From Microbacteriaceae bacterium VKM Ac-2854 (GTDB taxonomy: Bacteria > Actinomycetota > Actinomycetes > Actinomycetales > Microbacteriaceae): DNA of 64,000 nt. Below, piece by piece: positions 1 to 64,000 of this stretch. The notes beneath the pieces were generated by a model that saw nothing but the letters and a program-made list of their open reading frames with translations, had not been told where the DNA came from and searched no databases. The position numbers and the translations under genes were made by a program. Every line of letters begins with the position of its first letter. Position 1 is the stretch's first letter. The stretch lies in NCBI GenBank assembly GCA_013205085.1, contig JABMLH010000002.1, positions 375,425-439,424 on the forward strand, in the 5' to 3' direction.

Positions 1-167
1 TGCCCGATCTGCACCTCGGCGCGGGCACCTACGCCATCCACGCGTCGATCTCGACGCACACGATCGGCGAATTCGCCCGCACTCCCGTCGCCGCTCGTTT
101 CACGGTTCCGCGCGACAACAAGAACGTCGGCGTGATCGACATCCGGGCGTCGGCCGTGGTCGGCTGA
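1..167 (+). CDS. C-terminal end of a Wzt-like polysaccharide ABC-transporter ATPase (partial)
   Basis: The window opens inside a gene; about 54 codons remain before a TGA at 165-167. The visible tail (LGAGTYAIHASI, then ARFTVPRDNKNVGVIDIRA) has the alternating strand pattern and G-T-Y turn seen at the end of the Wzt C-terminal beta-sandwich, which binds the glycan in ABC-dependent polysaccharide export. The next gene, a glycosyltransferase, starts 4 bp downstream, so the two are probably co-transcribed. The ATPase domain lies outside the window, so the call rests on a short segment and context. Confidence 0.5.
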   Translation, partial: PDLHLGAGTYAIHASISTHTIGEFARTPVAARFTVPRDNKNVGVIDIRASAVVG

Positions 168-171
168 TCCC

Positions 172-1302
172 GTGCCACCCGTCGCCCGCGTCCGACTTCT
201 GATCGACGCGACACCGCTCGCCGCGACCCGGCTGACCGGCGTAGCCCGCGTGTTGCTCGCCACACTCCGGGCGCTGGACGACGACGCGTTCGCCGCGCGT
301 GCCGACGTCGTCCTGCTGGTGCCGCGCGACGAGGTCGCTGCCGTGCGCCGCTTCGGCTTCACGCGGCTGCGCGTGCGCTCCATCCCGATGCCGCATCAGG
401 CCTGGAGCCTGCTCTCGCGCACCCCCGTGCCGATCGACCTCCTCCTCGGGCGCGGTGTGTACTTCTTCCCGAACTTCCGCAACTGGGCCCTGAGCCGCTC
501 CTCGGGCATCACCTTCGTCCACGATGCCTGCTACGCCGTGTACCCGAACCTGGTGCCCATGGCCCGGCGGCGGTTCCTGCAGGCGAACGTCGGACGCTGG
601 CTCCGCCGCTCCGATCTGGTCGCGACGGGAACGCCGTCGGCGGCCGCCGAGTTGGAGAGCCCGATCGGGGTCGCACGCGAACGCATCCGGGTGCTGCCGA
701 CGACGGTCGATGCGGCGCTGTTCCGCCCGACGTCGGACTCCGCCGTCGCGGCGGTTCGGGAACGGCATCGCCTGGGTCGTTACCTGCTCTTCCTCGGCTC
801 GATCGAACCGCGCAAGAACATCGCGGCCCTGGTCCGCGCGTATGCCGCCGCCGACCGTCCGGACGGGCACACCCTTCTGCTCGTCGGCGGCGACGGCTGG
901 GATAACGACGACGTGTCGGCCGCGATCGCAGCAGCACGGGCCGCCGGAGCCGATGTCCGTCGTCCGGAGAGCTACGTGACGGATGCCGAGCTGCCCGCGC
1001 TGCTCACGGGCGCTGACGCATTGGTGCTGACGTCCTGGCACGAGGGCTTCGGCCTGCCGGTGCTGGAAGCCCTGGCGTGCGGCACCCGGGTGATCGCCGC
1101 CGACATCCCGGGCATCCGTGACAGCGCTGCGGGCCACGAATCCGACGTCGACTTCGTGGACCCCGCCGACGACTCCAGCATCACCGCCGCCATCAGCCGA
1201 CGCATCGCGGATCCGTCCCGCTGCTCCCCCGCCGTTCCGCGCCCCTGGAGCGACGCCGCCGAAGCGCTGGTCGCCGCCGCCGAGTCGCTCCCCCGCCGCT
1301 GA
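172..1302 (+). CDS. Glycosyltransferase family 4 (GT-B fold)
   Basis: This 376-aa cytoplasmic enzyme should transfer a sugar from a nucleotide donor to a lipid-linked glycan. The C-terminal donor-binding half carries LGSIEPRKNI and later EGFGLPVLEALACGT, the E-x7-E-type motif of retaining GT4 enzymes. The GTG start at 172 lies 4 bp after the preceding stop, consistent with an operon with the Wzt-like gene. The gene faces a convergent GT4 gene and ends before a strong hairpin at 1347-1383. Sugar and acceptor cannot be told from sequence. Confidence 0.88.
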   Translation: MPPVARVRLLIDATPLAATRLTGVARVLLATLRALDDDAFAARADVVLLVPRDEVAAVRRFGFTRLRVRSIPMPHQAWSLLSRTPVPIDLLLGRGVYFFPNFRNWALSRSSGITFVHDACYAVYPNLVPMARRRFLQANVGRWLRRSDLVATGTPSAAAELESPIGVARERIRVLPTTVDAALFRPTSDSAVAAVRERHRLGRYLLFLGSIEPRKNIAALVRAYAAADRPDGHTLLLVGGDGWDNDDVSAAIAAARAAGADVRRPESYVTDAELPALLTGADALVLTSWHEGFGLPVLEALACGTRVIAADIPGIRDSAAGHESDVDFVDPADDSSITAAISRRIADPSRCSPAVPRPWSDAAEALVAAAESLPRR

Positions 1303-1346
1303 CCGCGGAGGGCCTTCGCTTCGGCGACCACGGCTCGTCGAACGAG

Positions 1347-1383
1347 TTCGGCTCGCCAGAACGGTGAGTTCTGACGAGCCGAA
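1347..1383. terminator. Bidirectional terminator-like hairpin
   Basis: Arms 1347-1362 (TTCGGCTCGCCAGAAC) and 1368-1383 pair over 16 positions with one mismatch around the 5-nt loop GGTGA. It lies between the convergent ends of two glycosyltransferase genes, where a shared terminator is expected. Confidence 0.7.
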
Positions 1384-1413
1384 GGCCGTACGACCCGAAG
1401 GGTCGGCTGCGGC

Positions 1414-2976
1414 CTACGCCGTGGTGGTCTCGCCCGGAGCGGCCTGTTCCGTCACGGCCGCCGCCTCGACGACAGCCGGATAGAGCTCGGACGGTTCCGA
1501 TTGCTCCTGCGCCTCGAGGGCGCCGGCGTCACTGGTGAAGTAGCTCCACAGCTGCTCGGCGTAGGCAGCCCAGCTCGAGTTGTCGCGCACCGCGGCCTCG
1601 GCCGAGAGTCGCGCCAGGAGCTCGTCGTCCGTCAGGAGCTGGCGCATCGCATCGGCGATCGCGTCATCGTCCCGCGAATCCACGAGAACCGCGCCACCCT
1701 GCGACGCGATCTCGCGCATGCTGCCGTAGGAAGCGGTGACGACGGGGGTGCCCGCCGCGAGCGACTCCGCTACCGGGAGGCCGAAGCCCTCGTTCAGCGA
1801 CGGGAACACGGTGAATCGGGCCAGCTTGTACGCGCCCCAAAGCAGTTCGTCCGTGATCGCCGAGTGCGAGACGACGGGCCGACCCAGGTCCTGCATCTGC
1901 TCCTGCCGGAACAGGAACTCCTCGCTGCTCCAGGCGTTGCCGCCGATGAAGACCAGGCTGAACTCGTGCCCCTCGCGCCAGAGCGTCTCGGCGGCGTGCA
2001 GCACGGCGATGTGGTTCTTGCGTGGCTCGTGGCTGCCGACGCAGACCACCATCGGCAGGTCGTCCGTGAGCAGCTTCGCGCCGGCCCGCTGCAGCGCGGC
2101 GTCATCCAGTTCGCCGGCCTCGGACGGCAGCAGGATGGGACGGATGCGCGGACCGGGTCGGCCCACGCCGGCCAGCATCGAGCGCCAGCCGCCGTACTCG
2201 ACGGCGGCGGCATCCGAGATGGTCGCGACCTTCTGCATGTGGCTGACCGCGACGAGCGTGCGCGAGAAGGCGGCCGCGATGCCGGTGTGCGCGGTCTCGG
2301 CCGTGGTGAGCGGTACGCAGTCGTAGCCGATGGTGGCGGTGTCGTTGCCGCTGAATTCGGCCAGCGCCGCGATCCTGGCCGTGCGGTCATCCTCCACCGC
2401 GAGTTCCGGCAGGATGTAGCGCGAGCGCCACGGCACCAGGATGTCGGCGGCCGGGTCGGCTTTGGCATCGCGGATGGTGCCGTACAACGCGTTCGTGCGC
2501 AGATCCGGGTCGAGGACGCGCAGGGTGCGCAGCGCGGAGTCCCAGCCGACGAGCACCAGCTCGTGCTGCTTGACCCACTCGGCGATCGACTTGCGCACGA
2601 CGCGCTGGATGCCCGTCGCGAGACCGGTCCGCGCCGTGTGGTGCACGTCGACGACCGTCGCGCGCGTGACGACGGCGACCGTCGGCATCCGCAGTCGGTT
2701 GAACACGAATCCGTTCGCGCGCTGCGAGACCAGCGAACGCACCAGCGCCGACGGGCCGTCCAGCCGGACGAGGCGGATCGCGTCGACGACCTCGTCGCGG
2801 ACGGGGAGTGCCCCACTGAGCACGGACAGCGTGAGCCAGATCTCGTCGCTAGCGCCAGGAGTCAGCGCAGCCCCCACCTGATCGACGAGGACGTCGAGCT
2901 CGCGCGACGGCGTCTTCTCGGGGGCGAGCGCCTGCAGGAGAGTAGTGAGCCGATCGACGGCGACGGTCTTACGCAT
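1414..2976 (-). CDS. Glycosyltransferase family 4 with N-terminal extension
   Basis: A 520-aa GT-B glycosyltransferase, last gene of a minus-strand run from 7161 to 1414. The first ~90 residues are a helical extension of no recognised family. The GT4 core then shows TGIQRVVR in the acceptor half, CVGSHEPRKNHIAVL at the donor-domain entry, and NEGFGLPVAESLAAGTPVV near residue 400. Its ATG overlaps the end of the upstream gene by 8 bp. It shares the extension layout and the TGIQRVVR and EPRKNH(I/L)AVLH blocks with that neighbour, so the two are tandem paralogues. Linkage specificity is unknown. Confidence 0.87.
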   Translation of the reverse strand: MRKTVAVDRLTTLLQALAPEKTPSRELDVLVDQVGAALTPGASDEIWLTLSVLSGALPVRDEVVDAIRLVRLDGPSALVRSLVSQRANGFVFNRLRMPTVAVVTRATVVDVHHTARTGLATGIQRVVRKSIAEWVKQHELVLVGWDSALRTLRVLDPDLRTNALYGTIRDAKADPAADILVPWRSRYILPELAVEDDRTARIAALAEFSGNDTATIGYDCVPLTTAETAHTGIAAAFSRTLVAVSHMQKVATISDAAAVEYGGWRSMLAGVGRPGPRIRPILLPSEAGELDDAALQRAGAKLLTDDLPMVVCVGSHEPRKNHIAVLHAAETLWREGHEFSLVFIGGNAWSSEEFLFRQEQMQDLGRPVVSHSAITDELLWGAYKLARFTVFPSLNEGFGLPVAESLAAGTPVVTASYGSMREIASQGGAVLVDSRDDDAIADAMRQLLTDDELLARLSAEAAVRDNSSWAAYAEQLWSYFTSDAGALEAQEQSEPSELYPAVVEAAAVTEQAAPGETTTA

Positions 2977-4486
2977 CGACGGCCTCCGTTCCGACGACCA
3001 GGTCTTCCCACAATTCGCGGGCGTAGTCCTCCCAGCTGCGCTGCGGGCGCGCGGACGCCTCCGCCTTCAGCTCTGCGATGCGCTCGTCGGAATCCAGCAG
3101 TTCGCGCATGGCGGCGATGATCTCCTCGTCGTCTCCAGGATCGACGGTGATGCAACCGCCGTCGCTCGCGATCTCCGCGAGCGAGCCGAGCGAGGACGTG
3201 ATCACCGGCACGCCGAGCGCGAGCGCCTCGGCGACGGGCAGTCCGTAGCCCTCGTGCGTCGAGGGGAAGACCAGGAACCGGGCGTTCTCGTACGAGGCGA
3301 CCAGCTTCTCGTCACTCGCTCCGCGCCACAGTTCGACCGATCGGCCGTTGGCCTGGGCCGCGCGGATCCGCTTGTCGAAGACGCGGGTCGACCAGTCGTT
3401 GCCGCCGCCGATGAAGCGCAGCGTGAACCGCTTGCCCTCCCGCCAGAGCACCTCGGATGCGTGCAGGACCGCGAGGTGGTTCTTGCGCGGCTCGGTGCTG
3501 CCGACGCAGAGCACCAGCGGCAGACCGTCCGCCGGCGCACCGAGGGACGGATCCACCTGCTTGGGCATGTCGACCGGCAGGGAGACCGTCGCGACGCTCG
3601 GACCGAGCAGGCCCTGAGCGGGCAGCGACTCGACGATGCCGTGGAACTCCGACGAGGCGGCTTCGCTGATGCCGGCCACGCGGTCGGCGTGCTTCACGAT
3701 CGCGAGGTAGTTGACGAAGCGGGCCGTCTCGACTCCGGGAACCGTATCGGCGCTGACGACCGGGATCGCGTCGTAGCCGATCAGGCTGACGGAGTTGCCG
3801 GAGTACTCGGCCAGCGCCGCCAGCGGGCCGCACTGGTTGAAGTTGGGCACCTCGGGGAGGACGACGGTCGAGCGGAACGGTACGACGAACTCGGTCACTT
3901 CCGGCAAGCCGGTCTCCCACTCGCGCTTGGACGCGGTCGGGTAGTCGATGACCCGCTCCAGCTCGATATCGCTGAGTCGACGCATCGACATGGAGCCGTG
4001 CACCCAGGCCACCGGGACCACATCGTGGTCGCGGTACCAGCGCGACATCGTCTGGCGCACAACACGCTGGATGCCGGTCTGGTGCGCGTGACGCGCGCAG
4101 AAGTCGACGTCGACCACCACGGCGTCCGTGACGACCTGCAGCTTCGCCGTCAGATCCGCGTATCCGGAATTCGCCCGGGTGCCGGCGAAGAGGAACAGCT
4201 TCATGGCCTCGTCCGGCTCGCAGAGTTCGAGGGCACGGCGGAACCAGAGGAAGAGGTGCGGGACGGGGAACACCGCGAGGAAGGCGGTGAGCGCGAGCCA
4301 CGTCGTGTCATCGGAGGCGCGGGCCTTGGTCGCCCGGGCCACCGCATCCAGCAGGGGGCCGGCTCCGCGCTCGCGCAGTTCGGCGATCCGCGCCGGATCG
4401 TCGATCACGAACGGGGCGATGGCCTCGAGCCGCTGCATCAGGAAGGCGCGCCGCACCTCGGGCGCTGGCATGGTCTTGCGCTTCAC
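2969..4486 (-). CDS. Glycosyltransferase family 4 with N-terminal extension (tandem paralogue)
   Basis: A 505-aa GT4 enzyme with a helical N-terminal region of about 110 residues, then TGIQRVVRQTMS, LCVGSTEPRKNHLAVLH and THEGYGLPVAEALALGVPVI. It starts at GTG 4486 in a GTGA overlap with the upstream small gene, indicating translational coupling. A second possible start, ATG at 4471, would shorten it by five residues. It probably adds a sugar to the same surface polymer as its neighbour. The paralogues have diverged, which suggests successive different linkages rather than redundancy. Confidence 0.87.
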   Translation of the reverse strand: MKRKTMPAPEVRRAFLMQRLEAIAPFVIDDPARIAELRERGAGPLLDAVARATKARASDDTTWLALTAFLAVFPVPHLFLWFRRALELCEPDEAMKLFLFAGTRANSGYADLTAKLQVVTDAVVVDVDFCARHAHQTGIQRVVRQTMSRWYRDHDVVPVAWVHGSMSMRRLSDIELERVIDYPTASKREWETGLPEVTEFVVPFRSTVVLPEVPNFNQCGPLAALAEYSGNSVSLIGYDAIPVVSADTVPGVETARFVNYLAIVKHADRVAGISEAASSEFHGIVESLPAQGLLGPSVATVSLPVDMPKQVDPSLGAPADGLPLVLCVGSTEPRKNHLAVLHASEVLWREGKRFTLRFIGGGNDWSTRVFDKRIRAAQANGRSVELWRGASDEKLVASYENARFLVFPSTHEGYGLPVAEALALGVPVITSSLGSLAEIASDGGCITVDPGDDEEIIAAMRELLDSDERIAELKAEASARPQRSWEDYARELWEDLVVGTEAVDA

Positions 4487-4791
4487 CGACGGCGCCCCAG
4501 ACGACGACGGGCGTATCGCATCGAGTGCGCGACCGCGGTGCCGAAGCCGAGTTGACCCACGCGGATCTGGAAGGTGCGCACCGCGCGCAGCGGCTTGGTG
4601 ATGCGCCAGGAGATGGTGCTCTCGAACTCGGCGGCCGAGCCGCCGACGTACATGTTCTCGACCCAGGAATCGAGCGGGTCGTTCAGGAGCTGGTCGATCC
4701 GCGCCCGTAATTCGGCGACGGATTCCGTCCCGCTCGTCGCTTCGACGGGGGTGTCCGAGGGGCGGGGAGTGGGAGAGGGTTCTGCTGGCAC
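4483..4791 (-). CDS. Small protein of unknown function in the glycan operon
   Basis: A 102-aa product with a Pro/Thr/Ser-rich N-terminus, a short predicted helix (VAELRARIDQLLND), a segment with WRITKPLRAVRTFQIR, and a very basic end (RYARRRLGRRR). The W-R-I-T-x-P-L-R pattern recurs near the ends of many wall-polymer glycosyltransferases, so this may be a membrane-surface adaptor or a detached piece of such an enzyme. A TAAGAT -10-like box (4803-4798) sits 6 nt before the GTG, and the stop overlaps the next start, so it is probably a real gene. I do not recognise a family. Confidence 0.6.
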   Translation of the reverse strand: MPAEPSPTPRPSDTPVEATSGTESVAELRARIDQLLNDPLDSWVENMYVGGSAAEFESTISWRITKPLRAVRTFQIRVGQLGFGTAVAHSMRYARRRLGRRR

Positions 4792-4797
4792 CCGCCT

Positions 4798-4803
4798 ATC
4801 TTA
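4798..4803 (-). promoter_or_regulatory. -10-like box (TAAGAT) close to a start codon
   Basis: TAAGAT on the minus strand ends 6 nt before the GTG of the 102-aa gene. That spacing fits a leaderless transcript, a start mode common in actinobacteria. No clear -35 box is visible. Confidence 0.4.
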
Positions 4804-4874
4804 GGCGCACGGTCGCGCCGGGCCGGACCCGACGCCCCGTCGAGGGCCGCTCGGCTTCGATCCCTGTGCGAGGG

Positions 4875-5465
4875 TCAGCGCAGGCGCTTGATACTGGCCG
4901 TGTCGTTGCGCGCGGCCTCGTCGTCTTCGAAGAGCGCCGCCGCCGCCAGCTCCGCCTCGCGGGTCTGCACGACGCCGCCGGAGCGGTGGTGGCCGAAGAC
5001 CCAGAAGCGGTAGAGCAGGAAGCGGAAGCCGGTCGCTAGGACGAGCCCGATCACGTTGCCGGAGATGTTGTCGGCGAGCAGGTTGTCGAAGCCGAGCACG
5101 TAGTGCGAGAACCACAACGGCAGCAGGTTCACCGCCATACCGGCGACGGCCACCACCGAGAACTCGGCGAGTTCCAGGAGGTAGTTCGCGCGCCGGTGCT
5201 CGCGGAAGGTCCAGTAGCGGTTGCCGAACCAAGTGACCACGGTCGCCGCGGCGACCGCGACGACCTTGGCGCCGATCGGTCCCGACAGCATGTGGTCATT
5301 CCCGATGCCGCTGACGCGCAGCAGGTTGAAGACCGAGACGTCGACGACGAGGCCGATGATGCCCACGACGCCGAACTTCAGGGCGTAGCTCATCAGGCCG
5401 TCCCAGACGGCCTTGATGAGTTCGCGGAGCGAGCGCCGCCCCGTGGACTTCGCCTCGGCTGTCAC
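4875..5465 (-). CDS. GtrA family membrane protein
   Basis: A 196-aa polytopic protein. Four hydrophobic spans are visible, starting with LKFGVVGIIGLVVDVSVFNLL and ending in the block around FRFLLYRFWVFGH, the R/N-x-x-W-V-F-type end of GtrA proteins. GtrA members are thought to flip polyprenyl-phosphate-linked sugars. Its GTG start overlaps the stop of the GT2 gene (GTGA), so the pair is coupled as in classical gtrA/gtrB. A charged C-terminal tail of about 45 residues is longer than usual. Confidence 0.87.
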   Translation of the reverse strand: MTAEAKSTGRRSLRELIKAVWDGLMSYALKFGVVGIIGLVVDVSVFNLLRVSGIGNDHMLSGPIGAKVVAVAAATVVTWFGNRYWTFREHRRANYLLELAEFSVVAVAGMAVNLLPLWFSHYVLGFDNLLADNISGNVIGLVLATGFRFLLYRFWVFGHHRSGGVVQTREAELAAAALFEDDEAARNDTASIKRLR

Positions 5466-6193
5466 GACCCTGACGCCGCCGAACCGGCCGGACGGCTGCG
5501 CGAGCCCTCGCGAAGGCGGATCTTCAGCAGGATCCAGAGGGCCTCGAAGCCATCCTTCACCGTGATCTTCTTACCCTCTTCGCGCGTACGCGCCTTGTAC
5601 GTGATGGGGACCTCGAAGGGGCGGTAGCCGCGGGCCAGGAGCTTCGCGGTCACCTCGGCCTCCATGCCGAAGCCCTTCTCCTTGATGTTCAGCGAACGGT
5701 AGAGCGAGAGCGGCATCAGCTTGAAGCAGGTCTCGACGTCCGACACGTAGGCGTTGAACAGGATGTTCGTGGCCAGGTTCACGCCCTTGTTGCCGATGAC
5801 GTACCAGTAGGAGAAGGATGTGTGGCTGCCGAAGGTGCGGCTGCCGTAGATCAACTCGGACTCGCCCGCGAGCACCGGAGCGACGAGGCTCGGGATCTCG
5901 GCCGGGCGGTATTCCTCGTCCGCGTCGCAGATGATCATGTAGTCGCCGGTCGCCTCGCGCACGGCCCGGCTGATCGCCGCGCCCTTGCCCTGGTTCACCG
6001 GCTGATGGAACACGCGGATCTTCGGGTCGTCCAGCGCGTCGAGGATCTCGCGGGTGCGGTCCTTGCTGCCGTCATTGACGATCACGAATTCGATCTCGAC
6101 ACCGTCCTGGAACTCGATCGCGAGAACACGATCGACGGCCTTCTGCAAGGTCGCCTGTTCGTTGTAGACGGGCATGAGGATGGAGAGCTTCAC
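5462..6193 (-). CDS. GT2 polyprenyl-phosphate sugar transferase (GtrB/DPM1-like)
   Basis: A 243-aa enzyme beginning KLSILMPVYNEQATL, with VIVNDGSKDRT and DADEEYRP (the D-x-D-like metal site) and the FGMEAEVTAKLLARGYRPFEVPITYKAR-type region near the end. It lacks a C-terminal membrane domain, so it is the soluble DPM1-like type. Such enzymes move a sugar from a nucleotide donor to polyprenyl phosphate. Coupling to GtrA suggests it makes the lipid-linked sugar that GtrA flips for use outside the membrane. Confidence 0.88.
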   Translation of the reverse strand: MKLSILMPVYNEQATLQKAVDRVLAIEFQDGVEIEFVIVNDGSKDRTREILDALDDPKIRVFHQPVNQGKGAAISRAVREATGDYMIICDADEEYRPAEIPSLVAPVLAGESELIYGSRTFGSHTSFSYWYVIGNKGVNLATNILFNAYVSDVETCFKLMPLSLYRSLNIKEKGFGMEAEVTAKLLARGYRPFEVPITYKARTREEGKKITVKDGFEALWILLKIRLREGSRSRPAGSAASGS

Positions 6194-6204
6194 GGATTCG
6201 GGTC

Positions 6205-7161
6205 CTAGTTCGAGGAGTTCGAGGCGACGATATTGGCGGTGAACCAGGCGACGGTGCGCTCCAGTCCGGTCTGGACGGGCACCGTGGGTGCCCAGCCGAG
6301 GATGTTCTTGGCCCGGGTGATGTCGGGCTGGCGGCGCTCGGGGTCGTCGACCGGACGCGGGCCGTACTCGACGCCGGAGTTGTTGCCGACGATGCGCACG
6401 ATGGCTTCGGCCACCTCGGAGAGGGTCTGCTCGTTGGTGCTGCCGATGTTGATCGGACCCTCGTGGGTCGAGTCGGCCATCAGCAGGATGCCGGCGACGA
6501 GGTCGTCGACGTACAGCAGCGAACGGGTCTGCGAACCGTCGCCGTGCATGGGGATCGGCTGGCCCGCGAGCGCCGCCTTGATGAAGGCGGGCACGGCACG
6601 GCCGTCGTCGATGTCCATGTTGGGGCCGTAGGTGTTGAAGATGCGCACAACACCCGTGTTCACCTCGAAGTAGTGGCGGTAGGCGTACGTCAGCGCCTCG
6701 GCGTACCGCTTCGCCTCGTCGTAGACGCTGCGCGGGCCGTAGGAGTTGACGTTGCCCCAGTACTCCTCGGGCTGCGGGTGCACCGACGGGTCGCCGTAGA
6801 CTTCGGAGGTGGAGGAGACGACGAAGCGGGCGTTGTCGCGGCGGGCGACGTCGAGCAGCGCCTCCGTGACGTCCGAGCCGGCGTGCAGGGTCGCGATCGG
6901 GTGCGCGAGGTAGCGCGGGGGCGAGGCCGGCGAGGCGAAATGCAGCACCACGTCGAAGGGCCCGGCGAGGTCGCGGGCGTTCGCGGCGTCGTCGTTGACG
7001 AACGTGAACGAGGGGTGATCGAGCAGCGGCGCGATGTTACGGGTGGCGCCGGTGATCAGATTGTCCAGAACGACGACGCGGTCACCGCGGCGCAGGATCT
7101 CCGCGCTGAGGTTGCTGCCGAGGAATCCCGCACCTCCAGCGACGAGGAATGTACGACTCAT
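6205..7161 (-). CDS. UDP-glucuronate decarboxylase (UDP-xylose synthase), extended SDR
   Basis: 318 aa from the ATG at 7161, chosen because it follows a GAAAGGCAG ribosome site and begins at the Rossmann motif (FLVAGGAGFLGSNL). Family hallmarks are the ASPASPPRY block, STSEVYGDP, the catalytic YDEAK, FNTYGPNMDIDDGRAVPAF and GDGSQTRSLLYVDDLV. This combination marks UXS enzymes, which oxidise and decarboxylate UDP-glucuronate to UDP-xylose. As first gene of the 7161-1414 run it probably supplies the pentose donor for the downstream transferases. Other UDP-sugar epimerases are possible but fit less well. Confidence 0.8.
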   Translation of the reverse strand: MSRTFLVAGGAGFLGSNLSAEILRRGDRVVVLDNLITGATRNIAPLLDHPSFTFVNDDAANARDLAGPFDVVLHFASPASPPRYLAHPIATLHAGSDVTEALLDVARRDNARFVVSSTSEVYGDPSVHPQPEEYWGNVNSYGPRSVYDEAKRYAEALTYAYRHYFEVNTGVVRIFNTYGPNMDIDDGRAVPAFIKAALAGQPIPMHGDGSQTRSLLYVDDLVAGILLMADSTHEGPINIGSTNEQTLSEVAEAIVRIVGNNSGVEYGPRPVDDPERRQPDITRAKNILGWAPTVPVQTGLERTVAWFTANIVASNSSN

Positions 7162-7543
7162 GGTTGGGTGGGCTGCCTTTCGAGACCGTGCGACCGCGGA
7201 TGTTACGCGATAGATAACCGACAGACCGTAGCACAGCGATTTCGAGCAACACGCGATCCGGGGCGGCGTGTGCGCAATCGCCCCGTGTCGGTCGGTCGCG
7301 AGCACGTCTCATGTTACCGAACCCCCGCCTTCCGGTGCACCCGCCCGACCGGGCGTCGCGGAAGCCGCACGGGCGCCGCGACACGATCGTGCACACGGGC
7401 TCAGCGGCGCACGCCGCCACGAGCCGCTGGCAGGCGAGCCGTCGAGCCCCTGAGGTAGGCTCGCTCCGCGCTCCGCGGTGGACGGGGCCGAGTCGATCAT
7501 CGGTCGTCGTCTCGACGAGCTGAACGCAGAAAGATGCCCCTCG
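7162..7543. other. Divergent intergenic region (382 bp)
   Basis: This separates the UXS gene (leftward) from the large membrane-protein gene (rightward). I see no convincing small gene. It holds a rightward -10-like box at 7456-7461 and an AT-richer stretch around 7195-7235 that may carry the leftward promoter. Confidence 0.5.
7456..7461 (+). promoter_or_regulatory. -10-like box (TAGGCT)
   Basis: TAGGCT lies about 80 nt before the proposed ATG at 7544 and fits the actinobacterial TAnnnT pattern. No good -35 element is seen. Confidence 0.35.
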
Positions 7544-9448
7544 ATGCCCCTCAACGGCCCTGCTTCCGCGCTGCACGAGTCCGAGTCGCCGATCACGGAG
7601 CCGAACCCTCCCCGCTCTCGGCGCTGGTTCGTCACGCCCCTGGTCGAGGCCGGTCTCGCCGTCCTGACGGCGTCCATCTCGCTGGTGCTTGCGATCATCG
7701 CGCTGCGGATCAGCCCGAAGGAACTCGGCGAGCGCTGGACGACCGGCGGCGCCGACCAGGTGCTGCACTACGCCATCTTCACCAGCGCGCGCGATGTCTT
7801 CCCGTTCCTGCCGAACCCCCGGCTGGGCTTCCCCGATGCTCAGAACCTCTTCTTCGCGCCTCTGTTCGATCCGTGGTCGGCGCTCTTCGTCCGCGTGATC
7901 AGCCCGATCGTCCCGGACGGCGTCTGGGCGCTGAACGTCTACAACGTCGCATCCTTCTTCGCCGTCGGCCTCACCGGCTACCTCTTCTTCCGCGCCCTCC
8001 GCGTGCGCCGAGTGACCGCCGTCGTCTTCGGCGCGATCGTGTCGCTGTTGCCGTACCACTTCACCCAGATGGCCCAGGGTCACCCGTTCCTGGCGAACTA
8101 CTGGGCCGTGCCGCTGATCGGCGTGCTGGTGCTGATCGTCGCCGGCGGGTCTGCGGATCCGCTGGCGGGCTGGGCGGGGCGTGGGCGCACCGCGATCACG
8201 CGGACCCTCCGTCGCCTGCTGCCGATCCTCGCGCTCACGATCGCGGTGGCCTGGACGCAGTCCTACTACTTCGTCTTCGCAGCCCTGATCGTCGGCAGCG
8301 TGTGGGCGGCCCGAGTGCTGGCGGTTCTGATCGCCCGCCGACCCGTGCGCAGCCTGCTCTGGCCGACCGTGACCCTCGTCTCCCTCGGCGGCTTCACCGG
8401 CCTGCAGCTGGCCGTACTCGCGCAGAACCAGGGCGACCGCTTCGAGAAGTACTTCAACGGGCGGCTCTCGGAGGAGTCGGAGTACTACGGCGGCAAGATC
8501 ACCAACCTGCTGCTGCCCTCCCCCACCAGCGGAATCGAACTGTTCGCGAAGGCGGCGAAGGAGTACGCCGGCCGGGGGGTCGTGCTGACCTCCGAGAACC
8601 CGTCGACCGCGGTCATCGCCTCGATCGCGATGATCGTCGTTCTCGCCCTCATCGTGGTGCGCCTGGTGCTGCGCCCCGCCGCCGCGACCGCGGAGGCGAC
8701 CGAGGCGCCGCGCGGTGCTCGCCTGCTCGCCTTCGTGCAGGACGACCGCATCGGCGCCCTGCTGGTCGCGTTCTTCGTCGCCCTGCTGTTCTTCGTCGTC
8801 GCCGGTTTCGGAGCCGTGCTCGCCTACCTGGCCAGTCCCGAGATCCGAGCCTGGTCGCGGATGTCCATCGTGCTCAGCGTTCTCGCACTCGGTGTGCTCG
8901 CCGTGCTGGTCGATCGCATCGTCGTGCGGATCGCGCTGCTGCTGCCGACTCTCGCCGTCGTCTCGGCTCTGGTCGCCGTCGACCAGCTCGCCGGTATCGC
9001 CGCTGCCGTGCCGATCGGCCAGACCGACGACGGCTACATCCGCGAGTTCTCCGCAGAGGCGGAGGACGTTCTCGGCCCCGATTGCGGCGTCATCCAGCTC
9101 CCCTTGAAGGACTTCCCCGAGACCGGCAACGTCGCCGACATGGGCGACTACGACGAGGCACTGCCCTACCTCTACACCGAGGACGGAGACCTGCGTTTCA
9201 GCTACGGCGCCGTCCGGGGCACGCACAGCGCCGATCCGTGGAACGACGCGACGACGCCGTCGAGCTTCGAAGCCGAGGCCGAGAGTTCGGGTGCGTGCGC
9301 GATCCTGGTCGATCAGTACGCCTACCCCGACCCGGCCGGGTGGCGCGATCTCGTGGCCACCGTCGCGGATCCGGACGCTCCCGCCGTCACCAGCACGGAC
9401 GACCGTGAGCGCTACCTTCTCTTCACGATCGGCACGGGCACGAACTGA
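7544..9448 (+). CDS. Large polytopic membrane protein, GT-C-like (paralogue of 9538-11364)
   Basis: About 634 aa from ATG 7544; an in-frame upstream ATG at 7478 would add 22 residues. After a short cytoplasmic N-terminus there is a first membrane span, an extracytoplasmic loop with GGADQVLHYAIFTSARD, about ten further hydrophobic spans, and a soluble C-terminal domain of about 140 residues (DYDEALPYLYTEDGDLRFSYG). The topology and acidic residues after the first span resemble GT-C transferases, which use polyprenyl-phosphate sugars outside the membrane. The nearby GT2/GtrA genes would supply such donors. No named family was recognised. Confidence 0.65.
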   Translation: MPLNGPASALHESESPITEPNPPRSRRWFVTPLVEAGLAVLTASISLVLAIIALRISPKELGERWTTGGADQVLHYAIFTSARDVFPFLPNPRLGFPDAQNLFFAPLFDPWSALFVRVISPIVPDGVWALNVYNVASFFAVGLTGYLFFRALRVRRVTAVVFGAIVSLLPYHFTQMAQGHPFLANYWAVPLIGVLVLIVAGGSADPLAGWAGRGRTAITRTLRRLLPILALTIAVAWTQSYYFVFAALIVGSVWAARVLAVLIARRPVRSLLWPTVTLVSLGGFTGLQLAVLAQNQGDRFEKYFNGRLSEESEYYGGKITNLLLPSPTSGIELFAKAAKEYAGRGVVLTSENPSTAVIASIAMIVVLALIVVRLVLRPAAATAEATEAPRGARLLAFVQDDRIGALLVAFFVALLFFVVAGFGAVLAYLASPEIRAWSRMSIVLSVLALGVLAVLVDRIVVRIALLLPTLAVVSALVAVDQLAGIAAAVPIGQTDDGYIREFSAEAEDVLGPDCGVIQLPLKDFPETGNVADMGDYDEALPYLYTEDGDLRFSYGAVRGTHSADPWNDATTPSSFEAEAESSGACAILVDQYAYPDPAGWRDLVATVADPDAPAVTSTDDRERYLLFTIGTGTN

Positions 9449-9454
9449 CCGAGC

Positions 9455-9480
9455 GGCCGCCGCCCGCGACGGCGGCGGCC
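9455..9480. terminator. Bidirectional terminator-like hairpin
   Basis: Perfect 10-bp arms GGCCGCCGCC (9455-9464) and GGCGGCGGCC (9471-9480) with a 6-nt loop lie between two convergent membrane-protein genes. Confidence 0.65.
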
Positions 9481-9537
9481 ATCGATCTCTCGTCGGAGAC
9501 GGGCCCGGGCGCGGAACCCATCCGGGTGCGACGCGGC

Positions 9538-11364
9538 TCAGTCCGTCGGCACCGCGAACATCAGGAAGCGGCCGGACGACGACGACGCGATCGGCGCCAC
9601 TGCACCGGTGACGTCGGTCACGAACGGCACCCAGCCGTTGACGTCATCCGTGTAGGCCGCGGTGTCGACGTAGACGGCGCACGCGCCGGACTCCCGCACC
9701 GCCTCGCCGAACTCGTCCGGCGTGTCGGCGTCGGCCCACACATCGAATCCGTACGTGCCGGTGACGGAGCCGTAGCTCCACTCCAGCGCGCCATCCTCCG
9801 TGTAGAGGTAGGGCAGCGCCTCGTCGTAGTCGGCCATCGAACCGACCCGGCCCGTGTCCGGGAAACCCTTGATCGGCAGCTCGACCACTCCGCAGCCGTC
9901 CGGGAGCGCCGCGTCCGCAGCGGCCACGAAGTCGGGCAGCTCCGGATCCGTGCTCGGCCGCAGCGGCACCGCTGCCGCGACGCCGATCACCTGATCGAAC
10001 AGCATCAGCACGGCGACGGCGCCCGCGACGAGGTATCGCGCCGCCGCCTTCGCCGTGATCCGGTCCAGCAGCAGAGCGATGAGGCCGAGCGAGAGCAACG
10101 CGATCACGAGCGAGAGCCGCGACCAGGCGCGGATGGTGGTGGTGGCGTACACCGCGATGATCATGCCGAGGCCGGTCGTGATGTAGAAGAGGAAGCTCCA
10201 GAACACACCGGTGGCCAGCACCCGCACGCGTCCGTCGGCGAGCAACCGGCCGAAAGCCGTCGCCCGCAGCGCTCGCCCGCCGGTCATCATCACGATCGGC
10301 AGTGCGGCGAAGAGCAGGACGAAGCCGAGGGAAGCGATCATCGGCATACCGGGCGACTCAGCGGTCGGGCTGAGCGGCGACGCGGCCGTGTACATCTTCG
10401 TGAGCACGCCCACCTTGGGCACGGCCGTGCCCTCCCACGGCAGCAGCAGGGTCATCAATCGGCCGCCGAACAACTCGGATTCCACCGGTGTGCGCGCCTC
10501 GAAATACGGCGCGTAGCGCACGCCGTACCCCAGCGACAGCAACACGGCTCCCAGCCCGATGAATCCACCGAGCAGAGCCAGCACCAGGGTGGGCGGCACC
10601 AGCTCCCGCAGCGGACGGCGGCTGAGCAGGTGACCGACGGACGCGATCAACCACACCCCGCCGACCACGAGCGCACCGAAGACGAAGTAGTAGCCGCCCG
10701 TGGCGGCGACCGACGCAGCCAGAACGGCGGCCGGCAGAACCCGGCGCAGGATGCGGCGGCCTCGGGTGCGCCCTCGCCGCACGAAGCGGGCGAACGGATC
10801 CGTCTGCTCGCCCGCGACCATCAGGACCAGGACGCCGATCACCGGGATCGCCCAGTAGTTCGCTAGGAAGGCGTGGCCGGCGCCGACGCGCTGGAAGTGG
10901 TAGGGCGCCAGGCTGAACACCACCGCCATCAAAGCCGCGACCCACGGCCGCACCCGTAACGCGCGGAAGAAGCCGTAGCCGGTGAGCGCCACGCCGAAGA
11001 AGGTCAGCAGGTAGAAGAGGTTCAACAGCAGGAAGCCGTTGTGCACCACGAGGGCGAGCAGACCGACCACGAGCGCCGTGGCGACGTCGAATTGCGAACT
11101 GAAGAAGGCGTTGAAGCCGTTCGGAAAGCCCAGCGCCGCGTTATCGGCGTACGGGAACGACTGCGTCGCACTGGTGAACAGGGTGTAGTGCAGGATCTGA
11201 TCGTCGCTGCCGACCGTCCAGCGCTGAGTGATCGAGGTCGCATCGACGCGCAACGCGATGATCGCGAGCACCGTACTGACGCCGCCGGCCAGGAACGCCC
11301 AGCCGAATTCGGTGACGGAACGACGCCATCGGGACGGACTCGATGCCGGCGTATCAGTACTCAC
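9538..11364 (-). CDS. Large polytopic membrane protein, GT-C-like (paralogue of 7544-9448)
   Basis: 608 aa. It has the same plan as its convergent neighbour: first span, a loop with GSDDQILHYTLFTSA, the block GYGFFRALRVRPWV, the block AFLANYWAIPVIGVLVLMVAG, then a C-terminal extracytoplasmic domain with DYDEALPYLYTEDGALEWSYG. Its ATG overlaps the end of the upstream membrane-protein gene by 11 bp, so it is in an operon with that gene and the GT2 gene. Role inferred: transfer of a lipid-linked sugar to the surface glycan. The conserved first-loop Asp is a candidate catalytic residue. Confidence 0.65.
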   Translation of the reverse strand: MSTDTPASSPSRWRRSVTEFGWAFLAGGVSTVLAIIALRVDATSITQRWTVGSDDQILHYTLFTSATQSFPYADNAALGFPNGFNAFFSSQFDVATALVVGLLALVVHNGFLLLNLFYLLTFFGVALTGYGFFRALRVRPWVAALMAVVFSLAPYHFQRVGAGHAFLANYWAIPVIGVLVLMVAGEQTDPFARFVRRGRTRGRRILRRVLPAAVLAASVAATGGYYFVFGALVVGGVWLIASVGHLLSRRPLRELVPPTLVLALLGGFIGLGAVLLSLGYGVRYAPYFEARTPVESELFGGRLMTLLLPWEGTAVPKVGVLTKMYTAASPLSPTAESPGMPMIASLGFVLLFAALPIVMMTGGRALRATAFGRLLADGRVRVLATGVFWSFLFYITTGLGMIIAVYATTTIRAWSRLSLVIALLSLGLIALLLDRITAKAAARYLVAGAVAVLMLFDQVIGVAAAVPLRPSTDPELPDFVAAADAALPDGCGVVELPIKGFPDTGRVGSMADYDEALPYLYTEDGALEWSYGSVTGTYGFDVWADADTPDEFGEAVRESGACAVYVDTAAYTDDVNGWVPFVTDVTGAVAPIASSSSGRFLMFAVPTD

Positions 11365-13051
11365 GCTGCACCTGCGCCGCGCGCACGCTCGCTCCGACGA
11401 TGTCGTTCAGGGTGGCCTCCCCAGCGGTTCCGTCGTAATCGTAGATGTCGAAGCTCCCGCAGGCGACCACGGCGGACGGCTCGCCGAGGTGGGCGATGGC
11501 GAGCGCGGCCCAGTCGGGATCGTGGTCGGCGAGCACGTAGCGGAAGGTCTTGCCGTCGTAGTCGGCGAGGTTGTTCATCCACAGCTGAGCCGAGAAGTCG
11601 AAGTTGACCTGTTGCACGTCGATGTCTTCGGAGCCGTAGAGCTGCAGCGGGCGCGTGGTCCAGAACGAGCCGACACCGCTGAGGTCTCGAGAGTCGATCC
11701 AGGACTCCAGGCACGCCTCGTCCGCGGAGGATCGCGTCGCCTCCGCCGCCGCCGCCACCGGTGGCACGCCGACGACGAGGCCGACCACGACGGCGGCGAC
11801 CGCGGCGACACCGCTCACAACCAGACCGAGCTGCCGAATCCTCGCCGGAACCCATCGGTGCAGGCCGGCGAAGCCGCGACGCACCGTCGGGCCGCCCGCC
11901 AGCGCGATCAGGCCCAGGGTCGGGAACACCCCGAGGGCGACGAAATAGCGGGACACCTGGCTCCCCGTGATCACCTGCGCCGCAAGCAGCACAGCGGTCG
12001 AGAGCACAACGAAGCAGTACAGGAAGAGCCCCGCGTCGTCGATGTGCGCGCGCCGCTCGGGACGCACCTGGGTGAAGACGGCGACGACGACCCCCAGCAC
12101 CGCGAGCAGCAGCAGCAGCGCCACGATCAGCAGCTCGATCTTGCCCGGTCGCGTCGCCGCCACGTCGAGCACCTGCGCGAGCAGGGTCGACACGGCGGTC
12201 CCCGCCTGATCCAGGTGCAGGTAGGTGGCGGCGTCGACGGCGATGAAGCGAGCGAGCAGGCCCCTGGCGAGGTAGCCGCCCACGGCGCCGACGGCCACCG
12301 CGCCGATCAACAGCACCGAACGGCCCGGATCGAGGCGGTTCAGCAGCCAGAGGATCGCGACGGCGCCGACGAACGGAGCCACGACGTTCAGCAGGAAGAG
12401 CGGATTCGAGATGGTCGTCAGAGCACTCACGACGAAGAGCCCCAGCAGCGCGAGCACCACGACGCGACGCGACGGCGCCGCCACGTGATCGCGGCCGCGG
12501 AACCCGCCGCTCGCCTCCAGCGCCAACGCCAGACACAGCAGGCCGGCCATCAGCACACCGCCGTAGTAGGTCGTCAGCAGGTATCCGGTAGCGAACGCCC
12601 CCGTGTTCACCAGCGCCCGACCCTCGGTGGCGCAGAGGAGGAGGAAGGTCGCCGTCGCGGCGAATGCGGCGCCGACCTGCAACACCCGCGCCCGCCCGTG
12701 CAGCACGCGGGCTGCGATCCACCGCAGCAGCAGGTACAGCACCAGGGCGTTCAACACCCCGTTCACCAGCAGCGCGGCCTGAACGCTCGGCGCGACGATG
12801 CTGCTGAGGAGGTACAGCGGGATCTCGGGGAAGAGGAAGATCTGGCTGGTCATCACCCACTCGAACGGCTCGCCGGCCTGGACGGATTGCACCAGCAGGG
12901 GCAGCGCGAGCGAGTCGCCGTCGTACAGGAAGTAGCGCAGCCACTCGGTACCGAGCAGGTGCGCCAACACAACGACGCTCGCGGCCACGACGGCGACCGG
13001 GCCCCAGGATTCGCGCAGAACGGAGCGCGGGCGGAACCGGCCCGGCGTCAC
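11354..13051 (-). CDS. Polytopic membrane protein, possible GT-C glycosyltransferase
   Basis: 565 aa. GTG 13051 is chosen because its GTGA overlaps the stop of the GT2 gene; a longer upstream open frame would lie entirely over that GT2 gene. The first span is followed by YFLYDGDSLALPLLVQ, whose D-G-D sits where GT-C enzymes carry their D/E-x-D motif. About ten spans and a C-terminal domain (LYGSEDIDVQQVNFDF) follow. It is not obviously paralogous to the next gene. Coupling to a lipid-sugar GT2 supports a role in extracellular glycosyl transfer. Confidence 0.62.
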   Translation of the reverse strand: MTPGRFRPRSVLRESWGPVAVVAASVVVLAHLLGTEWLRYFLYDGDSLALPLLVQSVQAGEPFEWVMTSQIFLFPEIPLYLLSSIVAPSVQAALLVNGVLNALVLYLLLRWIAARVLHGRARVLQVGAAFAATATFLLLCATEGRALVNTGAFATGYLLTTYYGGVLMAGLLCLALALEASGGFRGRDHVAAPSRRVVVLALLGLFVVSALTTISNPLFLLNVVAPFVGAVAILWLLNRLDPGRSVLLIGAVAVGAVGGYLARGLLARFIAVDAATYLHLDQAGTAVSTLLAQVLDVAATRPGKIELLIVALLLLLAVLGVVVAVFTQVRPERRAHIDDAGLFLYCFVVLSTAVLLAAQVITGSQVSRYFVALGVFPTLGLIALAGGPTVRRGFAGLHRWVPARIRQLGLVVSGVAAVAAVVVGLVVGVPPVAAAAEATRSSADEACLESWIDSRDLSGVGSFWTTRPLQLYGSEDIDVQQVNFDFSAQLWMNNLADYDGKTFRYVLADHDPDWAALAIAHLGEPSAVVACGSFDIYDYDGTAGEATLNDIVGASVRAAQVQREY

Positions 13052-13791
13052 CGGTGCTTCCCGAACCGGATCTCGAGCACGAGGAGGAGGTTGCGCCACA
13101 GCGTGTCTCCCGGGATCTTCGACTCCCCCTCGGCACGGTCCAAGAACACGATCGGCACCTCGCGGATCCGGCGCGCGGCGCGCAGGGCCCGGTACTTCAG
13201 TTCGATCTGGAAGCCGTATCCGCTCGACGTCACGGTCTCGAAATGGACCCGGTGCAGCAGATCGGCCGTGAACAGGTTGAATCCGCCGGTGTAGTCGGTC
13301 AGCTTCCGCCCCAGGATGAGTCGCGTGTAGAGATTGCCACCGCGGCTGAGGATCTTGCGGTCCAGACTCCAGTCGGGGGTCCCGCCGCCGGGGATGTACC
13401 GCGAGGCGACCACGAAATCGGCGCCCGCCTGCGTCTCGGCGACCAGCGCGGGGATGTACTTCGGGTCGTGCGAGAAGTCGGCGTCCATCTGCAGGATCAG
13501 GTCGGGGGCATCCTCCTCGGCGAGCAGCCGCGAGATGGCCCAGATGTAGGCCGCGCCGAGTCCGTTCTTCTCCTTGCGCACCCACACACGCACGGTGAAG
13601 TCGACCCGTTCGAGTTCCACCGCGACGGCGCGCGCCGACTCCGCGGTGCCATCGGGCGAGGAGTCGTCGACTACGACCACGCCGACGCGCACGCCGGTCA
13701 TCGACGCGGTCGCCTGCTCGATGCGACGCAGCAAAGGCTCGATGTTCGCGGCTTCATCGTAGGTGGGGATCACGATGGCGAGGTGGGGCAT
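13048..13791 (-). CDS. GT2 polyprenyl-phosphate mannosyltransferase-like (DPM1 family)
   Basis: 247 aa from ATG 13791; an in-frame ATG at 13839 is an alternative. Features are HLAIVIPTYDEAANI, VVVDDSSPDGTAE, LILQMDADFSHDPKYIP (metal and acceptor site of DPM1 enzymes) and PGGGTPDWSLDRKILSRG. It should load a hexose, classically mannose, onto polyprenyl phosphate. It heads a minus-strand unit whose next two genes encode GT-C-like membrane proteins, and a GtrA gene is divergent at 14041. Together they form a second Gtr-like set. Confidence 0.9.
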   Translation of the reverse strand: MPHLAIVIPTYDEAANIEPLLRRIEQATASMTGVRVGVVVVDDSSPDGTAESARAVAVELERVDFTVRVWVRKEKNGLGAAYIWAISRLLAEEDAPDLILQMDADFSHDPKYIPALVAETQAGADFVVASRYIPGGGTPDWSLDRKILSRGGNLYTRLILGRKLTDYTGGFNLFTADLLHRVHFETVTSSGYGFQIELKYRALRAARRIREVPIVFLDRAEGESKIPGDTLWRNLLLVLEIRFGKHR

Positions 13792-14040
13792 GGAACCAAT
13801 CCGGATCGGGGCGGCCTCGGGTTGTTCGGGCGCGCGCATTACGGCGACGGCAGGGCGCAGAGAGTATATCGACGGCTCGGGCTGCGAGGCCGAGTCCTCG
13901 GCCCGGGTCCGCAACCCTGGGAACGCGGTTGTCGACATTCTCAGGGAGCACGCATGCCCGCGGCGCCCCACGTTCATCCGGCCCGGATATGGTCGGCCTC
14001 GAACCACTCCCACTAACGGAAACAGCAGAACGGACGCGAC

Positions 14041-14547
14041 GTGCGCAGGCTCCTCTCGGCACAGAAGACTCGATTCCTCGTCGCCGGATGCTTGAACACG
14101 GCCCTCGACTTCGCCATCCTGAACGCGCTGACCCTGCTGGCGGGGCTGCCCGCGCTGGTGGCGAACGTCGTCTCCGTCGTCGTCGGCATCACGATCTCGT
14201 ACCTGCTGAATCACCACTTCGTGTTCCGGCACCCGACGAAGGTCTCGTGGCGCCGGTTCGGCCAGTTCTTCCTGGTCACCGGCTTCAGTTCGCTCGTGCT
14301 GCAGAGCCTGATCATCTACGGCTTCGAGGCATTCTTCGACACCCGGTTCGGCACCTCCCTCCTCTTCCTCAGCACCACGGGCGAGAACCGCTTCCTCGCG
14401 CTGAACGTGGCGAAGGTCGCTGCCGTCTCGGTCGGGCTGGTCTGGAACTTCTGCATGTACAAGTTCGTGGTGTTCCGCCGCCCGACGGTCGAGGCGCTCG
14501 CTCAGCCGACCGCCGTCGAAGCCGCGTCGACGCCGGTGAGCCGCTGA
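14041..14547 (+). CDS. GtrA family membrane protein
   Basis: 168 aa. Four membrane spans begin with TRFLVAGCLNTALDFAILNAL, and the family signature YLLNHHFVFRHP and end motif NFCMYKFVVFRRP are present. It probably flips a polyprenyl-phosphate sugar. It starts with GTG, is divergent from the DPM1-like gene, and is followed by the rhamnosyltransferase-like GT2 gene. Confidence 0.88.
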   Translation: MRRLLSAQKTRFLVAGCLNTALDFAILNALTLLAGLPALVANVVSVVVGITISYLLNHHFVFRHPTKVSWRRFGQFFLVTGFSSLVLQSLIIYGFEAFFDTRFGTSLLFLSTTGENRFLALNVAKVAAVSVGLVWNFCMYKFVVFRRPTVEALAQPTAVEAASTPVSR

Positions 14548-14568
14548 GGCCGCTCGGCGCGAGCATGC

Positions 14569-14574
14569 TAGCCT
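14569..14574 (+). promoter_or_regulatory. -10-like box (TAGCCT)
   Basis: TAGCCT lies 64 nt before a TGGAGG ribosome-binding sequence (14638-14643). If used, the transcript starts after the ATG at 14565, which argues against that codon as the start of the next gene. Confidence 0.4.
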
Positions 14575-14663
14575 CGTCGGGTTCTGGCGACCGTCCGCGC
14601 GTACTCCGCGACCGGGCATCCGCCGCGCAACGCATCCTGGAGGCTCCCATCGCTCGACCGACG

Positions 14664-15524
14664 TTGCCCATCGCCGTGGTCATCGTCACCTACCACTCCG
14701 GTGAGGTGCTGCGCGCCTGCCTCGAGTCGATCCCGGGCGCCAGCGACGGCGACGTCACGGTCGTCGTCGTCGACAACGACACCGACGACGACTCGATCCG
14801 GTCGGTCGTTGCGGCTCACCCCGGCGTGACCCTGTACGAGACCGGCGCGAATCTCGGCTACGGCGGCGCCGTGAACTACGGCGCCGAGCGACTCGCGCCC
14901 GAGATCGAGTGGATCCTGGTCACGAACCCGGACACGGTGTTCCTCCCCGGTTCCATCGACGCCCTCTACACGGCCGCGACGTCCGACGAGCGGATCGGAT
15001 CCGTCGGGCCGCGCATCCTCGACACCGACGGCAGCATCTATCCCTCGGCGCGGGCGCTGCCGTCCCTGCGCACCGGCGTCGGTCACGCCGTCTTCGCCCA
15101 CATCTGGCCGGGCAATCCGTGGTCGGCGGCGTATCGTCGCTCCGATCAGGTGACCCGACTCGAGCACGGAACCCTGGACGCCGGCTGGCTCTCCGGCGCC
15201 TGCGTGATGGTGCGCCGCGAAGCGTTCGAGCGCATCGGCGGCTTCGACAAGCGGTACTTCATGTACTTCGAGGACGTGCAGCTGGGCGACTCGCTCGGCA
15301 GGGCCGGCTGGCAGAATCTCTACGTCGCCGACGCCGTCGTCTCGCATCTGGGCGGCCATTCGACGCGCCTCGCCTCGGCGCGGATGCGCAAGGTGCACCA
15401 CGAGAGCGCCTACACCTACATGTCGCAGAAGTACGCCGCCTGGTATCTCTGGCCCCTGCGTGCGGCGGTCAAGACCGGGCTCGGCGCCCGGCTCGTCCTG
15501 ATGCGGCTGCGACACCGCGACTGA
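14664..15524 (+). CDS. GT2 rhamnosyltransferase-like (WbbL type)
   Basis: About 286 aa from TTG 14664. The core shows IAVVIVTYHSGEVLRACL, VVVDNDTDDDSI, ETGANLGYGGAVNYG, VTNPDTVFLPGS (D-x-D site) and WLSGACVMVRREAFERIGGFD, the pattern of rhamnosyltransferases that build wall linkers on decaprenyl-PP-GlcNAc. The start is uncertain. The ATG at 14565 gives an unlike-family 33-residue extension and precedes a -10 box. The best ribosome site, at 14638-14643, points to an ATC codon at 14649. TTG 14664 gives the usual N-terminus but poor spacing. The next gene makes dTDP-rhamnose. Confidence 0.85.
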   Translation: MPIAVVIVTYHSGEVLRACLESIPGASDGDVTVVVVDNDTDDDSIRSVVAAHPGVTLYETGANLGYGGAVNYGAERLAPEIEWILVTNPDTVFLPGSIDALYTAATSDERIGSVGPRILDTDGSIYPSARALPSLRTGVGHAVFAHIWPGNPWSAAYRRSDQVTRLEHGTLDAGWLSGACVMVRREAFERIGGFDKRYFMYFEDVQLGDSLGRAGWQNLYVADAVVSHLGGHSTRLASARMRKVHHESAYTYMSQKYAAWYLWPLRAAVKTGLGARLVLMRLRHRD

Positions 15525-15556
15525 ACCGGCCCCGAGCCTTCGCCCACTCCACCAGA

Positions 15557-16411
15557 ATGGACACCGTGACCTATCTCATCACCGGAGCGAACGGCATGCT
15601 CGGAACCGACGTCCTGACCGCCTTGAGCGGCCGGGACGTCCGTGCGCTCACCCGCGCCGAGCTCGACATCACCGACCTCGACGCCGTCCGCGCCGCGGTC
15701 GCCGGCGCGACGCACGTGATCAACTGCGCGGCGTACACCGCCGTCGACGCGGCGGAGAGCGACGAGGCCACCGCGCACGCCGTCAACGCGGTCGGAGCGC
15801 GCAATCTCGCCGTCGCGACGGCCGAGATCGGGGCATCGCTGGTGCAGCCCTCCACCGACTACGTGTTCGACGGATCGGCGACCACGCCCTATGCCGAGGA
15901 TTCCGTGCGCGGGCCCATCTCCGCCTACGGACGCACGAAAGCCGACGGTGAGGTGGCCGTGCTCGAGGCCAATCCCGAGCGCGGCTACGTCGTCCGCACC
16001 GCCTGGCTCTACGGCGCCAACGGCAACAACTTCGCCAAGACCATGGTCCGCCTGGCGGGCAGCCACCCCACGCTGACCGTCGTCGACGACCAGCGCGGTC
16101 AGCCCACCACCACCGTCGACCTCGCGGAGCGGATCGTCGCGCTGCTGGATGCGGAGGCACCGGGCGGCATCTACCACGGCACCAACTCCGGCGAGACGAC
16201 GTGGTTCGGCTTCGCACGAGCCGTCTTCGAGAAGGCGGGCCTGGATCCCGAGCGGATCCGGCCGACCGACAGCGCCTCCTTCGTGCGGCCCGCCCCGCGC
16301 CCGGCGTACTCCGTGCTCGGGCACAACGGCTGGTCACGCGCCGGCCTCCCCGCGATGCGCGAGTGGAGCGAGGCGCTCGACGCCGCCGACGCCGCGGTGG
16401 TGACCCCGTGA
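15557..16411 (+). CDS. rfbD: dTDP-4-dehydrorhamnose reductase
   Basis: 284 aa, starting at ATG 15557. It has a Rossmann start (YLITGANGMLGTDVL), NCAAYTAVDAAE, STDYVFDG, PYAEDSVRGPISAYGRTKADGE with the catalytic Y-x3-K, RTAWLYGANGNNFAKTM and VDDQRGQPTTT. This is the full RfbD/RmlD signature for the last step of dTDP-L-rhamnose synthesis. No rmlA, rmlB or rmlC is in the window. It ends in a GTGA overlap with the next glycosyltransferase, so the two are co-translated. Confidence 0.93.
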   Translation: MDTVTYLITGANGMLGTDVLTALSGRDVRALTRAELDITDLDAVRAAVAGATHVINCAAYTAVDAAESDEATAHAVNAVGARNLAVATAEIGASLVQPSTDYVFDGSATTPYAEDSVRGPISAYGRTKADGEVAVLEANPERGYVVRTAWLYGANGNNFAKTMVRLAGSHPTLTVVDDQRGQPTTTVDLAERIVALLDAEAPGGIYHGTNSGETTWFGFARAVFEKAGLDPERIRPTDSASFVRPAPRPAYSVLGHNGWSRAGLPAMREWSEALDAADAAVVTP

Positions 16412-17553
16412 CCACGCTGCGTGTCATCGTCGACCAGATGCTCGCCCGGGTGCCCGGCGGCATCGGCCGCTACACGGAGGAGCTGACCCGCGAGTTGATC
16501 GCGACCGCGCCGCCGGGCTGCGAGGTGGAGGCGGTCGTCTCGAGTCAGCCGCAGGAGAAGTACGACGAACTGCAGGAGCGCCTGCCCGGCCTGTCCGGCC
16601 TGTACAAGGCTCCGCTCGGACGCCGCGAACTCTCTCGCGCGTGGCAGTACGGCATCGGGATCCCCATCGGCGGCGGCATGGTGCACGCGCCGAGCCTGTT
16701 CGCACCACTGAACCGCCACGATCGTGCGCGCGACGGCGAGCAGATCGCGGTCACCATCCACGACACCGTGCCGTGGACGCATCCCGAGACGCTGACGCCG
16801 CACGGCGCGAAGTGGCACCGCTCGATGGCCAAGCGCGCCCGCAAGTACGCGGACGCGGTTGTGGTGCCGACGCACGCGGTGGCCGAACAGCTCGGGGAGG
16901 TGCTCGATTTCGGCGACCGGATCCGCGTGATCGGCGGCGCCGTCGGATCGGGTCTCGTCGTCCCGCCGGACGCGGACGAACGCGCCGAGGCGCTCGGCCT
17001 ACCCGAGCGCTACATCCTGAGTGTCGGCACCCTGGAGCCGCGCAAGGGTCTGGTCTCGCTGATCACCGCCCTCGCGCATCCGGAAGCGCCGGCGCTGCCC
17101 CTGTTGATCGTGGGTCCGACCGGCTGGGGCGAGCTCGACGTGGCCTCCGTGGCGGAGGAGCAGGGACTGGATGAGAAGCGGGTGCGCGCGCTGGGCGTGC
17201 TGAGCGATGGCGACCTCGCCACCGTGCTGGAGCGGGCCGCCCTCTTCGTCTACCCGAGCCTCGCCGAGGGCTTCGGCCTGCCGGTGCTCGAGGCGATGCA
17301 CTTCGGCACCCCGGTGGTGCACTCGGACGACCCGGCGCTGATGGAGGTCGCCGCCGGCGCGGGGATCGTGGTCGAACGAGGCGACGGCAAGGGTTCGAAG
17401 GGCTACCCCGAGCGGCTCGCCATCGCCATGGCCACGGCACTGGCCGACGACGAACTCCTGGCGCGGCTCGCCGTGGCCGGCCGCGACCGCGCTCGTGCCT
17501 TCAGCTGGCGCGACTCCGCCGAGCGCGTCTGGCAGCTGCACGCCGACATCTGA
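16408..17553 (+). CDS. Glycosyltransferase family 4
   Basis: 381 aa from GTG 16408, in overlap with rfbD. It shows RVPGGIGRYTEEL at the acceptor loop, HDTVPWTHPE, LSVGTLEPRKGLVSL and SLAEGFGLPVLEAMHFGTPV, typical of mannosyl- or rhamnosyl-type GT4 enzymes. The overlap with the dTDP-rhamnose gene suggests rhamnose as donor, but that is inference from context. Confidence 0.88.
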   Translation: MTTLRVIVDQMLARVPGGIGRYTEELTRELIATAPPGCEVEAVVSSQPQEKYDELQERLPGLSGLYKAPLGRRELSRAWQYGIGIPIGGGMVHAPSLFAPLNRHDRARDGEQIAVTIHDTVPWTHPETLTPHGAKWHRSMAKRARKYADAVVVPTHAVAEQLGEVLDFGDRIRVIGGAVGSGLVVPPDADERAEALGLPERYILSVGTLEPRKGLVSLITALAHPEAPALPLLIVGPTGWGELDVASVAEEQGLDEKRVRALGVLSDGDLATVLERAALFVYPSLAEGFGLPVLEAMHFGTPVVHSDDPALMEVAAGAGIVVERGDGKGSKGYPERLAIAMATALADDELLARLAVAGRDRARAFSWRDSAERVWQLHADI

Positions 17554-17556
17554 TCC

Positions 17557-18555
17557 GTGACCACCCCCGCCGCCGAGACGATCTCACGCACCGGACGCAT
17601 CGAGTTCCTCGAGGCGGTGCGCGGCATCGCGGCGCTCGTCGTGGTGCTGTATCACGCCGCCGCGCTCGCCTCGCCTGCCTTCGAACAGTTCTCTCGGAAC
17701 GTGATCGATTTCGGCCGGGTCGGCGTCGTCGCGTTCTTCCTCGTCAGCGGATACATCATCCCGCTCTCGATCCGCGGGCGCGGGGTGCGCAGCTTCGCCG
17801 TCCGACGCTTCTTCCGCCTGTATCCGCTGTACTGGCTGGTGCTGGCGATCGCGCTGATCGTCTTCGCCGCGCGGTGGGGCACTCCGCCGTTCGACCTGAT
17901 CGGCATCGTGTCGAACGCGGCGATGCTGCAGAGCTACGTCGGTGCCGAGAGCATCATCTCGGTCGCGTGGACGCTGTGCATCGAGCTGCTGTTCTACGTG
18001 CAGATCGCGGTTTTCGCGCTGCTGAAACGGTTGGACGTGTCCTATCGGATGGGCTGGTTCTGGCTCGCGGTGTTCCTGGCCACCGGGGTGGTCCAGCGCC
18101 TGGGTGCCGAGCTGCCGACGTTCACGATCTTCCTCGTGCTGGCGGGGATGGGACAGGCGTTCTTCCTGCTCGATGACCCCCGTCGTCGCGCCGAGGCGCG
18201 CGCGCTGATCGTGGCCGGCATCGTGCTGGTCCCCGTCGGCGTCCTGATCGGGGTGGACGACAGCGGGCTGTGGCCGCCGGCGACCGCGATCGCCTCGTAC
18301 CTCGGTGGTGTCCTGGTCTTCGTCGCCGCCTACGCGCTGCGCGGCCGCGTGGTGCCCGCCGCGCTGCTCTGGCTCGGCACCATCAGCTACGCGCTGTACC
18401 TCGTGCATCCGCTGCTGCTCGACGCCGCCGCCGCGCTCGCCGCGCCGTGGGCGTGGGTGGCCGCGGTGCTCGCATCGATTCTGCTCGCGCCACTCGCGCA
18501 CCGCTTCGTCGAGCGTCCGGCGATCGCGCTGGGCCGGCGGCTGACTCCGCGCTGA
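17557..18555 (+). CDS. Acyltransferase 3 family membrane protein (OafA/YrhL-like)
   Basis: 332 aa. It opens with RIEFLEAVRGIAALVVVLYHAAAL, the R-G-x-A and catalytic-His segment of the family, followed by about ten membrane spans and a final RFVERPAIALGRRL. Members O-acetylate or succinylate extracytoplasmic sugars. It starts 3 bp after the previous gene and is the last gene of the plus-strand glycan operon, so it probably acylates the same polymer. It lacks the C-terminal SGNH domain of some relatives. Confidence 0.88.
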   Translation: MTTPAAETISRTGRIEFLEAVRGIAALVVVLYHAAALASPAFEQFSRNVIDFGRVGVVAFFLVSGYIIPLSIRGRGVRSFAVRRFFRLYPLYWLVLAIALIVFAARWGTPPFDLIGIVSNAAMLQSYVGAESIISVAWTLCIELLFYVQIAVFALLKRLDVSYRMGWFWLAVFLATGVVQRLGAELPTFTIFLVLAGMGQAFFLLDDPRRRAEARALIVAGIVLVPVGVLIGVDDSGLWPPATAIASYLGGVLVFVAAYALRGRVVPAALLWLGTISYALYLVHPLLLDAAAALAAPWAWVAAVLASILLAPLAHRFVERPAIALGRRLTPR

Positions 18556-18679
18556 TCGGGGGCACTTTGAGATACGTCGTCAATGATGAGTCGCGGTCGT
18601 CCTTTGGCCGGAAACCGTCGCAAGCGGCACGACCAGACTCGGCCGATACCGCCTGCGACGTCGGGTCATCCGCGCGGAT

Positions 18680-19168
18680 TCAACGCCCCCGGGTGTTGGA
18701 TGCCCAGAGCGCGACCTTCGTGCCGTTCCCGATCCCGTAGATCACGAGGTTGCCATCCGACTGCATCTCAAGGCGGGTACCGTTCCATCCGCCACCCTGT
18801 GAGTAGGAGGCCCAAAGCGGTCCGTTCGCGTTGTTGTAGATCACGAGGTTGCTGTCACCCTGCAGCGCGATCCGGTTCGAATTGGTTCCGGCAGTGTTGC
18901 TGGCCCACAGCGGCGTGCTGTTCTTGTAGACGACGAAATTCGAATCCGACTGATAAACGGCCTTGTAAGGACCACTCGTGAGGCACAGCGCACCGGGTCC
19001 GTAGGTCGTCGCACCCTGCGAACCGATCGTTGTGAAGTTACCCGTTCCGCATCCCTTGGTCGCCGCTTCTGCGGAGGGTGCAACGGTAGTGACGAGTAGC
19101 CCCGCGATCAGAGCACCTGCGCCGATCGCCGCCGCGAACTTGCTCCGTGAAGTCGCCTTTCGTTCCAT
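18680..19168 (-). CDS. Secreted GNA-type (bulb) mannose-binding lectin
   Basis: 162 aa. A signal peptide (basic start, hydrophobic GAGALIAGLLVTTVAP, cleavage near AEA-ATKG) leads into one B-lectin domain with three intact Q-x-D-x-N-x-V-x-Y motifs: QSDSNFVVY, QGDSNLVIY and QSDGNLVIY. Each is followed by an LWAS segment. Such domains bind terminal mannose; in bacteria they occur in lectin-like bacteriocins and wall-associated adhesins. ATG 19168 follows a GGGGGAG ribosome site; ATG 19180 is an alternative. Base composition is more AT-rich than its neighbours, which suggests acquisition. Confidence 0.87.
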   Translation of the reverse strand: MERKATSRSKFAAAIGAGALIAGLLVTTVAPSAEAATKGCGTGNFTTIGSQGATTYGPGALCLTSGPYKAVYQSDSNFVVYKNSTPLWASNTAGTNSNRIALQGDSNLVIYNNANGPLWASYSQGGGWNGTRLEMQSDGNLVIYGIGNGTKVALWASNTRGR

Positions 19169-19282
19169 GATCTCCCCCATCAGTCCTGTTGGACACTCGT
19201 GATAAATACTCGCTTTCTGCAAGTTTCATCACTATATCGCCCGCGGACAGAGCGCGACTCACGGAGGGACGAACCGGCTCTG

Positions 19283-20659
19283 CTACTTGGAGTCAGCAGC
19301 GTCGGGGAACAGCAACGCCTGCACGTCGGCGTGGATCTGGTCGTAGTCAGGGTCCTCCCAGTCGTAGTTGGGCGGGGCGATCTGAAGGGATCCGACCGGC
19401 AACTGCTTCGTCTTCAGACCCAACTGGACGAAGTAGCCGAGCATCGACTGGGGGACGTCCGTCTTGATGACTTGAGTCGTGGACTGCGCCACGGCCTGGA
19501 ACTTCGACAAGACGTTCGCCGGATCGAATTGATTGAGCAGCGCGAGTTGCACTTCGCGCTGACGCAGCATCCGCCCCTCGTCATCCCCACCCGCGCCATA
19601 ACGCGACCGGGCGTACCACAACGCGTTCGGTCCATCGAGGTGGTGCTTCCCCGGCTCCAGCCAACTGACGACGTCGACGAGGTCGCCGTTGTCGTCCAGT
19701 CGCCCGCCGTACGGCAGCGGCTCGGTCCCTGTGTAATCGATATCGATACCGCCGAGCGCGTCGATCAGGTCGGCGAACCCCTGCATGTCGACCATCACGT
19801 AGTACTGGATCGGCAGCCCGAGGACTCCCTCGACGGCGTCGCGAGTCGCTTCGATGCCGGGGAGGCTGCCCTCTGCCTCCGCGTCGGGGTACAGGTCTTG
19901 CGAATGCACCTGGACCTCGGTGTAGATCGAATTCAGCTTGCATGCACTGACGTTGCAGTCGTCGTCGTACCCGTTCGGGTAAAGCGTGTGCATCGGCGAG
20001 TCCTCCGGGAACGGCACGTTCTTCAGCTCGCGCGTCATGCCGATGGTCGTCGCCGCTCCGGTCTCGGCATCGATGCTGACGACGGAGATGCTGTCGGGGC
20101 GCAGGCCCTCGCGGTCCTCCCCCGCGTCACCACCGAGCAGCATGATGTTGTAGCGCCCGTCGATCGGAGCCGCGGTCGGCGCGTTGTTGCCGAAGATCGT
20201 GGAGAGCGTGCCGCGGGTGATGCCCAGCACGTAGGAACCGTACGCCGCCGTGCCGACCGAGCCCGCGAGCAGGGCCACAGTCACGAACGCGAGCACGGCG
20301 CGCATCTTCGGCCGCACCTTGACCACGCGGATGAGTCGCAGGGTGTCCAGCGTCAGCACCAGCCACATCACCGCGTACGCGATCAGCAGGCCCTGCAACA
20401 GCCACAGGCCGATGTCGTTGGTGGCGATCGTGTAGATCGCGACGGGAGCCACCAGGTAGAGCAGGCCGGCGACCAGGAGCAGTGCCCACAGCACGAGCGT
20501 GGCGCCGAGGCCGAAGCGGCCGAGCTTTCGACTGCCGGCGAGCACCTGGGCGGAGCCGGGCACCACGAAGTTCGAGGCGAGCAGCCACCAGCCGCGCGCG
20601 GTCATGAAGCTGCTGGAGCGGACGTCCGGGTGCCGCAGCGGGAGGGAGATCGTGGTCAT
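19283..20659 (-). CDS. LytR-CpsA-Psr (LCP) family wall-polymer ligase
   Basis: 458 aa. Several N-terminal membrane spans (to about residue 145) precede the extracytoplasmic LCP domain: [21 protein letters not shown], then [20 protein letters not shown] and [24 protein letters not shown]. The Asp/Arg-rich segments bind pyrophosphate and Mg. LCP enzymes move lipid-linked glycopolymers onto peptidoglycan, fitting the adjacent glycan locus. It overlaps purE by ATGA, so it is co-expressed with purine genes. Four spans instead of one is a variant seen in related actinobacteria. Confidence 0.9.
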
Positions 20660-21168
20660 AGGCTCTGGATCAGCGCCGTGTTCTTCGCCTCGACCTGCGC
20701 CTCGAGGTCGGCCGCGAAGTCGTCCAGCTTCGCGGCGAGGGCGTCATCCGAGGTCGAGAGGATCTTGACCGCGAGCAGCCCTGCGTTCTTCGCCCCGCCG
20801 ATCGAGACGGTCGCGACGGGGACGCCGGCCGGCATCTGCACGATCGAGAGCAGCGAGTCGAGGCCATCGAGTCGTGCCAAGGGCACAGGCACGCCGACCA
20901 CGGGCAACGAGGTGACGGCCGCCAGCATCCCCGGCAGGTGCGCGGCGCCGCCCGCACCCGCGATGATCACCCGAATGCCGCGCTCGCGCGCCTGCCGTCC
21001 GTACTCGATCATCTTCTGCGGGGTGCGGTGCGCCGAAACGACCTGCACCTCGTGCGGCACACCGAAATCACTCAGCGCGGCGGAGGCGTCCTTCATCACG
21101 GACCAGTCGGAATCCGAGCCCATCACGACGCCGACGCGCGGGGCGGGACCGTTCACGAGGGCGCTCAT
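20656..21168 (-). CDS. purE: N5-carboxyaminoimidazole ribonucleotide mutase
   Basis: 170 aa from ATG 21168. It has [27 protein letters not shown] and [14 protein letters not shown], the class I PurE substrate-binding elements including the conserved Ser, Asp and His. It rearranges N5-CAIR to CAIR in purine synthesis, after PurK. Its stop overlaps the LCP start. The 61-bp gap to purK contains a weak TAGCAT box. Confidence 0.94.
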
Positions 21169-21229
21169 CGGACGGCTCCGTGGAGGGGCTGGGGGCATGG
21201 CTGGCTCGACACGGCCCCCATGCTACGAC

Positions 21230-22360
21230 TCACTCGGTGAGAATCACCGCTGCGGCACGCGCCTCGTACACGACGTCGTCCAGGTTCTCGCCGCCCGCGT
21301 TGACGTGACCGACCTTCCGGCCGGGGCGCGACTCCTTGTCGTAGTTGTGCACCTTCACCGTCGGATGCTCGGCGAGGACACGCGGGTAGCGGTCGGTCAG
21401 CGAGGCCCCGACGGGGCCGCCGAGCACGTTCACCATCACGCTCCATTCGTCACGGCAGCCGGTCGCGCCCAGCGGCAGATCGAGCACGGCACGCAGGTGC
21501 TGCTCGAACTGGCCGGTCGTGGCGCCGTCCATCGACCAGTGACCGCTGTTGTGCGGGCGCATCGCGAGCTCGTTCACCAGGATCCGCTCGTCCGTGGTCT
21601 CGAACAGCTCGACCGCGAGCACTCCGGTGACGCCGAGCCGGGTGGCGATGGTCTCGGCGATCTCGCCGGCCACGGCGGCGACGCGTCCGCGCGAGTGCGG
21701 GGCGGGGGCGACGACCTCGGCGCAGACGCCGTCCTTCTGCACCGACTCGACGACCGGCCAGAGCGCCGTCTCGCCGGAGGGGCGCCGGGCGATCAGCTGC
21801 GCGAGTTCGCGGCGGAAGTCGACCAGCTCCTCCACCAGCAACGCGCCGCCGTTGCCGTCCTCGGACAGCGCCTCGAACCACTCCTGCACCTGGGTCGGGT
21901 GCGACACGACGCGCACGCCCTTGCCGTCGTAGCCGCCGCGTGCGGTCTTCACCACGCCGCGACCGCCGTGCGCGTCCAAGAAGTCCTGCAGCTCGGCCAT
22001 CGTCTCGACGCGCGCCCAGTCGGGGATGGGCACACCGAGCTCGGCGAGCTTCTCGCGCATCAGCAGCTTGTCCTGCGCGTACAGCAGCGCGTCGGGGCCC
22101 GGATGCACGGCGTGGCCGCGAGCGACGAGTTCGCGCAGGATGGGCTGGGGCACGTGTTCGTGATCGAAGGTGATGACGTCGACCGTCTGCGCGAAGGCGT
22201 ACACCGTCTCCGCATCGCGGTAGTCGCCGACCATGCTCGCGGCGATCGACGCCGGGGAGTTCTCCGTCTCGGCGAGCACCTTGATGTCCAGGCCCAGTTC
22301 CACCGCCGCGGGAATCATCATCCGAGCGAGCTGGCCGCCTCCGATCACGCCGACACGCAT
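21230..22360 (-). CDS. purK: N5-carboxyaminoimidazole ribonucleotide synthase
   Basis: 376 aa with an ATP-grasp fold. It starts MRVGVIGGGQLARMM, with FDHEHVP, TARGGYDGKGV, LLVEELVDF, ELAMRPHNSGHW and the end region KVGHVNAGGENL. It uses ATP and bicarbonate to make N5-CAIR from AIR. It is the first gene of the purK-purE-LCP operon, with AAGGGA as ribosome site and a TAGGCT -10-like box upstream. Confidence 0.95.
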   Translation of the reverse strand: MRVGVIGGGQLARMMIPAAVELGLDIKVLAETENSPASIAASMVGDYRDAETVYAFAQTVDVITFDHEHVPQPILRELVARGHAVHPGPDALLYAQDKLLMREKLAELGVPIPDWARVETMAELQDFLDAHGGRGVVKTARGGYDGKGVRVVSHPTQVQEWFEALSEDGNGGALLVEELVDFRRELAQLIARRPSGETALWPVVESVQKDGVCAEVVAPAPHSRGRVAAVAGEIAETIATRLGVTGVLAVELFETTDERILVNELAMRPHNSGHWSMDGATTGQFEQHLRAVLDLPLGATGCRDEWSVMVNVLGGPVGASLTDRYPRVLAEHPTVKVHNYDKESRPGRKVGHVNAGGENLDDVVYEARAAAVILTE

Positions 22361-22402
22361 GGGGATCCCTTCGTCAGGCCGCGCACGGGCACGGGCGCGT
22401 CC

Positions 22403-22408
22403 AGCCTA
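22403..22408 (-). promoter_or_regulatory. -10-like box (TAGGCT) for purK
   Basis: On the minus strand, TAGGCT lies about 43 nt before the purK ATG at 22360 and fits the TAnnnT pattern of this genome. Confidence 0.4.
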
Positions 22409-22435
22409 CCGAGGCCCGCGGAGAGTCGCGGCGGC

Positions 22436-22464
22436 TGCGGAGAGACGGGGCGCATTTCTCCGCA
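22436..22464. repeat. Inverted repeat with CTCCGC core
   Basis: TGCGGAGA (22436-22443) pairs with TCTCCGCA (22457-22464). It shares the CTCCGC/GCGGAG core of the hairpins at 22476 and 23458 that flank the DUF559 gene. Confidence 0.5.
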
Positions 22465-22475
22465 TCGGATGCTGA

Positions 22476-22493
22476 CCTCCGCGCATGCGGAGG
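22476..22493. repeat. Hairpin CCTCCGC-N4-GCGGAGG left of the DUF559 gene
   Basis: Seven-bp arms around GCAT. The same CTCCGC-N4-GCGGAG plan recurs on the other side of the gene at 23458-23477. Confidence 0.55.
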
Positions 22494-22599
22494 AACGAGC
22501 CGTCGGCGTCGGCTCCTCAACAGGCGCAGGATTCTCGATCTCTCCACTGATCCGGCTTCGGGGAGCAGCTCGGCGACGGGAGTGACGCAGAGTTGAATC

Positions 22600-23388
22600 A
22601 TGCTCGAATCGATCGTCACGTCGCGCCAGCTCGGTGCCCTTTCCCTCGATCCGGACGCTCACGGTTTCGAGCGCCTCCGACCGGGCTGGTTCGCCCGTGC
22701 GGACGCGAGCGACGACGAGCGGCTGGCGGCCCGTCTCGGTGGCCGGATCAGCTGCATCTCGCGGCTCGAGCTGGAGGGCGCATTCCGCCCACCGGATTCG
22801 CGCCTGCACCTCGCCTTCAAGCCGGCGGGCAGACAACGAGCCGGTGACGAGGACGTCGTGGCCCATTGGAGCCAACGGGTGCAGGCTTCGTCGAACTCAC
22901 TGATCCGCGTCGATCCGAGCCAGGCTCTGGGGCACGCCTTGCAGTGCCAACCCGCTGACATGGCGGTCGCCGTGGTGGATTCGATCCTGCAGAAACGGCT
23001 GATGGCCCGGACCGAGGTCGATGCCGTCTTCGCCGCCATGCCGCGCCGCATCCAACGCCTGCGGTCGATGACCGATGCGCTGAGCGAGTCCGGGATCGAG
23101 TCCCTGACGCGATTCCGACTCGCGGTCGGCGGGATCCATTGCGATTTGCAGGTCGTCATCTCGGGAGTAGGCCGGGTGGACCTGCTCATCGACGGCTGGC
23201 TGATCATCGAACTCGACGGCGGCACACACGACGGCGACGATGCGGTCACCCGCGACCGCATCCGGGATGTGGAGAGTCAGGTCGGCGGGTACACGGTGCT
23301 GCGCTTCCGGAACCGACAGGTGATGTACGACTGGGACTACGTCGAAGGCAAGATCCGCGCGCGCCTCGCCCGAGGAGCGACCCGTTGA
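22600..23388 (+). CDS. DUF559-domain protein (putative PD-(D/E)XK nuclease fold)
   Basis: 262 aa. The C-terminal ~90 residues contain GRVDLLIDGWLIIELDGGTH, DAVTRDRIRDVE and YTVLRFRNRQVM, the D...E-x-D arrangement of DUF559, a domain related to Vsr-type endonucleases. The N-terminal ~60 residues (SRQLGALSLD, RLRPGWFARAD) resemble the winged-helix region of AbiEi-like proteins that often precedes DUF559 in actinobacteria. A role in defence or DNA transactions is plausible but unproven. It stands alone between purK and the PH-domain gene, flanked by hairpins. Confidence 0.75.
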   Translation: MLESIVTSRQLGALSLDPDAHGFERLRPGWFARADASDDERLAARLGGRISCISRLELEGAFRPPDSRLHLAFKPAGRQRAGDEDVVAHWSQRVQASSNSLIRVDPSQALGHALQCQPADMAVAVVDSILQKRLMARTEVDAVFAAMPRRIQRLRSMTDALSESGIESLTRFRLAVGGIHCDLQVVISGVGRVDLLIDGWLIIELDGGTHDGDDAVTRDRIRDVESQVGGYTVLRFRNRQVMYDWDYVEGKIRARLARGATR

Positions 23389-23457
23389 ATCTCCGCGCCC
23401 TCGGGAGAACACCGTCGGTGCGGTGAAAACACGACCGCCTTTCCGCGCCGCTCCGGA

Positions 23458-23477
23458 TTCTCCGCAGGCGCGGAGAA
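23458..23477. repeat. Hairpin TTCTCCGC-N4-GCGGAGAA right of the DUF559 gene
   Basis: Eight-bp perfect arms around AGGC. It may terminate both the DUF559 gene and the convergent PH-domain gene. Confidence 0.55.
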
Positions 23478-23485
23478 ACGAGGGC

Positions 23486-23995
23486 TCAGGCCGACGGCCA
23501 CGTCGGCGTGGGTGACACCGCGATGGCGTCGCGGAGCACCTGGGCGACCAGTTCCGGGTCGGGCAGGTCGCGCAGGACGAAGAGCGCCGCGTCGTCGCGC
23601 AGAATCCGGACATCGCCGCAGCGCGCCATCCGCTGGCCGACGGTGCGGGTCACCGTCACCTCGAGTTCGCTGTCGAAGGCCAGCTCGCCCCGACGGATGC
23701 GCGTGGTGCCGCGGCGGGCGAGGATGCGCCGGTTCGTGATCCGATAGCGGATCGAAGCCCAGGCCAGCAGCGGCGGCGCGCAGGCCAGCAGCACGATCAC
23801 CGCGGCGCCCAGCACGATCAGCCAGCGCTGGAACGCCGAGTCGAACTGTGCGCAGAGGTAGAAGGCGAGCAGCACCACGAACACCCCGCCGGTGACGGGC
23901 AGCGCGATCCGCGTGCCGCGTGGCCGCAGCCGGGCGATCAGCCGCTCCGGCTCGGGCACCGGCTCGGTGTAGCGGCGGGTCTGCTGCTCGCTCAT
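23486..23995 (-). CDS. Bacterial PH-domain membrane protein
   Basis: 169 aa. Two adjacent hydrophobic spans (about residues 28-75, ending [15 protein letters not shown]) precede [33 protein letters not shown], the first strands of a bPH (YdbS/YdbT-like) domain. The region [14 protein letters not shown] continues the fold. Function unknown; such proteins are small membrane-associated accessory proteins. It starts 6 bp after birA and is co-transcribed with it. Confidence 0.82.
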
Positions 23996-24001
23996 CCGCG
24001 C

Positions 24002-24799
24002 TCAGTGCCGAAGGTGGGTGACGTCGCCGACGGCGACGACGAGGCGGGCGTGCCCTGCAGGCTCTCCCGAGCCTGCCGGAGGCTCGACGACGAGGCGCCC
24101 GTCGCGATCGAGGTCCGCCGCGAGCCCGACCACCGGTGCGACCGCGGGTCGCTCGACCGAGACCGTGCGTCCGAGCGTGAGGCACTCCGCCAGAACGGCG
24201 GCCCGGACGCCGCTGGACTCGGCGTCGCCGCCGGAGGCGCGGAAGGCGTCGAGCAGGGCGTCGAGCTCGCGCAGGTACGCCGCGAGGAGGGCATCGAAGT
24301 CGCCGTCGCCGCCGAGCAGAGCGATCGACGTGGAGGTGGTCGTCGGCAGTTCCTCGGCCGTGAGCAGCAGGTTCACGCCGGTGCCGATGATCACCCGGCC
24401 GTCCGGCATCCGTTCGGCGAGGATCCCCGAGACCTTCGCCCCATCCACCAGCACGTCGTTGGGCCACTTCACCCCGACCGACACGGATGCGGGCACCAGC
24501 GCACGCACGGCTCGCGCGATCGCGACGCCGGCGATCAGCGAGACCCAGCCCAGCGATTCCGCGTCGATCGTGCGCACGTCCACGAGCGTCGAGGCGGCCA
24601 GCGTCTTCCCGGGCGGCGCCACCCAGACCCGGCCGAGCCGGCCGCGTCCCGCCGTCTGGTTGGCGGTGGCGACCACGGACAGGTGCGGCCACTCCCCCGG
24701 CGCCGAAGCGGCTCGCGAGCGCAGCTCGTCATTGGTGGAACCCGTCTCATCGAGCCAGAGCAGGTGCGCGGCGGCCGAACGGCTGCGTTCGAGGTTCAT
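24002..24799 (-). CDS. birA: Biotin-[acetyl-CoA-carboxylase] ligase, class I
   Basis: 265 aa from ATG 24799. It has [30 protein letters not shown] (biotinyl-AMP loop) and [18 protein letters not shown]. The N-terminal DNA-binding domain of class II BirA is absent, so it is enzyme only. It attaches biotin to the carrier Lys of acyl-CoA carboxylase. Divergent from the beta-subunit gene, which fits its client: the alpha subunit encoded at 37526-39283. Confidence 0.94.
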
Positions 24800-24901
24800 G
24801 CCGACCACGGTACCGCGCGGCCCCCGACTGTGGCATTCCTCACGGCAACCCGCCGTTTCCTTGTGCCGGTTCTTCAAGGGGCCCGTGCGCACCCCCGCCG
24901 G

Positions 24902-24907
24902 TAGAGT
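24902..24907 (+). promoter_or_regulatory. -10-like box (TAGAGT), leaderless start of the carboxylase beta gene
   Basis: TAGAGT ends 7 nt before the GTG at 24915. No ribosome site fits between them other than GAGCCGG, so the mRNA probably begins at or near the start codon. Confidence 0.5.
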
Positions 24908-24914
24908 GAGCCGG

Positions 24915-26594
24915 GTGACCGCGAACCCAGCCTCCACCGCTTCCGACCCGGCCGCGCCCGAGACCACCGTGCCCGATCAGGCCGCGCCGGCCCAGACGCC
25001 GCCGACGAAGGCCGCGCCCGACCTCTACACCACGGCCGGCAAGATCGCCGACCTGAAGGCGCGCTATCACGAGGCCGTGACGGCGAGCGGCGAGGCCGCG
25101 ATCGAGAAGCAGCACGCCAAGGGCAAGATGACCGCGCGCGAGCGCATCGACACCCTGCTCGACCCGGGCTCCTTCGTGGAGCTGGACGAATTCGTCCGGC
25201 ACCGCACCCACGCCTTCGGGATGGAGAAGAAGCGGCCCTACGGCGACGCGGTCGTCACCGGAACTGGCACCATCCACGGCCGCCAGGTCGCCGTGTACTC
25301 GCAGGACTTCACCATCTTCGGCGGCTCGCTCGGCGAGGTCGCCGGCGAGAAGATCATCAAGGTGATGGATCTCGCGCTGAAGACCGGAGTGCCGATCATC
25401 GGCATCCTCGACTCCGGCGGAGCGCGGATCCAGGAGGGCGTGGTCGCCCTGGGCAAGTACGGCGAGATCTTCCGCCGCAACACCGCGGCCTCTGGCGTGA
25501 TCCCGCAGATCTCGATCATCTGCGGTCCGGCCGCGGGCGGCGCCGTCTACTCCCCCGCGTTGACCGACTTCGTCATCATGGTCGACAAGACCTCGCAGAT
25601 GTTCGTCACCGGCCCCGACGTGATCAAGACCGTCACGGGCGAGGACGTCGGGATGGAGGAGCTCGGCGGCGCGCTCACCCACAACAAGATCTCCGGCGTC
25701 TCGCACTACCTGGCCAGCGACGAGAACGACGCGCTCGACTACGCGCGCACCCTGCTCTCGTTCCTGCCGGACAACAACCTCGCCGAACTGCCCACCTTCG
25801 ACACGGTCATCGAGCTGGAGACGACGGATGCGGATCGCGCGCTGGACACGATCATCCCGGACAGCCCGAACCAGCCCTACGACGTCACCACCGTGATCGA
25901 GCACATCGTCGACGACGGCGACTTCCTCGAGGTGCAGCCGCTGTTCGCGCCGAACATCGTGATCGGCTTCGGCCGGATCGAGGGCCGTCCGGTCGGCATC
26001 ATCGCCAACCAGCCCAGCGCCATGGCCGGCACCCTGAACATCGAGGCGGGCGAGAAGGCTTCCCGCTTCGTGCGCTTCTGCGACGCGTTCTCGCTGCCGA
26101 TCCTGACCTTGGTGGACGTGCCCGGCTACCTGCCCGGCACCGACCAGGAGTGGACCGGCGTGATCCGCCGCGGCGCGAAGCTGCTCTACGCCTACGCCGA
26201 GGCGACCGTGCCGCTGGTCACCGTCATCCTGCGCAAGGCCTACGGCGGCGCGTACATCGTGATGGGATCGAAGCAGCTCGGCGCCGACATCAACCTCGCC
26301 TGGCCGACGGCCGAGATCGCGGTGATGGGCGGTCAGGGCGCGGTGAACATCCTGTACCGGAACGAGATCAAGAAGGCCGAACTCGCCGGCGAGGACGTGG
26401 CCGCCGTGCGCACCCGCCTCGCGAACGAGTACACCTACAACGTCGCCAGCCCGTTCCTCGCGGCCGAGCGCGGCGAACTCGACGGCGTGATCGAGCCCAG
26501 CGCCACCCGCGTGGCGGTCACGAAGGCGCTGCGCGCCCTGAAGTCCAAGCGCGCGAGCCTCCCCGCCAAGAAGCACGGCAACATCCCGCTCTGA
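24915..26594 (+). CDS. Acyl-CoA carboxylase beta subunit (carboxyltransferase)
   Basis: 559 aa from GTG 24915. An Ala/Pro/Thr-rich N-terminus of ~35 residues precedes the carboxyltransferase: [45 protein letters not shown] (oxyanion glycines), [16 protein letters not shown] and [16 protein letters not shown]. It transfers CO2 from carboxybiotin to acetyl- or propionyl-CoA for lipid synthesis. The epsilon subunit (31572) and biotinylated alpha subunit (37526) lie downstream but are separated by unrelated genes. Acetyl versus propionyl specificity is not decided here. Confidence 0.94.
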
Positions 26595-26612
26595 CCCCCG
26601 TCCCCCTTCTCC

Positions 26613-26675
26613 CCGCGAGATGCCACTTCTGCACGCTTTTCGCGGCGTGTCGCGTACACAAGAGGCATCTCGCGG
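26613..26675. repeat. 63-bp imperfect palindrome
   Basis: Outer arms CCGCGAGATGCC (26613-26624) and GGCATCTCGCGG (26664-26675) are perfect over 12 bp; the inner part is partly paired. It sits between the convergent beta-subunit and DUF2156 genes and may act as terminator. Its length and inner asymmetry resemble dispersed REP-like elements. Confidence 0.6.
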
Positions 26676-26688
26676 AGAGAGGGAGGGG

Positions 26689-29100
26689 TTACTTCGAGCG
26701 CAGCGTGCGCACGAGGGCGAGGGCCTCGCGCGCCGAGACCTCCGGTAGGTAGGCGCGGGCCAGCGCCGCACCGATCTGCGGCAGCCGCAGCGGATCGGGA
26801 TACGCCAGCGACAGCCGTGCGTACTCGGGGTGGAACTTCGCCTTGAAGCGGAACAGCGAGGCGAAGCCGTAGGCCGGCTCCAGGGCGCGCGCGAGCGAAT
26901 CCATCAGCCGCGAGAGCGTCGTCGGCTCGCTCGGCTCCGCATCCGGCGCCGTGGCCAGCGGCGCGCCCGAGAGCGAGAGCACCGTCATCCCCTCCTCCCT
27001 TGCGCGTAACGCCGCGGAGGCGATCAGGAACTCCATCACGCCCGGCATCGCCTCGTCGGCGCGGCGCATGAAGTCGAGCGTCCAGCCGATCACCCGACCG
27101 TCGCGATGCACCGGCAGCCAACTGGTCACGCCCTGCACCACGCCGTCGGGCCCGATCGCGAGCATCAGCGCCACCTCCGGATCGCGTAACTCGTCGAGGC
27201 CGCCGAGGGTGAATCCCATCTCGGGCAGCGCCTTCTCGGCGACCCACCGCTCCGACAGCTCGGTCACCTGGTTCGCGAGTCCGAGCGAGAGGGCCGACCA
27301 GTGCGTCCAGCGCGCCTCGATGCCGAGTTTGCCCGCCCGGGTCAGCGGATAGCGCACCTTCTGCCAACGCTTGCCGCCGAGGTCGAAGACCGCGGGACGG
27401 ATCAGCGTCTCCTCGCCGACCGATACGTGCTGCCACCCGAGCGCCGCGAAGGTCGGCAGCAGCTCGTCGTGCACGCTGTAGAAGCAGGCGCTCCACGACC
27501 TCTCGTCGCAGAACCGGACGAAGGCCGCGACGGTGGCCGCGCGGGCGGCCGGCGCGCAGACGGGATCCGACAGCGCGATGGCGATGTCGTTCACCACCCG
27601 GTATGCGACCGCCGCGTCGCCGTCCGCCGCCACCCAGTAGGTGTTGCCGCTCCACGTGCCCTGATGCCCGAGGGTGCCGCCGCCGTGCCGGGCCAGCAGC
27701 GCCCGGAACCGCGCCGCGTCCGCCCCGACGGCGTGCGCATCCGTGGCCCGGAACAGCGCGAGCACCGCGACCACCACCAGCAGCCAGAACGCGGGGCCGA
27801 TCCAGTCGAACAGCAGGCGGGGCAGCGGATCCTCCGGCGCGCCGATGCGGCCCAGGAAGCCGGCGAAGCTCAGCGGCAGGAAGCGCGCGAGGGTCTCGCG
27901 CAGCAGCTGCAGCAGGGTGCGCGGGGCGTCCATCGACAGCACCAGCGCGAACGACGCGGCGCCGATCACCCCGCTCAGCACCAGGATCCGCGCCCAGCGC
28001 CGGGCCGCCGCGCGCGGAGCCCGCAACCGGAAATGCCGCCGGCCGAGCAGCAGCGCGGCGACGACCGCGAGCGGCACCGCGATGGTGGCGGCGAGCCAGA
28101 GCACGTACTCGGCGTGATGTTCGAACTCCGGATGCGCCGCCGCCCGGCTCAGCGAGAGGGCGTCCAGCAGCGCGATCGCCGCGTTCACCCCGATCGCGAG
28201 CAGCAGCGCCGCCCGCCGGCCCCGACGCAGCCCGGCCGCCGCGATCAGCAGCAGTACCAAGGGCACGAAGGTCAGCACGATGGGCCCCGGCCCGATCAGG
28301 CTCACGCTGACGTGATGCAGGCAGGCGCCTTCACGGCGCGAGCACGGATCGAGCAGGTCGACCCCGGTGAACGCGCTCTGCAGCAACCGCCCGAGGAACG
28401 AGAACGGCCCGTAGCCGGAGTCCGACAGGACCGCGATCAGCGGGCCGATCGCCGTCACCGCGACGACCGCCGCCAGTAGGCCCCTCGACTCGCGATGCGA
28501 GCTGCGGCCGAGCGCGAGCGAGCGCCGATCGAGCGTCAGCAACGCGCCGAGAGCGAGACCGAGACCCCCGGCGAGCAGCCGGTACACATCGGCGGAGTCG
28601 CCCGCGTAGAGCACGAACATCGCCACGATCGCCACGACCGCCACCCGCACCCGGCGCCGCCAGAGCGGGCCGAGGAATGCGCTGGCGGTCAGCAGAGCGG
28701 CCGTCACCCCGATCAGCGGATCGACGGTGAGGTCACCGGCCGTGTCGCTCGCCCACCACTCCTGCACATCAGCGCCGACCCACTGCAGCAGGGTGCCCAG
28801 CAGCACCGCGGCTCCCCCGCCGACCACGAAGGCGACGGCCGTTCGGGCGGACCCCATGGCCCGCTCGGCGATCGGCAGCAGCAGGAGCGACGCGGCGACG
28901 GCGAGCACGAGGGTGCCGGCGTCCGCGGCGGTGAACAGCGCCGTGACGGCCGTCCACGGGCGGCCGCCGGTGATCGTGCTGGACACCCCCGCCCGCCAAC
29001 TCGGCACGCCGATCGACGTCGTCACGATCAGAAGCAGCGCCAGGCCGAGCGAGAACGGATACCGGCGCACCCGGGCCAGGATGCGGGCACTGCGGCTCAT
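26689..29100 (-). CDS. Membrane protein: rhomboid-like N-terminus fused to DUF2156 (MprF-like) domain
   Basis: 803 aa from ATG 29100. The N-terminal ~200 residues show a rhomboid-like order: RPWTAVTALFTAADAGTL, then LPIAERAMGSARTAVAFVVGG, then PLIGVTAALLTASAF in place of the GxSG active site. The catalytic Ser and His are missing. More membrane spans follow, then a cytoplasmic domain from ~500 (GTLGHQGTWSGNTYWVAADGDAAVAY to WTLDFMRRADEAMPGVMEFL) of the DUF2156/phosphatidylglycerol lysyltransferase C-terminal type. A role in aminoacylating membrane lipid is possible. It overlaps a 35-codon frame upstream and has a paralogue next door. Confidence 0.75.
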   Translation of the reverse strand: MSRSARILARVRRYPFSLGLALLLIVTTSIGVPSWRAGVSSTITGGRPWTAVTALFTAADAGTLVLAVAASLLLLPIAERAMGSARTAVAFVVGGGAAVLLGTLLQWVGADVQEWWASDTAGDLTVDPLIGVTAALLTASAFLGPLWRRRVRVAVVAIVAMFVLYAGDSADVYRLLAGGLGLALGALLTLDRRSLALGRSSHRESRGLLAAVVAVTAIGPLIAVLSDSGYGPFSFLGRLLQSAFTGVDLLDPCSRREGACLHHVSVSLIGPGPIVLTFVPLVLLLIAAAGLRRGRRAALLLAIGVNAAIALLDALSLSRAAAHPEFEHHAEYVLWLAATIAVPLAVVAALLLGRRHFRLRAPRAAARRWARILVLSGVIGAASFALVLSMDAPRTLLQLLRETLARFLPLSFAGFLGRIGAPEDPLPRLLFDWIGPAFWLLVVVAVLALFRATDAHAVGADAARFRALLARHGGGTLGHQGTWSGNTYWVAADGDAAVAYRVVNDIAIALSDPVCAPAARAATVAAFVRFCDERSWSACFYSVHDELLPTFAALGWQHVSVGEETLIRPAVFDLGGKRWQKVRYPLTRAGKLGIEARWTHWSALSLGLANQVTELSERWVAEKALPEMGFTLGGLDELRDPEVALMLAIGPDGVVQGVTSWLPVHRDGRVIGWTLDFMRRADEAMPGVMEFLIASAALRAREEGMTVLSLSGAPLATAPDAEPSEPTTLSRLMDSLARALEPAYGFASLFRFKAKFHPEYARLSLAYPDPLRLPQIGAALARAYLPEVSAREALALVRTLRSK

Positions 29101-29204
29101 AACGACCCGATCCGCGAGCGGAGAGCCGTGAACGCCTCGTCGAGGGTGGCGATGGCGTGCGGCGCCGGGACCCTCCCCAGCGCGTTCGCGAGATCGGCGA
29201 GCAC
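29097..29204 (-). CDS. Possible 35-aa leader peptide coupled to the rhomboid-like/DUF2156 gene
   Basis: GTG 29204 follows GGAGGTGATC, a near-ideal complement to the 16S 3' end, by 4 nt. The frame encodes MLADLANALGRVPAPHAIAT-type amphipathic sequence and ends TTA-TGA, with the TGA overlapping the next ATG (ATGA). This good ribosome site better explains translation of the downstream gene than any site next to its own ATG. TTA is very rare in such GC-rich DNA. It may be a leader peptide or the relic of a longer gene. Confidence 0.5.
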   Translation of the reverse strand: MLADLANALGRVPAPHAIATLDEAFTALRSRIGSL

Positions 29205-29262
29205 GCGCGATCACCTCCACCCACGGCGCATGCGGGGCGTCTCCCCGCATCGCGTCTGCAGC

Positions 29263-31506
29263 CTAAACAGCCACGCCGTTCGCCGACTCACCGCTCGCCG
29301 GGAGGAGGCCCGCGATTCTGAGAGAGCGCGCATCCGCGTCCGCCAGGAGCGCGACGGCCGCGACCCGCGTCGCCTGGGAATCGGCGCCGGCGAGATGGAT
29401 CGGGCTGCTCGTCGCTCCCGCCGCTTGCGCCCCGTCGAGGAAGCTCCGCCCTCCCGACGACGGCTCGAGCGCCCGGTACGCCCGGTCGATCACGCGCGCG
29501 AGCGGCGTCTCGGCCGGGGCCGGGCCGAGCAGCGCGAGCACCTCTGCGCCGTCTTCGCGCAGCCTGCTCCGCACGGCCGCGAGGGCGATCTGCGCGGCAT
29601 CATCGGGCGCCGTGGCGGTGCGGTGCACCGATTCCAGGCCCCAGCCGATCGTGCGTCTCCCGCGCAGAATCGGCCACCACGTCGCGAGGAGGAGCGGATG
29701 CTGCTCGTCGTCGAACAGGATCAGCAGCGCCGCATCCGGATCACGGAACGCATCATCGGCGCCGAAGAACGCACCGAGTTCGAGAGCCGGGTTCTGCGCC
29801 GCCAGCGCCTCGACGCGGAGCCGCTGCCGCGCACCCAGATCCTCCCAGCGTGTCCACAGCGTCCGCAGCGAAACCTGCGGGGAATCATCCAGGACCGCAC
29901 GCAGCGAGGCGACCGACAGCACGTACTGCCGGGCGAGCACCGCGCGGGCACCCGCCGGAGCCTCGCCGATGATCGCGACGCTCCAGCCCTTCGCAGCGCA
30001 GAACGCCGAGAAGCCGGCCGGCGGCTCCGGCGCGCCGAAGACGAGCGCGACCCGGTCGACCACCCGGAACACCACCGCGGAGCCGGTCGGCCCGCGCCAC
30101 AGCCGGGCACCGCCGGCGAGACCGCGGTAGCCGAGAACACCACCGCCCGCGTCGCGCACGGCCCGCCGCGCCGCCGCCGCCAGCCGAGCGCTCGCGCGAG
30201 AGACCCGGAGAACGGCCAGGAGTACAACCGCCCAGAAGAGCGGGCCGACCGTCGCGAAGAGCAGCAGCTCCCGCGGCGCGGCGATCGGCTCCGCGAGCAG
30301 CGTCGCCGGGATGAAACGGCGCGCCGTGTCGAGCGGACCCGTCCCGTTCACCACCATGAACGCGCCGGCCAGCGCGATGAACGCGAGCAGCACGATCGCG
30401 CCCCAGCGCGCGGCGGCCGACGGCGGGGCGAGCAGCCGGAACAGCCGGCGCTGAGTGAGCGCCACGATCGCGAGCAGCACCGGAAGCAGCACCGCCGCTG
30501 CGGCCCAGAGCCCGTAGGCGCCGGCCCGGCTCAGTCGCTCCAGCGCGCTGACCGCGTCGAGTGCGGCGAATCCGAACGCCGCCACCGCGAGCTGCACCCC
30601 GACGGCGAGCCGGAGCGCGAGCCGTCGGCCGCGGAGCATCCCGACGGCCGCCACAACGAGCAGAACGGACGGCACGACGGCGAGCAGCGCGGGGCCCGGC
30701 CCGGCCGCGAGGTCGCGGTTGCACGCCGCGGACAGCGTGTCCGCGCACCGCGCGATCACCGCCGCATCCGGCAGCGCGAGCATCCGGCCGAACTCGGCGG
30801 AGGGGCCGATCGGATCCCTCGACAGCAGCGCGATCAGCGGACCGGATGCGCTCGCCGCGACCAGCGCGGCGAGCAGGCGTCGGCGCTCCCCCGGCGAGCT
30901 CCGAGCGCGCCGCGACTGCCCGCGGGTCAGCGCAAGCCCGAGCGTCAGGCCGGCGAGGGCGGCGATGAGACGGAGGCCGTTGGCCGGATCGCCGTCGTTC
31001 AGCACCAGCATCACGATCGCGGCGAGGGTGAGCACCCGGGCTCGACGCCGCCAGAGCGGGCCGAAGAATGCGGTCGCCGTGAGGAAGGCCCCGACGACCG
31101 GGGTGAGTGGGTCGAGCGTGACCGGGAGCCGGGTCGGATCCGTGAACCAGGCGCCGAGCGACGAGTCGGCCCACTGCAGCGCCACCCCGAGCACCGCGGC
31201 CGCCGCGCCGGTTGCCACGAAGGACGCCGCGATCCGCCAGGAGCCGACGCGGCGCTCCGCGACGGCGAGCAGGGGCACTCCGATGATCAGCCCGGCGATC
31301 AGGGCGGCGGGACCCTCCGGAACGATCAGCGCCGAGAAGGGCGTCCACCAGGCACCGTCGAGCAGCGTCGTCGGCACGCCCACCGCCCAGATCCGCGCCG
31401 GCTGCGCGACGACCGTTCCCGTCTCCACCGCGGCGAGCATCAGCAGCAGCGCGAAGCCGAGCGTCGCCGGGATGCGGCGCAGCAGCCGCGGCGTATGGTG
31501 CCTCAC
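29263..31506 (-). CDS. Membrane protein: rhomboid-like N-terminus fused to DUF2156 domain (paralogue)
   Basis: 747 aa from GTG 31506, chosen because it aligns with the start of the neighbouring paralogue; an in-frame ATG lies at 31557. It follows the same plan: GAWWTPFSALIVPEGPAAL, LAVAERRVGSWRIAASFV, TPVVGAFLTATAFFGPLWRRRARV, further spans, then a C-terminal domain with GVLGYRGLAGGARLW and GWGLESVHRTATAPDD. The domain is shorter and more diverged than the neighbour's, so substrate or activity may differ. The rhomboid catalytic residues are absent here as well. Confidence 0.7.
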   Translation of the reverse strand: MRHHTPRLLRRIPATLGFALLLMLAAVETGTVVAQPARIWAVGVPTTLLDGAWWTPFSALIVPEGPAALIAGLIIGVPLLAVAERRVGSWRIAASFVATGAAAAVLGVALQWADSSLGAWFTDPTRLPVTLDPLTPVVGAFLTATAFFGPLWRRRARVLTLAAIVMLVLNDGDPANGLRLIAALAGLTLGLALTRGQSRRARSSPGERRRLLAALVAASASGPLIALLSRDPIGPSAEFGRMLALPDAAVIARCADTLSAACNRDLAAGPGPALLAVVPSVLLVVAAVGMLRGRRLALRLAVGVQLAVAAFGFAALDAVSALERLSRAGAYGLWAAAAVLLPVLLAIVALTQRRLFRLLAPPSAAARWGAIVLLAFIALAGAFMVVNGTGPLDTARRFIPATLLAEPIAAPRELLLFATVGPLFWAVVLLAVLRVSRASARLAAAARRAVRDAGGGVLGYRGLAGGARLWRGPTGSAVVFRVVDRVALVFGAPEPPAGFSAFCAAKGWSVAIIGEAPAGARAVLARQYVLSVASLRAVLDDSPQVSLRTLWTRWEDLGARQRLRVEALAAQNPALELGAFFGADDAFRDPDAALLILFDDEQHPLLLATWWPILRGRRTIGWGLESVHRTATAPDDAAQIALAAVRSRLREDGAEVLALLGPAPAETPLARVIDRAYRALEPSSGGRSFLDGAQAAGATSSPIHLAGADSQATRVAAVALLADADARSLRIAGLLPASGESANGVAV

Positions 31507-31558
31507 GTTCCGTCCCCGTCCGGGCGCACATCCCGGCGCGCGCCGCGACTCCATCATG

Positions 31559-31564
31559 TAGCTT
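31559..31564 (+). promoter_or_regulatory. -10-like box (TAGCTT), leaderless start of the epsilon gene
   Basis: TAGCTT ends 7 nt before the ATG at 31572, the same geometry as at the carboxylase beta gene. Confidence 0.45.
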
Positions 31565-31571
31565 CGAAGCC

Positions 31572-31808
31572 ATGACCGTCGCGCCCGCAGCCTCCGACTC
31601 CGCCCCGACCGCTGACATCGTCATCCGCACGCCCGGACTCGGTGCCGCGGAGATCGCGGCGGTGACGGCGGTCCTGACCGCTCTCACCGCGGCCTCGGTG
31701 GCGCCGGTACCGGCGCCCGCGGCGACGACCGCCTGGTCGCGGGGGCAGCGGGCGATCCGCACCCCGCTGACTCCGGGCGCCGGTCGCTGGCGCTCGTTCG
31801 CGGGCTGA
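31572..31808 (+). CDS. Acyl-CoA carboxylase epsilon subunit
   Basis: 78 aa. An acidic start (ADIVIRTPGLGAAEIAAVTAVLTAL) is followed by an Ala/Pro linker and the basic end TTAWSRGQRAIRTPLTPGAGRW. This WS-R-x6-PL-x-PG-x-GRW ending is the hallmark of the small epsilon subunit that stabilises actinobacterial acyl-CoA carboxylases. In relatives it normally follows the beta gene directly; here about 5 kb of opposite-strand genes separate them. A hairpin at 31812 follows the stop. Confidence 0.85.
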   Translation: MTVAPAASDSAPTADIVIRTPGLGAAEIAAVTAVLTALTAASVAPVPAPAATTAWSRGQRAIRTPLTPGAGRWRSFAG

Positions 31809-31811
31809 CGG

Positions 31812-31827
31812 CGGGGTTTGCACCCCG
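31812..31827 (+). terminator. Small hairpin after the epsilon gene
   Basis: CGGGGT and ACCCCG pair around TTGC, 3 nt after the stop codon. It is a weak terminator candidate. A related TTTGTACCCCGA sequence occurs about 30 bp further on. Confidence 0.4.
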
Positions 31828-31999
31828 ATCACCGGCCTCGGCGACGCGAAGCTGAGTTTTGTACCCCGAAATGTCCTCCAAAGAGCCGACTAGTCAGTCC
31901 GTGTCGGGCCGAGCAAGATTGTCTGTGTTAGGTGTAGCTCTTCGGAGTGACACCGCCAATCACTCGCCGACCAGGGTAAGCGGGCGGGTGTTTTGGGGG

Positions 32000-32036
32000 C
32001 GAGTCAGGACAATATTCGGGTTGTTGTCCTGACTCG
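32000..32036. repeat. Perfect 13-bp inverted repeat
   Basis: CGAGTCAGGACAA (32000-32012) and its exact complement (32024-32036) flank an 11-nt loop TATTCGGGTTG. No T-run follows, so it is either an unusual terminator or a protein-binding or recombination site. Confidence 0.65.
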
Positions 32037-32251
32037 GGGTTTGACGGCGGGCAGGTCTGCACTCTTCGGAGGCGCGGACCGCCCGCCGCACTCTTTTAAC
32101 CGTTGCTGGTGCCCACCCTCCCCCGTGCCGGGCATCGGTGCGTCGCGCCACGCGGATCTGTTCCGGTGGCCCCGTCGGCGCGACCGAGAGATCACAGCGG
32201 CCCACCTCCAGTCCCGGAACCGGCCGCATCGCTGCAGGGCCGGACACAACC

Positions 32252-32305
32252 TCGGCTGAGAGCGTTGCTCGGCGCTGATCAGCTCTGACGAGCACTCTCA
32301 GCCGA
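32252..32305. repeat. Long imperfect hairpin
   Basis: TCGGCTGAGAG (32252-32262) pairs exactly with 32295-32305. The inner TGCTCG/CGAGCA pair extends the stem past a bulge. It is close to the end of the minus-strand kinase operon and could be its terminator. Confidence 0.6.
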
Positions 32306-32330
32306 AGTTACGACCGAGCGTTCGCCTCCC

Positions 32331-33371
32331 TCAGCGCCGGTCGCCGTCCGCCCGGCGGCGGATCTCGACCCACGCGTCCACCTCGTCGGCGCCGTCGTCG
32401 TGCCCGAGGGCTCTCGCGCTGCCGTCGCCGGAGGTGCGCAGCCCCACCACGGTGACCGCGGAGTCCGAGTCGGAGGAGCCGGTGCGCACCACGATCCGGT
32501 CGACCTCCGGGCGGATGCCGTCCAGCGCCCCGGCGAGCTCCTGCAGCACCCGGTCGATCTCCGCCAGCGGCAGTTGATCCAGCCCGCCGTCGTCGAGCAC
32601 GGACACGGTCACGCCGCGCCGCCGAGCGGCGAGCACGCGGCGGCGGACGTCGTCATCCAGCAGCCGGCGGCCGCGGATCTCGTCGCGAACGGATGCCTCC
32701 AGCAGGCGGCATTCGCGACGTTCCTCCTCGGTGAGGTCGGAGTCCTTCGCCACGATGCGGCGCAGCATGTCGGAGGCGATGGCGCGGGTCTGCTCCAGCC
32801 GCACCTCCCGCTCGCTCAGGTGCGCCTCCTCCGCCGCGCGCCAGGACGCCGCCGCCCGCTCCGCGGCCTCGAGGACGCGCGCCTCTTCGCTCGCCCGCCC
32901 GGTCTCGCGGGTGAGCAGCTGCGCGATGCCGACCCAGGCGAAGCCGCCGAGCACTCCGAGGGTGGCCAGCGCCTCCGGGCCGGCCCAGAAGAACGTGTGC
33001 ACGGTGAGGAAGACCATGCCCGCCCAGGCGAAACGCGGCTGCCGCCGGGCGCAGGTCACCGTGAGCAGCGTGCCGACCGCGGCGATGTACCAGGTGGCGT
33101 AGCCGTTCGCGGCCGCGGGGTCGAGCGACGGAGTCACCAGGAGCGGCAGCAGCACCGCCACCGCGAGGTTCGCGCTCGCGAGCGGCACCGGCATCCGGGT
33201 GGGCGACTTCGGCCAGAGGCTCACCAGCGTCGCAACGGCGTAGAGCACCAGCGCGATCACGACGCCGGCCGTCACCGCCTGCGTCCGGAACGAGAACAGC
33301 GCGAGCACCACGTGGTAGATCGAGAAGCCGGCCCCCATCGCGATCAGGAGCGCGCGCGGGTACGCGATCAT
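32331..33371 (-). CDS. Membrane pseudokinase-like partner of a two-component system
   Basis: 346 aa from ATG 33371 (ATGA overlap with the kinase gene). About six membrane spans are followed by a long coiled coil (residues ~165-215) and a cytoplasmic end with VRRRVLAARRRGVTVSVLDDGG, IDRVLQELAGALDGIRPEVDRIVVR and VTVVGLR. This resembles the linker and ATPase strands of NarL-type kinases, but the phospho-acceptor His, the N-box Asn and the G boxes are missing. It probably modulates the adjacent kinase. No named family was recognised. Confidence 0.65.
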   Translation of the reverse strand: MIAYPRALLIAMGAGFSIYHVVLALFSFRTQAVTAGVVIALVLYAVATLVSLWPKSPTRMPVPLASANLAVAVLLPLLVTPSLDPAAANGYATWYIAAVGTLLTVTCARRQPRFAWAGMVFLTVHTFFWAGPEALATLGVLGGFAWVGIAQLLTRETGRASEEARVLEAAERAAASWRAAEEAHLSEREVRLEQTRAIASDMLRRIVAKDSDLTEEERRECRLLEASVRDEIRGRRLLDDDVRRRVLAARRRGVTVSVLDDGGLDQLPLAEIDRVLQELAGALDGIRPEVDRIVVRTGSSDSDSAVTVVGLRTSGDGSARALGHDDGADEVDAWVEIRRRADGDRR

Positions 33372-34585
33372 GCGCCGACCTCCGCGGCCGTCCACTGCAG
33401 TCGCACCTCGGTGCCGACGCCCGGTGCCGCCTGCACCTCGGCCGTGCCGCCGACACTGTGCACCCGCTCGACGATCGAGAGCCGGATTCCCAGCCGCTCG
33501 CGCGGCACCTCGGCGAGCACGAAGCCGCGACCGTCGTCGACGATCGTGATCGCGATCCGACCCGGCGTCACCTCGGCGAGCACCTGGCGCCGCACGTTCG
33601 CATCCGGTCCGGCGTGCTGCACGCTGTTGGTCAGCGCCTGCCAGACCGCGCCCAGCAGCGCCTCCGCGACGGGACGGGACAGCTCAGCATCCCGCTCGGC
33701 CACCGGCTCCGTCGCGTCGAGCGTCGCGCCGAACGTCGAAGCGGCGTGCTGCAGCTGCCGCGTCAGCATCTCCAGCCCGACGTGGCCCTCCGAACCGGCG
33801 CCGTCCCGCTCCGGCAGCAGCACCGACAGGGCGCGCGTGGCCATGGACGTCGCGAGCGCCCGCTCCGTCGGCGAGTGCGCGGATGCCGCGGCGAGCAGGC
33901 TCGCGAGCACGTTGTCGTGCACCACCGCGTCCACCTCGATCCGCTCGATCTCGCCGGCGTGCTGACGCAGGGCGCTCTCGTACTCCGCCATCGCGGTCGC
34001 CTGCGCGCGGTCGACCCGATCGGCGGACTGACGCAGCACCACGATCAGCAGCAGCATCACGCAGCCGACGATGCCGACGTAGAACGCGTCGAGCACCGAT
34101 CGCGTCAGCCCGGCGCCGCCGCCGGAGGGCAGCGCCCGCAGCACGCCGAACAGGATGGGCGTCACGAGCGCATAACCCACCGCGATCCGCAGCGGAGCGG
34201 CGTAGGCCGCGTACGCGGTGCCGATCGTCACGAGGTACCAGAGCCACGGCGTCTGGCCGGCGACGGCGGCCGGGTCGCGGACGGATAGCGGCCAGACCAG
34301 CATGGCGAGCAGCAGCGCGATCGCCACCACCCAGCCGGCCGCCTTCGTGCCGCGCTGCAGGATCGCCGTCACGACCGAGGCGGCCAGCCCGCCGAACACG
34401 ATGGCGAGCAGCGGCCACCCGATCGCGGGTTGCAACACCGGCAGCTGGCTGATGATGGGCGGGATCGTCTGCAGCGCGAATCCGGAGCCGAAGAAGTAGA
34501 TCGTCGCCGCGAGGATGCGATCGATGCGGGCCCGGTTCGCCGTCGGACGAGCAGGGCGCGGCTCAGCGGTTGGCGTCGCCGTCAT
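33368..34585 (-). CDS. NarL-type sensor histidine kinase
   Basis: 405 aa. Hydrophobic spans occupy residues ~25-185. The dimerisation region has EIERIEVDAVVHDNVLASLL with His223 as likely phosphate acceptor in a diverged HisKA_3 box. The C-terminal ATPase has ALTNSVQHAG (N box) and IVDDGRGFVLAEVPRERLGI (G1), then GGTAEVQAAPGVGTEVRLQW. It overlaps the regulator gene by 23 bp and the pseudokinase gene by 4 bp, so the three are made together. The signal is unknown. Confidence 0.8.
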   Translation of the reverse strand: MTATPTAEPRPARPTANRARIDRILAATIYFFGSGFALQTIPPIISQLPVLQPAIGWPLLAIVFGGLAASVVTAILQRGTKAAGWVVAIALLLAMLVWPLSVRDPAAVAGQTPWLWYLVTIGTAYAAYAAPLRIAVGYALVTPILFGVLRALPSGGGAGLTRSVLDAFYVGIVGCVMLLLIVVLRQSADRVDRAQATAMAEYESALRQHAGEIERIEVDAVVHDNVLASLLAAASAHSPTERALATSMATRALSVLLPERDGAGSEGHVGLEMLTRQLQHAASTFGATLDATEPVAERDAELSRPVAEALLGAVWQALTNSVQHAGPDANVRRQVLAEVTPGRIAITIVDDGRGFVLAEVPRERLGIRLSIVERVHSVGGTAEVQAAPGVGTEVRLQWTAAEVGA

Positions 34586-35261
34586 CGGAATCGATCCCGG
34601 GGAGGATGCCGTCCTCGACCGCGCGACGGAGCAGGTCGACCTTGGTCGGCGCTGGGCGGCCGAGTTCGACGTACTTGTCGCGGATCCGGCCGAGGTACTC
34701 CTTGGCGGTCGACGCGGAGATCTGCAAGCGTTCGGCGACGAGTTTGAGCGGCAGACCCGAGGCGTACAGGTGCAGCACGTCGCGCTCGCGCCGGCCGAGC
34801 ACGGCTCGAGCGAAGTCGTCGTCGGCGTCGATCGCGGAGGCCCATTCGAGGTTGTTCAGCACGTCGCCTCTGGCCACGGTCTCGATGGCCGCGATCACAG
34901 TCGCCATCGGCGACGACTTCGGAATGACACCCGCGGCTCCGGCGGCGAGCGCCTCTCGCACCGCGACGACCCGATCCGCGATGGAGTGCACGAGCACCGC
35001 GGCGCCGCGGATCTGGCCCCACTTCACGTTCGAGGTGATGGTCGCGCCGTCGCCGAGCGAGAGATCGAGCACGAGCACGTCGATCTCCTCCGCGCCGAGG
35101 GCCCGGTCCAGGGCCGCGACGGAGCTGGCGGTCGCCAGCACCGAGAGGCCCGCTGAGGTGCAGGCGGCGGCGACGCCGAGACGCACGGACTCGTGATCGT
35201 CGACGATCGCGACGCGGACACGGGGTTCGGGCATCCGGTCGACTTCCGGCATCGCGGACAT
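34563..35261 (-). CDS. NarL/LuxR-family response regulator
   Basis: 232 aa from ATG 35261. This start is chosen because it follows AGGAGAGG and because a TACGAT -10 box overlaps the other candidate ATG at 35285. The receiver has VAIVDDHESVRLGV, the acceptor Asp66 in LVLDLSLGDG and the Lys in GVIPKSS. The C-terminal LuxR helix-turn-helix reads LGRRERDVLHLYASGLPL and ISASTAKEYLGRIRDKY. It acts as the transcriptional output of the adjacent kinase and pseudokinase. Confidence 0.9.
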   Translation of the reverse strand: MSAMPEVDRMPEPRVRVAIVDDHESVRLGVAAACTSAGLSVLATASSVAALDRALGAEEIDVLVLDLSLGDGATITSNVKWGQIRGAAVLVHSIADRVVAVREALAAGAAGVIPKSSPMATVIAAIETVARGDVLNNLEWASAIDADDDFARAVLGRRERDVLHLYASGLPLKLVAERLQISASTAKEYLGRIRDKYVELGRPAPTKVDLLRRAVEDGILPGIDSDDGDANR

Positions 35262-35283
35262 GCCTCTCCTGTCGTTCTCGGCC

Positions 35284-35289
35284 ATCGTA
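35284..35289 (-). promoter_or_regulatory. -10-like box (TACGAT) of the regulator-kinase operon
   Basis: On the minus strand TACGAT overlaps the ATG at 35285 and sits about 22 nt before the ATG at 35261, supporting the shorter start. Confidence 0.4.
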
Positions 35290-35309
35290 CCGGCCGACGG
35301 CGCGCTCGC

Positions 35310-36641
35310 TCAGGCCCGGCGGAGTCGGGCGACCGCCTCGAGGTGGTGGGTGTTCGGGAACAGGTCGTACCCGCGCACCTCGTCGAGCTCGTAGCCGGCG
35401 ACGACGAGGCGGCCGACATCGCGGGCGAGGGCCACCGGATCGCAGGCGACGTAGATCAGCTGGGCCGGCGCCAGCTCGGCGAGCGCATCCGTCACCTCGC
35501 GCCCGGCACCCGAGCGGGGCGGATCCAGCACCACCGTCGCCGAGCGCCAGCGAGCGCGCTCGACCGCGTCGGCGTTGCGGATGGCGTCCACCAGATAGCG
35601 GTCCACGCGCGCGGTGACGGCGCGGCCGCCGATCCACTCGGCGAGGTTGTCCAGCGCGTGCTCCGTCGCGCGCGGGTCGCTCTCGACGCTGGTGATCCGC
35701 AGCGTCTCGCCGATCCGGTCGCCCACCGCCGCGGCCAGAAGGCCGACGCCGCCGTAGAGATCCTGGTTCGCGGCGCGCGGGTCGATCAGGTCGGTGTCGA
35801 GCGCCTCCTGCACCGCGCGCGTGAGCACCTCCGCCGCGTGGCGGTGCACCTGCCAGAAGCCGAGCCGATCGAGGCGGAACTCGCGACCACCGGCCGCCTC
35901 CACGATCGTGGTGGTCGCCGACCGGTCCGGCTTCTCCTCCGCGCCGCGCACCACAACGGCGACCCGACCCTCCGCGCGCACATCGACGAGATCGACGGTG
36001 CTGCCCGGCTGGAGCCGGTCGCCCAGCGGGGCCGCCGCGGAGATGGCGGCGGTGGCCAGCGGCAGCTCGGCGACGTCGATCACCTCGTGGCTGCGCGCCG
36101 CGTACGGACCCACCCGGCCGTCGTCGCCGACGTGCAACCGGGTGCGGGTGCGCCAGCCGGTGCCGCGGCTCTCGTCGTCACCGGGCACGGCCTCGACGCC
36201 GATCTCGCGCGGGATCTTCGCGAAGCGGGCGAAAGCGTCCTCGATCACGGCGCGCTTGAGCGTGCGCTGGTGGCGCAGGTCGATGTGGCCGAACTCGGCG
36301 CCGCCGACGCGGGCCGACGGCGCGCGGTCGATCCCCGCCTCCGCCCAGACGTGCGCGACCCGGTGCTCCGAGGCGTCCAGCACCTGCACGGTCTCGGCGC
36401 GCCAGAAGCTGGCGTGCGTGGTCTCGGAGATCCGCGCGCGGATCCGCTCGCCCGGGATGGTGTCGGGTACGAAGATGACGCGCCCCTCGTGTCGGGCCAC
36501 GAAGACACCGCCGTGGGCGACGTTGCTAATGTCGAGCTCGACCTCGGTACCGTGCGCCGGATCGACCGGAACGGCCTTCGCGGGAGCGCTTCGGCGCCCG
36601 CCTCGTGCGCGGCCGGTGGTCGAAGGCCTGTTCTTTCCCAT
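35310..36641 (-). CDS. TRAM-domain RNA (uracil-5-)-methyltransferase (TrmA/RlmD family)
   Basis: 443 aa from ATG 36641. A basic N-terminus leads into a TRAM RNA-binding domain (VELDISNVAHGGVFVARHEGRVIFVPDTIPG-type, ~30-90). The SAM-binding DLYGGVGLLAAAV, VLDPPRSGAGREV and catalytic-Cys YVACDPVALARD segments follow. Family members make m5U in tRNA or 23S rRNA; the exact target is not decided. The iron-sulphur cysteines of E. coli RlmD are not seen in the N-terminal half. Confidence 0.9.
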   Translation of the reverse strand: MGKNRPSTTGRARGGRRSAPAKAVPVDPAHGTEVELDISNVAHGGVFVARHEGRVIFVPDTIPGERIRARISETTHASFWRAETVQVLDASEHRVAHVWAEAGIDRAPSARVGGAEFGHIDLRHQRTLKRAVIEDAFARFAKIPREIGVEAVPGDDESRGTGWRTRTRLHVGDDGRVGPYAARSHEVIDVAELPLATAAISAAAPLGDRLQPGSTVDLVDVRAEGRVAVVVRGAEEKPDRSATTTIVEAAGGREFRLDRLGFWQVHRHAAEVLTRAVQEALDTDLIDPRAANQDLYGGVGLLAAAVGDRIGETLRITSVESDPRATEHALDNLAEWIGGRAVTARVDRYLVDAIRNADAVERARWRSATVVLDPPRSGAGREVTDALAELAPAQLIYVACDPVALARDVGRLVVAGYELDEVRGYDLFPNTHHLEAVARLRRA

Positions 36642-36685
36642 CCGTCGAGCATCCCACAGCGACGGACCGACCAGCAGGGTGACCC

Positions 36686-37309
36686 ATGCGCCTCTACCTC
36701 GCCTCCACCTCCCCCGCCCGCCTCGCGCTGCTGCGCGCCGCCGGCATCGAACCGGTGATCGTGCCCTCGCAGGTGGACGAACCCGCCGCGGTGGCCGCCG
36801 CCGAGCGCGCATCCGGCCCGCTGGACGCGGACGCGATGGTGCAGCTGCTCGCCCGGGCGAAGGCGGAGGCCGTGCTCACGCCCGAGATCGACGGCTTCGT
36901 GCTCGGCGGCGACTCGGCTTTTGTGCTCGACGGCGTGATCTACGGCAAGCCGCACGAGCCGGCGATCGCCCGTGAGCGCTGGCTGGCGCAGCGGGGGCGC
37001 ACCGGGCACCTGCACTCCGGCCACTGGCTGATCGACCACCGCGGCGGATCCGCGCGCGCCGCGGTCGGCGGCGTCTCGGTCGCCGCGGTCGGCTTCGCCG
37101 CCGACATCGCCGACGACGAGATCGACGCCTACATCGCGACCGGCGAGCCGCTGGAGGTGGCCGGAGCGTTCACGATCGACGGTCGCGCCGCCGGCTTCAT
37201 CGAGCACGTCGACGGCGATCCCTCGACCGTGATCGGTATGTCGGTGCCGCTGCTGCGCCGCCTGGTCCGCGAACTCGGCGGCTCCTGGCCGGGGCTCTGG
37301 AACCGCTGA
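36686..37309 (+). CDS. Maf family nucleotide pyrophosphatase
   Basis: 207 aa. It begins MRLYLASTSPARLALLRAAGIE with the S-x-R motif, then VLGGDSAFVLDGVIYGKP (the family D-S/T site) and the end GMSVPLLRRLVRELG. Maf proteins hydrolyse non-canonical or UTP/dTTP nucleotides as house-cleaning enzymes. In relatives maf sits between the carboxylase epsilon and alpha genes, so its position upstream of the alpha gene is the conserved order despite inserted genes. Confidence 0.9.
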   Translation: MRLYLASTSPARLALLRAAGIEPVIVPSQVDEPAAVAAAERASGPLDADAMVQLLARAKAEAVLTPEIDGFVLGGDSAFVLDGVIYGKPHEPAIARERWLAQRGRTGHLHSGHWLIDHRGGSARAAVGGVSVAAVGFAADIADDEIDAYIATGEPLEVAGAFTIDGRAAGFIEHVDGDPSTVIGMSVPLLRRLVRELGGSWPGLWNR

Positions 37310-37408
37310 CCGGCCGCCGCGCGGTCGGGCCCCGCGCGATCGGCCCCCGAGATCGGGCGTCGCGGACGAGATCCCTTGCCGCGGCCGCCGATACCGTCCG
37401 CGACATCG

Positions 37409-37430
37409 AATCTCGCGAAATTTCGCGAGA
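37409..37430. promoter_or_regulatory. Perfect 22-bp palindrome, copy 1
   Basis: The half-site ATCTCGCGAAA is followed directly by its reverse complement. It lies 95 bp before the carboxylase alpha start, upstream of the -10-like box at 37512. An identical 22-bp copy lies at 58536-58557. It is a candidate operator or other protein-binding site. Confidence 0.6.
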
Positions 37431-37511
37431 TGTGGGGTGGGTTGTGGGGTACGGAGAGAGAAGCGGGGGTTTTTTGTGGGGTGGCGCCACGGGCCGGTGC
37501 GGTGCGCAGCC

Positions 37512-37517
37512 TAGGGT
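37512..37517 (+). promoter_or_regulatory. -10-like box (TAGGGT) of the carboxylase alpha gene
   Basis: TAGGGT ends 8 nt before ATG 37526 and abuts GGAGG, so the transcript is either leaderless or the box overlaps the ribosome site. Confidence 0.35.
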
Positions 37518-37525
37518 GGAGGATC

Positions 37526-39283
37526 ATGCCGCGTATTTCCAAGGTGCTCATCGCCAACCGAGGCGAGATCGCCGTCCGAGTCATCAGAGCCGCCCGTGAC
37601 AGCGGCATCGCCGCCGTCGCGGTCTACGCCGACCAGGACCGCGACGCCCAGCACGTCAAGCTCGCCGACGAGGCCTACGCCCTCGGCGGCACCTCCAGCG
37701 CCGAGACCTACCTCGTCATCGAGAAGATCCTCTCGGTCGCCCGCCGCTCCGGCGCGGACGCGGTGCACCCCGGTTACGGCTTCCTCGCCGAGAACGCCGA
37801 CTTCGCCCGTGCCGTCTCGGCCGCGGGTCTGATCTGGATCGGCCCGAGCCCCGAGGCCATCGAGCGCCTGGGTGACAAGGTCTCGGCGCGCCACGTGGCC
37901 GAGAAGGTGGGCGCTCCGCTCGCCCCCGGCACGATCAACCCCGTCTCGGGCGCCGCGGAGGTGCTGGAGTTCGTCGACATCCACGGCCTGCCCGTCGCGA
38001 TCAAGGCGGCCTTCGGCGGCGGCGGCCGCGGCCTCAAGGTCGCCCGTGAGCGCGACGAGGTCGCCGAACTCTTCGAATCCGCCACCCGCGAGGCGATCAC
38101 CGCCTTCGGCCGCGGCGAGTGCTTCGTCGAGAAGTACCTCGACGAGCCGCGCCACGTCGAGACCCAGTGCCTGGCGGACGCGCACGGCAACGTCGTCGTC
38201 GTCTCCACCCGCGACTGCTCGCTGCAGCGTCGGCACCAGAAGCTGGTCGAGGAGGCGCCCGCTCCGTTCCTCACCGAGGAGCAGAACACCGAGCTCTACC
38301 GCGCGTCCAAGGCCATCCTCAAGGAGGTCGGCTACGTCGGCGCCGGCACCTGCGAGTTCCTGATCGGCAAGGACGGCACCGTCTCCTTCCTCGAGGTGAA
38401 CACCCGCCTGCAGGTGGAGCATCCCGTCTCCGAAGAGGTCACCGGCATCGACCTGGTCCGCGAGCAGTTCCGCCTCGCCGAGGGCGGCGTTCTCGACTAC
38501 GAGGACCCGGCTCCGCGCGGCCACTCCTTCGAATTCCGGATCAACGGCGAGGATGCCGGCCGCGGCTTTATGCCGGCGCCCGGTCCCGTGCACGTGTTCC
38601 GCGCGCCGGGTGGACCCGGCGTCCGCGTCGACAGCGGCGTGGTCGCGGGCGACGTGATCTCGGGATCCTTCGACTCGCTGCTGGCCAAGCTGATCGTGAC
38701 CGGAGCGACCCGGGAGCAGGCGCTGGAGCGCTCGCGCCGCGCGCTGGACGAGTTCGAGGTCGCCGGCCTGCCCACGGTCATCCCCTTCCACCGCACGATC
38801 GTGCGCGACCCGGCCTTCGCTCCCGCCGACGGCGCCGCGTTCAGCATCTACACCCGCTGGATCGAGACCGAGTTCGACAACACCATCGAGGCATGGAGCG
38901 GCGAGGCCGGCGAGATCGCGGCGCCCGCCGAGCGTCAGAACGTCGTCGTCGAGGTCGAAGGCCGTCGTATCGAGGTGTCGCTGCCCGCGAACCTGGTGGG
39001 TGCCGGCCCGACGAAGTCGAACGCTCCCTCCCCTCGCCGCCGCGGCGGCGGCGCCGTGAACACGGCGACCGGGGATGCGCTGAAGTCGCCGATGCAGGCC
39101 ACGATCGTCAAGGTCGTCGTCGCGGAGGGCGACACCGTCGTCAAGGGCGATCTGCTGCTGGTTCTCGAGGCGATGAAGATGGAGCAGCCGCTCACCGCGC
39201 ACAAGGACGGCACCATCACCGCGCTGAACGCGACTCCGGGCACGACCGTGTCGGCGGGGCACGTGCTGCTCTCGATCGACTAG
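37526..39283 (+). CDS. Acyl-CoA carboxylase alpha subunit (biotin carboxylase + BCCP)
   Basis: 585 aa from ATG 37526, preceded by GGAGG. The N-terminal biotin carboxylase shows [34 protein letters not shown], the ATP-grasp loop [29 protein letters not shown] and [16 protein letters not shown]. The C-terminal carrier domain has [11 protein letters not shown] with biotinylated Lys551. A Pro/Arg/Gly linker ([11 protein letters not shown]) joins them. It carboxylates biotin and presents it to the beta subunit. The strong terminator at 39297 follows. Confidence 0.96.
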
Positions 39284-39296
39284 GACCCAGAGGTAA

Positions 39297-39328
39297 GGAA
39301 GGGCGTCGGCTTCGGCCGACGCCCTTCC
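39297..39328 (+). terminator. Strong terminator of the carboxylase alpha gene
   Basis: Perfect 14-bp arms GGAAGGGCGTCGGC (39297-39310) and 39315-39328 close on a stable TTCG tetraloop and are followed by TGTTT. It is 14 bp after the stop codon. Confidence 0.85.
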
Positions 39329-39399
39329 TGTTTCCCCAGGGGCGCCCCCGCGCCCCGTCTCGGCGCACCCTCCCCAGGGTGCCGCCGAGTGAGTCCAGC

Positions 39400-39423
39400 T
39401 TATCGGAAGATAGCTTCCGATAA
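39400..39423. promoter_or_regulatory. PadR-operator-like palindrome, site 2
   Basis: TTATCGGAAG-ATAG-CTTCCGATAA has perfect 10-bp arms and a 4-bp spacer, the same plan and core (GGAAG-N4-CTTCC) as the site before padR at 42888. It lies just past the 3' end of the padR operon. Confidence 0.55.
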
Positions 39424-39428
39424 CAGCG

Positions 39429-40163
39429 TCACTGGGCTGCGATACCCACCTGATTGAGATACCCGGAGCAGCCCCAATCTCGCCACGAACCCTCCGGGTC
39501 GGAGAACTGCCCGTTCTCCGCCCCGATCCCCCAGTTCGCCAGCATGTACGCCTGCACCCGCTCGGTCGGCCGGCCGAGCGCCTCCGCCGCACCCTGCGTA
39601 CCCTCCCCGATCCCGCCGTAGATGATCAGCCAATCGTCTCCGGCGACGGCCGTTACACCACGCTCGGAAAGACACTGCAGCTGGATCGCCGTGATGTTGG
39701 CGATATCCGGATCCGTGTAGTCGGGGCGCCTCGTCTGCGCCGCCGCGAGGTCCCAACCCAGAGCGCCGCAGAAGTCCGCTTCGGCAAGGCCCTGCCGCTG
39801 GTCAGGAGTGCCGGTCAGTGTCTCGAGATACACCTCGAATCGTTCCGGCGCGAGGCCGATCGCAGCGGCGCCGGCCGCGTGCCCCGCGCCCGGATCGGCC
39901 AGTTCCGCATCCGCGATCTTCTTGCCGATCGCCAGCGACCAGTCGAACCCTTCCTTCTCCATACACGCGGACACGGCGCGTTCCTGCGGACCCGGCGCCG
40001 ACGTTCCGTCGGCCGGTACCGGAGCCGTCGTCGGCGGCGCAGTGGAGGGCGGCTCGGCGGGCGGGTTGGTGCGCCAGAGCGCGAGCGTCAGCACCGCCGC
40101 GGCCACGGCCCCCAGAACGGACACGCCGCCCAGCACAGCGAACGTCCACCGGCGCACGCTCAT
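39429..40163 (-). CDS. Secreted or membrane-anchored protein of the padR operon (sec-2)
   Basis: 244 aa. An N-terminal hydrophobic span (residues ~7-29) is followed by a Pro/Thr/Ala linker and an extracytoplasmic domain. Cysteines occur in regular contexts: SACMEKEGFDW, ADFCGALGWD, LQCLSERGVTA and DWGCSGYL. The spacing matches the neighbour at 40846-41787, so they are paralogues, with Cys pairs that may form disulphides. Its ATG overlaps the stop of the membrane gene. No known family was recognised. Confidence 0.65.
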   Translation of the reverse strand: MSVRRWTFAVLGGVSVLGAVAAAVLTLALWRTNPPAEPPSTAPPTTAPVPADGTSAPGPQERAVSACMEKEGFDWSLAIGKKIADAELADPGAGHAAGAAAIGLAPERFEVYLETLTGTPDQRQGLAEADFCGALGWDLAAAQTRRPDYTDPDIANITAIQLQCLSERGVTAVAGDDWLIIYGGIGEGTQGAAEALGRPTERVQAYMLANWGIGAENGQFSDPEGSWRDWGCSGYLNQVGIAAQ

Positions 40164-40846
40164 CGCTGCGCCCCTGTGCGCCGCACCGGCCACCACGCCA
40201 CGACCGCCGAGGCGCAGAGCAACAACACCACGGCCGCCGCGATCTGCTGGATCACGTACCCGATGAGCAGGCGGTCGAAGCCGCCGAGCGCCGATCCGCT
40301 CGGTCCGGCGCCGCCCATTCTCGGCCAGAAATCCAGCAGGAACATCGGCGCGTTCTCGATCGCGAGCACCCCGCCCACCGCCAGCCAGGCGACGCCGGCG
40401 AGGCGCAGGCGTGGCCGACGGACCAGCAGGAGGGCGCAGAACAGAAGCGCTCCGGCCACCGCGACGAAACTCAGTCGGCGCGGCACGAACCACGCGGTGA
40501 CGAGGGCGCTCGCGAGGGCGAACGCACTCAACGCGATCCCGAACACCGCCACCGTCAGCACGGCGGCCGTCAACGTCAGCGACGCGATCGGGCCTCGCTC
40601 CGAAGCCGATCCGCTCCGGACGGCGCGACGCCACGCGAGGTCCGCCGCCACGCCGCGCAGGGTTCGCGACGCGATGTCGATGTGCACCCGCCAGTCCGGT
40701 ACGCCGCGCGTCCGCGCCCAACTCCGATGCTCGTGCACATCGGATGCCAGTTCGTCGCGGCGTTCCTCGGCGACGTGCGCAGCGACGCCCTCGAGGTAGA
40801 ACTCGGCCCACGCACGCGCAACGGCCGAGTCGATCCGTGCCGCCAT
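40160..40846 (-). CDS. HAAS-like membrane protein of the padR operon (copy 2)
   Basis: 228 aa. An N-terminal helical domain (FYLEGVAAHVAEERRDELASDVHEH, then LRGVAADLAWRR) matches the PadR-associated HAAS/DUF1700-type domain. Several membrane spans follow, ending WWPVRRTGAQR. It shares these blocks with the gene at 41827-42534. HAAS domains are thought to couple PadR-type regulation to membrane signals. Its ATG overlaps the upstream stop by 1 nt and its stop overlaps the next ATG, so translation is tightly coupled. Confidence 0.7.
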   Translation of the reverse strand: MAARIDSAVARAWAEFYLEGVAAHVAEERRDELASDVHEHRSWARTRGVPDWRVHIDIASRTLRGVAADLAWRRAVRSGSASERGPIASLTLTAAVLTVAVFGIALSAFALASALVTAWFVPRRLSFVAVAGALLFCALLLVRRPRLRLAGVAWLAVGGVLAIENAPMFLLDFWPRMGGAGPSGSALGGFDRLLIGYVIQQIAAAVVLLLCASAVVAWWPVRRTGAQR

Positions 40847-41787
40847 CAGTTCGCGTTGTCCTTGCCGACCGCGTGCACGGCGAAGCCCCAGCAACCCGCC
40901 TCCTCCCAGCGGTAGTCGGCGCCTGCGCCCGTATCGCCCGTGTCCGCGCGGAGGTAGGCGCGATAGGTGGCTACGTCCCAGCCGGCGATCGCGGCCGCCT
41001 GCTGTTCCGCATCCTCTTGCGCCTCGGGGGTCATCACCGGCGGCGCCATCGAGGCGTTCCGCATCGCCAGGCGCTGCTCCGGGCTCAGCGTGTAGCCCTG
41101 GTCGGCGAGACACCGCGCGTCGATCGCGGTCTGATTCCACCAGTCAGGGCCCCAGCCACCGAAGGCGTCCAGCGTCGAATCCTGCACCGCCAGGGCGGCC
41201 GAGGTATTGCAGGAGGAGAGATCGTTGTTCATCACGCCCACCAGCGCGGCGTCGTAGGCGTCGAGCTGGTCGACGGGGATGCCCAGAGCGCTCGACGCCG
41301 CGGCGCGCTCGGCCTCGCGGGTGGCGTCGTCCCGCAGGGTGCCACCGGCCGACGTGATCGCTGTCGCCGCCGCGAGTTCGGCCGCCGCACGCGCGGCCCC
41401 GACCTCCCAGTTCCAGGTGTAGCCGAGCTCGGCCATGCACGCGATCTCCCCGGCCTCCTCCGGCCCGGCCGGGCTCAGCGCGCCGGCGCTGGCGTTCGCG
41501 GCGTACACCGCCGGGTCGTAGACCGTCGGGTCGCCGATCGCTCGCGCTGCGGCCGGGGTCGACGTCGGCGTCGCCACGGGTTCCGGGGTCGACGTCGCGC
41601 CGATCACCGCCGTCGGCGCCGGGCTCGCCGTCGCCTCCGCCGCGGCGAAAGCGGCCCCGACGCGCTCCGACTGCTCCTGCGCCGCGGTGTTGTCCGCGAC
41701 GTTGATCGAGCCGATCACCACCCCGGCCGCGATCGCTACCGCTCCGGCCGATGCCAGCGCCACAACGAGCACTCTGCGTGCGTTCAT
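40846..41787 (-). CDS. Secreted or membrane-anchored protein of the padR operon (sec-1)
   Basis: 313 aa. A signal or anchor segment (RVLVVALASAGAVAIAAGVVIG) is followed by a Thr/Pro/Ala-rich linker to ~85, then a domain with EIACMAELGYTWNWEVG, LSSCNTSAAL, ARCLADQGYTLSPEQRLAMR and EEAGCWGFAV. The Cys and aromatic pattern parallels the 39429-40163 product. No enzyme motif is visible. It probably acts at the cell surface together with the adjacent HAAS-like proteins. Confidence 0.65.
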   Translation of the reverse strand: MNARRVLVVALASAGAVAIAAGVVIGSINVADNTAAQEQSERVGAAFAAAEATASPAPTAVIGATSTPEPVATPTSTPAAARAIGDPTVYDPAVYAANASAGALSPAGPEEAGEIACMAELGYTWNWEVGAARAAAELAAATAITSAGGTLRDDATREAERAAASSALGIPVDQLDAYDAALVGVMNNDLSSCNTSAALAVQDSTLDAFGGWGPDWWNQTAIDARCLADQGYTLSPEQRLAMRNASMAPPVMTPEAQEDAEQQAAAIAGWDVATYRAYLRADTGDTGAGADYRWEEAGCWGFAVHAVGKDNAN

Positions 41788-41826
41788 CTCATCCCCCAGT
41801 TCATTTCTTCCCCGCGCTATCGATGG

Positions 41827-42534
41827 TCACAACGGCTGCGGTACGCCGCGGCGCGCCGGCCACCAGGCCACCACCAACGACAGGCCGACCAAGGCGATGC
41901 CGCCGGCCAGCAGTCGCGCCACGAACAGCGTCTGTGCGGGCCCGGTCGGCGCCGAGACGATGAACGCCCCGATCGTGGCACTGACGTTCATCAGAACGTC
42001 GACGGCGGCCGGCAGCAGCAGAGCGCCGCCGACCCCGAGTGCCAGCGCGGCGACGACCCGGGCGCGCGCGGACCGCAGCAGCAGAGTCACGGCGAGCACG
42101 AGCAGTGCGGTGCCGACCGCGGCCAGGAGGTGCGGCGTCGCCGTGATCCAACCGCCGCCGCGCAGCAGCACCAGAACACTGCGCGCGAGAACGAACAATC
42201 CGAAGACCGCGAGCACGGCGGCCAGCAGCCCGACGCCCGCCACGAGTCCGAGCGAGCGGACCGGACCGGCCGACGGATGCGCGCGCAGCACCTCCCGCCG
42301 CCAGCTGAGGTCGGCGACGACGCCGCGGATCGCGCGCCCGACGATCGCGCGCCCGATCCGCCCCGCGGACTCACCACGCTCCTGCGCCCACACGGCGTGT
42401 TCGTACAGATCAGAGGCGATCTCGTCTCGCCGCTCCCCGGCGATGCCCGGATCCAGCTCGGCGAGATAGACCTCGCCCCAGCGCCGCACGAGCCGGACGC
42501 TGCGGCGGTACTGCGGCGAGCGCAACGCGCTCAC
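41827..42534 (-). CDS. HAAS-like membrane protein of the padR operon (copy 1)
   Basis: 235 aa from GTG 42534, in GTGA overlap with padR. The N-terminal domain has WGEVYLAELDPGIAGERRDEIASD and IRGVVADLSWRREVL. About five membrane spans follow and end AWWPARRGVPQPL. The E-R-R-D-E-(I/L)-A-S-D and RG-V-x-ADL-x-WRR blocks are shared with the other copy. Adjacency to padR is the usual setting of such proteins. Confidence 0.72.
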   Translation of the reverse strand: MSALRSPQYRRSVRLVRRWGEVYLAELDPGIAGERRDEIASDLYEHAVWAQERGESAGRIGRAIVGRAIRGVVADLSWRREVLRAHPSAGPVRSLGLVAGVGLLAAVLAVFGLFVLARSVLVLLRGGGWITATPHLLAAVGTALLVLAVTLLLRSARARVVAALALGVGGALLLPAAVDVLMNVSATIGAFIVSAPTGPAQTLFVARLLAGGIALVGLSLVVAWWPARRGVPQPL

Positions 42535-42881
42535 GAGAACGCCGCCCGCACCGCATTCGGCGCCGTGCGCAGCCGAGTGCGCTCGGCGGCGGCGGCCTCG
42601 GCGCCGGCACCGGTCACCCGGTAGAGCCGGCGGCGCGGACGCCCCTCGGCCGCAGCGAGCCCCGCATCCTCCCACTCCGCGTCGAGCAGGCCGGCGGCGG
42701 TCATCCGCGCGAGTGCCTTGTACAGCGTGCCGTGCGCGACCAGCGAGGCGTCGGCCGCGTTCGCGGCGAGTTCCCGGGCCAGGGCGAAGCCGTAGAAGCG
42801 TTCGTCGCCCTGCAGGCGCAGGCCCGCCTCGAGGACGTCGAGTTCGAGCGAGAGCAGGGTTCCCGGTTTGCGGCGCGGCAT
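42531..42881 (-). CDS. PadR family transcriptional regulator
   Basis: 116 aa. It has LSLELDVLEAGLRLQGDERFYGFALARELA, HGTLYKALARMTAAGLLDAEWED and RPRRRLYRVTGAGAEAA, the winged helix with GTLYxxLxRLxxxGLL and RRxYxLT signatures. The C-terminal dimer helix is short. It heads a five-gene operon and almost certainly binds the palindrome just upstream of its start, giving self-control. Confidence 0.9.
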   Translation of the reverse strand: MPRRKPGTLLSLELDVLEAGLRLQGDERFYGFALARELAANAADASLVAHGTLYKALARMTAAGLLDAEWEDAGLAAAEGRPRRRLYRVTGAGAEAAAAERTRLRTAPNAVRAAFS

Positions 42882-42887
42882 ATCCTC

Positions 42888-42913
42888 ACTATAGGAAGCT
42901 ACCTTCCTATAGT
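42888..42913. promoter_or_regulatory. PadR operator candidate, site 1
   Basis: ACTATAGGAAG (42888-42898) and its exact complement (42903-42913) flank CTAC. It begins 6 bp upstream of the padR start codon, where bound PadR would block its own operon. Site 2 at 39400-39423 shares the core. Confidence 0.75.
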
Positions 42914-42924
42914 CAAGATCCGCG

Positions 42925-44364
42925 TTACTGCACGATGTGCATGGCGCGTGCGGCGTCCGAGATGGAGCCGGTCAGCGACGGGTAGACCGTGAACGCGCGG
43001 GCGACTTGGTCGACCGTCATCCGGTGCTCGACCGCGAGGGCGAGCGGGAAGATCAGCTCGCTCGCCTTCGGCGCCACGATGACACCGCCGATCACGGTGC
43101 CCGAACCGGTGCGGGCGAACAGCTTCACGAAGCCGTCCTTGATGCCCATCATCTTCGCCCGCGGGTTCGAGGCCAGCGGCAGCTTGTAGATCTCGCCCTG
43201 GGCGATGCCGGCCTCGATGTCGCGCTGGTTCCAACCGACGGTGGCGATCTCGGGCTGGGTGAAGATGTTCGCCGCGACGTTGCGCAGCTCGGTCGGATTC
43301 ACGGCGTCACCCATCGCGTGGAACACGGCCGTGCGGCCCTGCATCGAGGCGACCGAGGCGAGCGGCATGAAGGTGGTGCAGTCGCCGGCCGCGTAGATCG
43401 ACGGCATGCTGGTGCGCGCGACCCGATTCACTCGGATGTGGCCCGACTCCGTCATCTGCACCCCCGCCTCCGCCAGGCCGATGCCGGCCGTGTTGGGGAT
43501 CGACCCGACCGCCATCAGGCAGTGCGAGCCTTCGACGGTGCGGCCGTCGGAGAGAGTGGCGACGACACCCTTCTCGGTGCGTTCGACCTTGTCGGCACGC
43601 GACTTGGAGAGCACGGTCATGCCGTTGCGCTTGAACACGTTCTCGATCACGGCCGCAGCGTCGGCGTCCTCGCCGGGCAGGACCTGGTCGCGCGAGGAGA
43701 TCAGCGTGACCTTGGCGCCCAGCGCGCGGTACGCGGAGGCGAACTCGGCGCCCGTGACGCCGGAGCCGACCACGATCAGGTGCTCGGGCACCGACTTGAG
43801 GTTGTACAGCTGGGTCCAGCTGAGGATGCGTTCGCCGTCCGGCGCGGCGGAGGCGAGAACGCGGGGGCTGGCGCCGACGGAGACGACCAGGGTGTCGGCC
43901 TCGATGCGGTCGAAGTCCATGCCGTCGTCGCCGGGAGCCGTGGAGACGATGACCGCGTTGGGTCCGTCGATGCGGCCTTCGCCCTGCACGATCCGCACGC
44001 CGTGGTGCACCAGGTTCGCGCGCATGTCCTCCGACTGCTGCCGGGCGAGGCCGAGCAGGCGCTTGTTCACCGTGGAGAGGTTCACCGCGATGTCGGGGCG
44101 CACCGGCTTGCCCGTCGTCTCGGATCGAGTGAAGAACTGCACCCCCAGATCGGCCGCCTCGCCGATCGCGTTCGTCGCCTCGGCCGTCGCGATCAGCCCC
44201 TTCGACGGCACCACATCGGTGATCACGGCGGACCCGCCGACGCCGACCCGCTCGACGAGCGTGACCTCGGCCCCGAGCTGCGCGCCGGCTATCGCCGCCT
44301 CGTAGCCGCCAGGGCCTCCGCCGAGTACCGCGATCCGCTGTTTCCGCTCGAACTCATAGCCCAT
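42925..44364 (-). CDS. lpdA: NAD(P)H-quinone dehydrogenase, LpdA-like flavoprotein
   Basis: 479 aa from ATG 44364; ATG 44391 is an alternative. FAD site IAVLGGGPGGYEAAIAGAQLGAEV, then GVGGSAVITDVVPSKGLIA, where the CxxxxC redox pair of dihydrolipoamide dehydrogenases is absent. NAD site VVGSGVTGAEFASAYRALG, FAD site IYAAGDCT, and end AFTVYPSLTGSISDAAR. This set matches mycobacterial LpdA, a quinone reductase with no disulphide chemistry. It probably protects against redox stress. It is divergent from the nucleoside phosphorylase gene. Confidence 0.87.
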   Translation of the reverse strand: MGYEFERKQRIAVLGGGPGGYEAAIAGAQLGAEVTLVERVGVGGSAVITDVVPSKGLIATAEATNAIGEAADLGVQFFTRSETTGKPVRPDIAVNLSTVNKRLLGLARQQSEDMRANLVHHGVRIVQGEGRIDGPNAVIVSTAPGDDGMDFDRIEADTLVVSVGASPRVLASAAPDGERILSWTQLYNLKSVPEHLIVVGSGVTGAEFASAYRALGAKVTLISSRDQVLPGEDADAAAVIENVFKRNGMTVLSKSRADKVERTEKGVVATLSDGRTVEGSHCLMAVGSIPNTAGIGLAEAGVQMTESGHIRVNRVARTSMPSIYAAGDCTTFMPLASVASMQGRTAVFHAMGDAVNPTELRNVAANIFTQPEIATVGWNQRDIEAGIAQGEIYKLPLASNPRAKMMGIKDGFVKLFARTGSGTVIGGVIVAPKASELIFPLALAVEHRMTVDQVARAFTVYPSLTGSISDAARAMHIVQ

Positions 44365-44438
44365 GCGTCCATTCTCGCCTTTCCTGTGCATCCGCCCAAA
44401 ACGAGCGGACGGTGAACACCCATCCGCTCCCCTCCTTC

Positions 44439-44536
44439 GGAAATGCAGGGGTCGGACGGAAATGCAGGGCGAGGACGGAAATGAGGAGAGAACACGCGGA
44501 TGAGCACGGTAAATCCACCGCCGACCCTGTATTTCC
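44439..44536. repeat. Four-copy GGAAATGCAGGG repeat array
   Basis: Copies of GGAAATGCAGGG start at 44439 and 44458, a partial copy at 44477 (exact 19-bp period), and an inverted copy (GGAAATACAGGG on the minus strand) at 44525-44536. All lie in the divergent region between lpdA and the nucleoside phosphorylase gene, upstream of the -10 box at 44580. Confidence 0.65.
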
Positions 44537-44579
44537 GCGATGCCGCCCGCCGGATGAGACGAGCCCCACGGACACTGAA

Positions 44580-44585
44580 TACACT
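44580..44585 (+). promoter_or_regulatory. -10-like box (TACACT), leaderless start
   Basis: TACACT ends 6 nt before ATG 44592 of the purine nucleoside phosphorylase gene; no ribosome site is visible between. Confidence 0.45.
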
Positions 44586-44591
44586 CGTGGA

Positions 44592-45422
44592 ATGTCTGAC
44601 GCACTGAACCCCCTCGACGCCGCGGATGCGAATCCGTTCGAGATCGCGAAGCTCGCCGCCGAGCAGATCGCCGACAAGACGGGCGTTCCCCGACACGACA
44701 TCGCTCTCACGCTCGGGAGCGGCTGGGGCAAAGCGGCCGACCTGATCGGTGAGACCACGGCGGTCATCCCTGCGACCGAGATCGTCGGATTCTCCAAGCC
44801 CGCCCTCGAAGGCCACGTCGGCACCCTCCGATCCGTGCTGCTGCCCTCGGGCAAGCGCGCCCTCGTGATCGGCGCCCGCACGCACTACTACGAGGGCCAC
44901 GGCACCCGCCGGGTCGCGCACAGCGTCCGCACCGCCGCGGCGACCGGCGCGACGGTGATGGTGCTGACCAACGGCGCCGGCGGCATCAAGCCGCACTGGC
45001 AGGGCGGCACCCCGGTGCTGATCAGCGACCACATCAACCTCACCGCCGACTCACCCCTCGAAGGCGCCACCTTCATCGACCTGACCGACCTCTACTCGAC
45101 CCGACTGCGCGAGCTCGCGCGCAGCGTCGATCCGAGCCTCGACGAGGGCGTCTACGTACAGTTCCGCGGCCCGCACTACGAGACCCCCGCTGAGGTGCAG
45201 ATGGCTAAGGCCATCGGCGGCCACATCGTCGGCATGTCCACGGCGTTGGAGGCCATCGCCGCCCGCGAGGCCGGGATGGAGATCCTCGGCATGTCGCTGA
45301 TCACCAACCTCGCCGCCGGCATCCAGACCACTCCGCTCAGCCACGCCGAGGTGATCGAGGCCGGGCAGAACGCCGAGGGCGCGATCTCGTCGCTGCTGGC
45401 GAAGATCGTGGCCGAGCTGTGA
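44592..45422 (+). CDS. Purine nucleoside phosphorylase
   Basis: 276 aa, trimeric PNP class. It has LTLGSGWGKAADLIG (phosphate Ser), GARTHYYEGHGTRRVAHSVR, LTNGAGGIKPHWQGGTPVLISDHIN, FRGPHYETPAEV and GMSTALEAIAAREAGME. It splits purine nucleosides with phosphate to base and (deoxy)ribose-1-phosphate. Its stop lies in a GTGA overlap with the phosphomutase gene, which can use that sugar phosphate. Confidence 0.94.
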   Translation: MSDALNPLDAADANPFEIAKLAAEQIADKTGVPRHDIALTLGSGWGKAADLIGETTAVIPATEIVGFSKPALEGHVGTLRSVLLPSGKRALVIGARTHYYEGHGTRRVAHSVRTAAATGATVMVLTNGAGGIKPHWQGGTPVLISDHINLTADSPLEGATFIDLTDLYSTRLRELARSVDPSLDEGVYVQFRGPHYETPAEVQMAKAIGGHIVGMSTALEAIAAREAGMEILGMSLITNLAAGIQTTPLSHAEVIEAGQNAEGAISSLLAKIVAEL

Positions 45423-47092
45423 GCGCGCAGCTGTTCGCGACGGCACGCGACTGGCGCGATCAGGATCCGGACGCCGAGACGCGCGCCGAGGTCGACGCCC
45501 TGCTCGCGCGCGCCGAGGCCGCCGATGCCGACGCCGTCGCCGAGCTGCACGACCGCTTCGACACCCGACTCGCCTTCGGCACCGCCGGCCTGCGCGGCGC
45601 GATCGAGGCCGGCTCGAACCGGATGAACCGGGTGCTGGTCTCGCAAGCCGCGGTCGGTCTGGCCGACTTCCTGCTCGCCCAGGCGGGCGCCGGCGAGAAG
45701 CCCCTCGTCGTGATCGGCTACGACGGCCGCAAGAACTCGCGGATCTTCGCCGAGGACTCCGCGGCTCTCATCGCCGGCGCCGGCGCGAGCGCCATCCTGC
45801 TGCCCCGGCTGCTGCCGACTCCGGTACTCGCCTTCGCCGTGCGCTACTTCGCCGCCGACGCCGGCGTTATGGTCACCGCCAGCCATAATCCGCCCAACGA
45901 CAACGGCTACAAGGTCTACCTCGGCGGCGCGGATCAGGGCTCGCAGATCGTCGCGCCCGTGGACGCCGAGATCGCGGCGCGGATCCTCACCGTGGCGCAG
46001 CAGCGTCGGGTGACCGAGCTGCCTCGCGGCGCCTACGACGTGGCCGACGAGGCCGTCGTCGACGCCTACGTCAGCGCGACCGCGGCGGCCGGGCGCCCCT
46101 TCGCCGCGCTCGACACCGTGTACACCGCGATGCACGGCGTCGGCTGGGAGACGGCTCGCCGGGTCTACGAGAGCGCCGGCTTCGCTCTGCCCGCCACGGT
46201 CGACGCGCAGATCGCGCCCGACCCCGCCTTCCCGACCGTCGCCTTCCCCAATCCCGAGGAGAAGGGAGCGATGGACCTCGCCTTCGCGACGGCGCGCGCA
46301 CACGGGGCCGAGCTGATCATCGCGAACGACCCGGACGCGGATCGCCTCGCGATCGCGATCCCGGACGACGCAGCGGCCGAGGGCTATCGCCGACTCACCG
46401 GCAACGAGGTCGGCGCGCTGCTGGGCTGGCGCGCGGCCGAGATCGCGACGGCGACGGGGCGCAGCGACGGCGCGCTCGCCTGCTCGATCGTGTCGTCACC
46501 GGCCCTCGGCGCCGTCGCCGCGGCCTACGGCCTCGACTGGGTGGAGACGCTCACCGGATTCAAGTGGATCTCGCGCGCGCCGGGGTTGATCTTCGGCTAC
46601 GAGGAGGCGTTGGGCTACCTGGTGAATCCGGGTACCGTGCGGGATAAGGACGGCATCTCCGCCTCGGTGGCCTTCCTCTCGCTCGCCGGCTGGCTGAAGT
46701 CGGAGGGTCGCACCGTCGCGGATCACCTCGATGCGTTCAGCGCGAAGTTCGGCCACTACGCCTCCGACCAGATCTCCGTCCGGGTCACCGATCTCTCGCG
46801 CATCGACGCGATCATGGCCGGCCTACGCGCCGCGCTACCGGAGGAGGTCGGCGGGGTGCCGGTGCAGTCCGTCGACGATCTGGTCGACGGCACGGGGGTG
46901 CTCGCCCCGACGGATGCCCTGCGGTTCCATTTCGACGGCGCGCGGATGATCGTGCGGCCCAGCGGCACGGAACCCAAGCTCAAGATCTACCTCGACGCCT
47001 GGTCGGCCGAGGGCGATCTCGCCCAGCGCACCGCGACCGCGACCGCGCGCCTGGATCTGCTCCGAGCCGGCACCGCCGCCTTCCTCGGCTGA
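45419..47092 (+). CDS. Phosphosugar mutase (phosphopentomutase/PGM2-like)
   Basis: 557 aa of the alpha-D-phosphohexomutase superfamily. It shows GTAGLRGAIEAGSNRMN, the phospho-Ser loop VTASHNPPNDNGYKVYLGG, metal loop ANDPDADRLAIAIP, sugar loop GYEEALGYLVNPG and phosphate loop VRPSGTEPKLKIYLDAW. The length and GYEEALGY motif fit the PGM2/PgcA branch, some members of which act on ribose- or deoxyribose-1-phosphate. Translational coupling to the nucleoside phosphorylase favours phosphopentomutase activity; phosphoglucomutase or phosphomannomutase activity is the alternative. Confidence 0.88.
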   Translation: MSAQLFATARDWRDQDPDAETRAEVDALLARAEAADADAVAELHDRFDTRLAFGTAGLRGAIEAGSNRMNRVLVSQAAVGLADFLLAQAGAGEKPLVVIGYDGRKNSRIFAEDSAALIAGAGASAILLPRLLPTPVLAFAVRYFAADAGVMVTASHNPPNDNGYKVYLGGADQGSQIVAPVDAEIAARILTVAQQRRVTELPRGAYDVADEAVVDAYVSATAAAGRPFAALDTVYTAMHGVGWETARRVYESAGFALPATVDAQIAPDPAFPTVAFPNPEEKGAMDLAFATARAHGAELIIANDPDADRLAIAIPDDAAAEGYRRLTGNEVGALLGWRAAEIATATGRSDGALACSIVSSPALGAVAAAYGLDWVETLTGFKWISRAPGLIFGYEEALGYLVNPGTVRDKDGISASVAFLSLAGWLKSEGRTVADHLDAFSAKFGHYASDQISVRVTDLSRIDAIMAGLRAALPEEVGGVPVQSVDDLVDGTGVLAPTDALRFHFDGARMIVRPSGTEPKLKIYLDAWSAEGDLAQRTATATARLDLLRAGTAAFLG

Positions 47093-47180
47093 GCGGCGGC
47101 CGTCTTAGCACGGACGCCGGCAATCGAGCAATATTCCGACTCGTCTCACTCCGAAGGGGGGTTGTCGCCGGACCGGCGCC

Positions 47181-47186
47181 TAAGCT
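47181..47186 (+). promoter_or_regulatory. -10-like box (TAAGCT)
   Basis: TAAGCT lies 33 nt before the first exported-protein gene at 47220, which has its own AGGGGG ribosome site. Confidence 0.4.
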
Positions 47187-47219
47187 CGTCTGCATGCTGT
47201 TCGTAGCGAGGGGGCGCCG

Positions 47220-48686
47220 ATGACGGACGAGTCCGAACAGGGTCCCCGCAGCCCCGCGATCGGCCGCCGGGCGGTCGCCGGCGGGATCGGCGCGGCCGGC
47301 TTGAGCGCCGCCGTCGCTCCCGCCGCCTGGGCCGCCCCCGGCGTCCGCAGCATCACGAGGGCTCCGGCGGTGGCGGGTTCCGGCACGGTTTCGCTCCCCG
47401 ACCTCGCCGCCTTCGCCTTCGTCGGTCGCCAGGAGCTGCCCGCGTCGGCGAACGGCGCCGGCGAGACCATCCCGGCGAGCGTGAGCGTGACGAACGTCTC
47501 CGGCGCACTGCTCGCCTCCGGCTACCGCTTCTTCGTCGAGCACAGCCACGCGGGGGTCAACTACTCGGTGCAGCCGCGCCGTTCCGCCGCCGGCGCCGAA
47601 CGCAACGGCTCGCCCGACCCCGGCCTGGTCGGCAACGCGAGCAACGGCGAGTACGTCGACAACGCGTTCACCACCGCCGCCGCCCTCGTCGCCGGTGAGA
47701 CGATCACCCTGCCCCTGGTCGCGACGATGCTGCCGTTCCCGTCCGACGCCGAGCCGGGCGAGGTCACGGCCGGCCCGATCACGGCGGACGGGCGCCTGGT
47801 TCTCGCCCGTGCCGACACCGAGGTCAGGGTGGGCGACCGCACGGCCTACGACATCGATCTCACCTTCCGCGGCAGCCAGGAGACGTTCCCAACGGATGCC
47901 GGTGTGCAGGCCACGGTGCCGGCCGCCGCCGTCGTCCGCAACGGCCCCGCCTATCCGCCCGGCACCGTCGGCCCGGTACCCGCCGACACCCTGATCTGGA
48001 TCAGTGCCCTCGACGGCGGTTTCGACCTCAGCCGCGCCTCGGGCCCCGATCTCCCCGTCGGAACCTCGGTGAGCGATCTCGTCTACGAGTACCGACTCCC
48101 GTCGGAGCTGGAGCAGGGCGTCGAGGTCGTCCTGCCCCTCGTGGTGCGGATGAACGCGACGCAGGCGGCCGCTCGCCCTCGCTCCATCACCGTGACCGCG
48201 GTGTCGCCGGAGGCCGAGGAGGACCAACCCAACAACGCCGTGACCGCGAGCTACGAGACGGTACAGAAGGAGCACGCCTGGTACTCCGCGAGCCTCGGCT
48301 ACGTCGGCTCCCGCGACGCGCGCAGCGACATCTGGACCGCCACCGAATTCCCGGTGGCTCTCGAGATCCGCAACAGCAGCACGGAGGACGTACCGCTGCA
48401 TCCACTTCTCGTCGGCACCCGGTTCAGCCTGAGCTCGGGCGGATCGCTGGACCTCGCGGCCGCCACCCTCGACGGGGTCCCGGCCCCCGAGCTCCTGCTG
48501 GCGCGATACGCCTCCTTCGAGCTGACCCGCGCGCTGGAGCCGGGCGCCGTGATCAGCATCCCGACACTGGACACCTTCGACGTCAACGCCCGCACGGTGA
48601 GCTGCGCCATGCTGAACGGCTTCTACGACCAGCTGGATCGGCGCACGGCCAGCGCGACGCGGCGATACGGCCTGATCCTGGGCTGA
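47220..48686 (+). CDS. Exported RR-signal protein, array member 1
   Basis: 488 aa. The N-terminus has GRRAVAGGIGAAGLSAAVAP and a cleavage site near AWA-APG, a Tat-like signal peptide. The mature part is Ala/Val/Thr-rich and strand-like. Repeated segments such as PASVSVTNVSGALL, ITVTAVSPEAEEDQPNNAV and FPVALEIRNSSTEDVPL resemble DUF11/CARDB-type Ig-like modules. No catalytic motif, LPxTG or C-terminal membrane span is seen. It is the most diverged of five tandem relatives and lacks the GRD-x4-NN ending of the others. Confidence 0.68.
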   Translation: MTDESEQGPRSPAIGRRAVAGGIGAAGLSAAVAPAAWAAPGVRSITRAPAVAGSGTVSLPDLAAFAFVGRQELPASANGAGETIPASVSVTNVSGALLASGYRFFVEHSHAGVNYSVQPRRSAAGAERNGSPDPGLVGNASNGEYVDNAFTTAAALVAGETITLPLVATMLPFPSDAEPGEVTAGPITADGRLVLARADTEVRVGDRTAYDIDLTFRGSQETFPTDAGVQATVPAAAVVRNGPAYPPGTVGPVPADTLIWISALDGGFDLSRASGPDLPVGTSVSDLVYEYRLPSELEQGVEVVLPLVVRMNATQAAARPRSITVTAVSPEAEEDQPNNAVTASYETVQKEHAWYSASLGYVGSRDARSDIWTATEFPVALEIRNSSTEDVPLHPLLVGTRFSLSSGGSLDLAAATLDGVPAPELLLARYASFELTRALEPGAVISIPTLDTFDVNARTVSCAMLNGFYDQLDRRTASATRRYGLILG

Positions 48687-48737
48687 GTGCCGCAACGATA
48701 CGGAGCTGAGCCAAGGTCATCGAACGAGGGGCAGACC

Positions 48738-50198
48738 GTGATCGACCCGAACCGCACCGAGCCCGACTCTCCGAACGAGCAGAACGGAGCATCGCGCCGA
48801 CTGCTGGTCGGAACCGCGGCTCTGGTCGCGGCCGCCGGAGCGACGACGGCGGTCTCCACACCGGCCGGGGCCTGGGCGGCCCCCGCGGTGAAGCAGATCC
48901 TCGGCCTGCCGGGCGCCGCCGCGTCCACGGGCGCTCTCGCCCGCGTGAGCTTCGACGGCAGCCAGTCCCCCAGTAACGCGGCCGGCACGAGTGTCGCCCT
49001 GCCCGCAGTGGTGGTTCTCGCGAACGTCGGCAGCGCCGTCACCATTCCGGCGGGGAGCACGGTCACGACCACACTCTCGTACGACGGCTTCTCGCTCGTC
49101 TTCGATCGCCCGGCGTCGGCAGCGGCCGCGACACTCGATGGCGCTCCGATCCCGGGTGCCGTGGTGGCGACCGGATCGTCGTTCACCCTGCTCCTGGACC
49201 TCGCCCCGGATTCGATCGTGCGCATCCCGCTCGTCGTCACCGTGGCGGAACGGGTCGTCACCGCCACCCCCGGCGTCGCCCGCGCGAGCTATCAGCTCGT
49301 CGTGGCGGATGCCTCACCCGTTGCCGACCGCAGTGCAGAGGCGGCGACCACGATCAGCGGACCCATGTCGGCACCGAGCTACTACGAGTTCGCGTTCGAG
49401 GGCACTCGGCAGACCGCCCCGAGCCCGTCAGGCAAGGTCTACGACTACCCGGCGTACTTCACTGTGCGGCGCGGTCCGGACGCGGATCCGTACAACACCA
49501 CGTCAGTCTCCATCTGGATCGGGGCGGGCCATCCGTGGGTCCACTTCTTCGGCGCCCCCGAACGTAACGGGGTCGTCGATGATTCAGCGGGCAGCTGGGA
49601 CCCGGAGTCCCGGTTCAGCCTCGATGAGTACATCGTGGTCAAGCTCCCGCTCGCACCGGGCGACGTCCTCGCCTTCCCGTATTACATCCTCTCGGCCGCG
49701 GAGTGGACGCCGAACGCCAATGGTGGAGTTCTCGCGAGAGCTTCCGGAGGCCAAACGACCATCGCCTCCGCGACCGGCGCGATATCGCCGACCGTGCCGT
49801 ACACCGGAACCTTCGACGCCGCGATCGGCTACGGCGGACCGGCGCCCGCGCTGCCGACCGACGTCATCATCAGGTCGCTGGGCACCGGGCCGGTGCCGGT
49901 GGGGATGGTCGCCGACACCCCGCTGAGTTACAGCTCCTTCACGTTGAGCGCCATCGGCACGGCGAGCGTGGACGGCGTTCCGGTTCCCGATGCCGTTGTG
50001 CTGTGCTCCGTGCCGAACAACACGTACGCGCGCCACAAGATCCTGACGACGGTGGCCGTTCCGACAGGAAGCGTCCTCACCGTGCCCCTGGTCTGGCGCG
50101 GCCTCCCGAGGGATCTCTCCGAGATCACGACCACCCTCGTCACCGTCGGCCGGGATGCGGTCTCCGGCAACAACAGCGTCACTCGGGCTCTGAACTGA
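48738..50198 (+). CDS. Exported RR-signal protein, array member 2
   Basis: 486 aa from GTG 48738, preceded by GAGGGG. Signal region GASRRLLVGTAALVAAAG, cleavage near AWA-APAV, then KQILGLPGAAAS. Three beta-rich modules can be drawn: ~60-195 (ARVSFDGSQSPSNAAGTS to ASPVADRS), ~205-340 (YYEFAFEGTRQTAPSPSG) and ~350-486 (TGTFDAAIGYGG to VTVGRDAVSGNNS). Members 2-5 share these landmarks. Function unknown; a secreted structural or adhesive role is the simplest guess. Confidence 0.7.
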   Translation: MIDPNRTEPDSPNEQNGASRRLLVGTAALVAAAGATTAVSTPAGAWAAPAVKQILGLPGAAASTGALARVSFDGSQSPSNAAGTSVALPAVVVLANVGSAVTIPAGSTVTTTLSYDGFSLVFDRPASAAAATLDGAPIPGAVVATGSSFTLLLDLAPDSIVRIPLVVTVAERVVTATPGVARASYQLVVADASPVADRSAEAATTISGPMSAPSYYEFAFEGTRQTAPSPSGKVYDYPAYFTVRRGPDADPYNTTSVSIWIGAGHPWVHFFGAPERNGVVDDSAGSWDPESRFSLDEYIVVKLPLAPGDVLAFPYYILSAAEWTPNANGGVLARASGGQTTIASATGAISPTVPYTGTFDAAIGYGGPAPALPTDVIIRSLGTGPVPVGMVADTPLSYSSFTLSAIGTASVDGVPVPDAVVLCSVPNNTYARHKILTTVAVPTGSVLTVPLVWRGLPRDLSEITTTLVTVGRDAVSGNNSVTRALN

Positions 50199-50206
50199 CC
50201 CGTCGA

Positions 50207-50236
50207 TTGCCGGAGTCTCGCGTTCGCCGCTAGGCT
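50207..50236 (+). promoter_or_regulatory. Promoter of array member 3
   Basis: TTGCCG (50207-50212), 18-nt spacer and TAGGCT (50231-50236) lie 40 nt before GTG 50276, so this member has its own promoter. Confidence 0.55.
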
Positions 50237-50275
50237 CTCGACCCGAGCCGACGTCATCATTCTTGGGGGCACACT

Positions 50276-51742
50276 GTGACGAACCCGAACCTTCCCGAAT
50301 CCGAGAACGCCGACGAACGGGCCGGCACCTCCCGCCGCCTCCTCGTCGGCACCGCCGGCCTGGTCGCGGCCGCGGGCCTGACCGCGACCGTCGCCTCGCC
50401 GGCCGGCGCGTGGGCGGCGCCCGCCGTCAAGCAGATCCTCGGGCTGCCCCGATCGTCTGCGTCGGGCACCGTCAGCGCCCGGGTCCGTTTCGACGGCACC
50501 CAGACGGTGTCGAACGCCAGCGGCACCTCCGTCACCCTGCCGTCGTCGATCGTCTTCACGAACACGTCGCCGAGCAGCACCATCCCGGCCGGCGCGGCGA
50601 TCGCCCTCATCGTGGGCTACGAGGGCCGGGCACTGATCCTCGATCGGGAGGCCTCCGCCACCGCCGCGCAGGTCAACGGCGTCGTTGATGCCGGCCAGGT
50701 GATCGTGGCCGGCAGCCGATTCGTGGTGCAGCTCGCCCTCGAACCCGGCGCCACCGTGGTCGTTCCGATCCTTGCGACGGCGATGCCGATGATCCCGGCG
50801 CTCGGCGACTCGACGGCCCAGACCGCGTACGAGATCAGCGGGGCGGACGAGTCGCCGGTCCAGGATCGAACGGACGAGGCCGTCACGACCATCAGCGATC
50901 CCGCGGGCGACCCCGTGTACTACGACATCTCGTTCCGCGGTACGCGCCGCACGGCCCCCAGCGCGTCCGGCGCGAGCTGGGACTATCCGGCCTTCCTCAC
51001 GATCACGCGCGGACCGCAGCCGCACCCGAACGACATCGACGGATCGTTCACCCTCAGCGTCTCGACGGCGGTCCCGTTCCAGATCGGCGGCGCCACGCCG
51101 ACCCTGAACGGAGTCGAGGACGCCGGTGCCGGCGTCTGGGCGGGCGATCCGCGCAACGACACGCCGCGATCCTTCACCGTCCAGCTTCCCCTGGCCGAGG
51201 GCGATGTCGTCGAATTCCCCCTCTACGCCGTGGACGCGAAGGACGCGACGGGGAACTGGTCGGGGGCGTACACCGTGACCCTCGAGAACTGGAGCGTCAG
51301 CGACGGCCCGGCGCCGACCGCGACCACCACGATCACCCCCGCAGGCTCGACCGCCGAGTTCTTCGACGCCGCCCTGACCTTCACCGGCACCGGCTCGGGA
51401 ACCCGCTCGCTCCCGGCGACGCTCGAGATCGCCGCGACGAACGCCGAGCCGGTGCCCGTCGGCACGGTCGTGCGGATGCCGATCGACTATCGTGCGCCGC
51501 TGCTGACGAGCGTCGGACCGGCGACCATCAACGGCAGCACCACCCCCGACGCCGTCGCCGTTGTGCTCGACGCCGCGTACGAACTCAACGTCTGGAACAT
51601 CGTCACCCGAGCCGAAGTCCCGGCGGGGGCCGCGATGTCGATCCCGTTGAGCTGGCGGGGCACGAGTTCGTCGAAGGTCACCGCGACCCTCGTCACGACT
51701 GGTCGCGACGCGGACCTGCGCAACAACAGCGCTACGAACTGA
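50276..51742 (+). CDS. Exported RR-signal protein, array member 3
   Basis: 488 aa, GTG start after GGGGGC. It has TSRRLLVGTAGLVAAAGL, AWAAPAVKQILGLPRSS, module 1 ARVRFDGTQTVSNASGTS to DESPVQDRTD, module 2 YYDISFRGTRRTAPSASGASWDYPA, and module 3 FFDAALTFTGTGSG to VTTGRDADLRNNSATN. It is close to members 2, 4 and 5 in layout, with many substitutions in the loops. No cysteines stand out and no enzyme motif is visible. Confidence 0.7.
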   Translation: MTNPNLPESENADERAGTSRRLLVGTAGLVAAAGLTATVASPAGAWAAPAVKQILGLPRSSASGTVSARVRFDGTQTVSNASGTSVTLPSSIVFTNTSPSSTIPAGAAIALIVGYEGRALILDREASATAAQVNGVVDAGQVIVAGSRFVVQLALEPGATVVVPILATAMPMIPALGDSTAQTAYEISGADESPVQDRTDEAVTTISDPAGDPVYYDISFRGTRRTAPSASGASWDYPAFLTITRGPQPHPNDIDGSFTLSVSTAVPFQIGGATPTLNGVEDAGAGVWAGDPRNDTPRSFTVQLPLAEGDVVEFPLYAVDAKDATGNWSGAYTVTLENWSVSDGPAPTATTTITPAGSTAEFFDAALTFTGTGSGTRSLPATLEIAATNAEPVPVGTVVRMPIDYRAPLLTSVGPATINGSTTPDAVAVVLDAAYELNVWNIVTRAEVPAGAAMSIPLSWRGTSSSKVTATLVTTGRDADLRNNSATN

Positions 51743-51944
51743 GCGATCCGTCCGACCGCGCGCAGCGTGGAACCGACAGCGGTCGAGTCGCCGTTCCGGA
51801 TGCCGTCGAGGCCACGGGCGACAGCCCCTCCTGACGCGCACCGCACTCCGGGCCGGACGAGATGGAGTGTCTCACTCCCCCTCTGGGGCCGCGCGTTCTC
51901 CACTAAAGTCGGCAGCACCCTTCCCGCCGCGTCCGAGGAGAACC

Positions 51945-53483
51945 ATGCCCGAGCTGCCCGAGCACGATTCCCGATCCACCTCGCCGGTCGAATCCCGGGA
52001 CACCGCGCAGGGTCCGCCGCGGCGACTGCTCGTCGGCGCAACGGCCGCCGTCGGTGCGGCCGGAGCGATCACGGCGATCGGCGGCCCGGCTGAAGCGTGG
52101 GCGGCACCGGCGGTTCGACAGATCCTCGGCGTGCCGGGCGCCGCAGCATCGACTACCGCGGTCACCGCCCGGATCCGGTTCGAGGGCGAGCAGACGGTGT
52201 CGAACGCGGCGGGGACCCTGGTCACGCTGCCGGCGTCGATCGTGCTGCTGAACACCAGCACCGACGTCACCTTCGCCAGCGGAGCGTTGATCTTCCTGGA
52301 GCTCACGTACGCGAGGAACGTGCTGACGCTCGATCGTGAAGCGTCGGCATCGGCCGCGACGATCGACGGCGCCGCCGCACCGGGCGCGATCGCCGCCGAC
52401 GGGGAGCTCTTCGTCCTTCTCGTGCCGCTGCAGCCGGGGTCGTCCATCGTCATCCCGATCGTCGCCTCCGTTCGCGAACGCGTGACGTCCTCCGTGAACG
52501 GCGTGGCGAATATCACGTACACGCACGACGTCCCGATCGATGCACCGGTCGAGGACCGCAGCGACACCGCAGTCACGACGATTGCGAATCCGAGTCCCGA
52601 CCTCGCGCACTTCGAGTTGGGTTTTCGCGGAACGCGCAGCACCGCGCCCGATTCCCAGGGTCGGACCTACGATTTCCCCGAGTTCTTCACCGTGACGCGA
52701 ACCGCGGCGGGAATCGAACAGGGTGTGACGAGCCTGTACGTGGCGGTTACATCAGCGGACTTCCCGTTCGCGATCGGCGCGACCGATCCGCTGCTGGACG
52801 GCGTCGCCGCCGACGTCGGAAGCTGGTACGCGGGAGGTCAGCGCTGGGCCGAAGAGCCCTACTTCGCAGCCACGTTCCCACAGGATTCCGAGGGGGTCAT
52901 CGAGTTCCCGCTCTACGCCCTCGACGTGCAGGACGACCCGTGGCCCGGGTGGACCGGCGAGTTCACCCTCACGGCGACGTCGAGCACGGCGACCACGAGC
53001 GCAACGACGACGGTGACGATCGGCACCCCGAGGACGACCCCCTTCGATGCGGGGGTCGCGTTGAGCGGCTCTCTCGATTACGCCGGTGTGGGCGGACTGC
53101 CGACGCAGCTGCACCTCACTGCGGTCGGCACCGCGAGCGTTCCGAGCGGGACCGTGCTCATCATGCGACGCAGCTGGGCGACCTACTCGAGACTGACCGG
53201 TATCGGTACCGTGACCGTGGACGGTGCGCCCGCGCCCGAAGCGCTGGTCTTCATCGATGCGCCCGGCGCCTACGAGTCGTACATCCATCGCTTCGTGCTG
53301 CGCAACGATGTGCCGGCGGGCCGGCAGCTCACCATCCCCCTGCAGTGGATCGAGCAGCAAGCCGCGCCGGGCAACTCGGAGGAGGCGACGATCGTGTCGC
53401 TGGTGACCGCCGGTCGCGACAGCGACTCGACCAACAACACGGCGTCGCAGCCGTTCAGCTACGTCGGACCGCCCATCGGCTGA
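51945..53483 (+). CDS. Exported RR-signal protein, array member 4
   Basis: 512 aa from ATG 51945, preceded by GAGGAG. It has PPRRLLVGATAAVGAAGA, AWAAPAVRQILGVPGAAAS, ARIRFEGEQTVSNAAGT, FELGFRGTRSTAPDSQGRTYDFPE, and the end SLVTAGRDSDSTNNTASQ. A -10-like TAAAGT at 51904-51909 suggests separate transcription. It is followed by a fragment of the PTS IIB gene at 53507-53661, which marks a duplication event. Confidence 0.7.
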   Translation: MPELPEHDSRSTSPVESRDTAQGPPRRLLVGATAAVGAAGAITAIGGPAEAWAAPAVRQILGVPGAAASTTAVTARIRFEGEQTVSNAAGTLVTLPASIVLLNTSTDVTFASGALIFLELTYARNVLTLDREASASAATIDGAAAPGAIAADGELFVLLVPLQPGSSIVIPIVASVRERVTSSVNGVANITYTHDVPIDAPVEDRSDTAVTTIANPSPDLAHFELGFRGTRSTAPDSQGRTYDFPEFFTVTRTAAGIEQGVTSLYVAVTSADFPFAIGATDPLLDGVAADVGSWYAGGQRWAEEPYFAATFPQDSEGVIEFPLYALDVQDDPWPGWTGEFTLTATSSTATTSATTTVTIGTPRTTPFDAGVALSGSLDYAGVGGLPTQLHLTAVGTASVPSGTVLIMRRSWATYSRLTGIGTVTVDGAPAPEALVFIDAPGAYESYIHRFVLRNDVPAGRQLTIPLQWIEQQAAPGNSEEATIVSLVTAGRDSDSTNNTASQPFSYVGPPIG

Positions 53484-53506
53484 GTCGTCGGCGAGCCGGG
53501 CGGCGA

Positions 53507-53661
53507 TCAGCCGATCGCGGCCTCGATCTCCGCGGTGATCTCGGTCTGGTCGAGGGAGTTGTCGATCACAACGATCGACGCGTCGGTCTTACCGATCGTG
53601 TCGACGAGCTCGGACGAGGTCAGGATCACCTGCGCGTCGGCGGCCACGGCGTCGACCGAGT
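53507..53661 (-). pseudogene. Truncated copy of the PTS IIB gene (C-terminal part)
   Basis: The segment 53501-53661 matches 55318-55478, the 3' part of the intact IIB gene, with about six substitutions in 161 bp and no indel. It still reads the last ~50 codons in frame, including AADAQVILTSSELVD and the stop, but has no start or Cys active site. Homology stops abruptly at 53661. It is a remnant left by duplication of an exported-protein gene plus its neighbour. Confidence 0.88.
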
Positions 53662-53710
53662 GAGCGGTCCGGCTGACCGCGTCGCATCAGGCAACGCAAC
53701 GATCGCCGCT

Positions 53711-53740
53711 TTGACGGGGCCAGGTCCCGCGCGATACGGT
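53711..53740 (+). promoter_or_regulatory. Promoter of array member 5
   Basis: TTGACG (53711-53716), 18-nt spacer and TACGGT (53735-53740) lie 34 nt before ATG 53775. Confidence 0.6.
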
Positions 53741-53774
53741 GCACCCGAGCCACTGTCATCTTCTGGGGGAAACC

Positions 53775-55274
53775 ATGACCGCGTCGGAGCACACTCGTCC
53801 CGAACCCGACGAGCGGATCACGCCGTCGGATCCGTCGCGCCGCCTCCTGGTCGGGGCAGCGGCTGCCGTCGGAGCGGCCGGCGCCGTCGCGCTCGTCGGC
53901 ACTCCGGCCGGCGCTTGGGCCGCCCCTGCCGTCACGCAGATCTTCGGGCTGCCAGGAGCCGCTGCGTCCGGAGCGTCGGGGCTTCTCGCCCGCGTCCGCT
54001 TCGACGGCAGCCAGACCGTGACGAACGGCGCCGGAGCCGCGGTGACACTCCCCGCTCGGATCGTGTTCGCGAATGTCGGCACCGAAGTCGCCATCCCGGC
54101 CGGCGCTACGATCGGCCTCTCGCTCAGCTACGAGGGCACGGCGCTCACGGTCGATCGGAGCGCGTCCGCCGCTGCGGCCTCGATCAACGGAGTGGTGTCC
54201 GCCGGGGCCGTGATCGTCGCCGGTTCGAACTTCATCGTTCAGCTCGGACTCGATGCCGGTGCGGTCGTGACGATCCCGATCGTCGCGACGGCGACGGATC
54301 GAGTCCCCGCACTCGCCGAGGGCACGGCCCGCACGAGCTATGCCGTCTCCGCCTCCGATTCCTCGCCCGCAGCGGATCGCAGCGACAGCGTCTCGACCTC
54401 GATCACGGGCGGCAGCACCGCGCCGGCGTACGAGGCCACGTTCCACGGCTCGCGCCGCACCGCGCCCGGCGCGTCGGGAGCGACGTGGGACTATCCGGAG
54501 TTCCTCTCGGTGAAGCGTCTCGTCGACGACTCGGTCGACGATGGTGCGACGGAGCTTCAGCTGCATGTCGTCCGGGATCGATTCCCGTTCGGCCTCAGCG
54601 CCATCGAGGCCACCCTCGACGGCGTGCCGACGACCCGATCGAGGTCCGTTCCAGGGGGTCGGGATTCGGACCCGTACTACAGCGTCGGGCTACCGCTGGC
54701 GAAAGGCTCAGTCGTCGAGTTCCGCCTCGCGGCGCTTTCCGGGCCCGGCGACGACCCGACGGCGAACGGGGAGTACCGGCTGATCGAGTCGTACGATCCG
54801 GATAACCCCGGTGTGACCGCCACCACGACCGTAACGCGGGGCCCGCAGTACACCGAGCTGTTCGATGCGGCCATCGCGCTGACGGGCAGCATGCCGTACA
54901 CGGTTCCGTTCTACGGAATCGAGTGGGTGCCCACCGCACTGACCCTCACGGCCACGACTGGCGTCGCGATTCCGGCCGGCTCGGTGATCACGACGCACTC
55001 CTTCTACAATGCAAGTTATGGGGCGGCCAGCATCGGCGGCGTCGCCGTGCCGGACGCCTTCGACGTCACGGACGTCAACGACTACCGGTACGACTTGTCC
55101 GAGGCAATCATCCTCCGCGTCGAGGTACCAGCGAACTCCAGTCTCACCATTCCACTCGAGTGGGCGGAGTACGAGGGTGGACCGATGTACGACCTCACCG
55201 TCGAGCTGAAGACCGACGGTCGCGACTCGGATCGGCGCAACAATACGGCGGTCGCGAAGATCAGCACGTTCTGA
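53775..55274 (+). CDS. Exported RR-signal protein, array member 5
   Basis: 499 aa from ATG 53775 after GGGGGAAA. It has PSRRLLVGAAAAVGAAGAVA, AWAAPAVTQIFGLPGAAASG, ARVRFDGSQTVTNGAG, YEATFHGSRRTAPGASGATWDYPE and the end LKTDGRDSDRRNNTAVAK. Its position between a IIB fragment and the intact IIB gene indicates that it arose as a tandem copy. Same three-module layout as members 2-4; function unknown. Confidence 0.7.
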   Translation: MTASEHTRPEPDERITPSDPSRRLLVGAAAAVGAAGAVALVGTPAGAWAAPAVTQIFGLPGAAASGASGLLARVRFDGSQTVTNGAGAAVTLPARIVFANVGTEVAIPAGATIGLSLSYEGTALTVDRSASAAAASINGVVSAGAVIVAGSNFIVQLGLDAGAVVTIPIVATATDRVPALAEGTARTSYAVSASDSSPAADRSDSVSTSITGGSTAPAYEATFHGSRRTAPGASGATWDYPEFLSVKRLVDDSVDDGATELQLHVVRDRFPFGLSAIEATLDGVPTTRSRSVPGGRDSDPYYSVGLPLAKGSVVEFRLAALSGPGDDPTANGEYRLIESYDPDNPGVTATTTVTRGPQYTELFDAAIALTGSMPYTVPFYGIEWVPTALTLTATTGVAIPAGSVITTHSFYNASYGAASIGGVAVPDAFDVTDVNDYRYDLSEAIILRVEVPANSSLTIPLEWAEYEGGPMYDLTVELKTDGRDSDRRNNTAVAKISTF

Positions 55275-55323
55275 TCACGCTCGACCCGGGATCGGGCACC
55301 GGAGAAGCCGACTCGTTCGGCGA

Positions 55324-55596
55324 TCAGCCGATCGCGGCCTCGATCTTCGCGGTGATCTCGGTCTGGTCGAGGTAGTTGTCGATCACAACGATCGACGCGT
55401 TGGTCTTACCGATCTTGTCGACGAGCTCGGATGAGGTCAGGATCACCTGCGCATCGGCGGCCACGGCGTCGACCGAGTCGAGGTCGGAGGCGATCACGTC
55501 GGCCTCGAGGTCGAGCGCGTCGAGCGCGCGTTCGGCCCCGAGCTTCAGGATCGCGGAGGTGCCGATGCCGGCTCCGCAGATGGCGACGATCTTCAT
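55324..55596 (-). CDS. PTS sugar transporter subunit IIB
   Basis: 90 aa. It begins MKIVAICGAGIGTSAILK, the P-loop of the lactose/ascorbate-type IIB fold with phospho-Cys7, and ends YLDQTEITAKIEAAIG. It would accept phosphate from IIA and pass it to a sugar in the IIC channel. It follows the IIA gene by 143 bp. No IIC gene occurs in the window. A truncated copy lies at 53507-53661. Confidence 0.87.
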   Translation of the reverse strand: MKIVAICGAGIGTSAILKLGAERALDALDLEADVIASDLDSVDAVAADAQVILTSSELVDKIGKTNASIVVIDNYLDQTEITAKIEAAIG

Positions 55597-55739
55597 GGTG
55601 GTACTCCCTGCATCCGCGGGACCCGGCACGTCCCGTCCGTCAACGGTAGCGCGCGCGGGGCGCCGAGCGCCTGGCGACGGGGACTTCTGCACCGATGTGC
55701 GCAGAAGAGTTGTCGTTTCGACCACGACGACCGCCGGGA

Positions 55740-56222
55740 TCAGCGCCGGCGGTCGTCGATCTTGCGCGGCGTCGGCTCGGCACCGAGACTCAACACCGCG
55801 TTCACGGACCCGAGCGTGCGCGCCTCCTTCAGCGCGCCCACCGCATCCGGATGCGTGAGCACGTCGGCCAGCCCGGCGATGAAGCCGACGTGGCCGTTCT
55901 GCTTCGTGGCCGCGATGCCGATGACCACGGAGACCGGGTCGTTGGTCTTGTGTCCGAACGGGACCGGCTCGGCGAGGGTGACGACCGACATCCCGTCCGC
56001 GAAGACGTCGTTGCCGGGGCGTGCGTGCGCGAGCGCGAGCCCTGGGGCGATCACGATGTACGGGCCGAGCAGATCGATCTGGTCGATCATCCGTCGTGTG
56101 TAGGCGGGATCGACGGCGCCGATCCGCTCGAGCCCGCGGCCGGCGGCGAGCACGGCCTCGCGCCAGCTCGCCACGGTGATCCGCAGCGTGACCGCTTCCT
56201 CCGGCAGAGCATCCAGGGCCAT
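55740..56222 (-). CDS. PTS sugar transporter subunit IIA (fructose/mannitol type)
   Basis: 160 aa. Phospho-His66 lies in IVIAPGLALAHARPG, followed by VVTLAEPVPFGHKTNDPVSVVIGIAA, the PTS EIIA-2 pattern found in ascorbate-type UlaC. It starts 2 bp after the adenosine deaminase gene, so the transport proteins and the deaminase are co-transcribed. The expected IIC permease is missing here, leaving substrate open; a regulatory phosphorelay is an alternative. Confidence 0.88.
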   Translation of the reverse strand: MALDALPEEAVTLRITVASWREAVLAAGRGLERIGAVDPAYTRRMIDQIDLLGPYIVIAPGLALAHARPGNDVFADGMSVVTLAEPVPFGHKTNDPVSVVIGIAATKQNGHVGFIAGLADVLTHPDAVGALKEARTLGSVNAVLSLGAEPTPRKIDDRRR

Positions 56223-56224
56223 CG

Positions 56225-57343
56225 TCAGGCCTCGTCGAATCCGGCGGCGATCGTTGCCAGCAGCTCATCGCGCTCATCCAGGGGCAGGAAGGAGGCCTCG
56301 GCCGCGTTCAACTGGAACTGCTCCAGGTCGTCGAGGTCGTAGCCGAACGTGTCGGAGAGCAACGCGAGTTCGCGGGTGACACTGGTGTTGCTCATCAGCC
56401 GGTTGTCGGTATTCACCGTGACCCGGAAGCCGAGCTGGTAGAAGAGGTCGAACGGATGGTCGACGAGCTCGGTGCCCCACTGGGCGAAGGCTCCCGTCTG
56501 CAGGTTCGACGAGGGGCTGCACTCCAACGCGATCTGGCGGTCCTTGACCCACTGCGCGAGTTCGCCGAGGGCGACGTAGGTGTTCTCATCGTCCTGGCGC
56601 TCCACGGTGATGTCCTCCGCGATCCGAACGCCGTGGCCGAGCCGCAGCGCGCGAGCGTCGAAGAGCGCCGAACGGATGCTGGCCAGGCCGTCGGCCTCGC
56701 CCGCGTGCACGGTCGTCGGGAAGTACTGCTGGGCGAGGTAATCGAACGCCGCCTGGTGTCGCGACGGCAGGAAGCCCGCCTCAGCGCCGGCGATGTCGAA
56801 TCCGACCACGCCGTCGTAGCGGTGCCGGACGGCGAGTCGGGCGATCTCGAGGGAACGGTCGGCGTGCCGCATCGCCGTGATCAGCTGGCCGACCTTGAGC
56901 GCATGCCCGGTGGCCGCAGCCTGTTCGATCCCGGCATCGATGCCGCGCTGCACCGCCTCGACCGTCTGCTCCAGGTTCAGGCCGCGGGTGAGATGCTGCT
57001 CGGGCGCCCAGCGGATCTCGCCGTAGATGACGCCGTCGGCGGCGAGGTCGAGTACGAACTCGCGCGCGACGCGCTCCAGGCCCTCGGCGGTCTGCATCAC
57101 GGCGATGGTCAGGTCGAAGGTCTTCAGGTACTCCACCAAGGAGCCCGAGTCGGACTGGGCGGAGAACCACTCCTGCAACGCGCCGGGCTCCGTGCTCGGC
57201 AGCTCGAGGCCGAGGTCGTCGGACAGCTCGATGATCGTCTGCGGGCGCAGACCGCCGTCCAGGTGGTCGTGCAGCGACACTTTGGGGAGTTCGTCGATCA
57301 CAACGCCGCCGGGCAGCAGAAAGCTCTCGGAAGTGGGATTCAT
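56225..57343 (-). CDS. add: Adenosine deaminase
   Basis: 372 aa from ATG 57343, preceded by AAGGA. Metal-binding SLHDHLDGGLRP, GEIRWAPEQH, DIAGAEAGF, TVHAGEADG (catalytic His and Glu region), LGHGVRI, ECSPSSN and VTVNTDNRLMSN complete the adenosine/AMP deaminase set. It converts adenosine to inosine, which the phosphorylase or hydrolase in this window can split. First gene of the add-IIA-IIB unit. Confidence 0.93.
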   Translation of the reverse strand: MNPTSESFLLPGGVVIDELPKVSLHDHLDGGLRPQTIIELSDDLGLELPSTEPGALQEWFSAQSDSGSLVEYLKTFDLTIAVMQTAEGLERVAREFVLDLAADGVIYGEIRWAPEQHLTRGLNLEQTVEAVQRGIDAGIEQAAATGHALKVGQLITAMRHADRSLEIARLAVRHRYDGVVGFDIAGAEAGFLPSRHQAAFDYLAQQYFPTTVHAGEADGLASIRSALFDARALRLGHGVRIAEDITVERQDDENTYVALGELAQWVKDRQIALECSPSSNLQTGAFAQWGTELVDHPFDLFYQLGFRVTVNTDNRLMSNTSVTRELALLSDTFGYDLDDLEQFQLNAAEASFLPLDERDELLATIAAGFDEA

Positions 57344-57504
57344 GAGTTCCTTCACCGTTCGGGCCGCACCTGCCGCGGTCATCCGCGACCACCCTAGCGG
57401 CCCGCGGTCACCGGCGAACCGGAAGTGGAGGCGGAAGCGGAGGCGGAGGCGCGCGACGCCGTTCGCCGCGATGCCCGCCCGCGAACACCGCGCGCAGTCA
57501 CGGA

Positions 57505-57510
57505 TAGGGT
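57505..57510 (+). promoter_or_regulatory. -10-like box (TAGGGT), leaderless start
   Basis: TAGGGT ends 6 nt before ATG 57517 of the nucleoside hydrolase gene; there is no room for a ribosome site. Confidence 0.5.
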
Positions 57511-57516
57511 GACCGG

Positions 57517-58452
57517 ATGACGCGCACCATCATCCTCGACTGCGATCCCGGGCACGACGACGCCCTCGCCATCCTGCTCGCTCACGGGAGTCCGGAGATC
57601 GAGATCGCCGCGATCACCACGGTCTCCGGCAATCAGGAGATCAGCAAGGTCACGCGGAATGCGCTCGCCGTGATGGCCGTCGCCGGCATCACCGGGGTTC
57701 CGATCGCTTCGGGGATGCACCGCCCGCTGGTTCGCAGCGTCGAGGTGGCGCCCACGATCCACGGTGAGAGCGGCATGGACGGCCCGGAGTTGCCGGCAGT
57801 GACCACCGAGCTCGACCCGCGGCACGCGATCGACCTGATCATCGACACGGTGATGGCCGCCGAGCCCGGCACGATCACGCTGGTACCGACCGGCCCGCTG
57901 ACCAACATCGCGATGGCCGCCCGCAAGGAGCCGCGGATCATCGAGCGGGTGCGGGAGGTGGTGCTGATGGGCGGCGCGCTCGGCGGCGGCAACTGGTCGG
58001 CGGCGGCCGAGTTCAACATCCTGGTCGACCCGGAGGCGGCGCACATCGTCTTCGATGCGGGCTGGGAGGTGGTGATGGTGGGCTTGGACGTCACGCATCA
58101 GGCGCTCGCGACACCGGAGGTCTCCGCCGCCTTCGCCGCGATCGACTCCCCCGTCTCGACGTTCGTGCTCGAACTGCTCGACTTCTTCGGCCGCAGCTAC
58201 CGTGACGCGCAGGGCTTCGAGCATCCGCCCGTTCACGATCCGGTCGCGGTCGCGTACGTGATCGATCCGAGCATCCTGACCACGGCCCGCGTCCCGCTCG
58301 GCGTGGAGTTGAGCGGAACGCTGACGCTGGGCATGACGGTCGCCGACTTCCGCTCGCCGGCGCCCGAGGGCTGCCGCACCTCCGTCGCCACCGGCATCGA
58401 CGCCGAACGCTTCTGGGCGCTGGTCGTCGACGCGGTGCGCCGCCTCGGCTAG
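57517..58452 (+). CDS. Inosine/uridine-preferring nucleoside hydrolase
   Basis: 311 aa. It begins TRTIILDCDPGHDDALAILLA, the Ca-binding DxDxxxDD motif, with TTVSGNQEISKVTRNAL, VPTGPLTNIAMAARKEP, VVLMGGALGGGNWSAAAEFNILVDPEAA and HDPVAVAYVIDP. It splits nucleosides to base and ribose. Base preference is not set by these motifs. It is divergent from add and convergent with deoA, within a nucleoside-use cluster. Confidence 0.94.
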   Translation: MTRTIILDCDPGHDDALAILLAHGSPEIEIAAITTVSGNQEISKVTRNALAVMAVAGITGVPIASGMHRPLVRSVEVAPTIHGESGMDGPELPAVTTELDPRHAIDLIIDTVMAAEPGTITLVPTGPLTNIAMAARKEPRIIERVREVVLMGGALGGGNWSAAAEFNILVDPEAAHIVFDAGWEVVMVGLDVTHQALATPEVSAAFAAIDSPVSTFVLELLDFFGRSYRDAQGFEHPPVHDPVAVAYVIDPSILTTARVPLGVELSGTLTLGMTVADFRSPAPEGCRTSVATGIDAERFWALVVDAVRRLG

Positions 58453-58487
58453 GTCGGCCGACGGCGGCGCCGTCGAGATCGCCTGCT

Positions 58488-58527
58488 ACGGACGAGGTGC
58501 TCCGCCGCGGCGGGGCACCTCGTCCGT
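58488..58527. terminator. Bidirectional terminator hairpin
   Basis: A 19-bp stem (58488-58506 with 58509-58527) has one G-T wobble and almost no loop. It lies between the convergent nucleoside hydrolase and deoA genes. Confidence 0.75.
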
Positions 58528-58535
58528 GCCCCGAA

Positions 58536-58557
58536 ATCTCGCGAAATTTCGCGAGAT
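58536..58557. repeat. Perfect 22-bp palindrome, copy 2
   Basis: Identical over all 22 bp to 37409-37430 (half-site ATCTCGCGAAA). It lies between a terminator and the end of deoA, so it is not an obvious promoter operator here. Confidence 0.6.
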
Positions 58558-58589
58558 CTCCGGAGGGCGAGGAGGCGGGGGCGGGGCGG

Positions 58590-59897
58590 CTAGGAGATGC
58601 GGTCGGCGATGAGGGGGCCGCCGGTGAGGATGTCGTCGCCTTCGGAGCCGATGCGGTAGGCGGTGGTCAGGGCGGCCAGGGCGCGGTCGAAGCGGGCGGG
58701 CTCGTCGGCGGAGAGGGTGAACAGGGGTTGGCCGGCGCGCACGAGGTCGCCGGGCTTGGCGTGCAGGTCGATGCCCGCGGCGTGCTGCACCGGGTCGGAC
58801 TGGCGGGCGCGACCGGCGCCGAGGCGCCAGGCGGCGATGCCGAAGGGCAGGGCCTGCTGCTCCACGAGCACGCCATCGCGCTCCGCAGTGACCACGTACT
58901 TTTCGCGGGCGACCGGCAGCGCCGCCTCCGGATCGCCGCCCTGGGCACGGATCACGGCGCGCCACGAGTCCATCGCACGGCCGTCGTCGAGCGCGGCCTC
59001 CACGTCGGCGTCCGGCTGGCCGGCGAGGGTCAACATCTCACGCGCCAGTGCGATGGTCAGCTCGCGGATGTCGGCGGGTCCGCCGCCGGCGAGCACCTCG
59101 ACGGATTCGCGGACCTCGTTCGCGTTGCCGATCGCGAGGCCCAGCGGCACGTTCATGTTCGTCAGCAGCGCCGTCGTGCGCACGCCGGCGTCGTTGCCGA
59201 GATCGACCATCGCCTGCGCGAGTTCGCGCGACTTGGCGATGTCCTGCATAAAAGCGCCGGAGCCGAACTTCACGTCGAGAACCAGGGCATCCGTGCCCTC
59301 GGCGATCTTCTTCGACATGATCGAGGAGGCGATCAGCGGAATGGCCTCGACGGTTCCGGTGATGTCGCGCAGCGCGTAGAGCTTCTTGTCGGCCGGCGCG
59401 AGCCCCGAACCCGCCGCGCAGATGACGCCGTTCACGGTGCGCATCTGCTCGAACATCTCCTCGTTGGAGAGATCGGCGCGCCAGCCGGGGATCGACTCGA
59501 GCTTGTCGAGCGTGCCGCCGGTGTGGCCGAGGCCGCGGCCCGAGAGCTGCGGCACCGCGACGCCGAAGGAGGCGACCAGCGGCATCAGGGGCAGGGTGAT
59601 CTTGTCACCCACGCCGCCCGTCGAGTGCTTGTCGACGGTCGGCTTGCCGAGGCCGTCGAAACGCATCCGCTCGCCGCTGTTGATCATCGCGAGCGTCATG
59701 TCGCGGATCTCGTCGCGGCTCATCCCGTTCAGCAGCACGGCCATCGCGAACGCGGCCATCTGCTCGTCGGCGACGTAGCCGCGCGTGTACGCGTCGATCA
59801 GCCAGTCGATCTCCCCGGTCGAGAGCGGCTTCTTGTCGCGCTTGCTGCGGATGATGTCGACGGCGTCGTACGCCTCGACGGCGGAGGTGGTGCTCAT
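58590..59897 (-). CDS. deoA: Thymidine (pyrimidine-nucleoside) phosphorylase
   Basis: 435 aa from ATG 59897. It has YDAVDIIRSKRDKKPLSTGEI, KHSTGGVGDKITLPLMPLVA (phosphate site), LSGRGLGHTGGTLDKLES, ITGTVEAIPLIASSIMSKKIAEG and DVKFGSGAFM. It cleaves thymidine or deoxyuridine to base and deoxyribose-1-phosphate. Last gene of the ABC importer-cdd-deoA run; 106 bp containing a tandem repeat separate it from cdd. Confidence 0.95.
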   Translation of the reverse strand: MSTTSAVEAYDAVDIIRSKRDKKPLSTGEIDWLIDAYTRGYVADEQMAAFAMAVLLNGMSRDEIRDMTLAMINSGERMRFDGLGKPTVDKHSTGGVGDKITLPLMPLVASFGVAVPQLSGRGLGHTGGTLDKLESIPGWRADLSNEEMFEQMRTVNGVICAAGSGLAPADKKLYALRDITGTVEAIPLIASSIMSKKIAEGTDALVLDVKFGSGAFMQDIAKSRELAQAMVDLGNDAGVRTTALLTNMNVPLGLAIGNANEVRESVEVLAGGGPADIRELTIALAREMLTLAGQPDADVEAALDDGRAMDSWRAVIRAQGGDPEAALPVAREKYVVTAERDGVLVEQQALPFGIAAWRLGAGRARQSDPVQHAAGIDLHAKPGDLVRAGQPLFTLSADEPARFDRALAALTTAYRIGSEGDDILTGGPLIADRIS

Positions 59898-59932
59898 GCG
59901 GATCCTTCGTGGGAGAGGGGGGCCCAGGGGTG

Positions 59933-60000
59933 GGCTGGAGGGAGCAAGCCCGGCGTGGACCGGAGGGAGCAAGCCCGGCGTGCGCCGGAGGGAACGAGGA
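59933..60000. repeat. 25-bp tandem repeat between cdd and deoA
   Basis: GGAGGGAGCAAGCCCGGCGT recurs at 59937 and 59962, with a decayed third copy at 59987. The period is exactly 25 bp. Confidence 0.75.
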
Positions 60001-60003
60001 GCG

Positions 60004-60423
60004 TTACTCGGCCGAGTACGCCTCGAGCGTGCGCGGCCCGAACGCGTCGGGGATGACCTCGTCGATGGTGCGGATGCCGGAGACCGTCTCCAGCAGCATG
60101 CCCTCCGCGGAGTGCTCGAACAGGAGCTGGCGGCAGCGCCCGCACGGCATCAGCACGTTGCCGTGCCCGTCGACGCAGGTGAACGCCACCAGCTTGCCGC
60201 CCCCGGTCATGTGCAGGGCGGAGACCAGCGCGCACTCGGCGCAGAGCGTCAGACCGTACGAGGCGTTCTCGACGTTGCAGCCGGCGATGACGCGCCCGTC
60301 GTCGACGAGCGCGGCCACCCCCACCGGGAACTTCGAGTACGGCACGTAGGCGTTCGTCTTCGCCGCGTTCGCCGTGGCGCGCAGCAGCTCCCAGTCGATC
60401 ACGGCTCTGTCGATGTCGACCAT
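60004..60423 (-). CDS. cdd: Cytidine deaminase
   Basis: 139 aa, short tetrameric type. It has YVPYSKFPVGVAAL, GCNVENASYGLTLCAECAL (Zn ligand and catalytic Glu in C-A-E) and MPCGRCRQLL (P-C-x-x-C ligands). It converts cytidine to uridine. It starts 7 bp after the permease gene, so uptake and deamination are co-expressed. Confidence 0.95.
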   Translation of the reverse strand: MVDIDRAVIDWELLRATANAAKTNAYVPYSKFPVGVAALVDDGRVIAGCNVENASYGLTLCAECALVSALHMTGGGKLVAFTCVDGHGNVLMPCGRCRQLLFEHSAEGMLLETVSGIRTIDEVIPDAFGPRTLEAYSAE

Positions 60424-60430
60424 CTCGCTC

Positions 60431-61705
60431 CTAGTTCTTGAAATACGATTTGCCGGAGGCGGCCGGCCCGCGGGACTGACCGACGAGACCGGCGACGGCG
60501 AGGATCGTCACGACGTAGGGCAGCATCAGCATGAACTCGCTCGGCACCGGGGAACCGATCGAGCCGAGAACCGTCTGCAGGTTCGACGCGAAGCCGAACA
60601 GCAGGGAGGCGAGCGTCGCCTTGATCGGGTCCCACCGGCCGAAGATGACGGCGGCGAGGGCGATGAAGCCGGCGCCCGCGGTCATCTCCTTCGTGAAGGT
60701 GCTCACCGCATCCAGCGTGTAATAGGCGCCGCCGATGCCGGCGATGGAGCCGGCGAGCGAGACGTTCCAGAACCGGCTGCGGGCGACGTTGATGCCGACG
60801 GTGTCGGCCGCCTGCGGATGCTCACCGACGGCGCGCAGGCGCAGGCCCCACTTGGTCTTGAACAGCCCCCACCAGACCGCGGCGACGGCGATGTACATCA
60901 GGTATACGATGATCGACTGGTTGAACAGGACGGGCCCGATGATCGGGATCTGTTCCAGCACCGGGATCGGCAGCGAGGGGAACTGCGCCGGCTTGTTCAG
61001 CAGCTCCGAATCCGCGGTCAGCACCTGCGAGTACAGGAAGCTGGTCAGGCCCGTGACGAGCACGTTCAGCACAACACCCACGATGACCTGATCGACGTAG
61101 TACTTGATCGCGAACGCCGCGAGCACGAACGAGACCAGGACGGCTGCGACCATCGCGGCGATCAGACCGGCGACGGCGACCTTGGTGACCGACGCCACCA
61201 CCGCCGCGGTGAACGCACCGGCGAGCAGTTGCCCCTCGATCGCGACGTTGACGACGCCGACGCGCTCCGAGATCACGCCGCCGAGCGAGCCGAAGATCAA
61301 CGGAGTCGCCAGGCCGACGGTGCCCAGCAGCAGGCCGGTCACGGGCAGCGCCGCGCCGGCGGAGGCCCACGTCAGGAAGCCGACGAGGAAGATGACGGCG
61401 AAGACGACCGAGTACCACAGCGCGATCCGGCGCTCCTGACGCACCGCGATGAACGCGTAGCCGGCCAGCAGGATGCACGCGATCGTGGCGACGATGCCCG
61501 TGCCGCGCGTCGGGAACGGGATGTTCGGCACGGCGAAGAAGTCGCCCTCGGTCGCCAGCCGGAAGGTGGACGTGCCGTCGCGGCCGAACAGCACGAACAG
61601 CACGAGCGCGACCAGCGCGAAGATCGCGTACGCGATCGGCGCCTTCCAGCTGCGCACCACGATGCGGTCGGAGGACGGCAGCGCCGTCCGGGTCACCGCG
61701 CTCAT
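60431..61705 (-). CDS. ABC transporter permease (nucleoside type, YufQ-like)
   Basis: 424 aa from ATG 61705, overlapping the upstream permease by ATGA. About ten membrane spans are visible. It has the BPD_transp_2 landmarks LIFGSLGGVISERVGVVNVAIEGQLLAGAF and LRAVGEHPQAADTVGINV (cytoplasmic EAA-like loop). With the neighbouring permease and ATPase it forms a guanosine/nucleoside-type importer. The substrate-binding lipoprotein is not in the window. Confidence 0.9.
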   Translation of the reverse strand: MSAVTRTALPSSDRIVVRSWKAPIAYAIFALVALVLFVLFGRDGTSTFRLATEGDFFAVPNIPFPTRGTGIVATIACILLAGYAFIAVRQERRIALWYSVVFAVIFLVGFLTWASAGAALPVTGLLLGTVGLATPLIFGSLGGVISERVGVVNVAIEGQLLAGAFTAAVVASVTKVAVAGLIAAMVAAVLVSFVLAAFAIKYYVDQVIVGVVLNVLVTGLTSFLYSQVLTADSELLNKPAQFPSLPIPVLEQIPIIGPVLFNQSIIVYLMYIAVAAVWWGLFKTKWGLRLRAVGEHPQAADTVGINVARSRFWNVSLAGSIAGIGGAYYTLDAVSTFTKEMTAGAGFIALAAVIFGRWDPIKATLASLLFGFASNLQTVLGSIGSPVPSEFMLMLPYVVTILAVAGLVGQSRGPAASGKSYFKN

Positions 61706-63014
61706 GCGGCCACCGCCTTCCCGGTCTTCTTCGGAGCCTTTTTGCTTGGGCCGCTGCCGGGAGCCGGCAGGCGGAAGATCGCCCGCACCAGCGGCGGGGC
61801 GGCGATGAACAGCACGATCAGCGACTGCACGACCAGCACGACGTCGATCGGGATGCCCTGGGCCGCCTGCATCGAGTACCCGCCGGCCTTGAACGCACCG
61901 AAGAGGATGCCCGCGAAGAACACTCCCCACGGCCGCGAACGGCCCAGGAGCGCGACGGTGATCGCGTCGAAGCCGATGCCCGCGTCGATGCCCGAGCTGA
62001 ATCCCGAGGTGACGGTGCCCTGCACCTGGGAGGCGCCGGCCAAGCCGAGCAGACCGCCCGAGATCAGCATCGCGTAGACGTACATGTTCTTCACGTTCAT
62101 ACCGGCCACGCGTGCCGCGTTCGGGTTCTCACCGACGGCGCGGAACTTGAAGCCGAGGCTGGAGCGGTTCAGGATCCACCAGACCGCGACGGTGGCGATG
62201 ATCGCGAAGACGAAGCCGATGTTCAGCGCGTAGTTCGAGCCGAGCAGGGACGGGAAGATGGCCGTCTCCTTCATCGCGGGCGACTTGGGATTGTTCGAGC
62301 CGGGAGCCTGGAGGGCACCGGGGGTGCGCAGCAGGAAGGCGATCAGGTAGAAAGCGACGTAGTTCAGCATGATCGTGAGGATCACCTCGTGCGCACCCGT
62401 GCGCGCCTTGATCACGCCGACGATGCCGCCCCAGAGGGCACCACCGATGACGCCGGCCACCGTGGCGATCAGCATGTGCACGCCCCACGGCAGGTCGAAC
62501 GAGAATCCGACCCAGCCGGCGCACGCGGCCGCGATCAGCATCTGGCCGCGACCACCGATGTTGAACAGGCCGACGCGGAAGGCGAGGGCCACACCCAGTC
62601 CGCCGGCGATCAGCGGCGTCGCGAACGCGAGGGTGTCGAACAGCGGCTTGATGCCGTTCGCGAAGCCGTCGCGGCGGAAGTTGTAGATCGAGCCCTGGAA
62701 CAGAGAGGTGTACGCACCGGCGACGGCGTTCCACACCGCCGCGATGGTGTCGCCCGGTCGGGCGAAGAAGTAGCCGGCTGCGGCCTGCACCTTCTCGTCG
62801 GTGAACGAGATCAGGATGCCGCCCGCCACCAGGGAGAGCACCACGGCCAGCACCGACATCAGCGCGCTGGAGGAGAGGATCTCGCGCAGGATGCGGTTGG
62901 CCTCCGGGGCCTCCGCCGCGGGCCGCACCTCCTGCTTGGGCTTCTGGCCGGGCTCGAGGCCGGTCTTCTGCTCGGTCTCCGCGTCGGGATCGACCGGAGG
63001 GAGTTGGCTGTCGC

Positions 63015-63018
<4 letters not shown>
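61702..63018 (-). CDS. ABC transporter permease (nucleoside type, YufP-like)
   Basis: 438 aa. An acidic/polar N-terminal tail of ~45 residues is followed by membrane spans and the same family landmarks: FRVGLFNIGGRGQMLIAAACAGWVG and FRAVGENPNAARVAGMNV. The C-terminus is basic (GSGPSKKAPKKTGK). It is translationally coupled to both neighbours and pairs with the other permease as a heterodimer. Confidence 0.9.

Positions 63019-64000
<982 letters not shown>

Follow-up and report, generated by a model that had tools for sequence, protein, structure and literature searches.

Five consecutive plus-strand genes form a tandem array at positions 47220–55274 of the window, i.e., the whole 64-kb stretch of DNA whose open reading frames were read in this work. 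With the start codons chosen here, the lengths of their products (Table 1) agree with the roughly 490–510 amino acids given for five consecutive genes in an earlier, sequence-only reading. The array is flanked by pmm on its left and by PTS IIB, PTS IIA and adenosine deaminase (add) genes on its right, with a nucleoside hydrolase gene also nearby. Third-position GC is 84–92% in the array genes and 87–93% in six neighboring genes, and by this measure the array genes hence look like genuine coding sequence of the chromosome. Compared with gene 3, genes 2, 4 and 5 show 43%, 40% and 46% identity, which is above chance, and gene 1 is an outlier with 23–28% identity to the other four members. The only cysteines in the five proteins are residue 462 in gene 1 and residue 423 in gene 2; none is near the signal. 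The sequence-only reading had assigned the third and fifth members −35/−10 promoters of their own. This assignment could not be reproduced: a scan confined to sigma-70-like sites found none in 46900–55700, with a mean of 0.5 in shuffles.

Table 1. Positions of the array genes, their modules and blocks, and the flanking features in the window
Feature	Position	Strand	Remarks
pmm (phosphomannomutase/phosphoglucomutase)	45419..47092	+	left neighbor of the array
Gene 1	47220..48686	+	488 aa; most divergent member; RRAVAG, AWAAPGV, without GRD tail
W-x2-P-x8-P-x4-S block, gene 1	47328..47381	+	WAAPGVRSITRAPAVAGS
Gene 2	48738..50198	+	486 aa from GTG 48738; in-frame upstream GTG 48687 would give 503 aa
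W-x2-P-x8-P-x4-S block, gene 2	48873..48926	+	WAAPAVKQILGLPGAAAS
Gene 3	50276..51742	+	488 aa
W-x2-P-x8-P-x4-S block, gene 3	50411..50464	+	WAAPAVKQILGLPRSSAS
Gene 3 module 1	50474..50890	+	residues 67–205; module folded alone
Gene 3 module 2	50918..51337	+	residues 215–354
Gene 3 module 3	51368..51739	+	residues 365–488; terminates in GRD-x4-NN
Gene 4	51945..53483	+	512 aa; zero lysine residues
W-x2-P-x8-P-x4-S block, gene 4	52098..52151	+	WAAPAVRQILGVPGAAAS
Duplicated end of PTS IIB (last ~52 codons plus stop)	53501..53664	-	between genes 4 and 5
Gene 5	53775..55274	+	499 aa
W-x2-P-x8-P-x4-S block, gene 5	53916..53969	+	WAAPAVTQIFGLPGAAAS
PTS IIB gene	55324..55596	-	right neighbor of the array

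Export signals and C termini

All five proteins carry an RR pair at residue 16–26 ahead of a hydrophobic stretch, as expected for Tat substrates, and the genome encodes a Tat translocase, with one TatC found above the curated cut-off (E 3.4e-58). The R-R-L-L-V-G signal described earlier is conserved in genes 2–5 ([SP]RRLLVG) and not in gene 1, which has GRRAVAG. Likewise, the AWAAPAV cleavage region is present in four of the five proteins, gene 1 being again the exception. Of the four points in the reading that we propose, we are most confident of the first, namely that Tat would export these proteins in a folded state and that cleavage would fall close to AWA-AP.

The signal region is 69.4% identical among genes 2–5, versus 47, 35 and 38% for the three modules. 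Fourfold-degenerate sites are at chance in every region of these genes, which means that the signals are alike through constraint and not through recent copying. Recent gene conversion as the source of this likeness is ruled out by the same sites, both for the array genes and for the signals of a wider class in this genome (see below).

At the other end, a GRD-x4-NN tail had been noted in four of the five proteins; we find it in the same number, 4–14 residues from the C terminus. An LPxT[GA] motif occurs in none of the five. The best 19-residue hydropathy mean within the last 60 residues ranges from 0.24 to 1.61, which gives no clear C-terminal membrane anchor, and the combination of LPxTG-like motif and C-terminal hydrophobic tail that marks a sortase anchor was not found in the array proteins. 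The earlier statement that no anchor is visible thus holds.

Module fold and comparison with known proteins

The Ig-like modules, three per protein in the sequence-only reading, proved to be mutually homologous, with hhalign probabilities of 94% between modules 1 and 2, 96% between 1 and 3, and 71% between 2 and 3, and are predicted to be beta-sandwiches. Folded as a single module from an alignment of 15 modules, module 1 of gene 3 gave a beta-sandwich with a pLDDT of 84.3 and a pTM of 0.81. Prediction of the whole protein also returned beta-sandwiches, in a weak model with a pLDDT of 58.6. We relied on per-domain structural alignments; the whole-model Foldseek rows were poorly superposed, with rmsd values of 15.6–34.4 Å for 23 PDB rows at E ≤0.001 (best an integrin, 3.4e-6) and of 24–52 Å for five BFVD rows at E ≤0.001. 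Domain by domain, the module fold matches adhesin, pilin, BslA and integrin domains in VIA-align lists, where a family's absence does not rule that family out. The matched integrin stretches are presumably calf domains. A shared sandwich fold by itself shows no function.

Among Gram-positive adhesins and pilins, the modules resemble the beta-sandwich domains of the SdrD/SdrG/ClfA type and those of SpaD, RrgB, EbpB and BcpA. Unlike these proteins, the array proteins have no LPxTG, no clear hydrophobic tail and no credible Pfam match. Moreover, the gene 4 protein has no lysine, so that pilin-type intramolecular Lys-Asn isopeptide bonds are impossible in it. TTHA1873 from Thermus thermophilus (7wrk, 7wwn, 7wwo), a hypothetical protein with a chain of 158–160 residues, is also close in structure at 14–15% identity. 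Repeats of the CARDB / DUF11 type in Pfam may be a further close comparison; neither model matched the five array proteins at E up to 1.

Sequence scans placed none of the five proteins in a known family. NCBIfam gave zero matches at E up to 1, and Pfam returned no credible family: its two matches, Caudal_act in gene 3 (E 0.056) and Acanthaporin in gene 4 (E 0.11), lie below the family cut-offs and were taken as chance. The best sequence match of gene 3 in the PDB, a designed isomerase at E 0.15, was discarded. No enzyme family was matched in either collection; the sequence-only reading had likewise seen no enzyme motif.

The sequence-only reading also held that the loops diverge more than the frame. 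With strands and loops assigned from the low-confidence model, mean pairwise identity over all modules of genes 2–5 is 39.9% in strands and 40.0% in other residues, which contradicts this claim. Module 2 tends toward loop divergence (39.1% versus 30.8%; 11 of 139 shifted controls were as large), and module 3 points in the opposite direction (34.3% versus 41.9%). Since variability in the loops does not exceed that in the strands overall, antigenic-type variation is not favored. According to the second point of our proposed reading, the proteins would remain extracellular, as soluble or loosely attached surface or matrix components; their modules might bind a polymer, a host surface or one another, and the copies might differ in ligand. 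Both the fold matches and the export signal fit the earlier idea of a surface or matrix family, for which the surface location is a prediction.

The pmm–PTS IIB gap and descent of the array

Full-length array members occur in one of the 15 genus genomes, namely this one; the genus search gave only a 50-position match in the signal region for G009. Outside this genome, no full-length match was found in 398 family, 396 order and 396 phylum genomes, i.e., overlapping samples with one genome per species and three candidates scored per genome, in which partial matches to the signal region or to one module stretch were not counted as array members. Gene 3 had no tblastn match in plasmids and phages, and pattern matches in viral contigs (52) and named genomes (250, and 51 in a second scan with the PTS IIA protein) yielded no confirmed relative. 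A sixth paralog of 387 amino acids lies on the same contig about 94 kb from the array (L036:6504-7667), beside an ORF that we assume to be rsmI-like.

A module profile recovered all 15 array modules plus one further place in this genome; elsewhere in the set of 199 genomes, it gave single weak matches in 12, at E 1.8e-5 to 0.009. A second profile was built from four signal-bearing proteins at scattered places, of which one is encoded in this genome and three in relatives from the same bacterial family. Its mature part matched that of the array over 122 columns with 94.0% probability (E 1.5e-7), whereas all 20 shuffled profiles gave an E of 0.16 or higher. From this distant match, the array appears to be an expanded branch of a broader family with a sparse distribution.

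In the nearest relative, G010, of which pmm is 83% identical, the array is absent: pmm, IIB, IIA and add adjoin, and 97 bp separate the ends of pmm and IIB. The distance from pmm to add, by arithmetic on the matched coordinates of the two genes, is 776–1430 bp in nine of the 14 other genus members, with little room beyond IIA and IIB, and 2.6–6.3 kb in five. In the loci that were read, nine of these 14 and three of other genera, no array-like genes were seen, and in the nine relatives the site is closed or otherwise occupied. The insert in G011 encodes a hydrolase, a chitin-binding-module protein, a DUF418 protein and a TetR regulator; G020, from another genus, has a PhoD-like phosphatase at this place. 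Because these contents and the array all differ, the pmm–IIB gap holds different genes in different species. By reading only, the gap content at L025–L027 and L029 resembles subsets of the G011 set.

The surroundings, with pmm, PTS IIB, PTS IIA, adenosine deaminase and nucleoside hydrolase, might suggest that the array encodes enzymes or binding subunits of a PTS/nucleoside salvage cluster. Given the contiguous genes of G010, the unrelated gap content in G011 and G020 and the scans that matched no enzyme family, we regard such a role as highly improbable.

The partial PTS IIB copy between genes 4 and 5 is identical to positions 55318–55482 in 158 of 165 positions (96%) and to the G010 IIB gene in 138 of 164 (84%). 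We propose that it marks a recombination joint between these two genes. The copy is a fragment, presumably no longer under constraint, yet still 96% identical, and the joining event hence appears to be recent. Gene 5, or genes 1–4, would so be a recent addition to the array, in spite of the saturation of synonymous sites between the paralogs. Fourfold-degenerate sites of genes 4 and 5 are at chance, whereas those of G000–G010 orthologs are 52–63% identical, a coarse yardstick of age since chance is about 40%. Gene 5 thus can hardly be a product of gene 4 that arose with the IIB duplication. Unequal recombination between two chromosomes carrying different members beside the same IIB would be the simplest account of the joint, with gene conversion of the IIB tail as its rival. 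As the third point of our reading, this recombination would have brought in gene 5 (or genes 1–4), and as a consequence the array would turn over between strains.

We therefore favor, with a probability of about 0.6, a tandem family specific to this lineage, whose exported proteins each consist of three beta-sandwich modules; its genes would have entered the pmm–PTS IIB gap already diverged, and recombination would have enlarged the array. An ordinary old family is an unlikely alternative in our view; it would have arisen long ago by tandem duplication in place and been lost in the sampled sister species, with the IIB copy as a minor, later and gene-converted addition. Such a history would agree with the synonymous saturation and with the distant sixth paralog; the lack of the array in the other 14 genus genomes sampled could equally well reflect repeated loss, and gene conversion could have kept the IIB copy alike. 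However, many losses would be needed for 14 genomes without the array, the nearest relative's site being closed, and the presumably unconstrained copy resembles its own IIB far more than that of G010. The array is hence best read as an imported, recombining family of predicted Tat-exported surface or matrix proteins. The term variable, used in the sequence-only reading, would then apply at the level of the locus, with members in a single genus genome, closed or occupied sites elsewhere and a duplicated IIB tail, and not at the level of the loops. The array would provide a concrete case of genes for exported proteins that arrive ready-diverged and recombine in a gap of the chromosome, where the joint can still be read.

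The W-P-P-S block and a wider class of exported proteins

Near their N termini, all five array proteins and the sixth paralog share a block with the exact spacing W-x2-P-x8-P-x4-S. Profile A4, made from the scattered relatives and the sixth paralog, matched 39 places in this genome and 5–23 in each of 14 genus members, the majority, among the matches listed, through the signal only; L064, one of the five relatives in this profile, has no W block. These matches led to a class of exported proteins whose signals have the consensus RR-x7-W-x2-P-x8-P-x-A-x-A-S and whose mature parts are diverse. Forty-eight distinct class signals were gathered from fetched loci by a pattern that fixed RR or RK, A/G plus a small residue ahead of W, the W itself, the first P and the two residues following it. 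Hence, independent evidence can come solely from the positions left free, which are the second P (W+12), the later alanines and the S (W+17); this P and this S are the same in all 48 signals. In fetched ORFs outside the 48 used for training, W-x2-P-x8-P-x4-S was matched 36 times, versus 4.2 expected from shuffling. Among the 31 class signals of this genome, identity is 62%, and their fourfold sites lie at chance level. Among ten class members, Pfam found RCC1 repeats in three and no credible family in the rest, and NCBIfam matched none at E up to 0.1.

The distribution of the class is patchy. Profile A5 detected its signal in 21 of 199 family genomes (own included), spread over 14 of 85 genera. 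This genome has at least 37 such places and G086 at least 38, copy numbers that are lower bounds because up to 38 candidates per genome were scored. Among 296 phylum genomes there were two, own included, in a search that scored up to 25 candidates per genome and may miss some.

Between RR and W, the class has seven residues, genes 2–5 have 24, and gene 1 and the sixth paralog have 19. A class HMM gave no significant match to the array proteins and listed only gene 4 (E 0.075, 9.5 bits), over the W-to-S part. We read the array signal as derived, with a putative new hydrophobic core upstream of a retained, now partly polar block.

The block may be a sorting or processing signal, and it offers a lead for the earlier suggestion that the array proteins are substrates of one dedicated partner. 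Dedicated machinery could use W-x2-P-x8-P-x4-S as its recognition site and either fix the proteins in the envelope or trim them. We consider this possible, if rather doubtful. The pattern-independent invariance of the W+12 P and W+17 S, the likeness of the 31 signals despite fourfold sites at chance, the exact spacing in the array proteins and sixth paralog and the patchy, high-copy distribution would all be in agreement with such a reader. On the other hand, no candidate enzyme was found, the RR–W gap of the array departs from that of the class, with one array protein listed by the HMM, and a lineage-specific habit of ordinary Tat/Sec signals could mimic the pattern.

A known system of comparable outline is PEP-CTERM/EpsH sorting, described as a short homology block with diverse mature parts, present in many copies in some genomes and absent from most, and as a C-terminal signal in outer-membrane bacteria with EpsH as proposed cognate (PMC1569441). 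As a concept, and by analogy only, the W-P-P-S class is similar in its short block, patchy high copy number and diverse mature parts; in contrast to PEP-CTERM as described there, its block is N-terminal and no cognate was found (PMC1569441). One may speculate, still more tentatively, that W-x2-P-x8-P-x-A-x-A-S is the sorting or processing signal of undiscovered machinery, an N-terminal counterpart of PEP-CTERM/exosortase. In ordinary class members, the block would then form the hydrophobic core of the signal. If this were true, the block would be read in its own right, during or after translocation, and the array would comprise surface proteins sorted by it. The fourth point of our reading, and the one of which we are least confident, is that the block owes its conservation to recognition by some factor at the membrane.

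Literature titles and abstract openings yielded no description of such an array or N-terminal signal class. This kind of array is familiar as such; unfamiliar is the combination of ready-diverged import, a readable joint and a detached N-terminal block. Together with the imported, recombining family that we favor, the locus leads to a large, patchy N-terminal signal class in which the conserved residues exceed the needs of a generic export signal. A dedicated reader is directly testable by changing a single W or P codon.

Further observations concern the surroundings of class genes. The locus of the sixth paralog also contains a class-type ORF of 152 amino acids (L036 4322-4780). Class loci of this genome include L077, L078, L080 and L081. 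No AraC-type regulator was found in the 64-kb window; one lies within 2 kb of 13 of 34 class ORFs of this genome, a count without background control in which some ORFs are over-extended. Such regulators adjoin class genes at L077, L080 and L089 in this genome, at L093 in G001, where six class ORFs are accompanied by six AraC-type regulators, and at L095 in G013. At L079:3548-4839, a LuxR-type regulator and an adjoining 202-aa ORF with no Pfam match lie between two class genes.
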